This document shows positions 1 through 64,000 of a DNA stretch of 64,000 nucleotides, one piece after another; position 1 is the stretch's first letter; each line of letters opens with the position of its first letter. A model generated the notes under the pieces. It was given only the letters and a program-made list of their open reading frames with translations. It was not told the DNA's origin and ran no database searches. Both the position numbers and the translations under genes were made by a program. The DNA comes from Bacteroidales bacterium. Lineage in GTDB: Bacteria; Bacteroidota; Bacteroidia; Bacteroidales; VadinHA17. The DNA lies in contig JALHSP010000029.1 of NCBI GenBank assembly GCA_022865305.1, positions 62,001 to 126,000 on the forward strand, written 5' to 3'.

Positions 1-346
1 CGATGTAAGTATGGTATTCTCCATGAATATCGGTTATAATACCTATACTATCTGCCATGTTGTAAATTTGTCCATATTCCGGTTTTTCCAGATAAGTGCG
101 CTTCAGATCATCATAATTAAACAACAGTTTAAATTTTTTCTTTATTCCAGTAAAGTTATCCGGCATAATAAAATCTTCCCGGAGTACATTATTTTCAATC
201 CACTTTACTTTAAGTTCATTATTCATAATAAAAATATACGGACCATCATTAATTAAATTATTATCGCTTATTTCTGAACGGTAAATTGCAGAAGCATTAA
301 GATTAAAGAATAAGCCAATTATCAGGTAAAGAAGTTGTTTCTTCAT
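1..346 (-). CDS. Metallophosphoesterase, N-terminal part (runs off the left edge)
   Basis: An open frame on the minus strand starts with ATG at 344-346 and stays open to base 1, so only about 115 residues are visible. The protein begins with a signal-peptide-like stretch (MKKQLLYLIIGLFFNLNASA). After a roughly 85-residue N-terminal region comes ITDIHGEYHTYI at the window edge. The DxHG motif is the first metal-binding motif of calcineurin-like phosphoesterases (established family knowledge). The remaining motifs (GDxxD, GNHE) lie outside the window, so activity cannot be judged. It would be an exported or periplasmic Ser/Thr-phosphatase-like enzyme. The gene points away from the CotH-like gene at 627. 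The family call rests on one motif plus its position after a signal peptide. Confidence 0.7.
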   Translation of the reverse strand, partial: MKKQLLYLIIGLFFNLNASAIYRSEISDNNLINDGPYIFIMNNELKVKWIENNVLREDFIMPDNFTGIKKKFKLLFNYDDLKRTYLEKPEYGQIYNMADSIGIITDIHGEYHTYI

Positions 347-626
347 GCTTCGATTTATTAAATAACTATCGCCAAGGATTTATAATTGTATATTTTCCTT
401 AGAATTCTATTGAAAAACAATTCAATTTACAAAGTTGTTCATAAAACTGCAATTATTGCAGTACATTATCTCCTCCGGGTAATTTAATGTTCAATTCTAT
501 TCCTCTGTCCCGATATTTCATTCTCCGAACAAAATATCAAACTCATTTGTTTAACCTCATGAAATAAACGTTGAATAAAATTTTAACATCTGAATTCAAA
601 ATAATAACCTGGAAATTACAGCCATT
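347..626. other. Divergent intergenic region with no recognised element
   Basis: About 280 AT-rich bases separate the minus-strand metallophosphoesterase from the plus-strand CotH-like gene. I found no convincing TAnnTTTG promoter box at suitable distance on either strand, no RNA gene and no strong hairpin. It presumably holds two divergent promoters of unrecognised form. Confidence 0.4.
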
Positions 627-1721
627 ATGAATCTTAATTGCACTATAAAATTCAGTCTCCTGAAGATCTCAGTTTGTACCCTGTCGTTTATTTATGTAAC
701 AAATTCAGTAAAGGCAGCTAAGGTCGACAGCCTGTTCAAATCTGATGAAATAATCAGGATGGAATTGAGATCTGATTTTTCGGCGATCCAGAAAGATCGG
801 GCCGAAAATCCTGAATATCATGATGGTGAATTGATTTATTATTCTTCAGATGGTGAACCTGTAAAGTTATCTGTTAAGGTAATGGCAAGAGGAAATTTTC
901 GTCGCAATCCGGTAAATTGTAATTTCCCGCCTTTGTATTTGAATTTTAAGAAAAATGAAGTTAAGAATACAATATTCGATAACCAGGACAAATTGAAGTT
1001 AGTTACACCGTGTCATTTTGAAGAAGATCTGATTGATGAATACACTATTTATAAAATGTATAATCAGGTTACGGATTTAAGTATGAAAGTAAGACTTGTA
1101 AAGATCCTGTACTTTGATACAGGCCTTAATAAAAAAGTTTTTGAGAAACACAGTTTTTTTATTGAAGATAAAAAACACGTTGCTGAACGAAATAATGCTA
1201 TTCCAAAGGACAGGGTTTTAACGCCCTTTGATTTGAACAAGGAAAACTTTGAAAAATTATCAGTTTTCCAATATTTAATAGGGAATAAAGATTGGTTTAT
1301 CACGTCAAGAAAAAATATTGTGATTATGCAGCCTAAGGATACCTCAGTCGGACTTTATGCAGTTCCTTATGATTTTGACTTTTCAGGTTTTGTTAATGCT
1401 GAATATACCAGACCCAAAGGAGTACCTGAGAATTTACTCACTGACAGAAGGCAATATAAGGGATTATGCTTTACAGACGATGAGTTTAAAGAAATCTTTG
1501 AATTTTACCGGGAACTAAGGCCGGTATTTGATTCCATCATAAATAATCAGAAGCTCATTCCTAATTACAATAAAAAGCAGATACTCAGATATATAGACAA
1601 TTTTTATATACTCACTGAGAGCAGCGATCTGATCAAGCAGGAATTCCTGGTTGGGTGTGAAACCAAGAAAGACTACAATATAGTTGATAAAGAGGGATAT
1701 CAAAGAATATCATCCCGGTAG
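627..1721 (+). CDS. Secreted CotH-kinase-like protein (putative)
   Basis: A 364-residue protein with a hydrophobic N-terminal signal (about residues 8-30, ending near NSVKA). The body shows an order of motifs seen in CotH-type atypical kinases: VMARGNFRR with basic residues near 92, PLYLNF, an LKLVTPC strand, a short helix followed by RLVKILYFD, SFFIEDKKHVAERN, then FQYLIGNKDWFITSRKN near 225-240, and finally YAVPYDFDFSG near 250. Asn-Lys-Asp and the late Asp-Phe-Asp would match the catalytic and metal-binding positions of CotH, but this is inference from motif order and not from an alignment. The gene stands alone and is convergent with the ABC-2 permease, 14 bases away. An unrelated Bacteroidota-specific secreted family is the main alternative. 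Confidence 0.45.
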   Translation: MNLNCTIKFSLLKISVCTLSFIYVTNSVKAAKVDSLFKSDEIIRMELRSDFSAIQKDRAENPEYHDGELIYYSSDGEPVKLSVKVMARGNFRRNPVNCNFPPLYLNFKKNEVKNTIFDNQDKLKLVTPCHFEEDLIDEYTIYKMYNQVTDLSMKVRLVKILYFDTGLNKKVFEKHSFFIEDKKHVAERNNAIPKDRVLTPFDLNKENFEKLSVFQYLIGNKDWFITSRKNIVIMQPKDTSVGLYAVPYDFDFSGFVNAEYTRPKGVPENLLTDRRQYKGLCFTDDEFKEIFEFYRELRPVFDSIINNQKLIPNYNKKQILRYIDNFYILTESSDLIKQEFLVGCETKKDYNIVDKEGYQRISSR

Positions 1722-1735
1722 CTGCCGGAACTGCC

Positions 1736-2473
1736 CTACATGAACTTCTCTCTCTTCTGAAGGTTATAAAGAGCTGCCAGCAGACAAATAATAGTGCCTG
1801 TTATCAAAATTATTCTGTTCTTGAGAGTAATTATTGCCCAGGTAGTCTCATTTACGTCGTAAGCAGGATTAAAAGGATTCAGAAATACATTCCACTGGCT
1901 TTTCCGCAGAGGTTCCATCAGTATCATGAAAAAGAGGCCGAAGATTATCATAACTACTGCTGTCCCGCTTCCATTTCTTATAACCGTCGATAACATAAAA
2001 GCCATCATTCCAAGGAACAGGACCGGTATCATAACCTGTGCAGTCACCTCTATAAAACGGAACCTGACTATCAGCACTGAAGAGAGGAATGTAAAGACCA
2101 GCATAATAAGGAATGCAATTACATAGATCAGGATGATCCTCACAAGCCATACTTTATACCTGTAATTGGGGATGCCGAACAAGATCTCTATGGTACGCGC
2201 ATCCTGGTCATTCTGGATACCAAAAACCGAAGGATAAAAGACAAGCATAATTCCTGAAAAGAGGAAAACACCATAAAGGTCTTCCATCCTCGATACGTCG
2301 TTGGAGAAGACATAAATAACCGACAGCCCGAGATAGAATAAAACTGATCCGGCAAGAAACCATATGAATTTATTGGCAAAGATGATTCTCAGATTGTAAA
2401 GAATCATTTTCTGTACCAGGGTAAAGTAATTATATAATGTGTTGGGTTTCATTGACATGGTATTTACCTGCAT
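1736..2473 (-). CDS. ABC-2 type transporter permease
   Basis: A 245-residue membrane protein with about six hydrophobic segments (around residues 35-55, 70-85, 108-130, 140-162, 172-188 and 218-238) and the layout of ABC-2 family permeases, with a cytoplasmic N-terminus. It has no ATPase domain. The nearest ATPase is the C-terminal domain of the RND-ABC fusion encoded immediately upstream in the same direction, 158 bases away across a repeat block, so the two are the natural partners (inference). ATG codons at 2473, 2458 and 2452 are possible starts. The one at 2458 has a CAGG-type ribosome site nine bases upstream and is perhaps the better choice. Last gene of the export cassette; substrate unknown. 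Confidence 0.85.
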   Translation of the reverse strand: MQVNTMSMKPNTLYNYFTLVQKMILYNLRIIFANKFIWFLAGSVLFYLGLSVIYVFSNDVSRMEDLYGVFLFSGIMLVFYPSVFGIQNDQDARTIEILFGIPNYRYKVWLVRIILIYVIAFLIMLVFTFLSSVLIVRFRFIEVTAQVMIPVLFLGMMAFMLSTVIRNGSGTAVVMIIFGLFFMILMEPLRKSQWNVFLNPFNPAYDVNETTWAIITLKNRIILITGTIICLLAALYNLQKREKFM

Positions 2474-2484
2474 AAGTTATTAAA

Positions 2485-2620
2485 CCACCCCGTCCCGACA
2501 CTTTGGTCGGGACACCCCTCCTTTGAAAAGGAGGGGAAATTATTGATTTATAATAATTTAACTTTATCCTCCTCTTCAGAGGAGGAGTACCCCTGACGGT
2601 GACCGTCAGGGGGGAGGTGG
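2485..2620. repeat. Intergenic composite of four hairpins flanked by CCACC/GGTGG
   Basis: The gap between the RND-ABC fusion and the ABC-2 permease consists almost wholly of inverted repeats: GTCCCGAC/GTCGGGAC (2492-2513), CCCCTCCTTT/AAAGGAGGGG (2515-2536), TCCTCCTCT/AGAGGAGGA (2567-2586) and CCCCTGACGGT/ACCGTCAGGGG (2590-2612). CCACC at the left end and GGTGG at the right end face each other. This G/C-rich block in an AT-rich genome looks like a dispersed repetitive extragenic element (inference). Similar CCCTCC...GGAGGGG hairpins occur at 13157-13215 and a related G/C block at 53818-53929. In the transcript it may act as an attenuator or stabiliser between the two genes. Confidence 0.75.
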
Positions 2621-2631
2621 TGCAAATATAA

Positions 2632-5600
2632 TTAAGCTCCTTCATGATGGTCTATATCTTTTCTTCGTAAAAGCCACAGGTAAGCGTCTTCAAGATTCGG
2701 GCTTGCATTAATTGCAGTATCCCATGGTTTATGCTCCGATATGACTCTTACCCTAATATTATCACCTTCCGACATATGATGTACAACAAGATGATTTTCG
2801 ACAAATTTTCCGAATTCTCCTGCCGGGATATTAAACTGCCACACATGCCCCTCCGCTTCTTTTGTCATATCTATGGGTTTCCCAAGAAATGACAACATTC
2901 CTTTATTAAGAACTGCGACCTGATTGCAGGAGCTTGAGATATCCTCAATAATATGTGTTGAGAAAATAACAACACGTTCCCTGCTTAGCTCTACAAGCAG
3001 ATTCCTGAATCTTATCCTTTCCCGGGGATCGAGCCCTGCCGTGGGTTCATCAACCACAAGAATCCTTGGAAGATGCAGAAGGATTTGAGCTATTCCCATC
3101 CTTTGCTTCATGCCGCCGGAATATGATCCGATCTTCTCATGCCTCCTGTCCTCCATATGGACTGCCTTCAGGACATAAGTGACTCTCTCTTCCCTTGTTT
3201 TAGAGTCTATGATATTCTTCAGCATTGCCTGGTAATGCAGGTATTCATGAGCAGTCATATTTTCATAACTGCCGAACTCCTGGGGAAGATATCCGATTAG
3301 TCCCTGCAATTCTTCCCGCTTCTTCTGAGTATCGAGTCCGTTAATCCAGACTTTGCCATAACTCTGTTCAAGAATCCCGCAGATAATCCTCATAAGCGTG
3401 GTTTTACCTGCTCCGTTTGGTCCGAGCAATCCAAACATCCCGTTTCCGATATTAAGCGATATACAACTTAAAGCCTTGAATGGCTTTTTCTTTTTCCCTA
3501 TAAGCGGAACAGCAGCCACAATTTTATATACCATTTTCCTGATCCCTTTAAATCTGCCTTCCAACCGGTAGATATCGATATTTTCTTTAGTTAATTTAAT
3601 ACCGGTTTTATAAATGAATAACCCTGTGAACCAAAGAAATCCAAGAATAAGGACTACTGCTATATTATTCCATTTAAGTTGAAACCAGATCAGGTTAAGC
3701 AAAGGTATTATCCAGAAGACTAAAAAATCGATGAGTACGGTGGTTTTTTTAAGCAATTTCTTTTTACCATTTTCTGTCATGCTGGTAAATAGTTCCCTGA
3801 ACTGCGTCCATATTCCTGAAAGGCAAAACCATGTGCCTACACTGAAAAGAAAGATCCAGAATCCACTATTGAGGTAGAAATATGTGAAATAAATTATAAA
3901 AGCAAACAATGGGATCTGCCATGCAACATTATTCATGTCTTTCCATGTTTTGTACTGTTTTTCAAGGCCCAGTCTTTTTCTTATCCTTGCGCCAGCTCTC
4001 CATTCTCTTATCCAGCGGTTTTCCCTTTCATAAATTTTAACGAGGCTCTGTACGTAAATATTAATATTTTCATCGGGAGCTATGACCGTTTCGCGGGCTT
4101 TTCTCAGACTGTTCATTATGAACCAGGTGGTTGCCGGTACAATTATCAGTGCCAGTATAGTTGTGATAAGTTTCCAAATAAATTTATCAATGTGGCTGTA
4201 AATCAGGAATATAAGCAATCCAAATGTCAGGAATTGAATTATTTTATTCTTCCATTGCAGTGAATAAAACCATTCCAGTGCATTTTCCAGACCGGAATAA
4301 AATGTTGGTATGAATATGAGTGTCAGGAGTGTGCTGAGTGTTAAACCTCCTATTACTGTAATAGCAAAAGTGGCTCCGATAGCTGATACATATTCAGCCT
4401 GTCCCATAGCCAGGGGAAACATGGCGATCACGGTGGTGGAAGCCGTTATAAGAATAGGCCTTAGTCGTGCTACGCCGGCAGTCATTAACGCCCTGGACCT
4501 TCGATTCCCTCTTTTTCTTAAAATATGTGTATAATCAATCAGTAAGATTCCGTTATTCACGACTACACCGAGAAGAATCAGAAAACCTGTCAGGGTGTTG
4601 GCATTTAACAGGGAATTATCAGTCAGTATAAGTGCAATAAGTGAACCCAGTGCTGCAAGAGGTATACTGAATAACAGAACAAAAGGAATTGTAAGTGATT
4701 CAAAAACAGCTGCAAGTATCATGTAAATCAAAAGAAATGCAATACCTATCAGTTTGTAGAATTCTTTTAATGGATTCTCTTCCTGGACAGGTTCAACTGC
4801 AATACCCGGCGGGATATTCAAACCTGCAACAATTGATTCAATTTCTGTTCTTGCTCCTTCAAGGAGGTCTTTTGAAGATTTTATCTCATCGGTAAAATTG
4901 TATGTTACTGTGATCCGTTTTTCCTGGTTTTCCCTGTGAATATTTCCCATGCCATATGATAAGACTATATTAGCAAGCTCCTGCATTTCCATAACAGCTC
5001 CATTGTTCCCGGTCACCTCCAGGCGCTTCAGATCGTCGAGGGTTTTATCTGTATTTTCTTTAAGCTCACCCTCATCACCGGCGTATTTTATTATTATATC
5101 ATAATTTTCTGTCCCCTGCTTAAAGGTAGCACCGGCAGAATATTCCCTTCCGAATGTCGACAGTGCAGATGACAAGTTGGCAAGGGTGAAATTATTCCTG
5201 CTGATATAGTCCATATCAAAAAAAAGCTGCACTTCAGGCTTATTATCCTGGACATTGATATTTACATTATCAATCGTTGAAAGATCATCAAGATACGATT
5301 TGACATCATCTGAAAGATTTTTCATCTGGTCAAAATTCTGCCCTTTAATAACTACACTTTCTCTTTTTGATCCTATTCCCAGTAAGTTCATAAAATCCAT
5401 GCCCGGATTATATGTCTCTTCGCCTCCTCCTCCAGCCGTAAATCCACCTCTTGTGGACAATTCATCCATACTTATCTCACCGGCAGAAATATTTCTGGTT
5501 TTTTCTTCAATATCATTTTTAATTTCAGGAAGAGTCCGTTTACTTTTCTTTTCCCACTCTTTTGAAAGATTTATTGTTACTGTTGCCTGTTCTTCTTCTA

Positions 5601-7386
5601 TACGACTGACGATATCTTCTTTTTCAGGAAGTGATGCCAGTCTCGATTCAATCTCTGAAACAACGGCATCTGTTTTCTCAAGTGTTGATCCGCCGGGCAT
5701 TGTCACGCTTAATCTGAAATTCGATGCTTCAACCTCCTGTGGGGAGCTTATACTTAATGCAAGGCTGATAAGAAGGGCTGCAAAGAAAACCACAAGAGTG
5801 CCTATAATAGTTGAAGCAGGTCTTCTCATGCTTGCCTTCAGCACAAGATGATATGCCTGTATAAGCCTGTTATGAATGGAAAGCTTTTTAAACATTTCTG
5901 AATTGCCTTTTGACTTCCTTGTCAGAAGGAAATAGGTGGCCATCGGTATAAGAAGCAATGCCACCGCTAGAGAGATCAGTAAAGTTGAAATTATAGAAAC
6001 ACCGATATTCTTGCCAAGAATTTTAACCAGGTAATAGTTCGAAAAAATAAAAGGGGAAAAAACTACGATCGTTGTAAGTGTAGCGGCAAATATTGCCTTC
6101 CAGACCTCGGTAGTACCCTGTTTGACTGCTGTTTTGGGATCTATGCCCTGGCCCGCCAGCCTGTAGGTGTTCTCAAGGACAACGACTGAATTGTCAACAA
6201 GCATACCTACGGCCAGAGCCATACCTACAAGAGTAAGGCTGTTTATTGAAACGTCAAAAGCATAAAAGAAATTGAATGCTGTATATACTGAGATCGGAAT
6301 AGATACAGCAATTATAGTTACAAGCCTGATGTTCCTAAGGAAGAACCAGAGTATCATAACAGCCAGCAGACCACCGGTAATTGCGAGGTTAATTATCTGA
6401 TTAATATTCTTTTCCATTATCTCGGCACTGTTGTTCTGAACAACTATTTCAATGCCTGATGATAACAGATCTTTATTGAGTGCATTTACCTGTTCAATTG
6501 CATCGTGTGAAAGCTTGATAAGATTAGCCTGGTTATCATTAACAAGGTTGATTGTAACAGATTCGAGTCCGTTAACCCTGCTGTAAGAAGTCTGTTCCTT
6601 AACACCGAAAAAGATCTCCGCAATATCGCGTAACAAAACCGGTCCATCCTGCTTTACAATTATATTTCCGATCTCTTTGACATCGGTGTATTCAGAAGTA
6701 ACATTTACAAAAAGCTCATTGCTTCCGTCGACTACCTTTCCTGCAAAAGTCTTATCTCTCCCGTTATTGTTGAGCAGATTTCTGACCTGGCCCATCGAGA
6801 TGCCTAAGGCTTTGCATGCTTTCTCATTAAGCCGTATTTCGATCGAATTTTCCTTACCTCCGTAAACCTGTACACCAGCAATTCCGTTGATATTTTCTAA
6901 TTTCGGTTTGATATCCCTGTCAGCTATGTTACGTAGCCTGTCAATCCCGCCTTCACCTCTCACCTGGAGTGACATAAACTGATTTGCCATTCCTTCAATA
7001 TCAACTTTTAAAATATTTATCAGGAATTCCTCCGGCAACGAATTCTTAACAAGATCTATTCTCTCCTGTAATTTCAGATTTGCATACTTTAGATCTGTAT
7101 TCTGATTGTAATAGATCATGATTGAACCATAACGGGAAGATATATTCGATTCGATCTTTTCAATGCCTTCAAGTGTTCCAATAGCACCTTCGACAGGAAT
7201 AACTGCCTGTGTCTCAATGTATGATGGGTCCATTTCCAGCGGAGTACCAACCTGGATTAAAAGGCCTGGCAGCAGAGTGTTTGGGAAAAGCTCTACGGCC
7301 AGTTTTTTATAGGAGACATACCCGAGCATTGTCAGCCCGATAAAGAGCATGCTGATAAGGATCCTTCTTTTTAAGATAAAGTCCAT
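2632..7386 (-). CDS. RND efflux permease fused to a polytopic linker and an ABC transporter ATPase
   Basis: A 1584-residue protein. Residues 1-1035 are a full HAE1-type RND permease: TM1 at 8-25, the TM4 motif VGMLVDNSVVVLEN (Asp398, with Asn399 where AcrB has its second Asp), and the TM10 motif VVVNNGILLID (Asn where AcrB has Lys940). Residues 1050-1265 add about six further hydrophobic segments with a basic cytoplasmic stretch near 1115-1150. Residues 1295-1584 are a complete ABC ATPase: Walker A GPNGAGKT (1323-1330), signature YSGGMKQ (1422-1428), Walker B ILVVDEP (1442-1448), switch His in STH (1476-1478). The frame is continuous through all junctions, with no stop or shift. I chose the ATG at 7386, preceded by AAGGAAG, 17 bases after the upstream RND gene. 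A longer start at 7446 would overlap that gene. The ATPase resembles the one at 16715-17608. Substrate unknown. Confidence 0.92.
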   Translation of the reverse strand: MDFILKRRILISMLFIGLTMLGYVSYKKLAVELFPNTLLPGLLIQVGTPLEMDPSYIETQAVIPVEGAIGTLEGIEKIESNISSRYGSIMIYYNQNTDLKYANLKLQERIDLVKNSLPEEFLINILKVDIEGMANQFMSLQVRGEGGIDRLRNIADRDIKPKLENINGIAGVQVYGGKENSIEIRLNEKACKALGISMGQVRNLLNNNGRDKTFAGKVVDGSNELFVNVTSEYTDVKEIGNIIVKQDGPVLLRDIAEIFFGVKEQTSYSRVNGLESVTINLVNDNQANLIKLSHDAIEQVNALNKDLLSSGIEIVVQNNSAEIMEKNINQIINLAITGGLLAVMILWFFLRNIRLVTIIAVSIPISVYTAFNFFYAFDVSINSLTLVGMALAVGMLVDNSVVVLENTYRLAGQGIDPKTAVKQGTTEVWKAIFAATLTTIVVFSPFIFSNYYLVKILGKNIGVSIISTLLISLAVALLLIPMATYFLLTRKSKGNSEMFKKLSIHNRLIQAYHLVLKASMRRPASTIIGTLVVFFAALLISLALSISSPQEVEASNFRLSVTMPGGSTLEKTDAVVSEIESRLASLPEKEDIVSRIEEEQATVTINLSKEWEKKSKRTLPEIKNDIEEKTRNISAGEISMDELSTRGGFTAGGGGEETYNPGMDFMNLLGIGSKRESVVIKGQNFDQMKNLSDDVKSYLDDLSTIDNVNINVQDNKPEVQLFFDMDYISRNNFTLANLSSALSTFGREYSAGATFKQGTENYDIIIKYAGDEGELKENTDKTLDDLKRLEVTGNNGAVMEMQELANIVLSYGMGNIHRENQEKRITVTYNFTDEIKSSKDLLEGARTEIESIVAGLNIPPGIAVEPVQEENPLKEFYKLIGIAFLLIYMILAAVFESLTIPFVLLFSIPLAALGSLIALILTDNSLLNANTLTGFLILLGVVVNNGILLIDYTHILRKRGNRRSRALMTAGVARLRPILITASTTVIAMFPLAMGQAEYVSAIGATFAITVIGGLTLSTLLTLIFIPTFYSGLENALEWFYSLQWKNKIIQFLTFGLLIFLIYSHIDKFIWKLITTILALIIVPATTWFIMNSLRKARETVIAPDENINIYVQSLVKIYERENRWIREWRAGARIRKRLGLEKQYKTWKDMNNVAWQIPLFAFIIYFTYFYLNSGFWIFLFSVGTWFCLSGIWTQFRELFTSMTENGKKKLLKKTTVLIDFLVFWIIPLLNLIWFQLKWNNIAVVLILGFLWFTGLFIYKTGIKLTKENIDIYRLEGRFKGIRKMVYKIVAAVPLIGKKKKPFKALSCISLNIGNGMFGLLGPNGAGKTTLMRIICGILEQSYGKVWINGLDTQKKREELQGLIGYLPQEFGSYENMTAHEYLHYQAMLKNIIDSKTREERVTYVLKAVHMEDRRHEKIGSYSGGMKQRMGIAQILLHLPRILVVDEPTAGLDPRERIRFRNLLVELSRERVVIFSTHIIEDISSSCNQVAVLNKGMLSFLGKPIDMTKEAEGHVWQFNIPAGEFGKFVENHLVVHHMSEGDNIRVRVISEHKPWDTAINASPNLEDAYLWLLRRKDIDHHEGA

Positions 7387-7403
7387 CTTCTTCCTTACTG
7401 GTA

Positions 7404-10400
7404 TTATACAGGATTGATAACCGGTTTTCTGGCACCGGTAAGCCATTTACTGAAACTGTCAAAGACCCAGTAAACGCATGGGATCACTACAAGTGTCAGC
7501 AGGGTGGAAGAGATTAATCCGCCAATCACTGCCAGTGCCATCGGAGCTCTCAGCGAAGCGCTTTCACCGATTCCTATTGTCAGTGGGAGCAGGGCTAAAA
7601 TGGTAGTCAGGCTTGTCATAAGAATTGGCCTGATCCTTTGGGAACCGGCCAGGATAATTGCCTCTTTTTTGTTCATCCCGGCTTCCCGCAGCTGGTTTAT
7701 GCGGTCGATAAGGATAATAGCATTATTTACAGCTATACCGCCAAGCATAATAATTCCTATGTAGGCCATCATATTAAGAGATTTACCAAGGATAAAGAAG
7801 GTAAGTATCGTACCAACTCCTGCTAACGGTATTGTAAGCATTATTACAAATGGTTGAATTACGGATTCAAACTGAGCGGCAAGCACCATAAAGACCAGAA
7901 TAAGCGATAGAATGAGGGCAAAAGATAAATTTGACATCGATTCTTTCCTTTTTAACTCCTCACCGGTAAATTCCATTTTATAATCAACCGGCAGGGCAAC
8001 AGCTTTCAGTGAAAGTCCGGCTTCTTTCACGACCTTATCAAAAGTCATATCCCCGTTTACCATCCCATTTATATAGCAGGTTCTTGCCTGGTTTCGTCTT
8101 GTGATTTCCCGGGGACTTACAATCGTCCTGATTCCAGCAAGTTCACTTAACGGCACCTTGACTGTCCCGGCAGTAATCATAAGGTCACGGAGCTGATGGA
8201 GTGAAATATCACCAAGTTTTATTGTAATATCCTTCATTTCCCCGTCTTTTTCGAAGCTACCGGCAGAGGCTCCTGACAGGTAGCTTTTTATCTGGTTAAT
8301 TACGTTATCAACGGTAACACTATAATAGCTTGTCTTAAACCTGTCGATAGCTACTTCGACTTCGGGAGTGCCTTCATCCATTGAGGTGGTTAAATTATAA
8401 AGACCGGGATTCTGTTGAAGTATCGCTTTCGATTCATTGAGAATCCTCTCCAGTTCAGTATAATCTTCACCGGATATCTCAAGTGTAAAAGGTGCTTCTG
8501 AAGTACCAAGGGATGACTGCAGAGCTGTCTCTTCCCTGGTAAAGCTTACCTCCAGGTCGGGAATTGTCTTAAGATAATTCTCAACCAGATTTATTGCATT
8601 TTCTGTTTCTGAGGCAAATTCATCAGATAGTATCACCTTCAGTGAAGCGGTATTTTCTCCTCTTATTACTGAAGTCTGGCTTAATGAAGATGTATTATCT
8701 TCTCCTGCCTGGGAATAAATTATTTTCAGTTTTCCGGCAAGCAGATCCCTTATTATACTTTCAGTTTTGGAAACAGTGCTATAAGTTCTTTCCAGGCTTG
8801 TACCTTCAGGAAGTTTTAATCCTACAGTAAATTCAGCAGATTCTGATTTAGGCATAAATTCACTTCCGAGTCCGGGTATCAGCAAAGCAGTTACTCCTAA
8901 TAGAACCACTGATAACAAAATTATCAGGACACGCTTTTCGACAATTTTTTCAAGTAATCCTGTATACCATGTAAGCCTCAGAGGAGCTGAAATATTAGTT
9001 TTCTTTTTCTTTTCCGGGAACAGCGTGGAAACCAGCATCGGAATGACCAGCATTGCAACAAAAAGTGAGGATAAGAGGGCGAAAGCAACAGTCCATGCCT
9101 GATCTTTAAACAGTTCACCGGAAGCTCCATGCAGGTAAACTATCGGCAGAAACACTACTATGGTTGTTATTGTTGATGCAGTTATTGCTCCCCCGACCTG
9201 CCCTGTTCCGGTAATAACGGCTTCTCTGAGAGGCATCCCTTCTTCACGGTTCCTGGTTATATTCTCAAGCACAACAATGGCATTGTCTACAAGCATCCCC
9301 GCACCCAGGGCAAGGCCTCCTAAGGTCATGATATTGAGTGTGAGATGATTGAAGTACATCAGGTTGAAAGTAGCAATTATTGATATAGGTATGGCAACAC
9401 TTATCACCAGAGTTGTTCCGATCCTTCTCAGGAAAATATAAAGGATAAATACTGCAAGGAGTATCCCTATTATAAGTGTATTCTTGACTTCACTGATTGC
9501 ATTGTTAATATATGTTCCCTGATCGAGCACCTTTATAAATTCGTATCCCGGTAAAGCTTTACCAAGATTTACGATAGCTTCATCAAGACTTTTTACAGCA
9601 TCAACGGTATTGAATTGTGGTTCTTTATATATGGAGAGACCAACGCAACGTTCTCCATTAATCGTAACTATATTCTCGGGATCTTTATTTGCAAAACTGA
9701 TTTTTGATACATCCCTTAAGTAAACAGGCACTCTTCCCGTTATAGTAGCAGTGGTTGAACTCTGACTAACATTTGATGTTGAAGCGGAGGCCTGTTTGAA
9801 TCCGACAATAATGTTTTCCAGATCTTCTGTGCTTTCCAGTGCACTCACTCCTTTTACTACATACTTAAGCCCCATATCCACAATAGAGCCTCCTGATACA
9901 TTTCTGTTATAATTGTTTATCTGGGCAGCAATAACATCTGAAGAGAGTCCAAAGGATTCAAGAATATACTTGTTTGTTTCAATTACTACTTCGCTTTCCT
10001 CCTTCCCGGTAAGTCGTACATCAGCGACTCCTTCAATCCTCACAAGCTCATTTCTGATATAATTTTCAGCGATTTTCCTGAGCTCATCCATATTGCTGAT
10101 ACGATCATTCTTCAGCCCCAGTATCATGACCGGAGCAGCATTGGGATCATACTGCGTGATTGTAAAGTCCTCAAGATCAGAGTTCTGGTTAAAAGAGTTC
10201 AACTCTTTCTGAAGATCAAGAAATGCTTCATCCATATCCTTGTTCCAGTCATATTCAACTGTTATGGAAGCCGAACCAGCCTGAGAAACTGATGATACCT
10301 GAATGACATCACTTTGCCTCATAGCAAGAGACTCAATCTGATCGACATAATTCTTTTCTATCTCTTCGGGAGGTTTTTCACCGGCTTTAAGTTCGATATA

Positions 10401-10538
10401 GATCTTGGGGGTATTGAGATCAGGGAACAAATCGGTTCCCAGCTTACCGAATGAGATAAATCCCAGAAGGACTATACCCAGCACCAGCATTAAAACAGTG
10501 ACGGGGTATTTTACAGCAAATCTGGCAATACTGTTCAT
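7404..10538 (-). CDS. RND family efflux transporter permease (HAE1 type)
   Basis: A 1044-residue inner-membrane protein with the classic RND layout: TM1 at 11-31, periplasmic porter loop, TM2-6 (about 353-500), TM7 near 537-555, second porter loop, TM8-12 (about 870-1025). The TM4 motif GAGMLVDNAIVVLEN keeps Asp418 with Asn419 in place of the second Asp of AcrB. TM10 has VNNAIILID where AcrB has its relay Lys. It should work as a proton-driven drug, lipid or metabolite exporter with the adaptor (gap 5 bases upstream) and the TolC-type protein. It sits next to a second RND unit, the fusion, so heteromeric RND trimers as in MdtBC are conceivable (inference). The start is supported by the usual MNSIARFAVKYPVTV-type N-terminus. 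Confidence 0.95.
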   Translation of the reverse strand: MNSIARFAVKYPVTVLMLVLGIVLLGFISFGKLGTDLFPDLNTPKIYIELKAGEKPPEEIEKNYVDQIESLAMRQSDVIQVSSVSQAGSASITVEYDWNKDMDEAFLDLQKELNSFNQNSDLEDFTITQYDPNAAPVMILGLKNDRISNMDELRKIAENYIRNELVRIEGVADVRLTGKEESEVVIETNKYILESFGLSSDVIAAQINNYNRNVSGGSIVDMGLKYVVKGVSALESTEDLENIIVGFKQASASTSNVSQSSTTATITGRVPVYLRDVSKISFANKDPENIVTINGERCVGLSIYKEPQFNTVDAVKSLDEAIVNLGKALPGYEFIKVLDQGTYINNAISEVKNTLIIGILLAVFILYIFLRRIGTTLVISVAIPISIIATFNLMYFNHLTLNIMTLGGLALGAGMLVDNAIVVLENITRNREEGMPLREAVITGTGQVGGAITASTITTIVVFLPIVYLHGASGELFKDQAWTVAFALLSSLFVAMLVIPMLVSTLFPEKKKKTNISAPLRLTWYTGLLEKIVEKRVLIILLSVVLLGVTALLIPGLGSEFMPKSESAEFTVGLKLPEGTSLERTYSTVSKTESIIRDLLAGKLKIIYSQAGEDNTSSLSQTSVIRGENTASLKVILSDEFASETENAINLVENYLKTIPDLEVSFTREETALQSSLGTSEAPFTLEISGEDYTELERILNESKAILQQNPGLYNLTTSMDEGTPEVEVAIDRFKTSYYSVTVDNVINQIKSYLSGASAGSFEKDGEMKDITIKLGDISLHQLRDLMITAGTVKVPLSELAGIRTIVSPREITRRNQARTCYINGMVNGDMTFDKVVKEAGLSLKAVALPVDYKMEFTGEELKRKESMSNLSFALILSLILVFMVLAAQFESVIQPFVIMLTIPLAGVGTILTFFILGKSLNMMAYIGIIMLGGIAVNNAIILIDRINQLREAGMNKKEAIILAGSQRIRPILMTSLTTILALLPLTIGIGESASLRAPMALAVIGGLISSTLLTLVVIPCVYWVFDSFSKWLTGARKPVINPV

Positions 10539-10543
10539 ATAGG

Positions 10544-11596
10544 TTATTTAATAATTTTAACTTTCGATCTGTTGCTGAGTGTTTCAAATCCACTTGTCAC
10601 AAGTCGTTCATTCTTTGCCAGTCCTCTTGTAATCTCAACATCAGTGGCATTTTCCAAACCGGTCTCTATTATTCTTTCCGCTGCTACTCCGCGGTCGACT
10701 ATAAATACCGTTTTCCCTCTCTGACGGGAAAGTATGATGCTTTTGGGGATCACAATCACCGAATCTTTGCGGTTTGTTATTATATCTGCCCTGACAAACA
10801 TCCCGGGTCTCAGAAGATAATCGTGATTGTCAATTGAAATATTCCCTTTAAAAGTTCTTGTATCGGCATTTATTGCAGGAGATAATTGTGTGATCTTTCC
10901 TATTATGGTATCGTCAGGTATGGTGTAATTAGTAAGCTTTACGGTCTGTCCGGGTTTTATAATTGAGATGTATTTTTCAGGCAGCTGTATATCCATGTAC
11001 ATTACCAGGTAATCCATAATTTTAACAATTGTTTTTCCGGTCTCAATTTGAGTGCCCTGGGTATAATAAGGCAAATCGACAATTACCCCGTTTATAGGTG
11101 CGGTTATCCTGGTTTTTTCCAGCTGGAGCTTTGAATTTATAACAGTAGTTTTAGCATTTTCATAATTAATTCCGGCGGTCTTCAGCTCCTTAAGGGTCAC
11201 GCCTCCTTTCTCGTAAAGCGATTCCTGTTTTCTCAGTTCACTTTCCATCAGCTCCAGGTTCAGCTGGTTAGTTTCAAGCTTGATGGAATTGACATATTCC
11301 TGGTCTTCAAGCCGGGCGATCAGGGCTCCGGTTTGTACTTTATCCCCCAGCTGCCAGAACCTCCCTGCCCGGGGATTCTTTTCAAGGAAATAGGTAGCAG
11401 TAATTTTTGACTTGAGTTCGATCTCTCCTTTTGGGAAAGCAGTCCCTGTTGTATTGACAAATTCTTCTATGGATTTAAGTCTGAGATCTTCTGCGGAAAC
11501 AGGAATTTCAACATCGGCAGCCAGGTTCTGATCACGGTTTCTGCATCCGGTAAATGCAATAATTAATGCTGCGAGAAAGGTTATATATTTTTTCAT
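10544..11596 (-). CDS. Efflux RND periplasmic adaptor (membrane fusion) lipoprotein
   Basis: A 350-residue HlyD/AcrA-family adaptor. The N-terminus is a lipoprotein signal with the lipobox FTGC (Cys18), so it is anchored by lipid rather than by a transmembrane helix. A lipoyl/barrel-sandwich half, a coiled-coil hairpin of about residues 90-145 (rich in Leu, Glu and Lys), the second lipoyl half ending in PINGVIVDLPY, a beta-barrel (VKLTNY, RPGMFVRADI) and a membrane-proximal domain follow in order. It bridges the inner-membrane pump to the TolC-type channel. Only one adaptor gene serves two RND permeases and possibly two ABC permeases in the cassette. It lies 19 bases after the TolC gene and 5 bases before the RND gene, which indicates one transcript. 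Confidence 0.93.
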   Translation of the reverse strand: MKKYITFLAALIIAFTGCRNRDQNLAADVEIPVSAEDLRLKSIEEFVNTTGTAFPKGEIELKSKITATYFLEKNPRAGRFWQLGDKVQTGALIARLEDQEYVNSIKLETNQLNLELMESELRKQESLYEKGGVTLKELKTAGINYENAKTTVINSKLQLEKTRITAPINGVIVDLPYYTQGTQIETGKTIVKIMDYLVMYMDIQLPEKYISIIKPGQTVKLTNYTIPDDTIIGKITQLSPAINADTRTFKGNISIDNHDYLLRPGMFVRADIITNRKDSVIVIPKSIILSRQRGKTVFIVDRGVAAERIIETGLENATDVEITRGLAKNERLVTSGFETLSNRSKVKIIK

Positions 11597-11615
11597 GTCT
11601 TTATGGATTTCTGTT

Positions 11616-13100
11616 TTATTTATCTAATGTCATAACCGGAGAAACAGGTTCCTTTTTCTCAAAGTCGTATAGTGTCTGGATTTTAAGATTCAGCAGCTCA
11701 AGCTTGTAAGAGATCAGGGAATTTGTATAAGAAAGCTGTTTTTCTGAAAGCTGGTTCTGGTATATATTCAGATCCATTCCGGTAAGATCGCCGTTTTTAT
11801 ATTTCTCGAGATTAAGGTCATAGGTCAGCTGGGCATTTGTGACTGACTGACGCGCAATGCCGATCTGATTTTGTAAGTTAAGCAGGTTTCTGTAAACCTT
11901 CCTGATATCAAGAGTAATATTATTCTTTTCTTCCTCCAGGCTGATATTTTCTGTTTCAATAGAAGCTTCCGTGGCTTTTATTCTTGATTTTCTTTCTCCC
12001 CAATCCCATAATGGAATTGTAAATGATAATGAAACACTTTCGTTATCTGTAGGATTTTCGTATATATTTCCAAAATTTTCATTGTCACCAAAAAGCCCTA
12101 CGGAAAGGCCTAAGCTTCCCTTGAATTCGTTTAATGCCTTCGTTTGAATGAGGTCAAATTCTGAGGTTTCAATGTTTATTTCCCTTTGTCTTAATTCCAT
12201 TCTGTTGGCAAGTCCCTGGTCGATGGCAAATGCAATGTCGATCTGAACAGTATCTACCGAAATATCAGGCAAAACCATTAAGTCATCAAAAAGACTCATA
12301 CCTATCAGGATTTTGAAATCGTCCTTTGCGTTTTCCAGAGTGACCTGGTTGTTTTCAAAATCCGATTTTGTTGTTGCAAGGTTCAGTTCTGCCTGGAACA
12401 TTTCCTCGCGTGCTGAAATACCGGCATCTACCTTATTTTTAATAACTTCATAACTTTGCTGCATATTCTGGTAAGCCTGGCTGGCGATATCAAGGCTCTG
12501 TTGCTGCTGATAAACATAATAAAAAGCCTGAGTCACGAGTTTTTCAAGAGAAAGGAGCTGGATTGCATAGTTAAGCTGTGCATTCTCGAGTGCTAACTCA
12601 AGCTCTCTGAGCTGAAGTTTGGTCCTGTTATAAGTGAACAGAGGTTGATCGAGATTCAGCGAGAGCTCATTACTGAATCCTTTTGTAGTCAGATCAGTAT
12701 ATTCACTGTATGAGTCCTTATAGCCAAACCGATTAACAAGCGAGACTCTTGCATCGGTCAATACTATTGGCTGTGAGATAGTAAACAAACCAAAACTTTC
12801 AGTTGTCCTTGTCGAGTTCCATTTTGAAATCAGATCATTAAATGCCCGTATCTGGCTATAGCCAATTGGGTTGACTGACAGGGAAAAGTTTGATTTCAAT
12901 GCAGCATTCTGGGCATTCAGGTTTTCCTGGCTTCTTACGAGACTGAGCCTTACCTTTTTCATTGAGGGACTGTTCGCCTCTGCTATCTGCAGAGCCTCTT
13001 CGAGCACTAAACCTTTCTGAGAAAATGAATTTAATATGTTGAAAATAAACAGGATAAATAATAAAATGATCCTGTTTCCAATTTTAACTTTTCTTTTCAT
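11616..13100 (-). CDS. TolC family outer membrane efflux protein
   Basis: A 494-residue protein with a signal peptide (hydrophobic residues about 9-27, ending LNSFSQ). Two repeated halves of long amphipathic coiled-coil helices (about 130-250 and 350-470) are rich in Gln, Asn, Glu and Leu, and start with the typical LEEALQIAEANSPSMKK. These are hallmarks of trimeric TolC-like outer membrane channels. First gene of the five-gene block that continues with the adaptor, two RND units and an ABC-2 permease. The 158-base gap upstream carries repeats, so it may have its own promoter. Confidence 0.93.
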   Translation of the reverse strand: MKRKVKIGNRIILLFILFIFNILNSFSQKGLVLEEALQIAEANSPSMKKVRLSLVRSQENLNAQNAALKSNFSLSVNPIGYSQIRAFNDLISKWNSTRTTESFGLFTISQPIVLTDARVSLVNRFGYKDSYSEYTDLTTKGFSNELSLNLDQPLFTYNRTKLQLRELELALENAQLNYAIQLLSLEKLVTQAFYYVYQQQQSLDIASQAYQNMQQSYEVIKNKVDAGISAREEMFQAELNLATTKSDFENNQVTLENAKDDFKILIGMSLFDDLMVLPDISVDTVQIDIAFAIDQGLANRMELRQREINIETSEFDLIQTKALNEFKGSLGLSVGLFGDNENFGNIYENPTDNESVSLSFTIPLWDWGERKSRIKATEASIETENISLEEEKNNITLDIRKVYRNLLNLQNQIGIARQSVTNAQLTYDLNLEKYKNGDLTGMDLNIYQNQLSEKQLSYTNSLISYKLELLNLKIQTLYDFEKKEPVSPVMTLDK

Positions 13101-13144
13101 TTTATAATAGTTCTTAATTCATTGTTCTTCATTCTTATTTTCAA

Positions 13145-13220
13145 ACCCACCCCTAACCCCTCCCAGGAGGGGATCTATGTGGAGAATCCACCCACGCCCT
13201 CTCAGGAGGGGATTCTTTGG
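13145..13220. repeat. Tandem CCCTCC-type hairpin repeats
   Basis: The gap between the permease/M1-like gene and the TolC gene holds a copy of CCCCTCC-CA-GGAGGGG (13157-13172) and a second, imperfect copy around 13196-13212, both followed by GAT and AT-rich sequence, with CCACCC runs between them. The G/C-rich style matches the block at 2485-2620. These are probably dispersed extragenic repeats. In the minus-direction transcript they fall between two halves of the export cassette. Confidence 0.6.
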
Positions 13221-13258
13221 TTAATACCCGTGCGTCCTGTACCTTACACCTTGTACCT

Positions 13259-16200
13259 TTATTTAACTTTCACCCACTTAATCGCATCACCGATCACAAT
13301 CCTTCCAGCCGATTGATTGGTCAGCACGATCTTTGCACTGTCGGGCGAGAGATAATACTGGCCAAGATTATTCCAGCCCGGTTCCGCATTTTCATAATCA
13401 ACAGTAATTTCTTCCATGCCCTCATCGTGATAAATTTTATAATGCATATCCTGGTACGGGCTTTCTCCCTGTGGTTCAGCTCCGGGTGGAGGAGGAGCAT
13501 CCGCGCTTCCCGTACGTATCACCTCCCGGGCACCTGTCTTCCCGATAAAACAATAAATATCATAATAACCGGGTTCATCAATTGTTGTCGCCCAGACTAC
13601 CGATTTGTCGCCGGTACCGCTTCTCGTATAAACCGATGAAAGGATATATTTCCCGTAATAGGTTGACTGAACTACAGGTTGCCAGTAATCAGGGATATTA
13701 TACATCCTGATCCGCTGATAAGTTATTCCTCCTCTGCTTTTTATTCCAAGAAGTCTTTTCAGTGGGCTCTGACTTATCTGCTGACCTTTATCGAATCCAG
13801 GATCTTCATTATCCACTATTTTTTCATACGGATCATCAAACTGAGGCAATGAAGATAGTTTTTCCTCCCAGGTAAAATCTGATATTTTATTTTTTGATTT
13901 TATTATGTTATTGATCGGTTTGTTAATCTCTCCCGGGATATTCTTTGCACACAGTGTATTTATCAGCAAAGCTCTTGGTTGAGCATCGAGGATTATGCCG
14001 ATCTTTTTTGCCTCGTTCGGTCCCAGAAAAATTATTTTCGAGATATCTGCAGCTTCCATGCCACGGCCCTGCATGGATATTGTAAAACTTCCTCCAACTA
14101 CCGGACCACCCTGGAATACTCCCGTCATTTGTTGTCCTCCACCACCGGGTCCTCCAGTTCTGAATGATACATTGAAAAGTCCTGCAACAGGTTCCGGATT
14201 TGAAGCATTAAAACTAACCCTGTACCGGACCCTGTCACCGGCAACAATTTCGGCAGCCTCTAAATCGGTAATAAGAAATCCGGGTTGCTCTTTTCTATTG
14301 AACCAGTCATTAAGATAAGGATAGAATTCAAATCCGAATTCTTCATTGATATCAGCATTAAGCTTTGAAATATCTATTCTCTGAAATCTGTGTTCATCAG
14401 TATAATTAAGGAACCATTTATTAAACTCATCAATGCCGGCTTTTGATCGCAACATATTAAAAAGGTAATCACCCTTTAAAGTCAGTACAATCCTGATTGT
14501 ATCACTACCGGGATTTTTCGCGAGAAGATCCCTGAAACTGGCTGTTTTAAGGATCAGGTTTGCTCTGTCGTTATCTGATAATCCGCCCATAATTGAAAGG
14601 AATACTGCCTGCCCAGGAATGCTTACCTTTTGAAGATGCGATTCGAAAACTGCATTTATGACTGGGTATTCTGAAGAGTAAAAATTGTTCTTAAAGAAAT
14701 AGAAACTCGGACCAAGGCGATAACGGGTAGGTTCATTAAGCGGTACTCCGTTTACAAATCTGTAACTCTCCCCGCTTATAAATGTGTTTCTTACAAAATC
14801 ATTAAAAAGCCTTACCTGCAGCTCTTTATCGGTAATTACCTGGTTATTGCGGGCCATATTTCTCTTTAGCCTTGTGAATCTTTTACGGAACCCGGCGTTT
14901 TGAAGGGTTGAAAATTTTTCAGGAAGCAGGACCATTGAAGGCTGGAGTTCTGCCCTGGTCTGTGTGCTCATTTTCGGATAGGAATAGAACTGAACAGGCA
15001 CTTCAAGAATACTCAGTGTGCTGAAAGGATATTTAGTTGAAAAATTTGTCTCCAGCTCTCTCATTATACCCGAAATCAGAAAGGACAAAGTATCTTTTAG
15101 TTCAGCCAGCTCCTTTTTATAGTAATCGTTTCCCGGGAAATAGTAAGTAATGTATTTAACGGAATCAACTTTAATAGTGTCTGACTGGTATTTGCCGATA
15201 GCAAGTGTCAGCCCGGTCAGAGGTGAATCCGGCGCAAAATTATAATATCCGTTTCCGGATTTTATATTTCCCTGGGATACTGCCGTAAACCCGTCCTTTG
15301 TTTTAACACGAAGGGAAAACCGGGTGAAGTCGATTTTTATCCTCGCAGGATTAGATGGATAATAATTCAGCCCGGCAACAGGATACCAGTGAGTTTCAGG
15401 AGTCAGAAGAACATAGTTATCAGTCAGGAAAGCCTGACGTTTATTTACATTCACCATTTCTATCCTGTAAGGAGTCGTTTTAATATTATCAGAATAATCA
15501 GGATAACAAAAGGCTTCATTAATTGATCCTGAATATGAAATAACGACACTGTCACTCTGACCTGCTTCAAGAATCTTCCCGGGATCTATTTCAATAACAT
15601 GATTTATCTTGTTAAATGTCAAATCTTTCCCGTTTGATGAGACTTTTAAAACAGCCAAACCGGGATTTAGCGAGAAAACATAGCGATCCAGTCCTTCCCT
15701 GTTATCATTTATGAATTTTAAATGTGCTGAAGCCTCAAAAGCATCCCCTTTATGATTAAAATCAATGAATGCATCAGTTACGGCCGGAACATTCCTGTTC
15801 TCAAACTGCCTGTTTGTTTCAATTACCAGATTTTTTTCATCAACATTTTTTTTCCAGGCAGAAAATGTGTTGAATCCGCAAATTCCTGCACCCAGAAGAA
15901 AAATAAAAAAGAATATAACTGAGATGCCGGTATGTAATTTTGATTGAGGCAGCCGTTTGAAAAGAAGCGTTGTCGCAAGTACAAGAGCCAGTCCGAGGAA
16001 TAAATAAAGAAATCGTTGGTTTAAAATAACCCCTAGATTATCAAAGCCGATTACACCCGATTTGAAAACAGGCAATCCGAATGCCATATAGTCAAAAATG
16101 GATCCTGCCCTGTACCATAGCCAGAACATATTAAGAGCAGCAATACCCAGCAGAATAAGGAATGTTACAGCCTGATTCCTGATGACCGACATAAGCATAA

Positions 16201-16696
16201 ACGCAAGTCCGAGACTGAATATAATAGTTGGCACACAAATTATCAGCAGGTACCAGATGTATGCCATTATATCAACCGACATGATTTTTGAAATAATATT
16301 CATGAGAAGGGCGATGGATAATATTATTATATCCAGTCCCAGAAAAAGCCTCAGGATTCCCCATGTTTTACCGATGATATATTCAAAGTTTGACATGGAC
16401 CTTGTGTAAAGAACTTCGTTTGTATCGAGCTTTTTATCTCTTTTCAGGAAATCGGCAGCCAGAAATATTACAATTATTGCCTGCCCTATATTTAAAAGAT
16501 ATAAATTAATGAGAGGCACTGAGGATGAAATAGAAACCAGTGCCCATGGTTCATTACCAATCGGAGAAAAAAAACCGATATTCATAAAAGTAAAGATTAC
16601 CAGGGCTCCGATGGAAAAAAGTCTGAAGAACCAGCTCCTTCTTAATGTTTTTGCCTCATATTTTGCGACAGTTCTTATATTATGAAGAAATGCCAT
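13259..16696 (-). CDS. ABC-2 permease with degenerate M1-peptidase-like ectodomain and golvesin-like C-terminal domain
   Basis: A 1145-residue protein with three parts. Residues 1-275 carry about seven membrane segments of an ABC-2 permease (starting RTVAKYEAKTLRRSWFF; last segment about 258-277). Residues 290-800 resemble the extracytoplasmic M1-aminopeptidase portion found in Bacteroidota ABC permease/M1 proteins, but I see no HExxH zinc motif, so it is unlikely to be a peptidase. Residues 820-905 form a Gly-rich beta segment. Residues 957-1145 match the golvesin C-terminal-like fold: KIVDNEDPGFDKG, SVVWATTIDEPGYYDIYCF, and a final IVIGDAIKWVKV strand. The ABC ATPase 18 bases upstream is its partner. 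An ectodomain that binds carbohydrate or protein on the exported substrate side is plausible but unproven. Confidence 0.85.
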   Translation of the reverse strand: MAFLHNIRTVAKYEAKTLRRSWFFRLFSIGALVIFTFMNIGFFSPIGNEPWALVSISSSVPLINLYLLNIGQAIIVIFLAADFLKRDKKLDTNEVLYTRSMSNFEYIIGKTWGILRLFLGLDIIILSIALLMNIISKIMSVDIMAYIWYLLIICVPTIIFSLGLAFMLMSVIRNQAVTFLILLGIAALNMFWLWYRAGSIFDYMAFGLPVFKSGVIGFDNLGVILNQRFLYLFLGLALVLATTLLFKRLPQSKLHTGISVIFFFIFLLGAGICGFNTFSAWKKNVDEKNLVIETNRQFENRNVPAVTDAFIDFNHKGDAFEASAHLKFINDNREGLDRYVFSLNPGLAVLKVSSNGKDLTFNKINHVIEIDPGKILEAGQSDSVVISYSGSINEAFCYPDYSDNIKTTPYRIEMVNVNKRQAFLTDNYVLLTPETHWYPVAGLNYYPSNPARIKIDFTRFSLRVKTKDGFTAVSQGNIKSGNGYYNFAPDSPLTGLTLAIGKYQSDTIKVDSVKYITYYFPGNDYYKKELAELKDTLSFLISGIMRELETNFSTKYPFSTLSILEVPVQFYSYPKMSTQTRAELQPSMVLLPEKFSTLQNAGFRKRFTRLKRNMARNNQVITDKELQVRLFNDFVRNTFISGESYRFVNGVPLNEPTRYRLGPSFYFFKNNFYSSEYPVINAVFESHLQKVSIPGQAVFLSIMGGLSDNDRANLILKTASFRDLLAKNPGSDTIRIVLTLKGDYLFNMLRSKAGIDEFNKWFLNYTDEHRFQRIDISKLNADINEEFGFEFYPYLNDWFNRKEQPGFLITDLEAAEIVAGDRVRYRVSFNASNPEPVAGLFNVSFRTGGPGGGGQQMTGVFQGGPVVGGSFTISMQGRGMEAADISKIIFLGPNEAKKIGIILDAQPRALLINTLCAKNIPGEINKPINNIIKSKNKISDFTWEEKLSSLPQFDDPYEKIVDNEDPGFDKGQQISQSPLKRLLGIKSRGGITYQRIRMYNIPDYWQPVVQSTYYGKYILSSVYTRSGTGDKSVVWATTIDEPGYYDIYCFIGKTGAREVIRTGSADAPPPPGAEPQGESPYQDMHYKIYHDEGMEEITVDYENAEPGWNNLGQYYLSPDSAKIVLTNQSAGRIVIGDAIKWVKVK

Positions 16697-16714
16697 AAGC
16701 TTTCCTTTAATCAG

Positions 16715-17608
16715 TTAATCAATAAGATCAGCATGCAGCTTATGCTCCATGAAAAATACATAAGCGTCTTCAATATTCGGGATGATACTGACTGAATTAA
16801 ACTCAGGAACCTCATCCGAAACAACCTGCACTTCCCAGCCTGTTTCAACAGGAATTGTGGAAATTACATCATAGTGTTCTTTTGCCTTTTCATATTCATA
16901 CGGTGTGAGGTGGAGTTTAAAGACATGGCCTTCAGCATGTTTTATTAGGTTTTCAGGCGGACCTGAAAAAACCAGTTCTCCCCTGTTAAGCAAGGCCATA
17001 CCCTGACATGTAGATGAAATATCACCCACAATATGTGTCGAAAGGATAATAGTCACATCGTTCTGACTTAATTGAGAAAGTATATTTCTGAACCTTATCC
17101 TTTCATCAGGATCGAGCCCTGTGGTGGGTTCATCGACAACAATTATCCTTGGTTTTCCGATCAGTGCCTGTGCAATTCCCAGCCGGCGTTTCATGCCACC
17201 CGATAACCTGTTTGCCTGACGGTCGCGAGCCTCAAGAAGCCCTACCTGATCTAGCAGGCGGTCAACCTCAGACAGCCTTTCTTTTTTGTTTCTCAACCCG
17301 GCAAGCGATCCGGAATAATCCAGGAATTCCCATGTCTTTAGTGATGTGAAAAACCTGAAATCCTGAGGCAGGTAACCAAGCATTTTCCGGAGTTCTTTCC
17401 TGTGTTTCTGGATATCCTTTCCGTCAATAAAAACTGCACCCGAGGTGGGTTTCATCAGTGTAACAATAATCCTCATAAGGCTTGATTTGCCTGCACCATT
17501 AGGCCCAAGAAGTCCAAACATTCCTGTTCCGAATTCAAGGTTGATATCTTTTAAAGCGTGATTGCCGTTAGAATATATCATGTTAAGTCCCTGAATTTCA
17601 ATTTTCAT
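16715..17608 (-). CDS. ABC transporter ATP-binding protein
   Basis: A 297-residue cytoplasmic ATPase: Walker A GPNGAGKS (35-42), Q-loop near LPQDF (80-84), signature LSGGMKR (135-141), Walker B IIVVDEP (155-161), switch His in LSTH. The C-terminal extension ends with an NIEDAYVFF motif, like the NLEDAYLWL of the ATPase domain in the RND-ABC fusion, so the two ATPases look like paralogues that energise the two ABC-2 permeases of the cassette. It is the first gene of the minus-strand set, with a promoter candidate about 70 bases upstream of the start. Substrate unknown. Confidence 0.93.
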   Translation of the reverse strand: MKIEIQGLNMIYSNGNHALKDINLEFGTGMFGLLGPNGAGKSSLMRIIVTLMKPTSGAVFIDGKDIQKHRKELRKMLGYLPQDFRFFTSLKTWEFLDYSGSLAGLRNKKERLSEVDRLLDQVGLLEARDRQANRLSGGMKRRLGIAQALIGKPRIIVVDEPTTGLDPDERIRFRNILSQLSQNDVTIILSTHIVGDISSTCQGMALLNRGELVFSGPPENLIKHAEGHVFKLHLTPYEYEKAKEHYDVISTIPVETGWEVQVVSDEVPEFNSVSIIPNIEDAYVFFMEHKLHADLID

Positions 17609-17679
17609 AGTACCGGATTATGTCAGGTTATCTGCTACAGGCTTTGATAGTATAAAGACGAAAGAAATTTCAATTGTTG

Positions 17680-17687
17680 CAAAAATA
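17680..17687 (-). promoter_or_regulatory. Minus-7 promoter box for the export cassette
   Basis: On the minus strand TATTTTTG fits the Bacteroidota TAnnTTTG box and lies about 70 bases upstream of the ABC ATPase start. No clear TTTG box is present at 19-21 bases further upstream. Nearby (17700-17770) the motif ACTTTGTGT occurs twice and its inverse ACACAAAG once, which might be operator sequence. Weak but positioned correctly. Confidence 0.4.
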
Positions 17688-17891
17688 TTATACATTCTTT
17701 ATACTTTGTGTCCCTTTGAGATGAACTTTGTGTGACTTATGCACCAGGGATATACAAAGTAACACAAAGATTTCAGTCAAGTCAATCAGTTTAAGGTTAA
17801 AAATCTGTAAAACCTTAAGATAACAGTTACATGACATCATTTATTGCAATGCAAAACAAATTCATAATTTTGTAACCTAAGATTTTTTCAG

Positions 17892-19145
17892 GTGGTCTAT
17901 AAAACAAACAAACGAAAGATCATTAACGATCCTGTTTACGGATTCATAAACATTCCCGGAGATTTTATTTTTGATCTTATTGAGCACCCGTGGTTTCAGA
18001 GATTGAGGCACATAAAACAGCTTGGGCTGACCAGTTTCGTTTATCCGGGGGCTAACCACAGCAGGTTTCAGCATGGATTGGGAGCCATGCATCTTATGGA
18101 TATGGCAATCCGGACACTTAGGAGCAAAGGAGTGAAGATTTCCGAACAGGAAGAAGAAGCCGCCCTTATTGCGATTCTTCTTCACGATTCCGGACATGGT
18201 CCTTTTTCCCACGCTCTTGAGAATTCAATAATCAGTGGTATCTCTCATGAAGATCTTTCCCTTCTTCTGATGAGAAAACTGAACGAAACCTATGCCGGGA
18301 AACTTGATCTTGCCATTGAGATTTTCAAAGGAACGTACACGAGAAGATTTCTTCATGAACTTGTTGCCGGGCAGACCGATATGGACAGACTTGATTATTT
18401 ACGGAGGGACAGCTTTTTTACCGGGGTAATTGAAGGTTCTGTAGGATCTGACAGGATAATCAGGATGATAAATGTGGTTAACGATAGCCTGGTAATTGAT
18501 GAAAAAGGGATTTATTCCCTTGAAAAATTCCATATTGCCAGGCGACTTATGTATTGGCAGGTTTACATGCATAAGACTGTTCTTTCATCAGAGAGCCTGC
18601 TGGTTAAAGTACTTAAACGTGCCAAGGAACTTGCGACAGCGGGCGCTAATCTTTATTCGACGCCTGCACTCAGGTTTTTTCTTTATAATAAGATCGGTCC
18701 TGACGACCTTTTCCGGGAAGGAAATTTTACTCCCGGTCTGATAGCTTCAAATTTTACAAGGCTCGACGATAATGATATACTTGTTTCAGCTAAATACTGG
18801 GCGGATCATGATGATATTGTTCTCTCGGATTTATCGGGCAGGCTTATGAGAAGAGATCTCCTTGCCATTGAGCTTCAAAATGATCCGTTTCCTCAAAACA
18901 GAGTCAAAAAACTGAGTGCTCTGGCAGGGGATCTGATGAAGATTGATCCGGGGCTGACAGATTATTATGTATTCACTAACAGCATATCAAATCCGGCATT
19001 TACTCCTGCCGTTCTCGAGGTTAAAATATTGCTTAAGTCCGGAAAAACTGCTGACATCTCATCTGTCTCAGATATGTTTGATCACAGGTTTCTGTCGGAG
19101 AGAATAACCAAATACTTTCTTTGCTATCCCAAAGAATGCAAATAA
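17892..19145 (+). CDS. HD-domain phosphohydrolase (dGTPase/SAMHD1-like)
   Basis: A 417-residue protein with the metal motif of HD hydrolases: His in SRFQHGLG (residue 61), HD in LLHDSGHGPFSH (98-99) and the distal Asp in TDMDRLDYLRRD (163-168). The opening pattern NDPVYGFI...HPWFQRLRHIKQLG is typical of the SAMHD1-like dNTP triphosphohydrolase group, so a dNTPase or nucleotide phosphohydrolase role is likely (family knowledge); the exact substrate cannot be read. The only plausible start is GTG at 17892, since an in-frame stop lies just upstream. It is followed after 15 bases by lpxD, a common Bacteroidota arrangement, and may be co-transcribed with the lipid A genes. Confidence 0.88.
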   Translation: MVYKTNKRKIINDPVYGFINIPGDFIFDLIEHPWFQRLRHIKQLGLTSFVYPGANHSRFQHGLGAMHLMDMAIRTLRSKGVKISEQEEEAALIAILLHDSGHGPFSHALENSIISGISHEDLSLLLMRKLNETYAGKLDLAIEIFKGTYTRRFLHELVAGQTDMDRLDYLRRDSFFTGVIEGSVGSDRIIRMINVVNDSLVIDEKGIYSLEKFHIARRLMYWQVYMHKTVLSSESLLVKVLKRAKELATAGANLYSTPALRFFLYNKIGPDDLFREGNFTPGLIASNFTRLDDNDILVSAKYWADHDDIVLSDLSGRLMRRDLLAIELQNDPFPQNRVKKLSALAGDLMKIDPGLTDYYVFTNSISNPAFTPAVLEVKILLKSGKTADISSVSDMFDHRFLSERITKYFLCYPKECK

Positions 19146-19160
19146 CTAATTATATATACT

Positions 19161-20198
19161 ATGGAATTTACTGCCGCAATAATCGCCGGGTTCCTGAAAG
19201 GAGAAATAGAAGGAAATCCTGAAACTGTAGTTTATACCGTTGCCAAAATTGAAGAAGGCCAGGAAGGAGCACTATCTTTCCTTGCCAATCCGAAATACGA
19301 ACAGTATTTATATACCACCAGGTCCTCTGTGGTTCTGGTCAATAAAAGCTTTGTACCTTCAACAAGTGTAAAAGTTACACTTATTCGGGTCGATGATGCA
19401 TATGAAGCATTTGCTTCCCTTCTTCGTCTGGTCGATCAGTCCCGTCCAAGAAAAAAAGGTATACATCCGACAGCCGTTATTGAACCGACTGCAAAGATCG
19501 GCTCAGACGTCTACATCGGGCCATATTCTTATATTGGTGAAAATTGCTATCTCGGAAACGGTTGTGCAATTTATCCGCATGTTTATGTGGGAGATAATAC
19601 TCGTATAGGGAAGAACAGTACTTTAAATCCCGGTGTGAAAATATACCATGATTGTGTTCTTGGCGAAAATTGCACCATTCATGCAGGTACTGTTATCGGC
19701 AGCGATGGATTCGGATTTGCCCCGCAGTCCGAAACTGAATTTATGAAAATACCTCAAATCGGTAATGTTGTGATCGAAGACAACGTAGAGATCGGAGCAA
19801 ATGTTGCTATCGACAGAGCAACCATGGGATCAACAATAATCCGCAGAGGTGTAAAGCTGGATAATCTCATTCAGATCGGCCATAATGTTGAGGTAGGCGA
19901 AAATACTGTTATAGCCGGACAGACAGGTATTGCCGGATCGACTAAAATCGGAAAAAACTGTATGTTTGGTGGCCAGGTTGGTATCGTGGGTCATCTTAAG
20001 ATTGCAGACGGGACGAAAATCGGTGCCCAGTCAGGTGTCCCCGGAGATATAAAGAAAGAAAATTCAATTCTGACAGGTTCTCCAGCAATTGAACACAGGG
20101 ATTTTCTCAGATCTTCAATAATCTTCAGGAAGTTGCCCGATCTTAAGATGAAAGTTGATAACCTTGAAAAGGATCTGGTATCATTGAAAGGGAAGTGA
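19161..20198 (+). CDS. lpxD: UDP-3-O-(3-hydroxyacyl)glucosamine N-acyltransferase
   Basis: 345 residues: an N-terminal uridine-binding domain (about 1-100, with [16 protein letters not shown]) followed by a long left-handed beta-helix of hexapeptide repeats (about 105-310) and a C-terminal helix ([15 protein letters not shown]). The catalytic His lies in [14 protein letters not shown] near residue 240. It adds the N-linked hydroxyacyl chain in the third step of lipid A synthesis, using acyl-ACP in the cytoplasm. First of three lipid A genes in a row. Length and order agree with other Bacteroidota. Confidence 0.97.
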
Positions 20199-20304
20199 TT
20201 TAATTCTCTGGTCTAAAAGAAAATAACTGGTTATAATTTAGTTAAATAATATTTTTTTAGATTGTTCGAATTTTTTTTGTTTTTTTGTACCCGGGAGAAA
20301 ACAT

Positions 20305-21708
20305 TTGAAACTAATGAGCGAAAAACAAAGGACACTGGCCAAAGAGGTTAGTCTGGATGGTAAAGGCTTACATACCGGTATAAATGTTACTATTACTTTT
20401 AAACCTGCTCCGGCAAATTACGGATACAAATTCTGCAGGGTGGATCTTCCCGGGAAACCTTTGATTGATGCCCTTGCCGAGAATGTTACCGATACCTCCA
20501 GAGGCACAACACTTGTACAAAATAACGCTTCAGTTGCTACCATTGAACATGTTCTTGCCGCTTTTCACGGTATGCGGGTCGATAATGCCCTTATTGAGCT
20601 GAACGGTGCTGAAGCACCCATAATGGGAGGTGCTGCATGGAAATTTGTTGAGGCAATAAAGGAAGCAGGTATTATTGAACAGAAAGAAGAGAGAAATTAT
20701 TTCGTTGTTAAACAGAAGATCACGTTTTCAGATGAAGAGCATGGGGTTGACCTGATTGTTTACCCGGACGACCATCTCAGCATCAATGTGCTTATTGATT
20801 ATAATTCGAGGATCCTTGGCAATCAATATGCAATCCTGGATTCTATTGATGACTTTGAAAAAGATATATGCAAGAGCCGGACATTTGTGTTTTTCCATGA
20901 GCTGGAACCTCTTCATAATATGGGCCTGATCAAAGGTGGTGACCTCGATAATGCAGTGGTAATTCTTGAAAAAAAAGTAGAACAGGCTGAAATAGACCGT
21001 ATTGCCAAATTATTCAACAGGCCCGGAATCAGCACACATACTGCGGGAATCCTGAATAATACAGAGTTACGGTATCCCAATGAGCCTGCCCGTCATAAAC
21101 TGCTGGATTTAATGGGTGACCTGGCGCTTGTAGGCCATCCAATAAAAGGGAAAGTTGTCGCTACCCGTCCGGGGCATTATTCAAATACACGTCTCGCAAA
21201 GATTATGCGGCAGGAAATGAAGAAGGCACTTTCAAAACACAACGTTCCTGTTTATGATCCTTCGCAACCACCGGTTTACACCCTTGAGGATATTAAAAAA
21301 CGCATACCTCACAGAGCTCCTTTCCTGTTTGTTGACAAAATAATCTCGATCGATGAAAACATTGTTATCGGCATTAAAAACGTAACTTTTAATGAACCAT
21401 ATTTCCAGGGTCATTTTCCCAATGAACCTGTAATGCCGGGTGTTCTCCTGATTGAAGCTCTGGCACAGGCAGGAGGTCTGCTTATTTTAGGTAATGCCGA
21501 AGAACCGGAAAAATATTCAACTTATTTTCTGAAAATAGATAAACTTAAATTCAAGCATAAAGTTGTTCCGGGGGATACAGTTATCCTTAAGATGGAAATG
21601 ATTGAGCCTATGCGGAGAGGTATTGTTACAATGTATGGTCAGGCATTTGTGGGTAATAATCTGGTTGTTGAGGGTGAAATGACTGCTCAGGTAATAAAAA
21701 ACAAATAA
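20305..21708 (+). CDS. lpxC-fabZ: Bifunctional LpxC deacetylase / FabZ 3-hydroxyacyl-ACP dehydratase
   Basis: 467 residues joining two enzymes. LpxC (about 1-305) has the zinc site His82 (TIEHVLAAFHG) plus His264 and Asp268 in HKLLDLMGD, and His278 in LVGHPIKGK. FabZ (about 325-467) has IPHRAPFLFVDKI and the catalytic QGHFPNEPVMPG (His370) with Glu384. It makes the committed step of lipid A synthesis and supplies unsaturated acyl-ACP for fatty acid elongation. The fusion is a known Bacteroidota trait, not a novelty. The frame opens at TTG 20305, eight bases after GGGAG; ATG at 20314 is an equally possible start giving 464 residues. Confidence 0.97.
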   Translation: MKLMSEKQRTLAKEVSLDGKGLHTGINVTITFKPAPANYGYKFCRVDLPGKPLIDALAENVTDTSRGTTLVQNNASVATIEHVLAAFHGMRVDNALIELNGAEAPIMGGAAWKFVEAIKEAGIIEQKEERNYFVVKQKITFSDEEHGVDLIVYPDDHLSINVLIDYNSRILGNQYAILDSIDDFEKDICKSRTFVFFHELEPLHNMGLIKGGDLDNAVVILEKKVEQAEIDRIAKLFNRPGISTHTAGILNNTELRYPNEPARHKLLDLMGDLALVGHPIKGKVVATRPGHYSNTRLAKIMRQEMKKALSKHNVPVYDPSQPPVYTLEDIKKRIPHRAPFLFVDKIISIDENIVIGIKNVTFNEPYFQGHFPNEPVMPGVLLIEALAQAGGLLILGNAEEPEKYSTYFLKIDKLKFKHKVVPGDTVILKMEMIEPMRRGIVTMYGQAFVGNNLVVEGEMTAQVIKNK

Positions 21709-21712
21709 ACCA

Positions 21713-22504
21713 ATGATCTCGAAATTAGCTTATATCCATCCCGATGCCAGAATAGGTGCAAATGTTACAATTGAACCATTTGCCTATGTCTCTGGTAATG
21801 TCGTTATCGGCGATGGATCATGGATCGGCCCGAATGCAGTTGTAATGGATGGGGCCAGGATTGGTAAAAATTGCAGGATATTCCCGACAGCTGTAGTGTC
21901 AGGTATCCCACAGGATCTTAAATTCAGGGGAGAAGAAACCACTGCAGAGATCGGCGACAGGACCACAATAAGGGAAGGTGCTACTGTTAGTCGTGGTACT
22001 GCTGCGGTTGGTAAAACAGTTGTCGGAAACGACTGCCTTATGATGGCTTTGTCTCATGTAGGTCACGATTGCATTGTTGGAAATAATTGTATACTTGGTA
22101 ATATTACCGGACTTGCCGGGGAAGTAAAAGTTGATGACTGGGCTATACTGAGCGGAGGCACCCTGGTTCACCAGTTTTCACAAATCGGTGCTCACGTTTT
22201 TATTGGCGGAGGTGTGAAAGTGGTGAGATCAGATGTCCCTCCCTTTATCAGAGCCGACAGGGAGCCTCTTTGCTATCTTGGCTTAAATACTGTCGGGCTT
22301 ACAAGACGTGGTTTTGCAAAAGAAAGAATAGATGAGATTCATAATATCTACAGGATCATCTACCAGAATGGAATGAATATCTCACAGGCCCTGGAATATA
22401 TTGAAAAGAAATTTAAACCAGCTCCCGACAGAGATTATATTCTGGAATTCATCAGAAAATCGGAGAGAGGCATTATAAGAGGTCCTAAACAGGAAACTTT
22501 TTAA
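21713..22504 (+). CDS. lpxA: UDP-N-acetylglucosamine O-acyltransferase
   Basis: 263 residues with hexapeptide-repeat beta-helix from the first residues (HPDARIGANVTIEPFAYV) to about 190 and a helical C-terminal domain. The catalytic His lies in LMMALSHVGHDC (near 120), as in LpxA. It carries out the first acylation of UDP-GlcNAc in lipid A synthesis. It starts 4 bases after lpxC-fabZ, so lpxD, lpxC-fabZ and lpxA form one unit. The downstream genes are on the opposite strand. Confidence 0.97.
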   Translation: MISKLAYIHPDARIGANVTIEPFAYVSGNVVIGDGSWIGPNAVVMDGARIGKNCRIFPTAVVSGIPQDLKFRGEETTAEIGDRTTIREGATVSRGTAAVGKTVVGNDCLMMALSHVGHDCIVGNNCILGNITGLAGEVKVDDWAILSGGTLVHQFSQIGAHVFIGGGVKVVRSDVPPFIRADREPLCYLGLNTVGLTRRGFAKERIDEIHNIYRIIYQNGMNISQALEYIEKKFKPAPDRDYILEFIRKSERGIIRGPKQETF

Positions 22505-22519
22505 GTGGTATACTTTATT

Positions 22520-22894
22520 TTAAAGAGAAATTATGTCTCGCCCAAATGGATTTAACGCAATGGTGGTAAGCTTAAAATGCTGCATTCCAAAAGGGATCCC
22601 GATAATCGTTATACAGAGCAACATGCCAAACAAAGCATGAGTGAGCGCAATCCAGATGCCTCCGCATATCAGCCATAAGACATTCATAAGGATATAGAGA
22701 CAACCTGACGCCCTCTCATGAACCCGTGTATCGCGGCCAAATGGCCAGATGGCAAGAGCTCCCATTTTCAGAGTCTGAATGCCAAAAGGAATTCCGATAA
22801 TAGTAATTATTAATACCAGGCTGCCAATGAAATATTCAATGGCAATTACTATTCCTCCGAAGATCAGCCAGATAATATTTCCAAGAATCTTCAT
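22520..22894 (-). CDS. YccF domain membrane protein
   Basis: 124 residues made of two similar halves, each with a hydrophobic segment, a GIPFGxQ motif and PFGRD (near residues 36-56 and 98-120). This duplicated pattern defines the YccF family of small inner-membrane proteins of unknown function. It lies 14 bases downstream of the DUF4139 gene on the same strand and is probably co-transcribed with it. Slightly shorter than the enterobacterial YccF but complete. Confidence 0.88.
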   Translation of the reverse strand: MKILGNIIWLIFGGIVIAIEYFIGSLVLIITIIGIPFGIQTLKMGALAIWPFGRDTRVHERASGCLYILMNVLWLICGGIWIALTHALFGMLLCITIIGIPFGMQHFKLTTIALNPFGRDIISL

Positions 22895-22908
22895 CTAATT
22901 GGAGCTGA

Positions 22909-24522
22909 TTATTCAAGTATTACAGTTTTATCTTTCGGATACCTGACGGAATAGGTAAGCACTATTTGTTTTGTCTCCTGAGGTTTTATCTCAAGATCCC
23001 ATTTTATCTCACCGGTCTGGGAGTTATGTTTGCCTCCTGATAATTCCAGCGCCTCGACAGTTATACCGCTGTTTGAAGATATTGGTATCTGATCCTGTAA
23101 TGTGATCTTGATCTGATTGGCTTTATTATTCCTGATTGTCATGAGAAAAGAAAAAGCTTCGGTTTTATTGGCACCAAGAACTCTCTTTGTCGTAAAATCT
23201 TTCCTCTTTTCCCTTTTAACAAGAATGCTGTTATCTGTTCCGAGCGAAAGTGTAAGAGTATCTTTAAGCTGGTTAACGTCGAGGTATGATTTTCCGACAA
23301 AAGTATTTTCAAAATAGAGTGTGGCTTCACCGCTCTGAAGACTCTGCTCAGCCCAGTTTGTAATGTTACCTGTCAGATATGCAAGGGGTGACATTTTAGG
23401 CACAGTGACGTATTTATATTCAGCAGGAGTTGCTGTACGCTGAATTTCAATAGTCTGAACTTTGCCGTCGGAGGCAATTGAGTAAGGGAGCGCAACATCA
23501 AATGTAATAGTGGTTTCTCCCACCTGTTTTACGACATTTACCGGAACAGCCTCTGCTAAAGCAAATGCTTCGGCAGCAACATCTTTATCCATCATTACAG
23601 GAGCTTCACTTCTTTTGGCACCCGAAGCAGCTCCCCTTATGAGAATTCGTGGAGACGGGTTATAAAAATCAATAAACCATGGATTCAGTTCGGGGACATT
23701 GCCTGCAATCCATGGGGTGGCGTTTGAGAAGCTCAGCTTAACATCTTTCCATGCGACACCTGTATTCTGAAATACATTTGCCTTATAAAAAATATTTACC
23801 GGTTTGGTGATATCATCTACCCTAATATCGTATGAAGGATACCACCCGGCATTAGTAACAACATAAGCGAAATCAAGTTTCCCCGACAACGGCTTATCGG
23901 AACTTACGGAAACAGATATTTCACCGGAAGGAAGCTGCTGTTTGCCAATCCTGTCGGAAATCTGTTTCTGCAGGGCTGATATCTGTTTTTCATAATCTTT
24001 AATGAGTCTGTTTTTCTTAAGAACCGACGTTGTAACCTGATCCATATTGCTCGTATACAGATCCATAACGTTCCTTAGCTGTTCCAGCGTGAATGTTGTT
24101 TCTTTTACAAGGATTGCCCTGTTTGCGACGAGGAATGCCTCTTTTTCCTTTAGGACGCTGATTGCAGCTTTCTCATCCTCAACTTTAAGCTGAAGGGTTT
24201 CAATCTGGCTCCTGATATTTTTAACTTCCGGAGAATCTTCAAGATTCTGAAGATAATTATTCTGGTGATTTACAGACAGGATCATGAAATCTCCCAGTCC
24301 TTTTACCTGGATGCTCTGGGCATCGATATAAGGTGAAAGGCCGCTGAGTTTGAGAATGGTTTTTCCGGCCGGAATTTCCACAGTTGTTTCATGAGTTAAC
24401 TGAGCCCGGTCGGGATATACGGTGACATGCTTTATTCCTGCTTTGATTTCCTTCTCGGTATCGGCAGAAATGCAGAGTAAAAAGCAGAAAAGACTTATAA
24501 AAGTGAATGTCAGTTTTTTCAT
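22909..24522 (-). CDS. DUF4139 / mucoidy-inhibitor MuiA family secreted protein
   Basis: A 537-residue exported protein. I chose the ATG at 24522, which places a signal peptide (MKKLTFTFISLFCFLLCISA) at the N-terminus; an upstream ATG at 24567 would add 15 residues in front of it. Residues about 25-125 are a DUF4140-type N-terminal domain (HVTVYPDRAQLTHET), followed by a coiled coil (about 95-185), then the DUF4139 domain (about 200-537) with GWYPSYDIRV and a closing QIVLTYSVRYPKD. Function of the family is not established. It is convergent with lpxA across the yccF gene. Confidence 0.88.
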   Translation of the reverse strand: MKKLTFTFISLFCFLLCISADTEKEIKAGIKHVTVYPDRAQLTHETTVEIPAGKTILKLSGLSPYIDAQSIQVKGLGDFMILSVNHQNNYLQNLEDSPEVKNIRSQIETLQLKVEDEKAAISVLKEKEAFLVANRAILVKETTFTLEQLRNVMDLYTSNMDQVTTSVLKKNRLIKDYEKQISALQKQISDRIGKQQLPSGEISVSVSSDKPLSGKLDFAYVVTNAGWYPSYDIRVDDITKPVNIFYKANVFQNTGVAWKDVKLSFSNATPWIAGNVPELNPWFIDFYNPSPRILIRGAASGAKRSEAPVMMDKDVAAEAFALAEAVPVNVVKQVGETTITFDVALPYSIASDGKVQTIEIQRTATPAEYKYVTVPKMSPLAYLTGNITNWAEQSLQSGEATLYFENTFVGKSYLDVNQLKDTLTLSLGTDNSILVKREKRKDFTTKRVLGANKTEAFSFLMTIRNNKANQIKITLQDQIPISSNSGITVEALELSGGKHNSQTGEIKWDLEIKPQETKQIVLTYSVRYPKDKTVILE

Positions 24523-24742
24523 AACCAAAATTTTTAAATCAACTTTAAAGGTAAGATTTTTAATCAATCTGACGACATCAATTATCGGGCCACGAAGTGA
24601 ACGCTATTATTCTTTTTTCGTTTCATCATGAATGATGAAATGTTAAATAAAGTGAATTTTCCTCCTCCTTTTGTACCAAAAATCGCATTTCTGACCGGTC
24701 GTATTGTTATTAGTATATCTTTGACAAAATTTTTAAAATAAT

Positions 24743-25810
24743 ATGGAGGGATTGAAAATTGGTAACCTGGCTGTTGCTGTTCCGATAATACAGGGGGGAA
24801 TGGGTGTAGGTATTTCACTTTCCGGACTAGCTGCTGCAGTGGCCAATGAAGGCGGAGTTGGTGTAATCTCAAGCGCCGGTCTCGGGCTACTGTACAGAGA
24901 TTTCTCAGGCAATTTTCTTGAAGCCAGCATTCATGGACTGAAGGAGGAAATACACAAAGCCAGAGAAAAGACTCTTGGTGTAATTGGTGTTAATGTTATG
25001 GTCGCTATGACCAATTTTGCTGATATGATAAAGACATCTGTCGCTGAGAAGGTAGATATGATCATTGCAGGTGCGGGACTTCCTCTTGATTTGCCGTCAT
25101 TCTTAAAGAAAGGGAGTATGACTAAACTGATTCCTATTGTCTCATCTGCAAGAGCGGCTAAGATAATATGTGAGAAATGGAAATCTAATTATGATTACCT
25201 CCCTGATGCTGTTATTGTTGAAGGACCAAAAGCAGGCGGCCATCTGGGCTTTAAGGAGGAGCAAATATTTGACAAAGATTATTCGCTTGAAAAGCTTGTT
25301 CCTGAAATTGTTAACGAACTAAAGCCGTTTGAAGAAAAATATAATCAACCTATTCCGTTGATTGCCGCAGGCGGTATCTATACAGGGAAAGATATTCATA
25401 ATATTCTTGAACTTGGGGCTGCAGGTGTACAGATTGGAACCAGATTTGTAACCACTGATGAATGTGATGCATCTGATGCTTTTAAACAATCATATATCAA
25501 TGCCGGTGAAAAGGATATTGAAATTATCAAGAGTCCTGTTGGAATGCCGGGTCGTGCCATCATAAGCAACTTCATAAAAAAAGTTCGGGAAGGTAAAAAA
25601 CAACCTAAAAAATGCCCGTTTAAGTGTATCAAAACCTGTGATATATCTAAAAGTCCTTATTGTATAATAGTTGCCCTTATAAACGTATTAAAGGGGAATT
25701 TTGAAAATGGTTATGCTTTTGCCGGGGCAAATGCGTTCAGAGCCAACCGTATCATCTCTGTTAAGGAGACTTTTAAGGTTCTTTTGCAGGAATTTAAGGA
25801 GAGCCTATAA
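24743..25810 (+). CDS. Nitronate monooxygenase family flavoprotein
   Basis: A 355-residue TIM-barrel FMN enzyme: N-terminal IIQGGMGVGIS, catalytic-type His in GPKAGGHLGF (near 173), phosphate-binding IAAGGIYTGKDI and GVQIGTRFV. Such proteins oxidise alkyl nitronates or act as enoyl-ACP reductase-like FMN proteins; the substrate cannot be decided here. Near the C-terminus there is a four-Cys motif (CPFKCIKTCDISKSPYC, about 292-308) found in one subgroup of the family, perhaps a metal or Fe-S site (inference). It stands alone between the DUF4139 gene and the V-ATPase operon. Confidence 0.85.
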   Translation: MEGLKIGNLAVAVPIIQGGMGVGISLSGLAAAVANEGGVGVISSAGLGLLYRDFSGNFLEASIHGLKEEIHKAREKTLGVIGVNVMVAMTNFADMIKTSVAEKVDMIIAGAGLPLDLPSFLKKGSMTKLIPIVSSARAAKIICEKWKSNYDYLPDAVIVEGPKAGGHLGFKEEQIFDKDYSLEKLVPEIVNELKPFEEKYNQPIPLIAAGGIYTGKDIHNILELGAAGVQIGTRFVTTDECDASDAFKQSYINAGEKDIEIIKSPVGMPGRAIISNFIKKVREGKKQPKKCPFKCIKTCDISKSPYCIIVALINVLKGNFENGYAFAGANAFRANRIISVKETFKVLLQEFKESL

Positions 25811-25927
25811 GCATTCTGCTGACTTGTACATCTTGAATAAATACCCCAAATCCCACTAATATCTGAACAGGCTGTTTCAAACATGTATTTCTTATGGGTA
25901 AGAGTCTCCAAATCTAATTTATATCAT

Positions 25928-25958
25928 TTTGGTATTCGAAATTAATGTTGCATATTTG
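25928..25958 (+). promoter_or_regulatory. Promoter of the V-type ATPase operon
   Basis: TTTG at 25928-25931, a 19-base spacer and CATATTTG at 25951-25958 fit the Bacteroidota -33/-7 arrangement (TTTG, N19-21, TAnnTTTG) with one mismatch. Transcription would begin near 25965, giving a leader of about 140 bases before the subunit E gene. The rest of the 296-base gap (25811-26106) shows no gene, hairpin or RNA that I could recognise. Confidence 0.6.
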
Positions 25959-26106
25959 GGGGATTTTTTAAAACAGACAAAAATCTCTATGCTCACTTAA
26001 TTTAAGTTATTCCCGATCAGGGAATAAATAGTTTTCTGGTTTCAGTCGAACCAGGGGAATTATTAAGACAGAAAAGCAAAAATTGGTTAACAAAAAAATA
26101 AACCAA

Positions 26107-26724
26107 ATGCAGAATAAACTCCAGGAACTTACGGATAAGATATACTTGGAAGGAATAACTAGGGGAAAGAAGGAAGCTGAAACAATCATTTCAGAAGCCC
26201 GGTCAGAAGCAGAAAGGATCAGAAAAGAAGCTGAAAAGGAGGCAGAAGCGATAATTGTAAAAGCCGGAAAGGAAGCTGAAGAGTTAAGAAAGAAAACCTT
26301 ATCCGAGTTAAGAATATCATTCAGAAATGCATTGAATTCCCTGAAACAGGACATTGAACGTATTATTACCACTAAAATAGTTGATGATCCTGTCTCAGAG
26401 GTTTTTTCTGACAATTCATTTGTAGCACGGCTGATAGAGACTACTACTGAGAAATTTTTCACCGGTGACGATAAAGCCGGAGCTGATATTTACATACCGG
26501 AAGAAATGGTTGATGAAATTAAGAGATACATTAATAAAAAAACCGCCAAAGCACTTTCATCAGGTATTGTACTGCATCCGGCTAAATCAATGGAAAAAGG
26601 TTTCGAGATCATTCCTCACGGGAAAGAATATAAGATAAGGGTTACTGAAACTGATTTCACCAATTACATCAAAGAATTTGTGAGATCCAGACTGGTCGAT
26701 TTACTGTTTGAACACGATAAGTAA
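26107..26724 (+). CDS. ntpE: V-type ATPase subunit E
   Basis: 205 residues from ATG 26107; the open frame extends to TTG 26083, but homologues normally start at the QNKLQELTDKIY stretch. The N-terminal half (about 1-85) is a highly charged Glu/Lys/Ala coiled coil (RSEAERIRKEAEKEAE) and the rest a globular domain. These features match the peripheral-stalk subunit E. It connects the A3B3 head to subunit I in the membrane. First gene of the operon; its stop overlaps the next start by one base (TAATG). Confidence 0.9.
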   Translation: MQNKLQELTDKIYLEGITRGKKEAETIISEARSEAERIRKEAEKEAEAIIVKAGKEAEELRKKTLSELRISFRNALNSLKQDIERIITTKIVDDPVSEVFSDNSFVARLIETTTEKFFTGDDKAGADIYIPEEMVDEIKRYINKKTAKALSSGIVLHPAKSMEKGFEIIPHGKEYKIRVTETDFTNYIKEFVRSRLVDLLFEHDK

Positions 26725-27578
26725 TGCAGCTTAGACACTATTATTATTTTGTGGCCGGACTTGCTGACCTTGTATTTGACGGCAGCAAAAGCTATCCGGA
26801 TATGTCTGAGTTCAGGGAAGAGCTGAAGAATAGCCTTCATCCCCGGGATTACTATCTGGCTTCTCTGCTTTTTCTGCCTAATGACAATAGAAACCTTATA
26901 TCCTTCCTGGAGGGAAAAGATGATGAGTGGGATACTCTGGGAACCTATTCACGTGACGATTTTGAGGAACAAATGAGGGTTATCAGGTCTATACTGAAAG
27001 AAAAGAATGTTCTTCCGGACTATATGGTTGGATTAATGCTTGAATGGATCAATTCAGAAGAGGGGGTAAAAACCGCTGACATGAGGAAAAAGCTTTCTGA
27101 GGGGTATGTCAGAAAGGCTATTGATTCGGGAAGCAGATTTCTGGAGAAATGGGTAAGGTTTGACACCGACCTGAACAATATTTTTACATTTTTAAATGCA
27201 AAATCCCTTAACCTGGATCCCGGTAATTACCTGATAGGTGATGATACTTTTACACAGGAGCTTTTAGAGCTGTTCAAATCAGGAAAGGACTTTCCTGTTA
27301 CTTTTGAACCAGAGTATATCTCAACGATATTTAAAATTGCTTCGGAAAATGAATTTCTGGAAAGAGAAAGGAAAATAGATGTTGCCCGATGGAATTATAT
27401 CGATACAATTACCTGTTTTGAATACTTTACCATCGATCAGATCTTAGGATATTTAATAAAATATTCTATTGTCCTGAGGTGGGCGAAATTGGATCCTGAG
27501 ACAGGTAAAATAATGCTTCAGAAGTTCATTAAAGAAACAGAGTCGTTTATATTATCGGGGAACTTAAATGGCAGTTAA
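26724..27578 (+). CDS. DUF2764 protein, probable subunit C counterpart of the V-ATPase
   Basis: A 284-residue, largely helical soluble protein encoded between subunits E and A, translationally coupled to E. DUF2764 members occupy this position in Bacteroidota and chlamydial V-ATPase operons (family knowledge). Two segments recall subunit C (Vma6/AC39): DTDLNNIFTFLNAKSLNL near 150-167, and near 235-255 the pattern IDQILGYLIKYSIVLRWAKL before a C-terminal helix. I infer that it is the central-stalk socket joining subunit D to the K ring, but sequence similarity is faint. Confidence 0.75.
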   Translation: MQLRHYYYFVAGLADLVFDGSKSYPDMSEFREELKNSLHPRDYYLASLLFLPNDNRNLISFLEGKDDEWDTLGTYSRDDFEEQMRVIRSILKEKNVLPDYMVGLMLEWINSEEGVKTADMRKKLSEGYVRKAIDSGSRFLEKWVRFDTDLNNIFTFLNAKSLNLDPGNYLIGDDTFTQELLELFKSGKDFPVTFEPEYISTIFKIASENEFLERERKIDVARWNYIDTITCFEYFTIDQILGYLIKYSIVLRWAKLDPETGKIMLQKFIKETESFILSGNLNGS

Positions 27579-27656
27579 TATTGCGCCGTTTCAACCTGAT
27601 TTTAACTGATAACCTTGTAAAGGATAAATTATTTGCTGAATGAAATTATTTAATAT

Positions 27657-29414
27657 ATGCCGACAACAGGAAAAGTAAAAGGTATAATATCAAACCTGGT
27701 TATTGTTGATGCCAACGGCCCTGTAGCCCAGAATGAAATCTGCATGATCAGCATTGGTAATACAAAACTGATGGCAGAAGTGATAAAATTACAGGGTAAC
27801 CAGGCTTTTATGCAGGTTTTTGAAAGCACGCGCGGATTACGGATAGGTGCTGAAGCAGAGTTTACAGGCAGCATGCTTGAAGTAACGCTGGGACCTGGCA
27901 TACTGTCGCGTAATTATGACGGACTCCAGAATGATCTGGATAAGTTTGAAGGCATTTTTCTGAAGAAGGGAGAACATAATTTTCCTCTCGATGAGAACGC
28001 GGTATGGGAATATAAGCCGATAGCTGAGACCGGCGATTCGGTAATAGCCGGATCATGGCTGGGTGAGGTTACAGAAAACTGGATTCCCCACAAGATCATG
28101 GTGCCATTCAAATTTTCAGGTAATTATCATGTTAAATGGATTGCCGGATCAGGTGATTACAGCATAAATGATGTTATAGCCATATTAAATGATGAGAACG
28201 GACGGGAACATCAGGTAACGATGGTTCAGAAATGGCCGGTCAAAATACCTGTCAAAGCCTATAAAAACAAAACAAGACCCTTCAGGATAATGGAGACGGG
28301 GATAAGGGTTATTGACACCCTTAATCCAATTACTGAGGGAGGAACCGGTTTTATACCTGGTCCCTTCGGATGTGGCAAAACTGTGCTGCAACATGCGCTT
28401 TCGAGACAGGCTGAAGCAGATATGGTGGTTATTGCAGCATGCGGCGAAAGAGCCAATGAAGTTGTTGAAATTTTCACAGAGTTTCCGGAATTGATTGATG
28501 TCAGGACAGGAAGGAAGCTCATGGAACGAACAACAATAATAGCAAACACTTCGAATATGCCGGTGGCTGCAAGGGAAGCATCTGTTTATACAGCTATGAC
28601 AATTGCTGAATACTATCGTTCAATGGGCCTGAAAATATTATTGCTGGCCGATTCAACTTCCAGATGGGCGCAGGCACTTCGGGAAATGTCGAACCGTATG
28701 GAAGAGCTGCCCGGACCGGATGCCTTTCCAATGGATCTGCCCGCTATTATATCAAACTATTATTCGAGAGCAGGATATGTTGAGCTTAACAATGGGGAAA
28801 CCGGTTCAATCACCTTTATTGGAACTGTCTCGCCTGCCGGCGGAAACCTGAAAGAACCTGTTACAGAATCTACTAAAAAAGTTGCACGGTGCTTCTATGC
28901 TCTTTCACAGCAACGGTCCGATTCAAAGCGATATCCGGCGATAGACCCGATTGAGAGTTATTCCAAGTATCTTGAATATGAGGAAGTAAAGGATTATGTT
29001 TCGGAACACATCTCTTCTGAATGGATCGATAATGTTATAAAGGTTAAAGACGTTCTTCTCAGGGGGCGTGAAGGTCAGGAACAGATAAATATCCTTGGTG
29101 ACGACGGCGTGCCTATTGACTATCATATCAGATTCTGGAAATCGGAAGTGATTGATTTTATTATACTTCAACAGGATGGTTTTGATGCAATAGATTGTAT
29201 CACGCCATTGGAGCGTCAGAAATATATGCTCACTGCAGTGTTGGAAATAATTGATGCCGAAATGAAATTTAATACATTTGAAGAGGTTGCAGCCTGGTTT
29301 AAAAAGCTTATTAACTCGCTTAAACAAATGAATTATTCTTCATTCAAGTCGAAAGAGTTTTACAAATACAAGAAGGATGTTGATGAAATGTTGAATGAAA
29401 TAGCAAAATCATGA
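27657..29414 (+). CDS. ntpA: V-type ATPase catalytic subunit A
   Basis: 585 residues. Walker A GPFGCGKT (235-242) follows the non-homologous insertion typical of A subunits (about 115-185). Further motifs are [24 protein letters not shown] and the P-loop partner region around [14 protein letters not shown]. It hydrolyses or synthesises ATP at the A3B3 head in the cytoplasm. Length is normal. It begins 78 bases after DUF2764, the largest gap in the operon, and overlaps subunit B by 4 bases. Confidence 0.97.
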
Positions 29415-30745
29415 TGCAAAATATAGCATTTCAGAAAATTTATACAAGACTTACCAGGATCACAAAAGCAACCTGTTCGGTAAAAGCATCCGGAGTGGGA
29501 TATGAAGAACTTGCAGTGGTTCATGGACGACTTGCACAGGTTGTTAAAATAATAGGTGATGAGGTAACTCTCCAAATTTTCTCCGGGACTGAAGGATTGC
29601 CAAACAATGCTGAATTAATGTTTCTGGGGAAACCGCCTGTACTTAAAGTAGATGAGGATCTTGCGGGAAGGTTTTTGAATGCTTATGGAGAACCGATAGA
29701 CGGCGGACCTGCTCTGATAGGAAGAGAACGTGAAATAGGAGGCCCTTCAGTGAATCCTGTACGCAGGAAACAGCCATCGCAGTTAATCGCTACAGGGATT
29801 GCAGGGATAGACCTGAATAATACCCTGGTGACAGGGCAAAAAATACCATTTTTTGCTGATCCGGACCAGCCTTTTAACCAGGTGATGGCTACCGTTGCCC
29901 TCAGGGCACAAGCCGATAAAATAATTCTGGGAGGTATGGGCTTATCTAATGACGATTACCTGTATTATAAGAATGTTTTTGAAAACGCAGGTGCCCTGGA
30001 AAGGATAATTGCATTTATCAATACCACCGAGAACCCTCCTGTGGAAAGACTTCTGGTGCCGGACATGGCTCTTGCGGCAGCTGAATATTTTGCCGTTGAG
30101 AAGAAGGAAAAGGTACTTGTACTGCTGACCGATATGACTTTGTATGCTGATGCCCTGTCGATAGTATCAAACCGCATGGATCAGATTCCGTCAAAAGACA
30201 ATATGCCCGGATCTCTTTACAGCGATCTGGCAAAGATCTATGAGAAAGCCGTGCAATTTCCTGATGGCGGATCAATAACAATCATAGCCGTCACCACGCT
30301 TTCAGGAGGAGATATTACACATGCTATACCTGACAATACCGGATATATTACCGAAGGGCAGCTTTTCCTCAGGCGTGATGCGGAGATAGGCAAAGTGATT
30401 GTTGATCCTTTCAGATCGCTTTCAAGGCTGAAACAACTGGTGATAGGTAAACAGACAAGAGAAGATCATTCCCAGGTTATGAATGGAGCGATACGACTTT
30501 ATGCCGACGCAGCAAATGCCAAAACAAAGCACGAAAACGGTTTCGACCTCTCTGATTACGATAACAGAACCCTGCGCTTTGCTAAGGATTATTCCAAAAG
30601 ACTGCTTGCAATCGATATTAATATAGACATTACCACAATGCTTGATACATGCTGGCAATTGTTTGCCAGATACTTTTCCCCCGAAGAGATTGGAATAAAG
30701 GAATATCTGGTTAAAAAATACTGGCCCAAGAGCAGAGAAAACTAG
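29411..30745 (+). CDS. ntpB: V-type ATPase regulatory subunit B
   Basis: 444 residues of the non-catalytic nucleotide-binding-like subunit: GRFLNAYGEPIDGGP, IATGIAGIDLNNTLVTGQKIP without a Walker A motif, VLVLLTDMTLYADAL and GSLYSDLAKIYEKA. It alternates with subunit A in the head. Its ATG lies inside the ATGA overlap with the end of subunit A, which implies coupled translation. Confidence 0.97.
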   Translation: MMQNIAFQKIYTRLTRITKATCSVKASGVGYEELAVVHGRLAQVVKIIGDEVTLQIFSGTEGLPNNAELMFLGKPPVLKVDEDLAGRFLNAYGEPIDGGPALIGREREIGGPSVNPVRRKQPSQLIATGIAGIDLNNTLVTGQKIPFFADPDQPFNQVMATVALRAQADKIILGGMGLSNDDYLYYKNVFENAGALERIIAFINTTENPPVERLLVPDMALAAAEYFAVEKKEKVLVLLTDMTLYADALSIVSNRMDQIPSKDNMPGSLYSDLAKIYEKAVQFPDGGSITIIAVTTLSGGDITHAIPDNTGYITEGQLFLRRDAEIGKVIVDPFRSLSRLKQLVIGKQTREDHSQVMNGAIRLYADAANAKTKHENGFDLSDYDNRTLRFAKDYSKRLLAIDINIDITTMLDTCWQLFARYFSPEEIGIKEYLVKKYWPKSREN

Positions 30746-30753
30746 TTTTATCT

Positions 30754-31362
30754 ATGGCAATAAGATTTCAGTACAACAAAATATCCCTGCAACAGCTTGC
30801 CAAACAGCTGAGGATAAGAACCCAGGCCCTGCCTATTCTTAAAAATAAGGAATCTGCATTAAGGATAGAAGTCAAGAATGCCAAAAATGTTGCTGAACAG
30901 TATCTTAAGGATCTTCATGCCATACTCGACCGCTATAATGAAGGAGTAAGATTGTGGGCTGAGTTTGACTCAAGTCTTCTGCAGATAAAAAAAATTGAGT
31001 TTCGATATATAAAAATAGCAGGCATTAAACTCCCTGAATTTGATAATATCTCATTCGAGGTGAAAGACTTCAGCCTCTTTGAAAATCCAAACTGGTTCCC
31101 TGAAGGGATATTGATACTTAAAGATCTTTATACTACTCTTGTTAAGAAAGATCTGGCCCTGAAAAAAATGGAGATGCTTAATTATGCCCGCAAAAAGACC
31201 ACTCAGAAAGTGAATTTGTACGAGAAAGTACAGATCCCCGGTTATGAGGAAGCAATCAGAAGAATCAAGAGTTTCCTTGAAGATGAAGAAAACCTCCTCA
31301 AATCAGCTCAGAAAATAATCAAATCGAGGCAGGAAGTTCCTGAAATAAGCATTGTGGCATGA
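30754..31362 (+). CDS. ntpD: V-type ATPase subunit D
   Basis: 202 residues, nearly all helical, with long coiled-coil segments at both ends (about 10-65 and 130-195), as expected for the rotor shaft that turns inside the A3B3 head. The N-terminal FQYNKISLQQLAKQLRIR and the short beta part near 80-115 agree with the family. It overlaps subunit I by 4 bases. Confidence 0.93.
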   Translation: MAIRFQYNKISLQQLAKQLRIRTQALPILKNKESALRIEVKNAKNVAEQYLKDLHAILDRYNEGVRLWAEFDSSLLQIKKIEFRYIKIAGIKLPEFDNISFEVKDFSLFENPNWFPEGILILKDLYTTLVKKDLALKKMEMLNYARKKTTQKVNLYEKVQIPGYEEAIRRIKSFLEDEENLLKSAQKIIKSRQEVPEISIVA

Positions 31363-33356
31363 TAAAGGAAATTAAAAAATATACTTTTCTCATTCATCAC
31401 AGCGATTATACAAATATGCTGAATGCGCTTCGCACGGCCGGAGTTGTCCATATAGTTCAAAAGAGACAGCTCGATGAAAACAGCCCTGTTAAAAGCGAGC
31501 AGAAGTCTTTGAAAAGATATAAGGATGCAATACGCCAACTTTCAGCGTTGGTGCCCGGCGTAACTCCTGCTGATAATCAAATGGAACCGGTACAGGTGCT
31601 TAGTGAGTTTGAATCATTGCTTAAAGATATTGAAGAAGCCAGGCATCAGATTGAACTCCTGAAACCTGAAGCCGAAAAATCCGGGCCATGGGGTAAATTC
31701 GATATTGACACCATTAAAAAGATTGAAGAGTCAGGATGGCATGTTTCGCTGTTTACTTGCCCTGAAAAAAGGTTTGAGGAAAAATGGAAAGAAAAATATG
31801 CTCTTGAGATAATAGGCCGGAAGAGGGGGCGGCTCTATTTTGCCATAATCCATAAAGATGATGAGTTAAATGATATTGAAGCCGACCAGGAAAAGATACC
31901 TCAGCGGACGGCAGATTCTGTTCTGGAAGAAATAGGGCTGTATAAGAAAAGGACTGAAGAGATAAGATCATTAATTAAACAAAATGCCGCTTTGTGGCTT
32001 TCCTCCCTGAATAAGAGTATTATTGATATAATAAACAAATTCGAATATTCTGAAGCTGCAGAACAGGCAGATAAATATGCTGAGGATAATCTCTACGTAC
32101 TGGAAGGTTGGGTCCCTGTTTCCGAAGAAAAGATAATCCAGGAAATACTGATTAATTCTGACTGCTATTCTTATGTCTCAGATCCTGGTCCGAAGGAAAA
32201 AATTCCTGTGATTCTCAGGAATAACAGATTCTCAAAATTGTTTGAGCCGATATCAAATCTTTTTGCCCTGCCTAATTACAGAGAACTGGATCTTACTCCT
32301 TTCTTTGCTCCGTTCTTTATGCTTTTTTTCGGTTTCTGCCTTGGCGATGCAGGATATGGGCTCATTTTTATTATTGCCGGATTTTTTATAAAAAGGAAGA
32401 TAAATAAGAAATACAGACCCATTATCACCCTTGGCCAATACTTTGGAATCGCTGCCATCATAATGGGGCTGGTATCGGGCACCTTCTTCGGAATGAACCT
32501 TATTGATACAGGCTATACAGTCACTGATCAGTCGGTTGTGCAAATGAAAAAAGAGGGTCTCCCGGAAAATACATTATCCATTATTAGCCAGGTAAAGGAT
32601 GTGAAATTTAAAACACGACAAAGCTATACCGACGAAATTGTCAAATTAATTGGAGAGGATGATTATTCGGAATATAAAAATATAATCCTGAGAAACGCTG
32701 AATCGGATTTTTCCATACTTAACTCCTTCAGACCCTATATGCTCGATTCACTTAATATGTTCTACCTGGCACTCATCCTGGGAGCCCTGCAGATTATTTT
32801 TGGCATGATATTGAAAATCGTCAATATAACTAAAATGAGTGGATTCAAGTACAGCCTCTCAACTCTGGGTTGGGTGATCCTGATAATTACCTTAGTGATT
32901 TTTAAGGGAGGCGGTAAATTGAACCTGATCAATGAAGAACAACTTAAACCTCTTTTCACCGGGCTTTTAATAACGGCCGGAGTTCTCATTTTCCTTTTAA
33001 ATAATCCCGGAAAGAATCTTTTTGTTCGTATCGGGATGGGGGTCTGGGATTCATATGGGGCCATTACGGGGATTTTTGGAGATCTTTTATCATATATCCG
33101 GCTTTTTGCACTTGGTTGTTCATCTTCCATCCTGGGATTTGTTTTTAATGATATATCGACAAGGTTATTATCAATACATTATGTGGGCTGGCTTTTGTTT
33201 CTTGTTTTGTTTCTTGTCGGACATACGATTAATATCGCATTATCAACCCTTGGAGGTTTTGTTCATCCCATGAGGCTTACTTTTGTGGAATTCTATAAAA
33301 ATGCCGGGTTTACCGGAGGAGGTATCGAATATAAACCATTCAAAATAAAACAGTAA
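31359..33356 (+). CDS. ntpI: V-type ATPase membrane subunit I
   Basis: 665 residues: an N-terminal cytoplasmic half (about 1-300) with long helices that receives the peripheral stalks, and a C-terminal half with about seven or eight membrane spans starting at FFAPFFMLFFGFCLGDAGYG. The conserved LLSYIRLFALGCSSSILGF (near 575-595) contains the Arg of the ion half-channel. It forms the stator path for the translocated ion next to the K ring. Confidence 0.95.
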   Translation: MIKEIKKYTFLIHHSDYTNMLNALRTAGVVHIVQKRQLDENSPVKSEQKSLKRYKDAIRQLSALVPGVTPADNQMEPVQVLSEFESLLKDIEEARHQIELLKPEAEKSGPWGKFDIDTIKKIEESGWHVSLFTCPEKRFEEKWKEKYALEIIGRKRGRLYFAIIHKDDELNDIEADQEKIPQRTADSVLEEIGLYKKRTEEIRSLIKQNAALWLSSLNKSIIDIINKFEYSEAAEQADKYAEDNLYVLEGWVPVSEEKIIQEILINSDCYSYVSDPGPKEKIPVILRNNRFSKLFEPISNLFALPNYRELDLTPFFAPFFMLFFGFCLGDAGYGLIFIIAGFFIKRKINKKYRPIITLGQYFGIAAIIMGLVSGTFFGMNLIDTGYTVTDQSVVQMKKEGLPENTLSIISQVKDVKFKTRQSYTDEIVKLIGEDDYSEYKNIILRNAESDFSILNSFRPYMLDSLNMFYLALILGALQIIFGMILKIVNITKMSGFKYSLSTLGWVILIITLVIFKGGGKLNLINEEQLKPLFTGLLITAGVLIFLLNNPGKNLFVRIGMGVWDSYGAITGIFGDLLSYIRLFALGCSSSILGFVFNDISTRLLSIHYVGWLLFLVLFLVGHTINIALSTLGGFVHPMRLTFVEFYKNAGFTGGGIEYKPFKIKQ

Positions 33357-33380
33357 AAACACTTAAACAGTAAAATAATC

Positions 33381-33860
33381 ATGGAAACAGCTAATTTAGT
33401 TACAAGCGCAACACCTTTAATTCTTGCCTATGTTGGATTGGCGTTAATGCTTTTTTTGAGTGGCATAGGAAGCTCAGTGGGATGTGTAATGGCCGGGAAC
33501 GCCACCCTGGGTGCTATGAAAAAAAATCCTGATCCCTTTGGAAGTTATTTGCTCCTTAGTGCTCTTCCGGGAACTCAGGGTCTCTATGGCTTTGGCGGCT
33601 TTTTTATCATTAACAGCAGCGGAGTAATAAATGAACAAATGACTATGCTACAAGGCATTGCAATACTTGCAGCAGGTTTGGTACTTGGAATTGTTGCACT
33701 TGTTTCTGCAATCTATCAGGGACGGATATGTGCAAACGGTATAGCATCAATTGGTTCAGGCAACGATGTTTTCGCAAACACAATGATACTTGCAGTATTT
33801 CCGGAATTATACGCAATAATTGCTTTTGCAGCCACATTTATTATCAACAGCACTATTTAG
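33381..33860 (+). CDS. ntpK: V-type ATPase proteolipid subunit K
   Basis: 159 residues, four membrane helices in two hairpins (about 11-36, 55-78, 88-117, 131-156). The ion site is readable: LPGTQGLYGF gives Leu62, Thr65 and Gln66, AIYQGR gives Gln113, and FPELYAI gives Glu142 and Tyr144. These correspond to Leu61, Thr64, Gln65, Gln110 and Glu139 of the Na+-binding NtpK of Enterococcus hirae (established structure), which suggests Na+ coupling. Last gene of the operon, followed by about 250 bases before sufB. Confidence 0.95.
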   Translation: METANLVTSATPLILAYVGLALMLFLSGIGSSVGCVMAGNATLGAMKKNPDPFGSYLLLSALPGTQGLYGFGGFFIINSSGVINEQMTMLQGIAILAAGLVLGIVALVSAIYQGRICANGIASIGSGNDVFANTMILAVFPELYAIIAFAATFIINSTI

Positions 33861-34013
33861 TTCTGCAACATAACTTCTGATATGGGTCGCCATCACCATA
33901 AGGTGAGAAGATACCTCTGTTTAATCTGCAGCTGATTTCCGGATTTCAATTTTAATTATTGTGCCGGATGTAATTGGACCGATCCATTCAACTGTTTTTC
34001 CCGGGAATTTTTA

Positions 34014-34067
34014 TATTTTTGTAATCTTTATTTAGATTAAATATAACCAACAAAGGATTTGCTGGTT
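34014..34067 (+). promoter_or_regulatory. suf operon promoter box, palindromic operator candidate and leader hairpin
   Basis: TATTTTTG (34014-34021) fits TAnnTTTG. Directly after it lies the perfect inverted repeat TAATCT-N6-AGATTA (34022-34039), which would cover the transcription start and is well placed to be a repressor site. It is followed by a hairpin with AACCA-CAAA/TTTG-TGGTT arms (34045-34067) in the leader. The -33 box is weak. The sequences are plain; their use as regulatory sites is inference. The rest of 33861-34109 shows nothing recognisable. Confidence 0.5.
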
Positions 34068-34109
34068 TGTTAATACATGTGAAACTTGCAATGATTTGCG
34101 GAAGCTTGA

Positions 34110-35558
34110 ATGGAAAAAGATCAGGATAAGATAATAAATGATGTTACTTCAGGAGAATACAAGTACGGCTTCTATTCCGACATTGAAACGGAGAGGATAC
34201 CGAAAGGATTGAACGAAGATATTATCCGGACCATTTCACGGAAGAAGGGAGAACCGGACTGGCTTCTTGAATTTCGTCTGAAATCATTCCGTCACTGGCA
34301 GACAATGAAAATGCCCGGGTGGGCTAATCTTAAAATACCTCCGATAAACTATCAGGATATAATTTATTATGCGGCTCCGAAGCAGAAAGCATCTGCTGAA
34401 AACCTCGATGATATTGATCCCGAACTGAAAAAGACATTCGACAAACTCGGAATACCTCTCGAGGAGCAGAAACATCTTACCGGCGTTGCGGTCGATGCAG
34501 TTATGGACAGCGTATCAGTTAAGACAACATTTAAAGAAATCTTGGCTGAATCAGGCATCATCTTCTGTTCATTCAGCGATGCAGTAAAGGAATATCCTGA
34601 TCTCGTTAAAAGATACATGGGTACCGTGGTTCCCTATACCGATAATTTTTTTGCTACCCTTAACTCGGCTGTGTTCAGTGACGGTTCATTCTGCTATATA
34701 CCCAAAGGTGTAAGGTGCCCGATGGAGCTTTTGACTTATTTCAGGATAAATTCTGCCAACACAGGTCAGTTTGAGAGGACACTTCTTGTTGCAGATGAAG
34801 AGAGCTATGTCAGCTATCTTGAAGGGTGTACCGCTCCAATGAGGGATGAAAACCAGCTTCATGCTGCCATTGTTGAGATTATTGTTGAAAACAATGCTGA
34901 GGTAAAGTACTCCACTGTTCAGAACTGGTATCCGGGCGATAAGGAGGGAAAAGGCGGGATATTCAATTTTGTCACCAAGAGAGGATTATGCCGGGGAGAA
35001 AACTCAAAAATATCATGGACCCAGATCGAAACAGGATCAGCCATAACATGGAAGTATCCCTCATGTATACTTCGCGGAGATAATTCCACCGGGGAATTCT
35101 ATTCTGTTGCAGTTACCAATCATCATCAGCAGGCTGATACTGGTACCAAAATGATCCATATCGGTAAGAATACCAAAAGCACTATTGTCTCAAAAGGTAT
35201 ATCTGCCGGGCAGGGACAGAACAGCTACCGTGGTCTTGTTAAAGTCCTGAAAAATGCTACCGGTGCAAGGAACTTCTCACAGTGCGATTCACTATTGCTT
35301 GGCGATAAGTGTGGCGCACACACTTTTCCATACATAGAGGTTGATAATCAGACTGCGATTGTGGAGCACGAGGCAACAACTTCAAAGATTGGTGAAGATC
35401 AGATATTTTACTGTAACCAGAGAGGAATCTCAACTGAAGACGCTGTCGGACTGATTGTAAACGGATATGCACGGGAGGTCATAAATAAACTGCCGATGGA
35501 ATTTGCTGTTGAAGCACAGAAGCTTCTGCAGATAAGCCTTGAAGGCAGTGTAGGATAA
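34110..35558 (+). CDS. sufB: Fe-S cluster scaffold SufB
   Basis: 482 residues with the SufB N-terminal helical region ([25 protein letters not shown]) and a right-handed beta-helix core ending in [16 protein letters not shown] and [19 protein letters not shown]. The conserved Cys and Glu region [11 protein letters not shown] is present near 390. It assembles Fe-S clusters in the SufBC2D complex. First gene of sufBCDSE-sufT-queG. Confidence 0.97.
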
Positions 35559-35587
35559 AAGAAATATCTAAACAACTATATATTATC

Positions 35588-36352
35588 ATGCTGGTTATTA
35601 AAAATTTAAAGGCTTCTATTGACGGAAAGACTATAATTAAGGGGATCAGCCTTGAGGTAAAACCCGGAGAGATTCATGCGATTATGGGACCCAACGGATC
35701 CGGTAAAAGCACACTGGCAGCAGTTCTTGCAGGAAGGGAATTTGCTGAGGTGACAGAAGGGACTGTTACATATTTCGGGAAGAATCTGCTTGAAATGGCT
35801 CCTGAGGACCGTGCCAAAGAAGGGATATTCCTCGGATTCCAGTACCCTATCGAGATTCCGGGTGTGAGCATGGTCAACTTTATGAAAACAGCTGTCAATG
35901 AACAGCGTAAGCACAGGGGACTTGAACCCCTGTCAGCTTCCGATTTCCTTAAGATGATGCGTGAAAAGAAAGAGCTGGTGGAGATTGATTCCAAGCTTGC
36001 TAACAGATCTGTCAATGAAGGATTTTCGGGAGGAGAGAAGAAGAAAAACGAAATATTCCAGATGGCTATGCTTGAACCGAAGCTGGCTATCCTTGATGAA
36101 ACAGACTCAGGCCTCGATATTGATGCCCTGCGTATTGTTGCAAATGGAGTCAACAAACTGAAACGTCCCGATAACTCGGTAATTGTTATTACTCATTACC
36201 AGAGGCTGCTCGATTATATAATCCCGGATGTTGTTCATGTGCTGTATGACGGGCGTATTGTGAAAACAGCAGGGAAGGAACTCGCACTGGAACTTGAAGA
36301 AAAAGGATATGACTGGATCAAAAAAGATGTTGGTGAAAACAATTTGAAATGA
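35588..36352 (+). CDS. sufC: Fe-S assembly ATPase SufC
   Basis: 254 residues: Walker A GPNGSGKST (near 37-45), SufC-type signature FSGGEKKKNEI (near 145-155), Walker B LAILDETDSGLD and switch His in VITHYQRLL. It drives conformational change in the SufBCD scaffold. It begins 29 bases after sufB and its last codons overlap sufD by 4 bases. Confidence 0.97.
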   Translation: MLVIKNLKASIDGKTIIKGISLEVKPGEIHAIMGPNGSGKSTLAAVLAGREFAEVTEGTVTYFGKNLLEMAPEDRAKEGIFLGFQYPIEIPGVSMVNFMKTAVNEQRKHRGLEPLSASDFLKMMREKKELVEIDSKLANRSVNEGFSGGEKKKNEIFQMAMLEPKLAILDETDSGLDIDALRIVANGVNKLKRPDNSVIVITHYQRLLDYIIPDVVHVLYDGRIVKTAGKELALELEEKGYDWIKKDVGENNLK

Positions 36353-37707
36353 ACAATCAGTCCGAAAGATCAGAACGATATTACAACCTGTATAAGGAAA
36401 ACATAAAGAGAATTGCTGAAAATTCTTCTCCTTATATTAACTCATTCAGGGAAGAAGCTATTGAAAAATTCGGTCAGCTTGGCATACCCACCAGGGAAAA
36501 TGAAACATACAGGTACACAAACCTCGATACATTTTTTAACCATGAGTTTAAAAGCTATTTTATGCCGGTGGCTTCAGATTTTGCCAGGGCAGAGGAATTC
36601 AGGTGTGATGTGACCGATCTCGATGCCCACGGAATAGTACTGCTGAATGGTTTTTACCCGACAATTACCGATAAGCTTCGTCAGCTCCCCGGAGGCATCT
36701 GGATAGGAAGTCTTAATGAGGCTTCAAAAAAATTCGGGGAAAAGATTGAAAAGCATTACGCGAAATATGCCGGCAGTGATTCAGATGGTCTTGTTCATCT
36801 TAATACTGCAATGGCTTCTGACGGGGTCTTTATTTATGTCCCTGAAGGTGTCGTTCTTAAAAAACCTGTTCAGGTAATAAACCTTGTTCAATCGGAAGAA
36901 GATATCTTTAATCAGCATCGTAGCCTGATAGTGGTTGAGAAAAATGCAGAGATAACTCTCATTATATGTGATCATACCCTTTCTCCAACGAAGTTTCTTA
37001 CAAACGCAGTTACCGAAGTTTATGTCGGGGAGAACTCACATTTCGATATTATCAGGGTTCAGAATGAACATAATAATGCAGGTAAGATAACTCATACATT
37101 TATTCACCAGGAGAGAAACAGCAACGCTTCATCAAACAATATTACGCTGCACGGCGGGCTTGTCCGTAACAGCACACATCACTTCCTTGGCGGGGAGGGT
37201 GCAGAGAGCTATTCGTACGGATTATATCTTGCAGATAAATTCCAGCATGTTGATAATTATGTGAACGTGGAGCATGCTTATCCCAACTGCACCAGCAACC
37301 AGCTGTTCAAGGGAGTCCTCGATGATATGGCTACAGGGGCTTTCAACGGACGTATCTATGTACATAAGGACGCTCAGGGTACAATGGCTTACCAGAAGAA
37401 TAATAATATTCTGCTTACTGACGATGCGAAAATGGACACTAAACCTCAGCTTGAGATCTATGCTGATGATGTTAAATGCAGCCATGGAGCAACTGTCGGA
37501 CAGCTCGATGACGATGCACTTTTTTATCTTCAGTCGAGGGGAATAAATAAACGGGAGGCAAGGCTTATGCTTATGTTCGGATTTGCTCATGAAGTGATCC
37601 AGAACATAAAAGTCGAAGCGCTTCGTGAAAGGATGGATAACCTTGTGATGCAGCGGCTCAGAGGTGAGCTGTCACGTTGTGCAAGCTGCATGGTGAAGTG
37701 CGGTTAA
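36349..37707 (+). CDS. sufD: Fe-S cluster assembly protein SufD
   Basis: 452 residues, a SufB paralogue with beta-helix core and the closing CSHGATVGQLDDDALFYLQSRGI...ARLMLMFGFAHEVI, which contains the Cys and His typical of SufD (near 380-383). It pairs with SufB. A cysteine-rich CASCMVKCG ends the protein. Translationally coupled to sufC through a 4-base overlap. Confidence 0.96.
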   Translation: MNNQSERSERYYNLYKENIKRIAENSSPYINSFREEAIEKFGQLGIPTRENETYRYTNLDTFFNHEFKSYFMPVASDFARAEEFRCDVTDLDAHGIVLLNGFYPTITDKLRQLPGGIWIGSLNEASKKFGEKIEKHYAKYAGSDSDGLVHLNTAMASDGVFIYVPEGVVLKKPVQVINLVQSEEDIFNQHRSLIVVEKNAEITLIICDHTLSPTKFLTNAVTEVYVGENSHFDIIRVQNEHNNAGKITHTFIHQERNSNASSNNITLHGGLVRNSTHHFLGGEGAESYSYGLYLADKFQHVDNYVNVEHAYPNCTSNQLFKGVLDDMATGAFNGRIYVHKDAQGTMAYQKNNNILLTDDAKMDTKPQLEIYADDVKCSHGATVGQLDDDALFYLQSRGINKREARLMLMFGFAHEVIQNIKVEALRERMDNLVMQRLRGELSRCASCMVKCG

Positions 37708-37719
37708 TTAATTACTGAA

Positions 37720-38937
37720 TTGAAAGATATTGCAGAAATAAGGGCAGATTTCCCGTTGTTAAACCGGCATGTATATGGCAGGCAGCTTGTCTATTTTGAT
37801 AATGGTGCCACAACACAGAAACCTCAGTGTGTTATCGATGCAGTAAATGAAGTGTATACAAGCTATAACAGCAATATCCACAGGGGAGTGCATGCTTTAA
37901 GCGATAAGGCTTCAGAAGAATATGAAAAAGCTCGCGAAAAAGTCAGATCATTCATTAATGCTTCAAAAAGAGAGGAAATTATTTTTACTTCAGGAACTAC
38001 AGGATCAATAAACGGTATTGCATTTTCGTTTGGTGAAAGATTTATCAGGCCGGGTGATGAAATTATCATAAGCCATCTTGAGCATCATGCCAATATTGTA
38101 CCATGGCAGATGATGTGCGAAAGAAAAGGTGCGAAACTCCGGATTATCCCGATAAATGATGCCGGAGAGATTTTATTTGATGAATACCTGAAGCTGCTGT
38201 CCGGTAAGACAAAACTGGTTGCTGTAACCCAGGCATCAAATGCCCTGGGAACGATATTACCTGTCAGGGAAATCATTAGCGCTGCACATTCTGCAAAGGT
38301 ACCCGTACTTATCGACGGTGCACAGGGTATCCAGCATGGAGTTGTCGATGTAACGGCAATGGATTGTGATTTCTATGTTTTCTCGGGACATAAGATTTAC
38401 GGGCCAACAGGTATTGGTGTTATGTATGGCAAGGAAGAATGGCTATCGGATCTGCCCCCTTACCAGGGAGGCGGCGATATGGTAGAAAATGTAACATTTG
38501 AAAAAACAACATATAATGAACTGCCTTTCAAATTCGAAGCCGGCACAATGAATTTTGCAGGAGCGATTGGTCTTGGCAGTGCACTGGATTATGTCCTGAG
38601 TATCGGGAGAGAAAATATTAAGGCGAGAGAAAGAGAGCTTCTTCATTATGCTACAGAAAAACTATCAGAAATAAAGGAGCTGAAAATCTTTGGCAGTTCT
38701 GATAAGAAGATCTCGGTCGTTTCTTTCCTGCTTAATGATATACATCAGTATGATACCGGGATGATCCTCGACAAAATGGGTATCGCCGTAAGAACAGGAA
38801 CACATTGCGCTCAACCGGTTATGGACCGGTTTGGTATTGACGGAACGGTCAGAGCGTCACTCTGTTTTTACAATACAAAAGAAGAAATAGATATCCTTGG
38901 CACAGGAATTGAAAAGGTGATCACTATGTTTGCATAA
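37720..38937 (+). CDS. sufS: Cysteine desulfurase SufS
   Basis: 405 residues, PLP-dependent class V aminotransferase fold. The PLP Lys is Lys225 in FSGHKIYGPTG and the persulfide Cys is Cys363 in RTGTHCAQPVM. His123 in EHHANIVPW stacks on PLP. It delivers sulfur from L-cysteine to SufE and SufB. The start appears to be TTG at 37720, 12 bases after sufD, because no ATG or GTG is in frame before the conserved IRADFPLL. Confidence 0.96.
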   Translation: MKDIAEIRADFPLLNRHVYGRQLVYFDNGATTQKPQCVIDAVNEVYTSYNSNIHRGVHALSDKASEEYEKAREKVRSFINASKREEIIFTSGTTGSINGIAFSFGERFIRPGDEIIISHLEHHANIVPWQMMCERKGAKLRIIPINDAGEILFDEYLKLLSGKTKLVAVTQASNALGTILPVREIISAAHSAKVPVLIDGAQGIQHGVVDVTAMDCDFYVFSGHKIYGPTGIGVMYGKEEWLSDLPPYQGGGDMVENVTFEKTTYNELPFKFEAGTMNFAGAIGLGSALDYVLSIGRENIKARERELLHYATEKLSEIKELKIFGSSDKKISVVSFLLNDIHQYDTGMILDKMGIAVRTGTHCAQPVMDRFGIDGTVRASLCFYNTKEEIDILGTGIEKVITMFA

Positions 38938-38946
38938 TAATTTACT

Positions 38947-39372
38947 ATGACAATTAACCAGGTACAGGATACGATAATTAACGAATTTTCCACTTTTGAG
39001 GATTGGATGGACAAGTATAATTTTCTTATTGATCTTGGTAAAGAGTTGCCTTTGATCGATCAGAAATTCAAGAAAAAAGATTACCTGATTGAAGGGTGCC
39101 AGTCGAAAGTGTGGCTTCATCCGGAATATAACGGACAAAAAATAACTTTCACTGCTGACAGTGACGCATTAATTACGCGCGGAATTGTCACCCTTCTTAT
39201 TAAAGTCCTTTCTGACCGAACCCCAGATGAGATAATATCCTCAGATCTTTATTTCATTGACCGGATAGGACTCAGGCAGAATTTATCGCCCACCAGGTCA
39301 AATGGCCTGCTGTCTATGATAAGACAGATTAAACTTTATGCACTGGCTTTTCAGGTAAGAAGCAAAAAGTAA
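38947..39372 (+). CDS. sufE: Sulfur acceptor SufE
   Basis: 141 residues with acceptor Cys51 in LIEGCQSKVWL, preceded by the typical WMDKYNFLIDLGKELP. It takes persulfide from SufS and passes it to SufB. It follows sufS by 9 bases. Normal length. Confidence 0.95.
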   Translation: MTINQVQDTIINEFSTFEDWMDKYNFLIDLGKELPLIDQKFKKKDYLIEGCQSKVWLHPEYNGQKITFTADSDALITRGIVTLLIKVLSDRTPDEIISSDLYFIDRIGLRQNLSPTRSNGLLSMIRQIKLYALAFQVRSKK

Positions 39373-39397
39373 TTAATTAAAATTCCCCTCATAACAA

Positions 39398-39718
39398 ATG
39401 GATGCCAGCGAACAGCTTGAAATTGAAACAAGGATAGGAGAGGTGCTCAAAAGTATCTTTGATCCTGAGATCCCGGTCAATATTTATGACCTGGGACTTA
39501 TTTATGATATTAGTGTGGATGATGACCATATTGCACATATCACCATGACTCTCACTGCACCCAACTGCCCGATGGCTGAACAGCTGATTGAAGAAGTGAA
39601 ATACAAGGTTGCAGGAGTAAAAGGTGTTAAAGACTGTGATCTGAAACTTACGTTCAATCCACGGTGGGATAAAAGCATGCTGAGCGACGAAGCTAAACTT
39701 GAACTTGGTCTTTTATAG
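39398..39718 (+). CDS. sufT: SUF system Fe-S maturation protein, MIP18/DUF59 family
   Basis: 106 residues: FDPEIPVNIYDLGLIYDI and LTAPNCPMAEQLIEEVK carry the conserved Asp-Pro-Glu and Cys of the MIP18 family. Such proteins help deliver Fe-S clusters to target proteins. Position after sufE agrees with other Bacteroidota suf operons. Near-minimal single-domain form. Confidence 0.92.
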   Translation: MDASEQLEIETRIGEVLKSIFDPEIPVNIYDLGLIYDISVDDDHIAHITMTLTAPNCPMAEQLIEEVKYKVAGVKGVKDCDLKLTFNPRWDKSMLSDEAKLELGLL

Positions 39719-39729
39719 AAAATAATCCT

Positions 39730-40680
39730 ATGAAAACTGAAGACAAAAATAACCTGTCTTCCCGGATTAAGGAGAAAGCAGCAGACCTTGGATTTGATCT
39801 GTGTGGCATTGCAAAGGCCAGGCCTCTGAAGGAAAATGAACCGGTCCTGAAAGCCTGGTGTGAAGCAGGTATGAACAGTAATATGGGTTACCTCGGAAGG
39901 AACATTGAAAAACGACTAAATCCTGAATTTCTGTTACCCGGGGCAAAATCGATTGTGGTTACAGGACTTAATTATTTTTCAGAGATCAGGCAACCTGAAC
40001 CGGGTGTCCCTGTAATATCAAGATACGCATACGGAATTAATTATCATGATGTTATAACAGTCAGACTTGAAAAGCTGCTTGCGTTTATAAAAACAATTGA
40101 ATCTGGAACGGAAGGCAGGTCTTTTGTTGACTCGGCTCCTCTTCTGGAAAAAGCATGGGCAAAAGAAGCAGGTCTCGGCTGGCGGGGCAAACATTCAATT
40201 ATCATAAATAAAAAGATCGGATCTTTTTATTTCATAGGTATTTTAATCCTAAATATTGATCTCGGATATGATGTTCCTTTTACCGGGGATTATTGTGGCG
40301 AGTGCCAGCTATGTATTGATTTATGTCCGACTGGTGCAATAAACGACAACAGGACGGTTGACGCAAGGAAATGTATTGCTAACCTGACAATTGAGAACCG
40401 GGGACCAATACCTGAAGAGATAATTCCCATGATGGAAGGAAGGGTATATGGCTGCGATAAGTGCCAGGAAGTATGTCCATGGAATAAAAAGGTTCAGCCA
40501 AACCATACTCCGGAATTTGCAATTAATCCCGGAATTTCTGCAATGAGTCCTGAAGATTGGCTTTCAATTACCAGGGAACAGTATGCCAGGCTCTTTAAAA
40601 ATTCTGCTATAGGAAGGGTAAAATACGAGCAACTAATGCAGAATATAAGGCTGATAATGAATTCAGAGAAAAAGAATTAA
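39730..40680 (+). CDS. queG: Epoxyqueuosine reductase
   Basis: 316 residues with a cobalamin-binding N-terminal half, the catalytic Asp in VDSAPLLEKAWAKEAGLGW (near 135), and two [4Fe-4S] motifs: CGECQLCIDLCPTGAI with C in DARKCI, and CDKCQEVCPWN. It reduces epoxyqueuosine to queuosine in tRNA. It is shorter than the E. coli enzyme, lacking the C-terminal HEAT-like extension, as in many bacteria. It follows the suf genes by 11 bases, so an Fe-S client enzyme is co-transcribed with its assembly machinery. Confidence 0.95.
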   Translation: MKTEDKNNLSSRIKEKAADLGFDLCGIAKARPLKENEPVLKAWCEAGMNSNMGYLGRNIEKRLNPEFLLPGAKSIVVTGLNYFSEIRQPEPGVPVISRYAYGINYHDVITVRLEKLLAFIKTIESGTEGRSFVDSAPLLEKAWAKEAGLGWRGKHSIIINKKIGSFYFIGILILNIDLGYDVPFTGDYCGECQLCIDLCPTGAINDNRTVDARKCIANLTIENRGPIPEEIIPMMEGRVYGCDKCQEVCPWNKKVQPNHTPEFAINPGISAMSPEDWLSITREQYARLFKNSAIGRVKYEQLMQNIRLIMNSEKKN

Positions 40681-40748
40681 TAAATAATTATCTTATCAGA
40701 TCGCTCCTCTGGAGCTGCCACTTAGTGGCGACCTGTTTGAAAAATGCT

Positions 40749-41153
40749 TCATTCTCCAATTACTGTTACTACAATCTCCCTCTGATTTCTCGGCCCATCG
40801 AATTCACAGAAGAAAATATTCTGCCATGTTGAAAGTCCCGGCTTACCCTGGATTACAGGTATTGTTTCAGAAGGACCAACCAGTCCGGCTTTGAGATGGG
40901 CATCACCATTATTGTCCTGGTGATCATGTTCCCAGATGCCAGAAGGTATCATACGATTAAGCAACGTGACCACGTCATTCTGAACAGACTCATCCCAGTT
41001 CTCCTGAATCATTATTGCTGCAGTTGATCCTCTGGCATATACTGAAGCAATACCATTCTGAACCCTGCTTTCTTTTATTATCTCCAGGATCTTTGTGGTG
41101 ATATCATATAAGCCGTTCTTACGGTCGGTCCGGAGCGTAATTATCTTTTGCAT
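40749..41153 (-). CDS. YjbQ family protein (secondary thiamine-phosphate synthase-like)
   Basis: 134 residues of the UPF0047/YjbQ fold: GIASVYARGSTAAIMIQEN, the His cluster in WEHDHQDNNGDAHLKAGL, and the closing PRNQREIVVTVIGE. Family members form trimers with a His-lined site; a low thiamine-phosphate synthase activity has been reported for the family and the true role is unclear. It is convergent with queG across 68 bases that contain two small hairpins (GCTCC/GGAGC and GCCAC/GTGGC). Confidence 0.9.
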   Translation of the reverse strand: MQKIITLRTDRKNGLYDITTKILEIIKESRVQNGIASVYARGSTAAIMIQENWDESVQNDVVTLLNRMIPSGIWEHDHQDNNGDAHLKAGLVGPSETIPVIQGKPGLSTWQNIFFCEFDGPRNQREIVVTVIGE

Positions 41154-41238
41154 GGTGGTTTATTTTTATTTAAAATTACTATATGTTTTTTACCTTGCTG
41201 TTAAAATCACGTCTTTATAATTGAAAACACATTGAAAT

Positions 41239-41784
41239 TTGATTGACCAGGAAGTAATAGAAGAGTGCAGGAAAGGAAATTTCCGGAATTTCAGAAAGCT
41301 TGTCGGATTTGCTTCACCGTTTGCTTTTTCGGTAGCTTTCAGAATGCTTTGCGATGAAGAGGCGGCAAAGGATGTAGTGCAGGAAACCATGGTTACAACC
41401 TGGGAGAAGATGAATAAAATCAAATCGGCTGGTAGTTTTAAGATCTGGTTATACAAGATTGTGATTAATAAATGTTATGATCAGCTTAGAAAGAGAAAAA
41501 CGCAAAATGAGTTCAGGGCAGACGATAAGACATGGGCTTTGCTTTCCAACCATATTTCTGAAGAACATCCTTCTGAACTTGAGAACAGGGAAACAGCCAT
41601 GATTATTAACCTGCTGACTGAAAAACTGAGACCAAAGCAAAAATCTGTTTTCATCCTGAGCGACATTGAGGAGATGACAAATGAAGAGATTTCGGCAATA
41701 ACAGGTATGAGCAGAAGGAATATCAAAGCGAACCTCCATTATGCAAGAAGAAATATCAGTGAAATGATCACAAAATATGTCTGA
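41239..41784 (+). CDS. ECF-type RNA polymerase sigma factor
   Basis: 181 residues: region 2 with AAKDVVQETMVTTWEKM and the following KIWLYKIVINKCYDQLRKRK, and region 4 with LRPKQKSVFILSDIEEMTNEEISAITGMSRRNIKANL. The start appears to be TTG at 41239. It overlaps the next gene by 8 bases, and that gene encodes a membrane protein of anti-sigma type, so the pair should form a regulatory module. Its targets are not visible. Confidence 0.9.
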   Translation: MIDQEVIEECRKGNFRNFRKLVGFASPFAFSVAFRMLCDEEAAKDVVQETMVTTWEKMNKIKSAGSFKIWLYKIVINKCYDQLRKRKTQNEFRADDKTWALLSNHISEEHPSELENRETAMIINLLTEKLRPKQKSVFILSDIEEMTNEEISAITGMSRRNIKANLHYARRNISEMITKYV

Positions 41785-42328
41785 GATGATGCATGAAGAA
41801 GAAAAATATAAAAAGGTTATCAATATCCTCAAAAAATCAAGCCCGGTGTTGAAAGACACAGGTATTATTGAAGAGAATGTAATGGCAAGAATTCAACAGG
41901 TCAGTGATAAACGTGTGGCTTTTAATTTCTTCGATTACCTGTTTAGCTGGGTTTATATAGGTTGGGTCAGAAGAGGTCTGGTTGCAGCTTCAATTCTTTT
42001 AGTTGTGGCATTCGGTTACCAGCAGGCAATGATCCTGAAGCGGATCAATAACCTTAATGACCGAGCTATATTTAGTGAGAGTCAAATGGTTACGGGAGTA
42101 TCAGATGAAATCGGTGATAAATTGTTGCTTTACAGGCTCACTGATGGTAAACCATATGATAAGTCAATTAAAATATCAAACAGGCAAATGAGACGGTTGC
42201 TCGAGTCAGTTAATGAATTACAGCTTAAGTATAACGATCTGATCAGGCTGATTGAGGAAACCCCTGACCTTAAGAAATATATCGATGAGAAAATGACAGA
42301 AAATAACAGGAAGAAATTAAAACTATAA
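41777..42328 (+). CDS. Putative membrane-bound anti-sigma factor
   Basis: 183 residues with one membrane span (about 71-87, GLVAASILLVVAFGY) between a charged N-terminal cytoplasmic part and a C-terminal extracytoplasmic part with a helical tail. It has no recognisable zinc motif. The overlap with the ECF sigma gene and the single-span topology suggest an anti-sigma role (inference from context). No family was recognised by sequence. Confidence 0.65.
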   Translation: MSEMMHEEEKYKKVINILKKSSPVLKDTGIIEENVMARIQQVSDKRVAFNFFDYLFSWVYIGWVRRGLVAASILLVVAFGYQQAMILKRINNLNDRAIFSESQMVTGVSDEIGDKLLLYRLTDGKPYDKSIKISNRQMRRLLESVNELQLKYNDLIRLIEETPDLKKYIDEKMTENNRKKLKL

Positions 42329-42332
42329 TGCC

Positions 42333-43385
42333 ATGAATAGAAAATCAATAAAATTAGTTGTCTCCTTTATCCTGACCATGATATTTTCATGTGATGAACC
42401 GGAGACTGTGATAACAAATATTGTGCATCCCGATGGTTCTGTGACCAGAAAGATTGAAATGAAAAGTGTTAAGAACAATTTTGAGGTTTCTAATTTACAG
42501 GTACCATTTGATCCAACATGGAACGTGAAGGATTCGCTGGAGTTCACTGAAAAAGGCGATACTATATGGGTAAAACGTGCTGAGAAACTTTTCAAAAACA
42601 TTGATGAGATCAACAGGGCTTACCAGGCAGACAGCGGGGCCAATAAAGACATATCCCGCAGGACAGAATTCAGGAAGAAATTCAAATGGTTCAATACGGA
42701 GTACAGGTTTGCTGAGATAATAGATAAAAAGATATCCTATGGTTATCTCGTTACAGAATTTCTAAATCAGGAGGAGCTGCAATGGTTCTATTCCCCGGAA
42801 AATATAACTGATGAGAAGAAAAACGGGCCTGACAGCCTTAAATTCAAAGTTTTGGATGATACAGTGAATAAAAAGATCGATAGATGGTTCATTAAATGTC
42901 TTGCCTCAGAATGGATTGGTGAATTTGCCAAACTCACTGAAGGAAAAGCAGGAGATGAACTGACACTGGGATCATTAAAAGCAAAAGAGGATGAATTCGT
43001 GAAGATTATTGAGACAAGTGGCGAAAAGTTTGACAGCTTATGGTCAGAGGGGATATTGCTTAAAGAATTTATCGGCGAAGCTAATGCCATGAAATACAGT
43101 AATGAAGCTGATTCAGCAAACAATTTTGCTGCAGACCACGTTCTTTTCGATTTTCTCGATTATACAGTAAGGATAAGCATGCCGGGTAAACTGATAGGGA
43201 CTAATGGATTTATTGACTCAACAAGAATTTCACTTTGGCCTGTTAAATCTGACTATTTCGTTACTCAGCCTTATGAAATGTGGGCAGAATCTAGAACTCC
43301 AAACAGGTGGGCATGGATAGTATCAGGAGTATTCCTGGTATTTGTACTGGCTGGTATAATTTTCAGGATGTTAAAGAAAAAGTAG
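42333..43385 (+). CDS. Lipoprotein with C-terminal membrane span, unknown function
   Basis: 350 residues with a lipoprotein signal ending in the lipobox IFSC (Cys20) and a C-terminal hydrophobic helix (about 327-345) before LKKK. The C-terminal anchor suggests a protein tethered at both ends. A segment of about 20-60 includes VHPDGSVTRKIEMKS, a pattern of short beta strands. It follows the putative anti-sigma gene by 4 bases and may be the sensor or effector of that sigma module (inference). No domain recognised. Confidence 0.7.
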   Translation: MNRKSIKLVVSFILTMIFSCDEPETVITNIVHPDGSVTRKIEMKSVKNNFEVSNLQVPFDPTWNVKDSLEFTEKGDTIWVKRAEKLFKNIDEINRAYQADSGANKDISRRTEFRKKFKWFNTEYRFAEIIDKKISYGYLVTEFLNQEELQWFYSPENITDEKKNGPDSLKFKVLDDTVNKKIDRWFIKCLASEWIGEFAKLTEGKAGDELTLGSLKAKEDEFVKIIETSGEKFDSLWSEGILLKEFIGEANAMKYSNEADSANNFAADHVLFDFLDYTVRISMPGKLIGTNGFIDSTRISLWPVKSDYFVTQPYEMWAESRTPNRWAWIVSGVFLVFVLAGIIFRMLKKK

Positions 43386-43444
43386 ATTTGCTCTGCCATC
43401 AAACCCTCTTCTTCAGGAGAAGATCAGGGTGAGGTCCATAAAAT
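43386..43444. repeat. Convergent intergenic hairpin
   Basis: Between the convergent lipoprotein and second ECF sigma genes lies ACCCTCTTCTTC-AG-GAGAAGATCAGGGT, an imperfect G/C-rich hairpin followed by GAGGTCC. It resembles a dispersed CTTCAGGAG-type extragenic repeat and may terminate both transcripts. Confidence 0.4.
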
Positions 43445-43951
43445 TTAACTTACATAATCCTTAAGCATCACCATCAGTTTCTGACGGGTAAAGAAGATCC
43501 TGCTTTTGACCGTACCGATCTTTAGGCTCAGCTCATCAGCAATCTCTTTATATTTATAACCGTCCAGATGCATCTGAAAAGGAATCCTGAATTCATCGTC
43601 AAGCGAGTTGATAGCTTTTTCAATTTCTCCTTCAGCATAGTTCGATTCAGGGGAAATGAATCCTTTGTCACCCGGTTGATTGATATAATATAAATCCTGT
43701 GTACCGTCGATTATCGTGTTCTCTTTAATATTGCGCCTGTAATTGTTAATGAAAGTATTTTTCATTATGGTAAAAACCCACGCTTTAAGATTTGTATAAT
43801 CAACAAATTTATCTTTATAGGTTATTGCCTTGAGATATGTATCCTGCACAAGGTCCAGTGCAGTATCGCGATCGGAGGTCAGACTCATGGCGAACCTTTG
43901 AAGATTGGATTTCATTCCGACCAGACTGGTATTGAAATCATATATTGTCAT
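43445..43951 (-). CDS. ECF-type RNA polymerase sigma factor (Bacteroidota type)
   Basis: 168 residues from the ATG at 43951; an earlier in-frame ATG at 44008 would place the predicted promoter inside the gene. Region 2 has TALDLVQDTYLKAI and NLKAWVFTIMKNTFINNYRR; region 4 has IPFQMHLDGYKYKEIADELSLKIGTVKSRIFFTRQKL. No anti-sigma gene is next to it. This compact form is common in Bacteroidales for general stress or growth-phase genes (family knowledge, targets unknown). Confidence 0.92.
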   Translation of the reverse strand: MTIYDFNTSLVGMKSNLQRFAMSLTSDRDTALDLVQDTYLKAITYKDKFVDYTNLKAWVFTIMKNTFINNYRRNIKENTIIDGTQDLYYINQPGDKGFISPESNYAEGEIEKAINSLDDEFRIPFQMHLDGYKYKEIADELSLKIGTVKSRIFFTRQKLMVMLKDYVS

Positions 43952-43977
43952 AATTCTCTTTTTTAATGTTGTCGGAA

Positions 43978-44009
43978 CAAAATTATAACTATAAAAAAAG
44001 ATATGCAAA
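43978..44009 (-). promoter_or_regulatory. Promoter of the second ECF sigma gene
   Basis: On the minus strand TTTG (complement of 44006-44009), a 20-base spacer and TAATTTTG (complement of 43978-43985) match the Bacteroidota housekeeping promoter without mismatch. The start would fall near 43971, about 20 bases before the ATG at 43951. The remaining part of the 347-base gap to 44298 shows no further element that I can support. Confidence 0.7.
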
Positions 44010-44298
44010 TCTTAATATCTTAATATCTGTATATTCTATTTTTATTCTAAACAAATAGATTTTATAAGTATCAGAAAAATAGGTATATATAACAGCTTTC
44101 GGGAACTGATTATAAATTATGTATAAATTGAATTTTAGATAAGAACTCCAACTTTGTATTCCGTCACCACCCTGAAAACAATCCGGGGATTGATACTTTG
44201 CTAATCATTACTCTCCGGCATTATTTGTCAGTATAAAGAAATTCAACACGGTAAATGATTTTATTGTCTCAACTTTACTATTTTTAAAGAAAAAAGAA

Positions 44299-45120
44299 AT
44301 GGATTATAACATTAAGCTGAAGAACGGTCAGGTTTTAAGAGGCTTGATAAACAGTCCCGGTGAGAAAATGTATGCTATAATAATTTTTGTTCATGATCTC
44401 GGTGAACATATTCAACGTTATAAAACCTGGGCTGACTTACTAAACAGAGATGGGATAGGATTTACAGGTATGGATCTGCCGGGCCATGGACGCTCAGATG
44501 GAAAAAGGGGACATATTCAAAGCTATTCTCTCACTGACGAGATGATTGACATTCTTCATGAACATGTCCGGAATACTTTCCCCGGAATACCTGTCTTCTA
44601 TTACGGGCATAGCCTTGGAGGAACTATTGTTCTTGATTACCTTCTCAGGAAAAAGCCGGAAATAAAAGGGGCAATAGTAACATCCCCATGGCTGAAGCTC
44701 TCTTTTGAGCCAGATAAATTTAAAATTGCATTAGCCTCAGTTATGAGATTTATCTTACCGGGACTGATACAACCTTCAGGACTTGTGGCAGATCATCTTT
44801 CTCATGACAAAGAGGTAGTCGATAATTATATTGCAGATCCTCTGGTCCACGATAAGATCTCAGTAAGTCTGTTCCACAGTACTGTGAGCGCTGCCAGAAA
44901 CTCACTTGCACATGCTTCGGAGCTTGAGGTGCCTCTTCTGCTTATGCATGGGAGCGATGATATGATCTGTTCTCCCGGTGGCAGCCGTGAATTTGCTGCT
45001 GCAGCAGCAAAAGCTGAGCTTAAAATATGGGAAGGAGGATACCACGAGCTTCATGATGAATCTTTTAAAACAGAGGTTTTTAGTTTTCTGGTTAACTGGA
45101 TGAACAGAATTCCTGGATGA
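44299..45120 (+). CDS. Alpha/beta hydrolase, monoacylglycerol lipase-like
   Basis: 273 residues. Nucleophile Ser in YYGHSLGGTIV (near 98), oxyanion region IIFVHDLGEH, conserved MDLPGHGRSDGKRGHI, acid Asp in LLMHGSDDMICSP and catalytic His in GGYHELHDE (near 253). This pattern is that of the Hydrolase_4 group of monoglyceride lipases and lysophospholipases. No signal peptide, so cytoplasmic. It precedes the GSCFA gene by 18 bases and may share its transcript. Confidence 0.9.
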   Translation: MDYNIKLKNGQVLRGLINSPGEKMYAIIIFVHDLGEHIQRYKTWADLLNRDGIGFTGMDLPGHGRSDGKRGHIQSYSLTDEMIDILHEHVRNTFPGIPVFYYGHSLGGTIVLDYLLRKKPEIKGAIVTSPWLKLSFEPDKFKIALASVMRFILPGLIQPSGLVADHLSHDKEVVDNYIADPLVHDKISVSLFHSTVSAARNSLAHASELEVPLLLMHGSDDMICSPGGSREFAAAAAKAELKIWEGGYHELHDESFKTEVFSFLVNWMNRIPG

Positions 45121-45138
45121 TATTATCCGGAATAAGTC

Positions 45139-46125
45139 ATGGAACTCAGGACTATATTCAATATTGAACCTTCTGATAAAAAGATCACTTATAATGATCC
45201 GGTAATGTTCATCGGATCATGCTTTGCAACCTCCATCGGCAGACAATTTGAGACCGGACACCTTCCTGTAATGATAAATCCTTCAGGTACTGTATATAAT
45301 CCGGTATCAGTCTGCAATACCCTCGACACTATTAATAACATAAAAGTATATAATAAAAGTGATCTTTATAATAATGACGGTGTCTGGTTAAGCTTTAACC
45401 ATTATACTGATTTTTCATCCGGAGATCCTGTAAAGGTTGTTGAAAAGATCAATAACGGATCGAAGGAAGCTCTCACATTCCTTAAAACAGCGCGATTTCT
45501 TTTTATAACGTTTGGCACTGCAAGGGTTTACAGGTGGAAGCAATCGGGCAAGATTGTTTCAAACTGTCATAAGATCCCTTCATCTGAATTTACACATGAG
45601 CTGTTGAGTGTAAATGATGTCGTCACATTATGGAATGATCAGTTGGAAAGACTGCAATCGCTTTACCCTGAACTGAAAATCATTTTTACAATCAGTCCTG
45701 TGCGGCATTGGAAAGATGGCGCCCATGGCAACCAGGTAAGCAAATCTGTCCTGTTTCTGGCGGTGGAAGAGTTGCTCAAACACCCTTCCAGTCCAGGCTA
45801 TTTTCCTGCATATGAGCTGGTTATGGATGATCTGCGCGATTACCGTTTTTATGATAATGATATGCTTCATCCTTCATCATCGGCAGTTGACTATATATGG
45901 AATGCATTTACAAAATGCTATTTTGATAACACAACCATAGAAATATGGAAAGAGGTTACAAAAATTACTAAAGCTGTTTCTCATCGGATACAAACAGATT
46001 CCGGTGAAGGAATCCGGAAATTTGCTGAAAAAATCCTTGCACGGATCGATTCCGTTACAAAAAAAATCTCGACAGTTAACCTAGACAACGAAAGAAAGTA
46101 TTTTCTTGATCTGCTGGATTCTTAA
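45139..46125 (+). CDS. GSCFA domain protein
   Basis: 328 residues with the eponymous GSCFATSIG motif at 27-35, followed by NPSGTVYNPVS, FITFGTARVY, and ISPVRHWKDGAHGNQVSK with a late DMLHPSSSAVDYIW. The layout resembles SGNH-type hydrolases, with Ser28, and Asp and His in DMLHP, as possible catalytic residues (inference). The family is common in Bacteroidota; its substrate is not known. Confidence 0.9.
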   Translation: MELRTIFNIEPSDKKITYNDPVMFIGSCFATSIGRQFETGHLPVMINPSGTVYNPVSVCNTLDTINNIKVYNKSDLYNNDGVWLSFNHYTDFSSGDPVKVVEKINNGSKEALTFLKTARFLFITFGTARVYRWKQSGKIVSNCHKIPSSEFTHELLSVNDVVTLWNDQLERLQSLYPELKIIFTISPVRHWKDGAHGNQVSKSVLFLAVEELLKHPSSPGYFPAYELVMDDLRDYRFYDNDMLHPSSSAVDYIWNAFTKCYFDNTTIEIWKEVTKITKAVSHRIQTDSGEGIRKFAEKILARIDSVTKKISTVNLDNERKYFLDLLDS

Positions 46126-46224
46126 GGAAAAAGTGTCATTTAGCCAGAAATCTTATGATCAGTTAATTTTTGTTTTTTGCCCTGTGAGCACAAACTTCAT
46201 TCTGTGAAAAGTAAACTATTCATG

Positions 46225-47124
46225 TCACTTAAGCAAGGGGATCACTTTTAAAAATTCGGCAGGATTTCTTGTGATTATTATCTTTTCGGGAATCTTCTTT
46301 TTAGCTTCGTCAGGATAGTCTGTCAGTATTATTTTTTTGATGAGCAATGATTTGCCAATGCTATTGAAATATCCGATTTTCTTTTCAGCAAAGTCGAAAG
46401 AACCTGAATTGACCACCAGGTATTCAAATGGTTTAATTTTATATATTTCAACAACCTCCGATGCCGGAAGCATACCACCGGTAAAAATTACATCAAATCC
46501 CCGTTTTTTAAGTGCGTATTTATAGAAAAGAAAGTTATTATCTATAAGATTATCAGAAGTATTTATCATTGCCACAGTTGCTCTTGTACTGCCTGCCAAT
46601 GGCTTAAGAAGGCGATCTTCAACAATAATTAGCTGTCTTATAGTATATCTGATAAATTGTTCCTGGGCTCTCGACAAACTGCCCGTTTGCCAGAGGATTC
46701 TGGCTTTTTCAAGCAGGGGATGCAGATGACGGGAATAAGCTTCTTCAATTCCCTGGTATCTTATATATGGAAGGAGGGTCTCAATGAACATTTCCTCATT
46801 AAATTTGATTGCAGCCATAAGAATCTTCCCGGGTTGAAAATTCTGGTCAAGATTATCCAGTTTGCTGCTTGCGTTCATCACCTGCTGTGCCAGCTCATCT
46901 TCATTCAGCATGGCAATTTTGGAAATCTTCAAACCATTCCGGTTAAGGTAGGCTACATTCAGGATTTTTTTTAATTCTGATTCATTATACGTTCTTATAT
47001 TTGAGTCGGTTCTGTCCGGTTCAAGGATCCTGTATCTCTTCTCCCAAATCCTGATTGTGTGAGCCTTAATACCCGAAAAGTTTTCAAGATCCTTTATTGT
47101 AAAAATATTTATTACTTCTTCCAT
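46225..47124 (-). CDS. MerR family regulator with degenerate cobalamin-binding domain
   Basis: 299 residues: an N-terminal MerR helix-turn-helix (FTIKDLENFSGIKAHTIRIWEKRY, 8-31), a helical cap (about 95-165) and a Rossmann-like B12-binding domain (about 172-299). The light-sensing CarH/LitR type uses W-x9-EH in the cap and DxHxxG in the Rossmann part. Here the cap has W145 with EQ at 155-156 and the Rossmann loop (NTSDNLIDNNFL) has no His. It probably does not bind adenosylcobalamin as CarH does, or it binds another ligand. Single gene, convergent with the GSCFA gene. Confidence 0.85.
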   Translation of the reverse strand: MEEVINIFTIKDLENFSGIKAHTIRIWEKRYRILEPDRTDSNIRTYNESELKKILNVAYLNRNGLKISKIAMLNEDELAQQVMNASSKLDNLDQNFQPGKILMAAIKFNEEMFIETLLPYIRYQGIEEAYSRHLHPLLEKARILWQTGSLSRAQEQFIRYTIRQLIIVEDRLLKPLAGSTRATVAMINTSDNLIDNNFLFYKYALKKRGFDVIFTGGMLPASEVVEIYKIKPFEYLVVNSGSFDFAEKKIGYFNSIGKSLLIKKIILTDYPDEAKKKIPEKIIITRNPAEFLKVIPLLK

Positions 47125-47282
47125 GGCTGTATAATAAAAATATGATGCCGGGTCATTATTGCATTAAGTAAAACAATCTGATAACAGGATTGTTTATCAA
47201 GGTGTTAATGAAAATTGATAAGTATGACTTTTTTGCAGCAAATTTCCCCGGATATCCGCTGAATTACCTTTGTAATTGTAAC

Positions 47283-47648
47283 CTATTCAGATTGTTCAAT
47301 CATAATCTTTTTAACGACCCTTACACCGTCACTGAAAAGAATCGTAACAAGATACATCCCCCTTCTTGGGTTATCAAGCAGGATTTTGGTAATTGTCTGA
47401 GGGTTATTATATTGAGCTCTGAATATGTCCTGGCCTATTATGTTTGTAATTTTTACAGAAGAAATTTCTTTATCACATCTTATGGTAAAGCTGTTATCCC
47501 TTACAGGTACCGGATAAATGCTGATGTTGACATTTGCTGCCTCAGGGTTCCTTTGTACCTGACCGGATGCAATGCCAGTGGTATCCTTCTGGGCATGAAG
47601 GTTAATGAAAAAAATAATAAACAGAACAAAGAGTAAACTCTTCTTCAT
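47283..47648 (-). CDS. Small protein with signal peptide and T9SS C-terminal sorting domain
   Basis: 121 residues: signal peptide (MKKSLLFVLFIIFFINLHAQ), about 20 residues of linker, then a type A sorting domain (ISIYPVPVRDNSFTI, VKITNIIGQDIF, RRGMYLVTILFSDGVRVVKKIMI). The family normally attaches large secreted proteins to the cell surface through the type IX secretion system, yet here there is no cargo domain. It may be a stand-alone tail, a decayed gene or a small surface protein. Encoded downstream of kdsB on the same strand, 51 bases away. Confidence 0.85.
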   Translation of the reverse strand: MKKSLLFVLFIIFFINLHAQKDTTGIASGQVQRNPEAANVNISIYPVPVRDNSFTIRCDKEISSVKITNIIGQDIFRAQYNNPQTITKILLDNPRRGMYLVTILFSDGVRVVKKIMIEQSE

Positions 47649-47699
47649 ATATATCGTTTTGTAATTTCTATCAAAAATTGTGCTAAAGGTATTAAAAAA

Positions 47700-48473
47700 T
47701 TAAATAAAATGATTTAAATATGAAACAGCTTTATTTAGGTCTTCGATTGTATCTATGCCCATACTATCCCATTCAGTAGTCGCAGTTCTGATCCTGAAAC
47801 CGTTATCTATCCATCTGTTCTGTTCCAGAGATTCGGCTATTTCAAGGGGGCTTCTGGTTAATTTTGTTATTTTTTTTAGAGTTTCAGTTTTATAAGCATA
47901 AAGGCCAATATGTTTGTAATAAATATGTTTCTGTGACCATAAAGCCGGTTCAGAGTCTCTTATATGGGGTATTGCAGCTCTGCTGAAATAAACCGCATCA
48001 CCATTTGCGTTTATGATCACTTTTGGCTGGTTGGGATTAAAAATATCCTCTCCCGGCAGAGTTTTTCGGACAAGAGTTGCTATTTCGACGCTTTTATCGG
48101 AAAAACATGATATCAGGAGATTAATCTGTTCCGGCCTGATGAATGGTTCATCCCCCTGGATGTTTACAACAATATCTGCTTTTATACCTGTCTCGCCGGT
48201 AATTAAGCTAACCGCTTCAGCACAGCGATCAGTGCCGCTCATATGTTCAGATGAAGTCATCACAGCTTTTCCACCGAAATCAATAACAGCATTGTATATT
48301 CTTTTATCGTCTGTAGCGACATAAACAATATCAAGCGACTTGCCTGCCTGTTCATATACCCTTTGGATCATTGGTTTGTCTCCGAGCAATGCAAGAGGTT
48401 TCCCGGGAAACCTTGTTGAGGCATATCGTGCAGGAATAATGCCGGCAAATTGATATCCGAACTCCTTTTTCAT
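47700..48473 (-). CDS. kdsB: 3-deoxy-manno-octulosonate cytidylyltransferase
   Basis: 257 residues: IIPARYASTRFPGKPLA at the N-terminus, VYVATDDKRI, VVNIQGDEPFI and the closing IDTIEDLNKAVSYL. It makes CMP-KDO for the LPS inner core in the cytoplasm. Normal length. It is divergent from the sigma-54 activator gene over 73 bases. Confidence 0.97.
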   Translation of the reverse strand: MKKEFGYQFAGIIPARYASTRFPGKPLALLGDKPMIQRVYEQAGKSLDIVYVATDDKRIYNAVIDFGGKAVMTSSEHMSGTDRCAEAVSLITGETGIKADIVVNIQGDEPFIRPEQINLLISCFSDKSVEIATLVRKTLPGEDIFNPNQPKVIINANGDAVYFSRAAIPHIRDSEPALWSQKHIYYKHIGLYAYKTETLKKITKLTRSPLEIAESLEQNRWIDNGFRIRTATTEWDSMGIDTIEDLNKAVSYLNHFI

Positions 48474-48508
48474 TTTACTTATTTACGTAAATTGCCTTCC
48501 CAATGTTT

Positions 48509-48527
48509 CAAAAATATCTTAAATTCG
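48509..48527. promoter_or_regulatory. Overlapping divergent promoter boxes for kdsB and the sigma-54 activator
   Basis: Minus strand: TATTTTTG (complement of 48509-48516), a full TAnnTTTG match for kdsB. Plus strand: TAAATTCG (48520-48527), one mismatch, for the activator gene at 48547. The two boxes are three bases apart, so two RNA polymerases could not bind together. The -33 boxes are weak on both sides. Confidence 0.5.
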
Positions 48528-48546
48528 CAACATTGTAAAACAGTAT

Positions 48547-49791
48547 ATGAAAGATCTTCAAAATATTAAGCAGCGTTTTGGCATTATCGGTAACAATGAA
48601 GGACTTAACCGTGCGATCGATATTGCTGTTCAGGTTGCACCGACTGACCTTTCTGTACTTATTACAGGTGAAAGCGGAACAGGGAAGGAGGTTTTTCCTC
48701 AGGTGATACATAATTACAGTACCAGGAAACATGGCCAGTACATTGCAGTGAACTGTGGGGCAATTCCCGAAGGGACCATTGATTCAGAACTGTTTGGGCA
48801 TGAAAAAGGGGCATTCACCGGTGCTATAGACAGCAGGAAAGGTTACTTTGAAGTGGCTGACGGAGGTACAATTTTCCTTGATGAAGTTGCTGAACTGCCG
48901 CTTTCAACCCAGGTCCGCTTGCTTAGAGTGCTTGAAACAGGTGAATTTATCAGAGTTGGCTCATCGAAAGTACAGAAAACAAACGTAAGGGTGATAGCAG
49001 CCAGCAATGTTGATGTTCCAAGGGCAATTGATACAGGGAAGTTCAGAGAGGATCTCTTTTACCGCCTGAACACTGTTCCGATAAGAATACCTTCTCTGAA
49101 AGAAAGAGGTGATGATATCTTTCTCCTTTTTCGCAAATTTGCAGTGGATTTTGCTGAAAAATACAGGATGCCTGCTATAAGGCTCGATTCAGAAGCAAAA
49201 AACATCCTTCTGAATTATTCTTGGCCCGGGAATGTAAGGCAGCTTAAAAATATTACAGAACAGATATCAATAATTGAAAGTGAAAGAGAGATCAGGGTTG
49301 CGACACTTAAAGCATATCTTCCCGATTACGACGGAATTAAACTCCCTGCTGTAATCAAGAAAGATGGCGATAGCTCATTTTCTTCCGAAAGGGAGATTTT
49401 ATATAAAATCCTTTTCGACATGAAAAGTGATGTGAACGACCTTAAAAAGCTGGTTTTTGATCTTATACAAAGGGGCGAAGTGGACATTAATTCCAATGAA
49501 ACAAATTCAAGGGCAATCAAAAATCTATTCAGGGATACAAAGGGCAATATGGATGGATCACACGTAACGGAAGCTGCTTCAGTTGATTTTTCACCACGTC
49601 AGACAAGGAATGATATTCAGGATACTGAGGAAATTGTTGAGGAATCATTGTCACTTGCTGATAAAGAAGTTGAGATGATAAAAAAGGCTCTTGAAAAATA
49701 TAATGGGAAGAGAAAAATGGCAGCTAATGAGCTGGGTATTTCGGAAAGAACATTGTACAGGAAAATTAAAGAGTATGGACTTGAAATGTAA
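48547..49791 (+). CDS. Sigma-54-dependent transcriptional activator
   Basis: 414 residues. The AAA+ domain starts near residue 10 with Walker A GESGTGKE (41-48), the sigma-54 contact loop GAFTGA (about 88-93), Walker B GGTIFLDEV and arginine-finger region FREDLFYRLN. The C-terminus has a Fis-type helix-turn-helix (KMAANELGISERTLYRKI). There is no N-terminal receiver, GAF or PAS domain, so it may be constitutive or controlled through a partner. It lies 4 bases before lptE. Confidence 0.94.
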   Translation: MKDLQNIKQRFGIIGNNEGLNRAIDIAVQVAPTDLSVLITGESGTGKEVFPQVIHNYSTRKHGQYIAVNCGAIPEGTIDSELFGHEKGAFTGAIDSRKGYFEVADGGTIFLDEVAELPLSTQVRLLRVLETGEFIRVGSSKVQKTNVRVIAASNVDVPRAIDTGKFREDLFYRLNTVPIRIPSLKERGDDIFLLFRKFAVDFAEKYRMPAIRLDSEAKNILLNYSWPGNVRQLKNITEQISIIESEREIRVATLKAYLPDYDGIKLPAVIKKDGDSSFSSEREILYKILFDMKSDVNDLKKLVFDLIQRGEVDINSNETNSRAIKNLFRDTKGNMDGSHVTEAASVDFSPRQTRNDIQDTEEIVEESLSLADKEVEMIKKALEKYNGKRKMAANELGISERTLYRKIKEYGLEM

Positions 49792-49795
49792 TGGG

Positions 49796-50317
49796 ATGAT
49801 TCTGAATTTAAGAAAAGCAATACTTCCGGTTTTATTTGGAACAGTAATCATTTTGCTTAACAGTTGCGTTATAAAATATTCATTTTCCGGAGCAAGCATT
49901 TCTGCAGACGTAAAAACCATCAGTATCCAGTATTTTCAAAACAGGGCAAGCCTGGTTCAACCCGGACTCAGCCAGTATCTGACTGATGCTCTGATTGATA
50001 AATGCAAAGCCCAGACAAACCTCGGATTCATAAACAGAATAGGGGATGTTAATTTTGAGGGAGAAATCACCGACTATAATACACGTCCTTTAACTGTAGC
50101 TGCGGATGCACAAGCTGCCACAAACAGATTTACTATTTCAGTTAAAGTCAAATTCACAAACGCAATGGAACCTGATAATAGCTATGAACAGAGCTTCTCC
50201 CGTTATGAGGATTATGACAGCAACCGCAATCTCAGTGAGGTTGAGAAGGAACTTTCAGATAAAATAATTGAACTTCTCGTGGAAGATATATTTAACAGAG
50301 CTTTTGTTAACTGGTAA
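49796..50317 (+). CDS. lptE: LptE family LPS-assembly lipoprotein
   Basis: 174 residues from ATG 49796, which gives a lipoprotein signal with lipobox LNSC (Cys23). The open frame extends upstream into the activator gene, but earlier starts destroy the signal peptide. The rest matches LptE: VKTISIQYFQNRASLVQPGLSQYLTDALIDK, then FEGEITDYNTRPL and RFTISVKVKF. LptE plugs the LptD barrel and helps insert LPS in the outer membrane. Part of a set with the activator, a TPR protein and secG. Confidence 0.9.
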   Translation: MILNLRKAILPVLFGTVIILLNSCVIKYSFSGASISADVKTISIQYFQNRASLVQPGLSQYLTDALIDKCKAQTNLGFINRIGDVNFEGEITDYNTRPLTVAADAQAATNRFTISVKVKFTNAMEPDNSYEQSFSRYEDYDSNRNLSEVEKELSDKIIELLVEDIFNRAFVNW

Positions 50318-50322
50318 CTAAA

Positions 50323-51252
50323 ATGAATAGAAACGATTTCCTGAGAATGGTTGAAAATTCCGGTCCCGTTGATCGTCAGATGATCGGAGAGGTCAGCGAT
50401 CTTATTAATATTTTCCCCTATTTTCAGAGTGCATATTTATTGCTGCTCAAAGGACTTCAGAATACCGGTGATGTCAAATTCGAAAATCAATTAAGAGTTT
50501 CTGCCATACATATTGCCGACAGAGAAGTGTTGTATTATCTGTTAAAGAAGGAGCCATCTGTCAATGTTGAACATGAGGTGACCTCAAAACAACCGGTAAC
50601 TTCAGAAATCAATCCGGAAGATAGTCAGCAGGTTGTAATCGAAACGGCAAAAAACAGTGAAGATCTTATTAATGAAATTGAGAAAAGTTCAGACGATGGG
50701 AAAAATGAAGATCAGGCAGAAAACGTGCAGCAAAATACCGGTCATTCAATTCTGATTACAACTGAGACTGATAATGAAGAATTCAGCAGCATGGTGTTTC
50801 TTGTTGATGAAGAATCAGGATCGGTTGAGGAAAAGGTCATTTATATGGATCCCGGATTTTCCGTTCCTGAACACGTTGATCTTCTTGAGCTGGATCTTGA
50901 AAATAAAGCACCTGTACCAGAGGAGGATTCGAGAACAGAGGAACAACCGGATTACAGTGAAATTAATTCAGAAAAACAACGACAGACCGATCTGATTGAT
51001 AAATTTATTTTAACCAATCCCAGGATTGAACCTGTAAAAGAGAAATCTGATGCACCGGTTGAAGATATCTCGAAGCCATTTGTTGAAGCAAAGGGAGGAT
51101 TTCTGACGGAAACACTAGCACGGATTTATATCAGGCAGGGATATTACTCGAAGGCAATTAATGTCTACGAGAAATTATGTTTGAAATTTCCGGAAAAATG
51201 TAGTTACTTTGCAGGGCAAATCGAAAAGGTGAATGAGTTAATTAAAAAGTGA
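50323..51252 (+). CDS. TPR-containing protein of unknown function
   Basis: 309 residues: an N-terminal helical segment (about 1-80, FLRMVENSGPVDRQMIGEVSDLI), a long acidic low-complexity middle (about 85-245, rich in Glu, Asp, Ser) and a C-terminal TPR-like pair (LARIYIRQGYYSKAINVYEKLCLKFPE, 265-291). No signal peptide. It lies 5 bases after lptE and 4 bases before secG, a conserved Bacteroidota neighbourhood, so a role at the envelope is suspected (inference). Confidence 0.8.
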   Translation: MNRNDFLRMVENSGPVDRQMIGEVSDLINIFPYFQSAYLLLLKGLQNTGDVKFENQLRVSAIHIADREVLYYLLKKEPSVNVEHEVTSKQPVTSEINPEDSQQVVIETAKNSEDLINEIEKSSDDGKNEDQAENVQQNTGHSILITTETDNEEFSSMVFLVDEESGSVEEKVIYMDPGFSVPEHVDLLELDLENKAPVPEEDSRTEEQPDYSEINSEKQRQTDLIDKFILTNPRIEPVKEKSDAPVEDISKPFVEAKGGFLTETLARIYIRQGYYSKAINVYEKLCLKFPEKCSYFAGQIEKVNELIKK

Positions 51253-51256
51253 CCAG

Positions 51257-51622
51257 ATGGGAATATATATTTTTGTTTCAATTTTAATAATTATTGCATG
51301 TTTCCTGCAGATACTAATTGTGCTTGTTCAGAATTCAAAAGGTGGAGGACTGGCAGCTAATTTTACTTCAGCAGGTCAGACGATGGGTATTCGCAAGACG
51401 GCAGATTTTCTTGAAAAATCCACATGGACGCTGGCAGCAGCAATCCTGATTCTTTGTGTCGTGGCGACTGCTTCCATACCTCGAGGTTCAGAAACGGGGC
51501 GATCCAGAATAGAAAATGAGATAAATAATGCTGTTGATCCCAATGCTATTCCTACTCTTCCGACAGCAGTTCCTCCATCAACAACTACTCCTTCAACCAG
51601 TGAGGATCAACCTGAAAATTAA
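51257..51622 (+). CDS. secG: Preprotein translocase subunit SecG
   Basis: 121 residues with two membrane helices (about 3-22 and 56-74) around the conserved VLVQNSKGGGLAANF loop, then a Pro/Thr/Ser-rich C-terminal tail (PTLPTAVPPSTTTP). It supports SecYE-driven protein export. The tail is longer than in E. coli but usual in this phylum. Last gene of the run; a terminator follows 22 bases later. Confidence 0.95.
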   Translation: MGIYIFVSILIIIACFLQILIVLVQNSKGGGLAANFTSAGQTMGIRKTADFLEKSTWTLAAAILILCVVATASIPRGSETGRSRIENEINNAVDPNAIPTLPTAVPPSTTTPSTSEDQPEN

Positions 51623-51644
51623 ATCATTTAGAAAACAAATAGGT

Positions 51645-51680
51645 AAAAGTGTCAGTTTGTCACATACTGACATTTTTTTG
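51645..51680 (+). terminator. Rho-independent terminator after secG
   Basis: AAAAGTGTCAGT (51645-51656) pairs with ACTGACATTTTT (51666-51677) over 12 bases with one G-U pair, followed by a run of T ending at 51679. It closes the activator-lptE-secG transcript. The following 190 bases to groES carry the promoter region of groES. Confidence 0.8.
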
Positions 51681-51743
51681 TTTTAATAATAAAATGCTGT
51701 AATACAACAGTTTATTAAAAACTCATTAATTAACCGACAATAT

Positions 51744-51794
51744 AATGACAGTCTAAAACAGATAATTTGTCGTCAAACATCCAAAAATGTCATT
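51744..51794. promoter_or_regulatory. groES upstream region with TGACA inverted motifs
   Basis: AATGACA (51744-51750) and TGTCATT (51788-51794) face each other across 37 bases upstream of groES. There is no CIRCE element (TTAGCACTC-N9 inverted repeat), and I see no clean TTTG/TAnnTTTG pair; TTTG at 51803-51806 lacks a -7 partner. The heat-shock control mode is therefore not visible. Low-confidence candidate sites only. Confidence 0.25.
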
Positions 51795-51868
51795 TTTCCT
51801 TCTTTGGCACAAAATATGTTAAAATAAGGAGTCGGTAAACGATTTTTTAACTTTAAAACTATATAAAT

Positions 51869-52147
51869 ATGGCACAATTAAAAGGTAAAATTCTGGCAGG
51901 AAAGGTTCTTGTTAAACCTGATGAAGCTGAAGCTAAAACTGCCAGTGGAATAATTATTCCCGATTCCGCAAAGGAAAAACCTCGTCAGGGGAAGGTGATT
52001 CTTGTTGGCGCTCCCAAGAAAGACGAAGAAATGGAAGTAAAAAAAGGGGATGCAGTACTTTATGGTAAATACTCAGGGCAGGAACTTACCATTGATGGGG
52101 AAGATTATCTTCTTATCTCACAGACAGATATTCTTTTTATAGTTTGA
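51869..52147 (+). CDS. groES: Co-chaperonin GroES
   Basis: 92 residues with KVLVKPDEAEAKTASGIIIPDSAKEKP (mobile loop), GDAVLYGKYSGQELTIDGEDYLLI. It caps the GroEL cavity. Followed after 26 bases by groEL, forming the usual two-gene operon. Confidence 0.97.
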   Translation: MAQLKGKILAGKVLVKPDEAEAKTASGIIIPDSAKEKPRQGKVILVGAPKKDEEMEVKKGDAVLYGKYSGQELTIDGEDYLLISQTDILFIV

Positions 52148-52155
52148 TTTTTTAA

Positions 52156-53808
<1,653 letters not shown>

Positions 53809-53817
53809 TATTCATTA

Positions 53818-53929
53818 CTTGCCCCCTGCCCCCTAAAGGGGGTTCAATAATACACTATTTAATGATAGGGCCGGGTCTCAAACCCGGCTCTGCATTTTTA
53901 GTCCCGCTCATGCGGGATTGGGGGGCAAG
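53818..53929. repeat. G/C-rich extragenic inverted repeat between groEL and lepA
   Basis: CTTGCCCCC (53818-53826) is inverted at GGGGGCAAG (53921-53929), enclosing a CCCCCT-AA-AGGGGG hairpin (53830-53842), the groEL terminator and a TCCCGC-TCAT-GCGGGA hairpin (53902-53917). Like the blocks at 2485 and 13145 it looks like a dispersed extragenic element, here merged with the terminator and the lepA promoter. Confidence 0.6.
53867..53899 (+). terminator. groEL terminator
   Basis: AGGGCCGGGT (53867-53876) pairs with ACCCGGCTCT (53882-53891), ten pairs with a five-base loop, followed by GCATTTTT. Strong rho-independent terminator for groES-groEL. Confidence 0.85.
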
Positions 53930-53948
53930 AAAGATATTTATATATTTG
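53918..53948 (+). promoter_or_regulatory. lepA promoter
   Basis: TTG at 53918-53920, a 20-base spacer and TATATTTG at 53941-53948, an exact TAnnTTTG box, 27 bases before the lepA ATG. The -33 element overlaps the right arm of the extragenic repeat. Confidence 0.7.
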
Positions 53949-53974
53949 CACCTGATTTTCAATAAGTCTTATTG

Positions 53975-55762
53975 ATGAGCAATATCCGTAATTTCTGTAT
54001 AATTGCGCATATCGACCATGGCAAGAGCACCCTGGCTGACCGGTTACTTGAGAAAACCAATACAATTTCGAAAAGGGAATATCAGGATCAGGTGCTGGAT
54101 GACATGGACCTTGAAAGGGAGAGAGGCATTACAATAAAGAGCCATGCAATCCAGATGGAATATTATCATGAAGGAAAGAAGTTTATCCTGAACCTGATTG
54201 ACACTCCCGGACATGTGGATTTCTCTTATGAAGTTTCCAGATCTATAGCAGCATGCGAAGGAGCTCTGCTGGTTGTTGATGCAACACAGGGAATACAAGC
54301 ACAGACAATTTCAAATCTGTATAAGGCTATTGACCATAATCTCGAAATAATTTCTGTGCTTAACAAGATGGATATGGCGAATGCAATGCCTGAAGAGGTG
54401 AAAGACCAGATTGTTGATCTTGTAGGCTGCAAACGTGAAGATATCATAGAAGCCAGTGCAAAAACCGGAATGGGTGTAGAGAGGATTCTCAGCGACATTG
54501 TTACCCGGATTCCGCCTCCAAAGGGTAATCCCGAAGCACCTTTACAAGCACTTATTTTCGACTCCATCTTTAATTCATTCAGGGGCATTATAGCATATTT
54601 TAAAATTGTAAATGGCACAATAAAAAAAGGTGACAGAGTTAAATTTGTAAGTACTGATCATGAATATAATGCTGAAGAGATCGGCGTTTTAAAACTGAAA
54701 CAGGATCCTCGCGAAGAAATTAGTGCAGGTGATGTGGGATATATTATCTCTGGAATAAAAATCTCCTCCGAGGTGAAAGTTGGTGATACAATCACTCATG
54801 TTAAAAATCCCTGTGGAAAAGGCATTTCAGGATTTGAAAATGTTAAACCGATGGTGTTTGCCGGAATGTATCCTGTAGATGCTGATGAATATGAGGATCT
54901 GAGAAACTCAATAGAAAAACTTCAGCTTAATGATGCATCACTTTCATTCATCCCTGAGTCATCCGCAGCACTTGGATTTGGTTTCAGGTGTGGATTTCTT
55001 GGATTGCTTCATATGGAAATCATCCAGGAACGTCTTGACAGAGAATTTAATATGGATGTAATTACCACCGTACCAAACGTTTCATTTAAGGTATTTACCA
55101 TCAGGGGAGAAGAAATAGATGTTCATAATCCTTCAGGGCTGCCACCGGTCAATCATATAGAACGTATTGAAGAACCATATATAATAGCCCAGGTAATAAC
55201 ATCGGCGGATTATGTGGGACCGATTATGAAGCTTTGTATAGATAAGCGGGGTACATTAAAAAATCAGGTCTATCTTACAAAAGACAGAGTCGAGCTGACG
55301 TTTGAAATGCCGCTTTCAGAAATAGTTTTTGATTTCTATGATAAGCTCAAGAGTATTTCGAAGGGCTATGCATCTTTTGATTATTATTATATTGATTATC
55401 AGAAAGCAGACCTTGTAAGGCTTGATATACTTCTAAATGGTGAGATGGTAGATGCTTTGTCAACATTGATTTACAGGGGTCATGCTTACGATTTTGGCCG
55501 TAAAATTTGTGTAAAGCTTAAGGAACTCATTCCAAGGCAGCAGTTTGATATTGCAATTCAGGCAGCTATCGGTGCAAAAATAATTGCCCGTGAAACTGTA
55601 AAGGCGGTCCGGAAAGATGTAACGGCAAAATGTTACGGTGGGGATATTACAAGGAAAAGGAAGCTCCTCGAAAAACAAAAGAAAGGGAAAAAGCGTATGC
55701 GGCAGATAGGTAATGTTGAGGTCCCGCAACAGGCCTTTCTTGCTGTTTTAAAAATTGACTGA
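53975..55762 (+). CDS. lepA: Elongation factor 4 (LepA)
   Basis: 595 residues: G1 [16 protein letters not shown]2/G3 with RGITIKS and DTPGHVDF, G4 LNKMD, domain order of EF4 and the characteristic C-terminus [25 protein letters not shown]. It is a ribosome-bound GTPase that acts in translation quality or 30S assembly. The frame opens at TTG 53972 just before the ATG at 53975, which I prefer. Confidence 0.97.
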
Positions 55763-55909
55763 CCTTCCGGGGTAATAAAGGTGCGACAATAATTATTATT
55801 TCTTCAGATTTCCCTTTTTGGAAAATTAAAATAGAATTTTATTAATTTAGCCGAATGATAAAAAGGGAGATAAAAATATTTTAATCCTATTTATCTAGCC
55901 TAAGCAGTT

Positions 55910-55943
55910 TACCCTGACCTGAAATAAAGTCAGGGTATTTTTT
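55910..55943 (+). terminator. Terminator between lepA and rprY
   Basis: TACCCTGAC (55910-55918) pairs with GTCAGGGTA (55929-55937), followed by a run of T to about 55943. The T-run is on the plus-strand side, so it ends the lepA transcript. It abuts the stop codon of rprY, which comes from the other direction. Confidence 0.8.
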
Positions 55944-56630
55944 TCAGCAAATAAGCTTGTAGCCTCTGCCGTGAACATTCAGTATTTTAATTGCCGGATC
56001 CTTAATTAAATACTTCCTTAATCTGGTTATGTAGACATCCATACTTCTTGCATTGAAGTAGTTATCATCTATCCATATTGACTTTAACGCAAAATTACGT
56101 TCAAGTATTTCATTCCCATGCTGGCATAACAGCTCAAGAAGTTCCGATTCCTTTGTTGTGAGTTTTATGGTCTGGTCCCTGAATGTAAGCAATTGTTTGA
56201 GAGGATCAAATGTATAAGAGCCAATGGTGTACGAATCTTTTTTCTTTCTGGTATTAGATCCAGTAGTCCTTTTAAGTATAGCCTGGATGCGGTATAACAG
56301 CTCCTCCATTGAAAATGGCTTGGTAATATAGTCGTCGGCACCTGATCTGAAACCCTCAAGAACATCTTCTTTCAGGCTTCTTGCAGTAAGAAAAATTATT
56401 GGGATTGAAGGATTGATCTTACGGATCTCTCTGGCCAGTGTAAGCCCATCCATTTCCGGCATCATTATATCGAGGATACAAAGATCGTATTGCTCTTTCG
56501 AAAAAGAATCAAGGGCAAGGATGCCGTTGACGAACAAATCTGTTTTAAAATTTTTTACTGTGAGATAATTGCGCAGCAAATTACCCAGATTGCTGTCATC
56601 TTCTGCAAGAAGAATTCTTGTATTTTTCAT
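55944..56630 (-). CDS. rprY: OmpR-family response regulator RprY
   Basis: 228 residues: receiver domain with acidic pocket AEDDS, phosphoryl Asp54 in CILDIMMPEMDG and Lys in YITKPFSMEEL (about 105), then a winged-helix DNA-binding domain (about 135-228) ending VHGRGYKLIC. The pairing with an RprX-like kinase matches the Bacteroides RprXY system, so the name is given with fair confidence. Its start overlaps the 3' end of rprX by 4 bases. Confidence 0.88.
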   Translation of the reverse strand: MKNTRILLAEDDSNLGNLLRNYLTVKNFKTDLFVNGILALDSFSKEQYDLCILDIMMPEMDGLTLAREIRKINPSIPIIFLTARSLKEDVLEGFRSGADDYITKPFSMEELLYRIQAILKRTTGSNTRKKKDSYTIGSYTFDPLKQLLTFRDQTIKLTTKESELLELLCQHGNEILERNFALKSIWIDDNYFNARSMDVYITRLRKYLIKDPAIKILNVHGRGYKLIC

Positions 56631-58174
56631 TTTAATCCGGTTTGAGGGATGAAAAGAGTGAATTTTGTTCCCTTATTAATCTGACTTTCCGCCTTAATTG
56701 TTCCATTGTGTTCTTCAATTATTTTCTTAACATAACTTAAACCAAGTCCAAATCCTTTTACATTATGCACATTACCGGAATGCACCCGGAAGAACTTATC
56801 ATATATTCTTTTTATATCTTTCTTGCTTATCCCGATGCCATTATCTTCAACGGTAATGATAATGCCTTTTTTTGTATTTTTTGTGGTGATGGTTATTTCA
56901 GGTTTATTTCCGGAATACTTTATTGCATTATCAATAAGATTAGAGATAGAATTAAGAAAATGTATCTCATCAGCCAATGCATGAGGTTGTACCGCCTGAA
57001 AGTCTTTTTTGATTATACCGTCCCTGCTTTTTATCTGAAGGTCAAAATTTTCAACAGCATTGTTGATGACAGAATGAATATCCAAATCAACAAGACTGAG
57101 CTTCATCTTTGTTTTTTCAAATATTGCCATCTGCAGGACTTTCTCAACATGAAATTTAAGGCGCATACTTTCATCAGAAATAACTTTGGCAAGATTGTCA
57201 GTATTTTTTTTCTTGTCTGAGATTGTTTTATCAGCTATCATTTGTGAAGCCAGGGATATTGTAGAGATAGGTGTCTTAAGCTCATGGGTCATATTGTTTA
57301 TAAAGTCGTTTCTGATTTCTGAAATCTTTTTCTGGCGAAAGATTCCAACGAATGTTCCGGTAGCAAGAATCAGCAACAGGGAAGTGAATAGCAGGGAAAG
57401 GAAACCGAGTGCACCTATTTTTTCAAATTTGTATTGCTGTTCCTGGAGGAAGTATACAAACAGCTGATTCTGGCTCGGCACAGGATCGTTCGGGAAAAGC
57501 TGAATAATGAATTTTTTTGTTCCGGGTCTGTCAGTGAAGCCCGGGGTTTTCCAGATTATTCCTGCTCTACCAGAGCGGATTGAAAATTCGAAATCAAGCA
57601 GGATGCTAACATTATTGAGAGCGGTCCTTAGCTGATCCTGCAGATCTTCAGGATCAATTCTATCTCTTATATCCGGTGGATTACGAAGAATTTTCTCCAT
57701 AATATTCTCAAGGAACACAATCTTGTTGGAAACCCTTCCTGATAATTCTGCACTTGTAAGCTGTGCGGAAGGCTCCGAAAGTTCATCCGCAGAGACATCT
57801 TCGGCAGAAATAAAAATCTTCTGACCTGAACTTGTAATGGCTATAAGTTCATCAGCATTATTGAGTCCGTACATCTCCAGAAGTTTTGAATTGGGGTGGT
57901 ATCCCCTAAGTCTCATGGCCAGTGGTGAATTTGCGGGAACGATGGCAGTGATAGAATCAGTTGATGCCGGTCCTATTTCTTCAACGATACTGTTTATTAA
58001 TTCTTTTTCTTCAAGATCAAGAATGACTGACTCAAGAGCTTTATTGGCAAGATTACGGAATTGCTGATCGGTAATTTCAATTGCGTTACGTATCCAGTAT
58101 AACTGAATAAGTATCAATCCCGAAATTACCAGGAAAAAGAAAATTGCCAGTAAAACTATGGTTTTCCGCTTCAT
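56627..58174 (-). CDS. rprX: Sensor histidine kinase RprX
   Basis: 515 residues: membrane spans at about 5-27 and 253-278 with a periplasmic sensor region between them, then a DHp domain with His297 in NNMTHELKTPIST and a catalytic ATPase domain with N-box ISNLIDNAIKYSG, G1 VEDNGIGISKKD and G2 GFGLGLSYVKKI. It phosphorylates RprY. Tandem 10-bp repeats upstream suggest autoregulation. Confidence 0.9.
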   Translation of the reverse strand: MKRKTIVLLAIFFFLVISGLILIQLYWIRNAIEITDQQFRNLANKALESVILDLEEKELINSIVEEIGPASTDSITAIVPANSPLAMRLRGYHPNSKLLEMYGLNNADELIAITSSGQKIFISAEDVSADELSEPSAQLTSAELSGRVSNKIVFLENIMEKILRNPPDIRDRIDPEDLQDQLRTALNNVSILLDFEFSIRSGRAGIIWKTPGFTDRPGTKKFIIQLFPNDPVPSQNQLFVYFLQEQQYKFEKIGALGFLSLLFTSLLLILATGTFVGIFRQKKISEIRNDFINNMTHELKTPISTISLASQMIADKTISDKKKNTDNLAKVISDESMRLKFHVEKVLQMAIFEKTKMKLSLVDLDIHSVINNAVENFDLQIKSRDGIIKKDFQAVQPHALADEIHFLNSISNLIDNAIKYSGNKPEITITTKNTKKGIIITVEDNGIGISKKDIKRIYDKFFRVHSGNVHNVKGFGLGLSYVKKIIEEHNGTIKAESQINKGTKFTLFIPQTGLK

Positions 58175-58181
58175 TAAGATA

Positions 58182-58232
58182 CAAAAGTACTTGTATATAA
58201 ATTATCTTGCCATTCTTTAACTTTCTTTAACA
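58182..58232 (-). promoter_or_regulatory. rprX promoter box and tandem direct repeats
   Basis: On the minus strand TACTTTTG (complement of 58182-58189) fits TAnnTTTG. Upstream of it, on the plus strand, TTCTTTAACT (58213-58222) and TTCTTTAACA (58223-58232) form direct repeats with a 10-base period, the spacing typical of OmpR-family response regulator sites. The box lies only 8 bases before the ATG, so the mRNA would be nearly leaderless. The use of the repeats by RprY is inference. Confidence 0.45.
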
Positions 58233-58364
58233 ACCTGGCCTGTTAAATTCATAATTGAAGCAGATTTGCTATCAGAAAAAATAAAATATTTTAACAAATC
58301 ATTAAAATATTGTTAATATTCAGCTATTTATATCAGAACATTTTTTTGTCTCATTTACACTCAG

Positions 58365-58482
58365 TATATTTGTACAGGATTTGGCATGATATTTGGTTTA
58401 TTAGAGAATAGAGGTTTTTTTCATAGGTTAGGTTAGTTTTAGGGTTATCAAAAAAGTGAGGCTGACATCTCTAGTCAGCCTC
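58365..58482 (+). ncRNA. Candidate short transcript, possibly encoding a 16-residue peptide
   Basis: TATATTTG (58365-58372) is an exact -7 box on the plus strand, about 85 bases ahead of a strong hairpin (58458-58482). Between them lies a short frame (58386-58436) starting ATG, preceded by AGGA at 58375-58378, and encoding MIFGLLENRGFFHRLG then stop. A TTTG at 58345-58348 gives a spacer of only 16 bases, which is short. Nothing shows that it is transcribed or translated. It could be a small RNA, a short peptide gene, or only chance in an AT-rich gap of about 330 bases. Confidence 0.3.
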
Positions 58483-58493
58483 TTCTTTATTTT
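58458..58493. terminator. Bidirectional terminator between rprX and the rnc-fabF cluster
   Basis: GAGGCTGAC (58458-58466) and GTCAGCCTC (58474-58482) form a nine-pair stem with a 7-base loop. On the plus side follow TTCTTTATTTT; on the minus side the stem is followed by ACTTTTTT, so it can end transcripts from either strand, in particular the minus-strand genes ending at 58503. Confidence 0.8.
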
Positions 58494-58502
58494 ACCGCAT
58501 GA

Positions 58503-59003
58503 TCAGCTTTTTTTAGGCATATACCTGACTTTTATCACATTCAGGTTTTTAGCTCTTGCCCCATAATAAATATGTTTCTGGATATCATTTGCTTTTTGTC
58601 TTTGAAGCCATGTAAGATTAATAACAAACGAAGTCCCATTTTTTAACAGCAATTTTGCCTTTTTTTGTTTATGAGTCATAATAAGTTCCCTGATATTAAC
58701 CCATTTGAAGGAATGTCTTCCGGGATGGAATAATCCATATCTGAACTCAATTTTTTCGTCATCAATTGAAAAGAAAAGGTCTTTTCTTTTAACAGTCGAG
58801 TAGTAAGCAATTATAGCTACAATAAGACTTATACTGAATGGAGCAAGTGAGAGTATTGGCTGAATGGTTTCCTTTTTAATAACATAACTTAATATTAATA
58901 CATATACACCAGCCAGGAAGAACAATATCACAAAAATCCATAAGATAGCTTTCCTTCCCTTTGAAAATTGCACTTCTGATAGATTATAATAAAGGTTTTC
59001 CAT
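58503..59003 (-). CDS. Small membrane protein with PH-like C-terminal part, unknown function
   Basis: 166 residues: two membrane spans (about 20-42 and 52-68) followed by a beta-rich soluble segment (FFSIDDEKIEFRYGLF, KAKLLLKNGTSFVINLTWL) ending in a helix. The layout resembles small membrane-anchored PH-domain proteins, but I did not recognise a named family. It follows the IPExxxVDY-type gene by 3 bases. Confidence 0.7.
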   Translation of the reverse strand: MENLYYNLSEVQFSKGRKAILWIFVILFFLAGVYVLILSYVIKKETIQPILSLAPFSISLIVAIIAYYSTVKRKDLFFSIDDEKIEFRYGLFHPGRHSFKWVNIRELIMTHKQKKAKLLLKNGTSFVINLTWLQRQKANDIQKHIYYGARAKNLNVIKVRYMPKKS

Positions 59004-59006
59004 ACT

Positions 59007-59435
59007 CTAATGGATTAGGTATTGTAAATGTTTATCCTTTATAGCTTTTGAATCAATATTGAACACTGCTGTGATACAGTCAAGTTCCCTGAGAGCAGAT
59101 ATTATATCGTTTATATCGGCATCATTCCCGGGATCAAATATCTGGAAAATATAGTCAATATTTTTTAGTTTCTTCAGAAAGAATTTTTTCCCGGTCCTGT
59201 TCGAGATCAGATCGTAGATTAAATCCGGAGAGCCGGTTATATCCGAAAACCTGCTGAATGTTAATTCAGAATTATTATCATGCAGTGTAACCGGTGAAAT
59301 ACTTTTAAGAGAAATCCGGAATTTTTTATTCAGGGCAAGCGAAAGCTTATAATCAGGTTCAGCAGAGACAATACCAAGTATGACAGACTCATTATTCTGA
59401 TTAATATTTAGCTGGATCCGTTTGATTTTCTGCAC
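59007..59435 (-). CDS. IPExxxVDY-type protein (degenerate motif)
   Basis: 142 residues. Position (next to rnc, in the acpP-fabF-rnc line) and the pattern of an alternating beta domain ending in a coil with KKLKNIDYIFQIF (about 89-101) and CITAVFNIDSKAIKDK match the Bacteroidota IPExxxVDY family. The signature is worn: the Ile-Pro-Glu part reads FLKK and Val-Asp-Tyr reads IDY. Function unknown. In many relatives pyk (pyruvate kinase) is next; here a membrane protein gene is next. Confidence 0.6.
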   Translation of the reverse strand: MQKIKRIQLNINQNNESVILGIVSAEPDYKLSLALNKKFRISLKSISPVTLHDNNSELTFSRFSDITGSPDLIYDLISNRTGKKFFLKKLKNIDYIFQIFDPGNDADINDIISALRELDCITAVFNIDSKAIKDKHLQYLIH

Positions 59436-59488
59436 GGCTCTTATATTTCATCGCCTTAACCTATAAAGTTAGGGAAAAATAAAAGATA

Positions 59489-60235
59489 CTAACCAAAATC
59501 CGGTGAAATATCTTTGATCCTTTTATATGCCTGACTGGCAGCTTCCTGTTCAGCTTCCTTTTTTGATGCTCCCTGTCCTTTCCCATATTCTTCTCTGTTG
59601 ATAAACAGAGTTGTGGAAAAAACAGATTTCTTTAAATTAAAATCATACTCTTCATTATATGTAAAGATCAGATTAGTCTTATGTTTTTGCACCCATTCAA
59701 AGACCAGGCTTTTATAGTCAGGATCAGTATTGACTATTACTTCCAGATCCAGATATTTATTCAGAACATTTCTGATAAACAGTTTTTTTGTTTTCCTGAA
59801 TCCCTTGTCGAGGAATACGGATCCTATGAGAGCTTCAAGTGCATCTCCATAAAGGTTTTTTGTCGGATGATTTGAACTGACATTACACAAAAGTACTTTA
59901 TGAATTCCCATTGAAACGGCCAGATCATTCAGAACATCCCTGTTAACGATTCTTGCCCGGATTTTTGTCATGAATCCCTCGCTGGCATCAGGAAATTTTT
60001 CAAAGAGAAAATCTGAAAGAATTGCGTCAAGAATAGCATCTCCAAGAAACTCAAGTCTTTCATTATTTACTTTATTGCCTTCAGGGAGTGAGAAAGAAGC
60101 TGACCGGTGAATAAATGCTATCTCATATAATCTGAGGTTTCCCGGCCTGAATCCCAATATTTGTTTTAAGCGTGATCGAAACTCACGTTTATCGGGAAGA
60201 TATGTGCCATTTGTTCTGTTACTGAGTAACGACAC
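59489..60235 (-). CDS. rnc: Ribonuclease III
   Basis: 248 residues: RNase III signature NERLEFLGDAILD (near 66-78), second metal site region ALEALIGSVFLDKG, and a C-terminal double-stranded RNA-binding domain (about 165-245) with GKGQGASKKEAEQEAA. It processes rRNA and structured RNA. Its start overlaps the fabF stop by one base. Confidence 0.96.
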   Translation of the reverse strand: MSLLSNRTNGTYLPDKREFRSRLKQILGFRPGNLRLYEIAFIHRSASFSLPEGNKVNNERLEFLGDAILDAILSDFLFEKFPDASEGFMTKIRARIVNRDVLNDLAVSMGIHKVLLCNVSSNHPTKNLYGDALEALIGSVFLDKGFRKTKKLFIRNVLNKYLDLEVIVNTDPDYKSLVFEWVQKHKTNLIFTYNEEYDFNLKKSVFSTTLFINREEYGKGQGASKKEAEQEAASQAYKRIKDISPDFG

Positions 60236-61482
60236 TAAGCCCCGGCTTTTTTAATGACAATTGAAGCATTATGTCCGCCAAATCCGAAAGTATTGCTGAG
60301 CGCGGCCCTGATATTTCTTTTCTGTGCTTTATTAAGGGTTAAATTCAGATTCTGGTCAATTCCGGGATCAGGTACCTTATAATTAATAGTTGGTGGGACA
60401 ATCTCATGTACAATTGCCATTATTGTTGCAATAGCTTCAACTGCACCGGCAGCTCCGAGAAGATGACCAGTCATCGATTTTGTGGCACTTATATTGAGTT
60501 TATAGGAATGTTCCCCGAACACTGATATAATTGCCTTTGCTTCAGATATATCACCGAGAGGTGTTGCTGTACCATGAACATTAATATAATCGATATCCTC
60601 CGGTTTCAGTTCAGCATCACTTATTGCCAGTTTCATGACATTACAGGCGCCAAGCCCCTCGGGATGAGGCGCTGTCAGGTGGAAAGCATCAGCAGTCATG
60701 CCGGTACCCGCCAGTTCTGCATAAATTTTTGCTCCCCTTGCCTTTGCATGCTCAAACTCTTCAACTATGAGTGCTCCGGCACCTTCACCCATAACAAAAC
60801 CATCTCTGGTGAGATCGAACGGGCGTGAAGCAGTCTTAAACTCATCATTTCTGGTCGACAATGCCATCATTGCATTAAATCCACCAATACCGATTTCATT
60901 TATTGTTGCTTCTGAACCTCCGGCAATAAAGATATCGGCTTTCCCGAGCCGGATATAATTTACTGCATCAATAATGGAATGAGTGGAAGAAGCACAAGCA
61001 GATACTATGGCAAAATTCGGCCCTCTGAATCCATATTTAATGGATATTATGCCCGAAGCCATATTGGCAATCATTTTGGGGATAAAAAAAGGACTGAATC
61101 GTGGTGATCCGTCACCTTTTACGAAACCGCTGATCTGATTATGGAAAGTATCAAGACCGCCGATTCCGGATGACCAGATAACACCGACTCTGTCCTTGTC
61201 TATCGTTTTCAGATCTATTCCTGAATCGGTAATTGCTTCATCGGTAGCAATAAGTGCAAACTGGGAATATAAATCCAGTTTATTGGCTTCCTTTCTGTCG
61301 AAATATTTAGCAGAGTCGTAGCCTTTTACTTCACATGCAAATTTTGTTTTGAACTTTTCGGTATTAAACCGGGTGATCATTACTGATCCACTCACTCCAT
61401 TTTTAAGTCCTTCCCAATATTCATGCAAATTATTGCCTAAAGGAGTCAGTGCTCCAAGGCCGGTCACTACAACTCTTCTCAT
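60235..61482 (-). CDS. fabF: 3-oxoacyl-ACP synthase II
   Basis: 415 residues: active-site Cys in VSACASSTHSI, His in INVHGTATPLGD and His with Lys in TKSMTGHLLGAAG. Thiolase fold, condensing enzyme of fatty acid elongation. It follows acpP by 24 bases. Confidence 0.97.
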   Translation of the reverse strand: MRRVVVTGLGALTPLGNNLHEYWEGLKNGVSGSVMITRFNTEKFKTKFACEVKGYDSAKYFDRKEANKLDLYSQFALIATDEAITDSGIDLKTIDKDRVGVIWSSGIGGLDTFHNQISGFVKGDGSPRFSPFFIPKMIANMASGIISIKYGFRGPNFAIVSACASSTHSIIDAVNYIRLGKADIFIAGGSEATINEIGIGGFNAMMALSTRNDEFKTASRPFDLTRDGFVMGEGAGALIVEEFEHAKARGAKIYAELAGTGMTADAFHLTAPHPEGLGACNVMKLAISDAELKPEDIDYINVHGTATPLGDISEAKAIISVFGEHSYKLNISATKSMTGHLLGAAGAVEAIATIMAIVHEIVPPTINYKVPDPGIDQNLNLTLNKAQKRNIRAALSNTFGFGGHNASIVIKKAGA

Positions 61483-61506
61483 AAACGGGATATTAGCAAT
61501 GCAAAA

Positions 61507-61743
61507 TTATTTTGCATTCTCCTCGATGTACTTGATAGCATCACCAACGGTGCTGATGGTCTCTGCCTGGTCGTCAGGAATTCCGATATTGAATTCTTTT
61601 TCAAATTCCATGATCAACTCAACAGTATCAAGAGAGTCTGCACCAAGATCATTAGTGAAACTGGCTTCAGCAGTTACTTCTGATTCGTCAACTCCAAGTT
61701 TGTCAACAATAATCTCTTTTACTCTTGTGGCAATGTCGGACAT
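61507..61743 (-). CDS. acpP: Acyl carrier protein
   Basis: 78 residues with the phosphopantetheine Ser in [15 protein letters not shown] (near 38). Carries growing acyl chains for FabF, FabZ and the lipid A acyltransferases encoded earlier in the window. First gene of acpP-fabF-rnc. Confidence 0.98.
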
Positions 61744-61781
61744 AATGATAAATTTTAATTAATAATATGTTATGAACCCTG

Positions 61782-61813
61782 CAAAGAAATATATTTGTAC
61801 TTTATTATTCAAA
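61782..61813 (-). promoter_or_regulatory. acpP promoter candidate
   Basis: On the minus strand TTTG (complement of 61810-61813), a 20-base spacer and TTTCTTTG (complement of 61782-61789), one mismatch to TAnnTTTG, about 40 bases before the ATG. The plus strand of the same gap carries TATATTTG at 61790-61797, possibly for purN, but without a good -33 box. Nothing else is apparent in this 182-base gap. Confidence 0.5.
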
Positions 61814-61925
61814 TGATTTGATGTTTTTTATTTATACTTCAGCTTAATACATTGATAAATAATAAGATACAATGAATCTTAAGTAAAAACCATCTGTATT
61901 CGCTGAAAGTGATAAATATCATGAA

Positions 61926-62516
61926 ATGAGAAAGATAGCAATTTTTGCTTCAGGTTCAGGCACCAATGCCGAAAACATTATAAAATACTTTTCGAATAAA
62001 AATAGTGCCAGGGTGTGTCTGGTTCTGTCGAACAAACGTGAAGCCTATGTATTGAAGAGGGCTTCAGACCATAATGTAAAATCTGTATTTTTCGAACGAA
62101 GCGAATTCTACAGCTCGGAAAGAGTACTGGATTATCTGCTACTGAATAAAATTGATTTCATCGTTCTTGCCGGTTTTCTGTGGCTGGTCCCTGAGAATAT
62201 CCTGAAGAAATATAAAAGCCGGATCATTAATATTCACCCGGCACTGCTGCCAAGGTATGGTGGAAAAGGTATGTATGGTGAAAAGGTGCATGAAGCTGTG
62301 ATTAACAATCATGATAACGAATCCGGAATCACAATACATTATGTAAATCCCTTTTATGATGCAGGTGATATCATATTTCAGATCAGGTGTAAGGTGGACC
62401 CTTCAGATACTCCTGATTCGCTGGCCGCAAAAGTGCATGCCCTTGAATATGAGTATTATCCAAAGATCATTGAAGATCTGATCATTAATCGGCCTGATCA
62501 GGTTAAAAAGTTGTAA
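61926..62516 (+). CDS. purN: Phosphoribosylglycinamide formyltransferase
   Basis: 196 residues: IFASGSGTNAENII at the N-terminus, formyltransferase residues in IINIHPALLPRYGGKGMYG (Asn, His) and Asp in YDAGDIIFQ. It performs the third step of purine synthesis with 10-formyl-THF. It ends inside the 3' end of the convergent M23 gene (14 bases overlap). Confidence 0.96.
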   Translation: MRKIAIFASGSGTNAENIIKYFSNKNSARVCLVLSNKREAYVLKRASDHNVKSVFFERSEFYSSERVLDYLLLNKIDFIVLAGFLWLVPENILKKYKSRIINIHPALLPRYGGKGMYGEKVHEAVINNHDNESGITIHYVNPFYDAGDIIFQIRCKVDPSDTPDSLAAKVHALEYEYYPKIIEDLIINRPDQVKKL

Positions 62517-63741
62517 GAAGACTCTCTACAACCTTTTTATTTCTCTCAAATTTTGTTTTATTCTCTTCTGAAACCGGTTCAACTGGAGGTGCGTCAACGC
62601 TCAGGGGATCAACTGGTGATCCGTTCTGGTAGAACCTGAAATCGAGATGAGGTCCGGTAGAAAGGCCGCTGCTGCCTACATAGCCGATTACATCACCCTG
62701 CTTTACAAAAGCACCTGAATAAATGCCGGCACCAAACCGGCTAAGATGAAGATATGCAGTAGAGTAGACACTGTTATGCACAATCCTGACCATTCTTCCT
62801 GATCCGTTCTCAGTTCCGGCGCTTATAACTTTCCCGTCACCTATGGCTTGAACAGGTGTCCCGACAGGGGCTGCATAGTCAACACCAAAATGGGGCCGTC
62901 GGATCCGAAGTATAGGATGCAGCCTGCTTGATGAAAAACGGGAACTGATCCTTGAGAACTGCAAAGGGGCTTTGAGGAAAGCTTTCCTGAGGCTGTTTCC
63001 CTCACCATCGAAAAAGGTCTCTTTGCCATCCTGGATGAATGGTATTGCTGTGATTGTTTTACCTGCCCAGGTAAATTGTGCCCCGAAAATTTTACCGGCA
63101 CCAAGAGATTCTTCGTCTATATATAACTCTTCATAAATGACCTTAAAACTGTCACCTTTCTGTAACCCGAAGAAATCTACAGTCCACGCATATATTTCCG
63201 ACAGTTTCACTGCCAGGGAAGGATGAAAACCTTCTTCAATCATTGCTTCCCAGAGAGATGTTTCAATGGTCCCTTTGGTATATTTAATAAACTTTTTTAT
63301 TTCTTTCCTGAACGGAGTGATGTTCAGAGAATCGTTAAAGCTGAAGATGTAACATGTAGTCGGATCATGTTCATAAACCAGGTACCTCGCTTTTGCAACG
63401 CTGTCCGTATCACAAAAAAGAGTGTAGGTATTCCCTGCCTTTATCTTTCTTACATCAAAAACAGTATCAGAATTTCTGAGTACCTGATCTATCTCAGGCA
63501 TGCTTACGCCATGTTCGAGCAGGATCTGTGACAAAAATCCGTTTCGTTTAATATGCCCTGAAACCAGGTTGAATGAGTCAGCCGGGATGCCAAAAATTAA
63601 AACCGGTTCTTTTTGTTCCTGCTGTGGAACGGTATCAGATAAAATTTCTGACAATTCAGGTTCTCCCTTCTGAAAATATTGACAGGAAAATGTAATTACT
63701 ACTAAGAATACAACGATTATGGCATTTTTCAGTCTGAACAT
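62503..63741 (-). CDS. M23 family peptidase-like lipoprotein
   Basis: 412 residues: lipobox TFSC (Cys20), an N-terminal LysM-like/OapA-like region (about 55-250) and an M23 (LytM) domain (about 265-390). Zinc motif HFGVD gives His284 and Asp288; LHLS gives His332. The last motif reads GPHLDFRF, with Asp367 where LytM enzymes have the third zinc ligand His. It would act on peptidoglycan cross-links in the periplasm if active, otherwise as an amidase activator. Confidence 0.9.
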   Translation of the reverse strand: MFRLKNAIIVVFLVVITFSCQYFQKGEPELSEILSDTVPQQEQKEPVLIFGIPADSFNLVSGHIKRNGFLSQILLEHGVSMPEIDQVLRNSDTVFDVRKIKAGNTYTLFCDTDSVAKARYLVYEHDPTTCYIFSFNDSLNITPFRKEIKKFIKYTKGTIETSLWEAMIEEGFHPSLAVKLSEIYAWTVDFFGLQKGDSFKVIYEELYIDEESLGAGKIFGAQFTWAGKTITAIPFIQDGKETFFDGEGNSLRKAFLKAPLQFSRISSRFSSSRLHPILRIRRPHFGVDYAAPVGTPVQAIGDGKVISAGTENGSGRMVRIVHNSVYSTAYLHLSRFGAGIYSGAFVKQGDVIGYVGSSGLSTGPHLDFRFYQNGSPVDPLSVDAPPVEPVSEENKTKFERNKKVVESLLTTF

Positions 63742-63753
63742 ATGCTCTCCGGA

Positions 63754-64000
63754 TTAGTTTTTAATTACGATGTTTACGATCCGGTTCGGGACTACAATTA
63801 TGTTTGTGAGTGTCCCTGTTGCCAGCCACTTTTTAGCCCTTTCATCGTTGAGAACAATTTTAATAATCTCATCCTTTTCCATGCTTACCGGTAACCCGAT
63901 CTTAAATCTTAGTTTTCCGTTAAATGAAACAGGGTATTCGAAATTATCCTCCTTAAGGAATTCCTCATTTACTTCCGGCCATGGTTCAAAGGAAATAGTT
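63754..64000 (-). CDS. leuS: Leucyl-tRNA synthetase, C-terminal end (runs off the right edge)
   Basis: The minus strand encodes a frame of 81 residues from the right edge to TAA at 63754-63756: SFEPWPEVNEEFL, then FNGKLRFKIGLPVSMEKDE, ending KWLATGTLTNIIVVPNRIVNIVI. This is the C-terminal RNA-binding domain of LeuS (VNGKxRxKI pattern and the IVVPxxxVNIV ending are characteristic). It lies 12 bases upstream of the M23 gene. Confidence 0.9.
   Translation of the reverse strand, partial: TISFEPWPEVNEEFLKEDNFEYPVSFNGKLRFKIGLPVSMEKDEIIKIVLNDERAKKWLATGTLTNIIVVPNRIVNIVIKN

Follow-up and report, generated by a model that had tools for sequence, protein, structure and literature searches.

A conserved seven-gene operon of Bacteroidales with an RND permease fused to an ABC ATPase: a candidate hybrid ABC–RND–TolC exporter

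A single reading frame in the genome of a Bacteroidales bacterium (GCA_022865305.1) encodes a full RND permease and a full ABC ATPase. The frame lies on contig JALHSP010000029.1, of which we analysed a stretch of 64 000 nucleotides (positions 62 001 to 126 000; hereafter the window), and it is part of a unit of seven genes on the same strand, which run from 17608 down to 1736 in the order ATPase A, permease A, TolC, adaptor, RND1, fusion and permease B (Table 1). We read this operon as one hybrid ABC–RND–TolC envelope exporter, in which the two motors would be covalently tied and substrate would be handed over from one to the other, and we give this reading a probability of about 0.5.

Table 1. 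Genes of the operon and parts of the RND2–ABC fusion (coordinates within the window; residues counted in the open frame)
Feature	Coordinates	Strand	Details
Putative ABC-2 permease B	1736..2473	minus	245 a.a., six TM helices; model, Foldseek, hydropathy
RND2–ABC fusion gene	2632..7386	minus	1584 a.a. from Met21; frame open to 7446
NBD-B, remainder of the ATPase	2635..3486	minus	residues 1321-1604; Walker A at 3400-3423
Predicted membrane insert inside the ATPase	3487..4020	minus	residues 1143-1320; four TM helices here
Predicted first strand and A-loop of the ATPase	4021..4071	minus	residues 1126-1142; Tyr1139 in 79/79
Two extra TM helices after the RND domain	4072..4281	minus	residues 1056-1125; hydropathy, model helices
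RND2 permease domain	4282..7383	minus	residues 22-1055; Pfam ACR_tran; nearest solved chain MdtB
RND1 permease	7404..10538	minus	1044 a.a.
Periplasmic adaptor (membrane fusion protein)	10544..11596	minus	TIGR01730 180.5 bits, cut-off 94.9
TolC-type outer-membrane channel	11616..13100	minus	Pfam OEP
ABC-2 permease A	13259..16696	minus	1145 a.a.; degenerate M1-peptidase-like and golvesin-C domains
Free ATPase A (NBD-A)	16715..17608	minus	297 a.a.

The minus-strand frame of the fusion is uninterrupted from 7446 to 2632 (1604 a.a.). Met21 is its likely start, as the stop codon of RND1 lies 17 bases before it (7386), a stretch AAGGAAG is found ahead of it, and the resulting length fits that of the relatives (complete fusion frames range from 1566 to 1622 a.a.). 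The Pfam family ACR_tran covers residues 22-1051 (542 bits; profile positions 3-1018 of 1021) and ABC_tran covers residues 1335-1470 (97.5 bits). The RND part has D418-N419 in TM4 and N964-N965 in TM10, and the ATPase part has a Walker A motif (1342-1349), a signature (1442-1446), a Walker B motif (1462-1467) and the switch His1498; D418, the Walker A lysine, Glu1467 and His1498 are each found in all 79 complete fusions, the window included. A first-pass annotation, made from the letters of the DNA, had described RND motifs followed by an intact Walker A, signature, Walker B and switch His in one frame of 1584 codons, and the Pfam matches and motif positions agree with it. Its view of an RND joined to an intact ABC ATPase beside an ABC-2-like permease also stands, except that it overlooked the second ATPase, the second permease and the second RND of the operon, as well as the membrane insert that splits the fused ATPase.

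The same fusion is found in many relatives, a group of environmental bacteria. A query with the linker was positive in 20 out of 41 genomes, its own included (18 of the 25 genus members, and members of two further families), and did not find the linker in the other seven genus members. With a linker profile, 52 of the 393 genomes in the order sample were positive, and 44 of these (own genome counted) have a frame of at least 1500 a.a.; the remaining eight have shorter frames, two of which (G035 and G306) run off their contigs. Five out of 395 genomes were positive in the class sample (two outside the order) and six out of 395 in the phylum sample (two outside the class). As the fusion has been kept across families, orders and classes, evolution has tied the RND and the ABC parts together. 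Most of the named relatives (the best 80 of 142) are titled Bacteroidales or other Bacteroidota metagenome bins, and the fusion is also carried by the isolates Sunxiuqinia indica, S. dokdonensis, Mangrovibacterium marinum, Gaoshiqia sediminis, Prolixibacter bellariivorans and P. denitrificans. Among 5000 plasmid records listed, none had one place covering 80% of the fusion. A role in anti-phage defence was considered and rejected, as the fusion and ATPase A had only partial matches, in the ATPase region, and the permeases had none.

The first-pass annotation had raised an assembly error, or homologues always encoded as separate genes, as what would speak against a genuine fusion; neither was seen in the 44 genomes (out of 52) and the cultured isolates that carry it. 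An artefact of assembly or a frameshift has, in our judgement, a negligible probability. Out of the best 80 named loci (of 142) 59 have a complete, uninterrupted frame, cultured isolates included, 16 are cut by contig ends and five (L068, L079, L085, L088 and L125) are broken; the broken frames could be taken as a sign of such errors, but all five breaks lie within RND2 and none at the RND/ABC junction. These five loci come from metagenome bins, and their RND2 frames may reflect sequencing error or decay.

The gene order around the fusion is constant. We counted each gene only at loci with room on the contig, in one set of named loci (the best 80 of 142) and one set of further loci. Permease B follows the fusion at 64 out of 64 named and 19 out of 19 further loci (83 out of 83), so the domain order and the neighbouring ABC-2-like permease that the first-pass annotation proposed to look for recur together. 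RND1 directly precedes the fusion at 55 of 59 named and 19 of 19 further loci, and at the four exceptions (L068, L079, L088 and L125) the RND2 frame is broken and RND1 lies ahead of the fragment. The adaptor is present at 53/53 named and 19/19 further loci and TolC at 49/49 named and 18/18 further loci. For the remaining two genes, counted in the second set only, the figures are 18/18 (permease A) and 17/17 (ATPase A). All seven genes were found on the stretch at 18 of 20 loci in one set and at eight of 20 in another, the rest being cut short apart from L058, a locus included because of its ATPase that has no such operon. In G038 the operon can be followed from ATPase A through RND1 up to a contig end that lies ahead of the linker position, so the fusion is not seen there. 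When the flanking genes of eleven sampled genomes were compared (for G884 just the downstream side, for G129 just the upstream side), no family was found in more than two genomes, and none was common with the window. Since the seven genes are constant and their flanks are not shared, the unit consists of these seven genes. Their co-occurrence is explained by inheritance as an operon alone, which counts against the hybrid reading. In the window, a divergent HD-domain protein and an LpxD-type acyltransferase (17892-20198) lie beyond ATPase A and are not conserved there in the sampled genomes; a link to lipid A, suggested by the LpxD-type gene, was dropped for this reason. The stretch between the fusion and permease B (2474-2631) contains inverted-repeat-like sequences by eye and is possibly a repeat element.

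By sequence and model, the fused ATPase is a split domain, with its first strand and A-loop tyrosine before the membrane insert and the remainder after it. A motif, LVKIY, is found about 200 residues ahead of Walker A in all of the 20 fusions aligned first, and Val1136, Lys1137 and Tyr1139 are invariant in the 79 complete fusions. The corresponding tyrosine of ATPase A precedes Walker A by a median of 23 residues, and in the fusions the distance is 131-247 residues (median 203; 78 sequences). When a profile of the first strand of ATPase A was placed on the fusions, its tyrosine fell exactly on the fusion tyrosine in 78 out of 78 (one of the 79 fusions is without the motif pattern). In the reverse test, the best window of the fusion profile was correctly placed in 12 of 53 other ABC proteins (15 of 68 controls were dropped for length or a missing N-terminus), against a mean of 3.2 and a maximum of 17 with shuffled columns, and in nine of 28 NBD-A sequences; this result appears mildly positive, and is not decisive alone. 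In a model of the linker plus ATPase, in which the arrangement of domains is uncertain (pTM 0.53), residues 1130-1137 form a strand and no other strand precedes residue 1329; the partner of this strand would be in the ATPase core. The model of the fused ATPase matches ABC ATPases by Foldseek (NosF, LptB and others).

TM helices flank the A-loop of NBD-B on both sides. By a crude hydropathy measure the insert has four TM helices in 62 out of 78 sequences, three in 12, five in two and two in two. With an odd number the ATPase core would not end up on the cytoplasmic side, and we therefore ascribe the 14 odd counts to limits of the method. The two inserts with two TM helices (L173 and L176) keep both parts of the ATPase, as expected if the insert begins and finishes in the cytoplasm. 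An ATPase with a membrane insert separating the A-loop from the core would be an unusual fold to solve.

Both ATPases of the operon have the complete catalytic motifs of an ABC exporter. They are 45% identical over 273 residues, and the Walker A lysine, Q-loop glutamine, Walker B glutamate and switch histidine are invariant in 79 NBD-B and 28 NBD-A sequences (the signature is [YF]SGGMKQR in NBD-B and LSGGMKRR in NBD-A). Permease B looks like an ABC-2 permease by its model (pLDDT 82.8, pTM 0.79), which matches PmtCD, NosY and ABCG2 with Foldseek probabilities of 0.99-1.00 among the top rows, although no E-value is under 0.001 (the best is 0.0036); the first-pass annotation had called the gene so, and the fold points the same way. 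Its sequence resemblance is weak: the protein encoded in the window matches neither Pfam nor NCBIfam at E 0.001, among 71 members ABC2_membrane_3 matches two, ABC2_membrane_2 one and ThrE two, and the family profile had no match among PDB sequences up to E 1. A helix at residues 90-99, inside a highly conserved stretch, is placed like an ABC-2 coupling helix. This placement bears on another explanation, that NBD-B acts on the RND itself, with ATP gating or assisting the RND cycle and permease B serving as an anchor; the attachment of NBD-B to the RND C-terminus through the TM helices around its A-loop would suit such a role, but a coupling helix in permease B argues against it, and we regard it as very improbable.

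Permease A combines several domains. At E up to 0.01, all 28 members have golvesin-C, 13 have ABC2_membrane_2 and eight have Peptidase_M1, and the family profile matches M1 aminopeptidases weakly in the PDB (best E 0.00036) and a xanthan lyase via the golvesin part. The HExxH pattern is absent in 27 of the 28 members, the window included (the one match is in L180, at residue 885), so in these 27 the M1-like part lacks the zinc motif of M1 aminopeptidases. LolCDE, LptB2FG and MacB are ATP-driven systems that could serve as models for a further explanation, in which the ABC part would not transport its substrate through the inner membrane. It would instead use ATP to pull a lipid, or a molecule linked to one, out of the periplasmic leaflet and push it into the RND/TolC path. 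The missing HExxH would fit an M1-like/golvesin region that binds rather than cuts, and the NBD profile matches lipid-moving ABCA proteins and LptB; against this, the likeness to ABCA and LptB is general, and both permeases resemble ABC-2 types and not those of MacB or LptFG. We consider lipid extraction improbable.

The two RNDs have partly kept the proton relay. The TM4 aspartate and TM11 arginine are found in 79 out of 79 sequences of both RND1 and RND2. RND2, read against an alignment with MdtB, matches the full ACR_tran family but lacks the MdtB-type aspartate pair and TM10 lysine: the second TM4 aspartate of MdtB is replaced by asparagine in 76 of 79 sequences, and the TM10 lysine position is asparagine in 78 of 79. 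In RND1 the second TM4 position is asparagine in 69 and aspartate in nine of 79, and the TM10 position is asparagine (67) or serine (12). Judged from these residues, RND2 is likely to be driven by protons. Set against six other RNDs from the genome, a small control set, RND1 and RND2 split off together (0.93). They are only 29% identical, which is below the ∼50% of known heteromeric RND pairs reported in PMC10872679 and expected of an MdtBC-like heteromeric pump, so a mixed trimer of the two calls for caution. MdtBC is active as B2C (PMC7015380, PMC12802153), and HAE-1 pumps are rarely heterotrimers (PMC8277102). Two other RND-like frames of the genome (G000:C82:77404-81066, 1295 a.a., and G000:C1:157016-160165, 1101 a.a.) match the RND profile in separate pieces.

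The ATPases have relatives outside this operon. We built a tree from 27 NBD-A and 27 NBD-B sequences, one of 28 and five of 32, respectively, having been dropped as a motif pattern failed, together with 68 other ABC sequences. NBD-B forms a clade (1.0), and the NBD-A clade (0.99) takes in two of the 68 others, namely ATPase A of the operon in G292 and that of the operon in G038. One further ATPase, L029, groups with NBD-A and NBD-B in a clade separate from the rest of the ABC sequences examined (0.99; 100 with IQ-TREE on the subset) and is the sole outside sequence in it. FastTree places L029 with NBD-B (0.73) and IQ-TREE, on a subset of 55, with NBD-A (35); given this disagreement, a duplication inside the system is without support from the trees.

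The gene for L029 lies in locus L257 (G019:C150, 155-4635) beside a gene for a 1194-a.a. protein with two ABC-2 permease halves and an M1 aminopeptidase part (with HEIGH). ABC/M1 genes of this type are also found on plasmids of Hymenobacter, Spirosoma, Granulicella and others. When 41 relatives were searched for kin of the L257 permease, L257 itself was the only match. We compared five of six ABC/M1 proteins with the permeases of the operon (all but the one from Sphingomonas, which is split). Permease A gave values of 93.8% for the second permease half, 64.3% for the first half and 83.8% for the M1 part, and permease B gave 10.4% for the first half and 0.2% for the second. By these comparisons the ATPases and permease A appear clearly related to the ABC/M1 systems, and a relationship of permease B is unproven. 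The systems of L257 and of a Hymenobacter swuensis plasmid resemble the operon in that L029 falls into the NBD-A/NBD-B clade and permease A matches the second half and the M1 part; the L257 type differs from it in having one ATPase, both permease halves in one chain, an HExxH motif and no fused RND. On a plasmid of Sphingomonas sp. R1 (pR1a; L263, 1999-9457) an unfused ABC/M1 pair has TolC and RND genes next to it, encoded on the opposite strand.

In another explanation the operon would encode two independent exporters with different substrates and no handover, the fusion setting dosage or membrane targeting only. One adaptor and one TolC would suffice for the RND part alone, the ABC/M1 systems of Hymenobacter, Granulicella and Spirosoma are without an RND among the annotated neighbours, and L257 is without a gene matching the RND profiles of the operon. 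However, no split version of the fusion was seen: of the 52 positive genomes in the order sample 44 have long fusions, and what the other eight have are shorter frames. The linker query is blind to a split form without the linker, but permease A was found in three out of 247 genomes of the class sample, each of them a fusion carrier; the neighbours on the Sphingomonas plasmid, though on the other strand, also place TolC and RND genes beside an ABC/M1 gene. We consider two separate exporters a rather unlikely alternative.

For the hybrid exporter we propose the following route. Permease A and NBD-A would pair with permease B and NBD-B as an ABC-2 exporter, held against the RND1/RND2 pump because NBD-B sits in the RND2 chain. 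The ATP-powered ABC part would bring substrate out of the cytoplasm or the inner membrane and onto the periplasmic side. There the large periplasmic part of permease A would deliver it to the RND porter, for export from the cell by the proton-driven RND pump together with the adaptor and TolC. The adaptor and outer-membrane channel that a tripartite efflux system needs are both in the operon. We infer the A/B pairing, the shared RND1/RND2 trimer, the contact between the parts and the handover of substrate, and the M1-like part of permease A presumably faces the periplasm.

The first-pass annotation had noted a puzzle of stoichiometry, RND trimers against ABC dimers, which presupposes that two copies of the fused ATPase pair with each other. 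The puzzle would disappear with an A/B heterodimer, for which the operon supplies a free ATPase closely related to the fused one. Given the second ATPase and second permease the ABC exporter may be heterodimeric, and given the second RND the trimer may be mixed. If RND1 and RND2 are arranged as in the B2C form of MdtBC, there would be one fused ATPase per trimer. A complex of an ABC A/B heterodimer covalently linked to a trimer of two RND1 and one RND2, exporting stepwise with ATP and then protons, is a tentative proposal that we hold to be doubtful in this full detail. If true, one RND2 per trimer would mean exactly one NBD-B, pairing with one free NBD-A; a single chain would be shared by an ATP-driven motor and a proton-driven one, and the ATPase, interrupted by its own membrane domain, would be a motor anchored on either side of its A-loop.

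The component families are known from other exporters. MdtABC and MuxABC (HAE-1 pumps with two RND genes) share with the operon an RND permease, one adaptor and tandem RND genes, and MdtB is the best solved relative of RND2 by sequence; the operon differs in the ABC ATPase and six extra TM helices on RND2, in the 29% identity of its RNDs and in three ABC genes. MacAB-TolC also has an ATP-driven inner-membrane part with an adaptor and TolC, whereas in the operon the permeases are ABC-2-like, one ATPase is on the RND chain and an RND pair is present. The ABC-2 exporters NosFY, PmtCD and ABCG2 share the fold of permease B and a likeness to the fused ATPase; the operon, in contrast, has two different ATPases and permeases, one ATPase being tied to an RND and split by an insert. 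No description of the RND–ABC fusion or of the seven-gene unit was found in the open-access literature, and no membrane insert inside an ATPase was met there, though it was not a search term itself; the covalent RND–ABC link, the unit and the insert are therefore apparently new. RND and ABC pumps are usually treated as separate machines with separate energy sources, and the operon makes a direct handover from the inner membrane to a trans-envelope pump testable on a single complex. Cultured carriers are available for this (Prolixibacter, Sunxiuqinia, Mangrovibacterium and Gaoshiqia). A contig labelled candidate division KSB1 (L127) also carries the fusion, perhaps due to transfer or misbinning.
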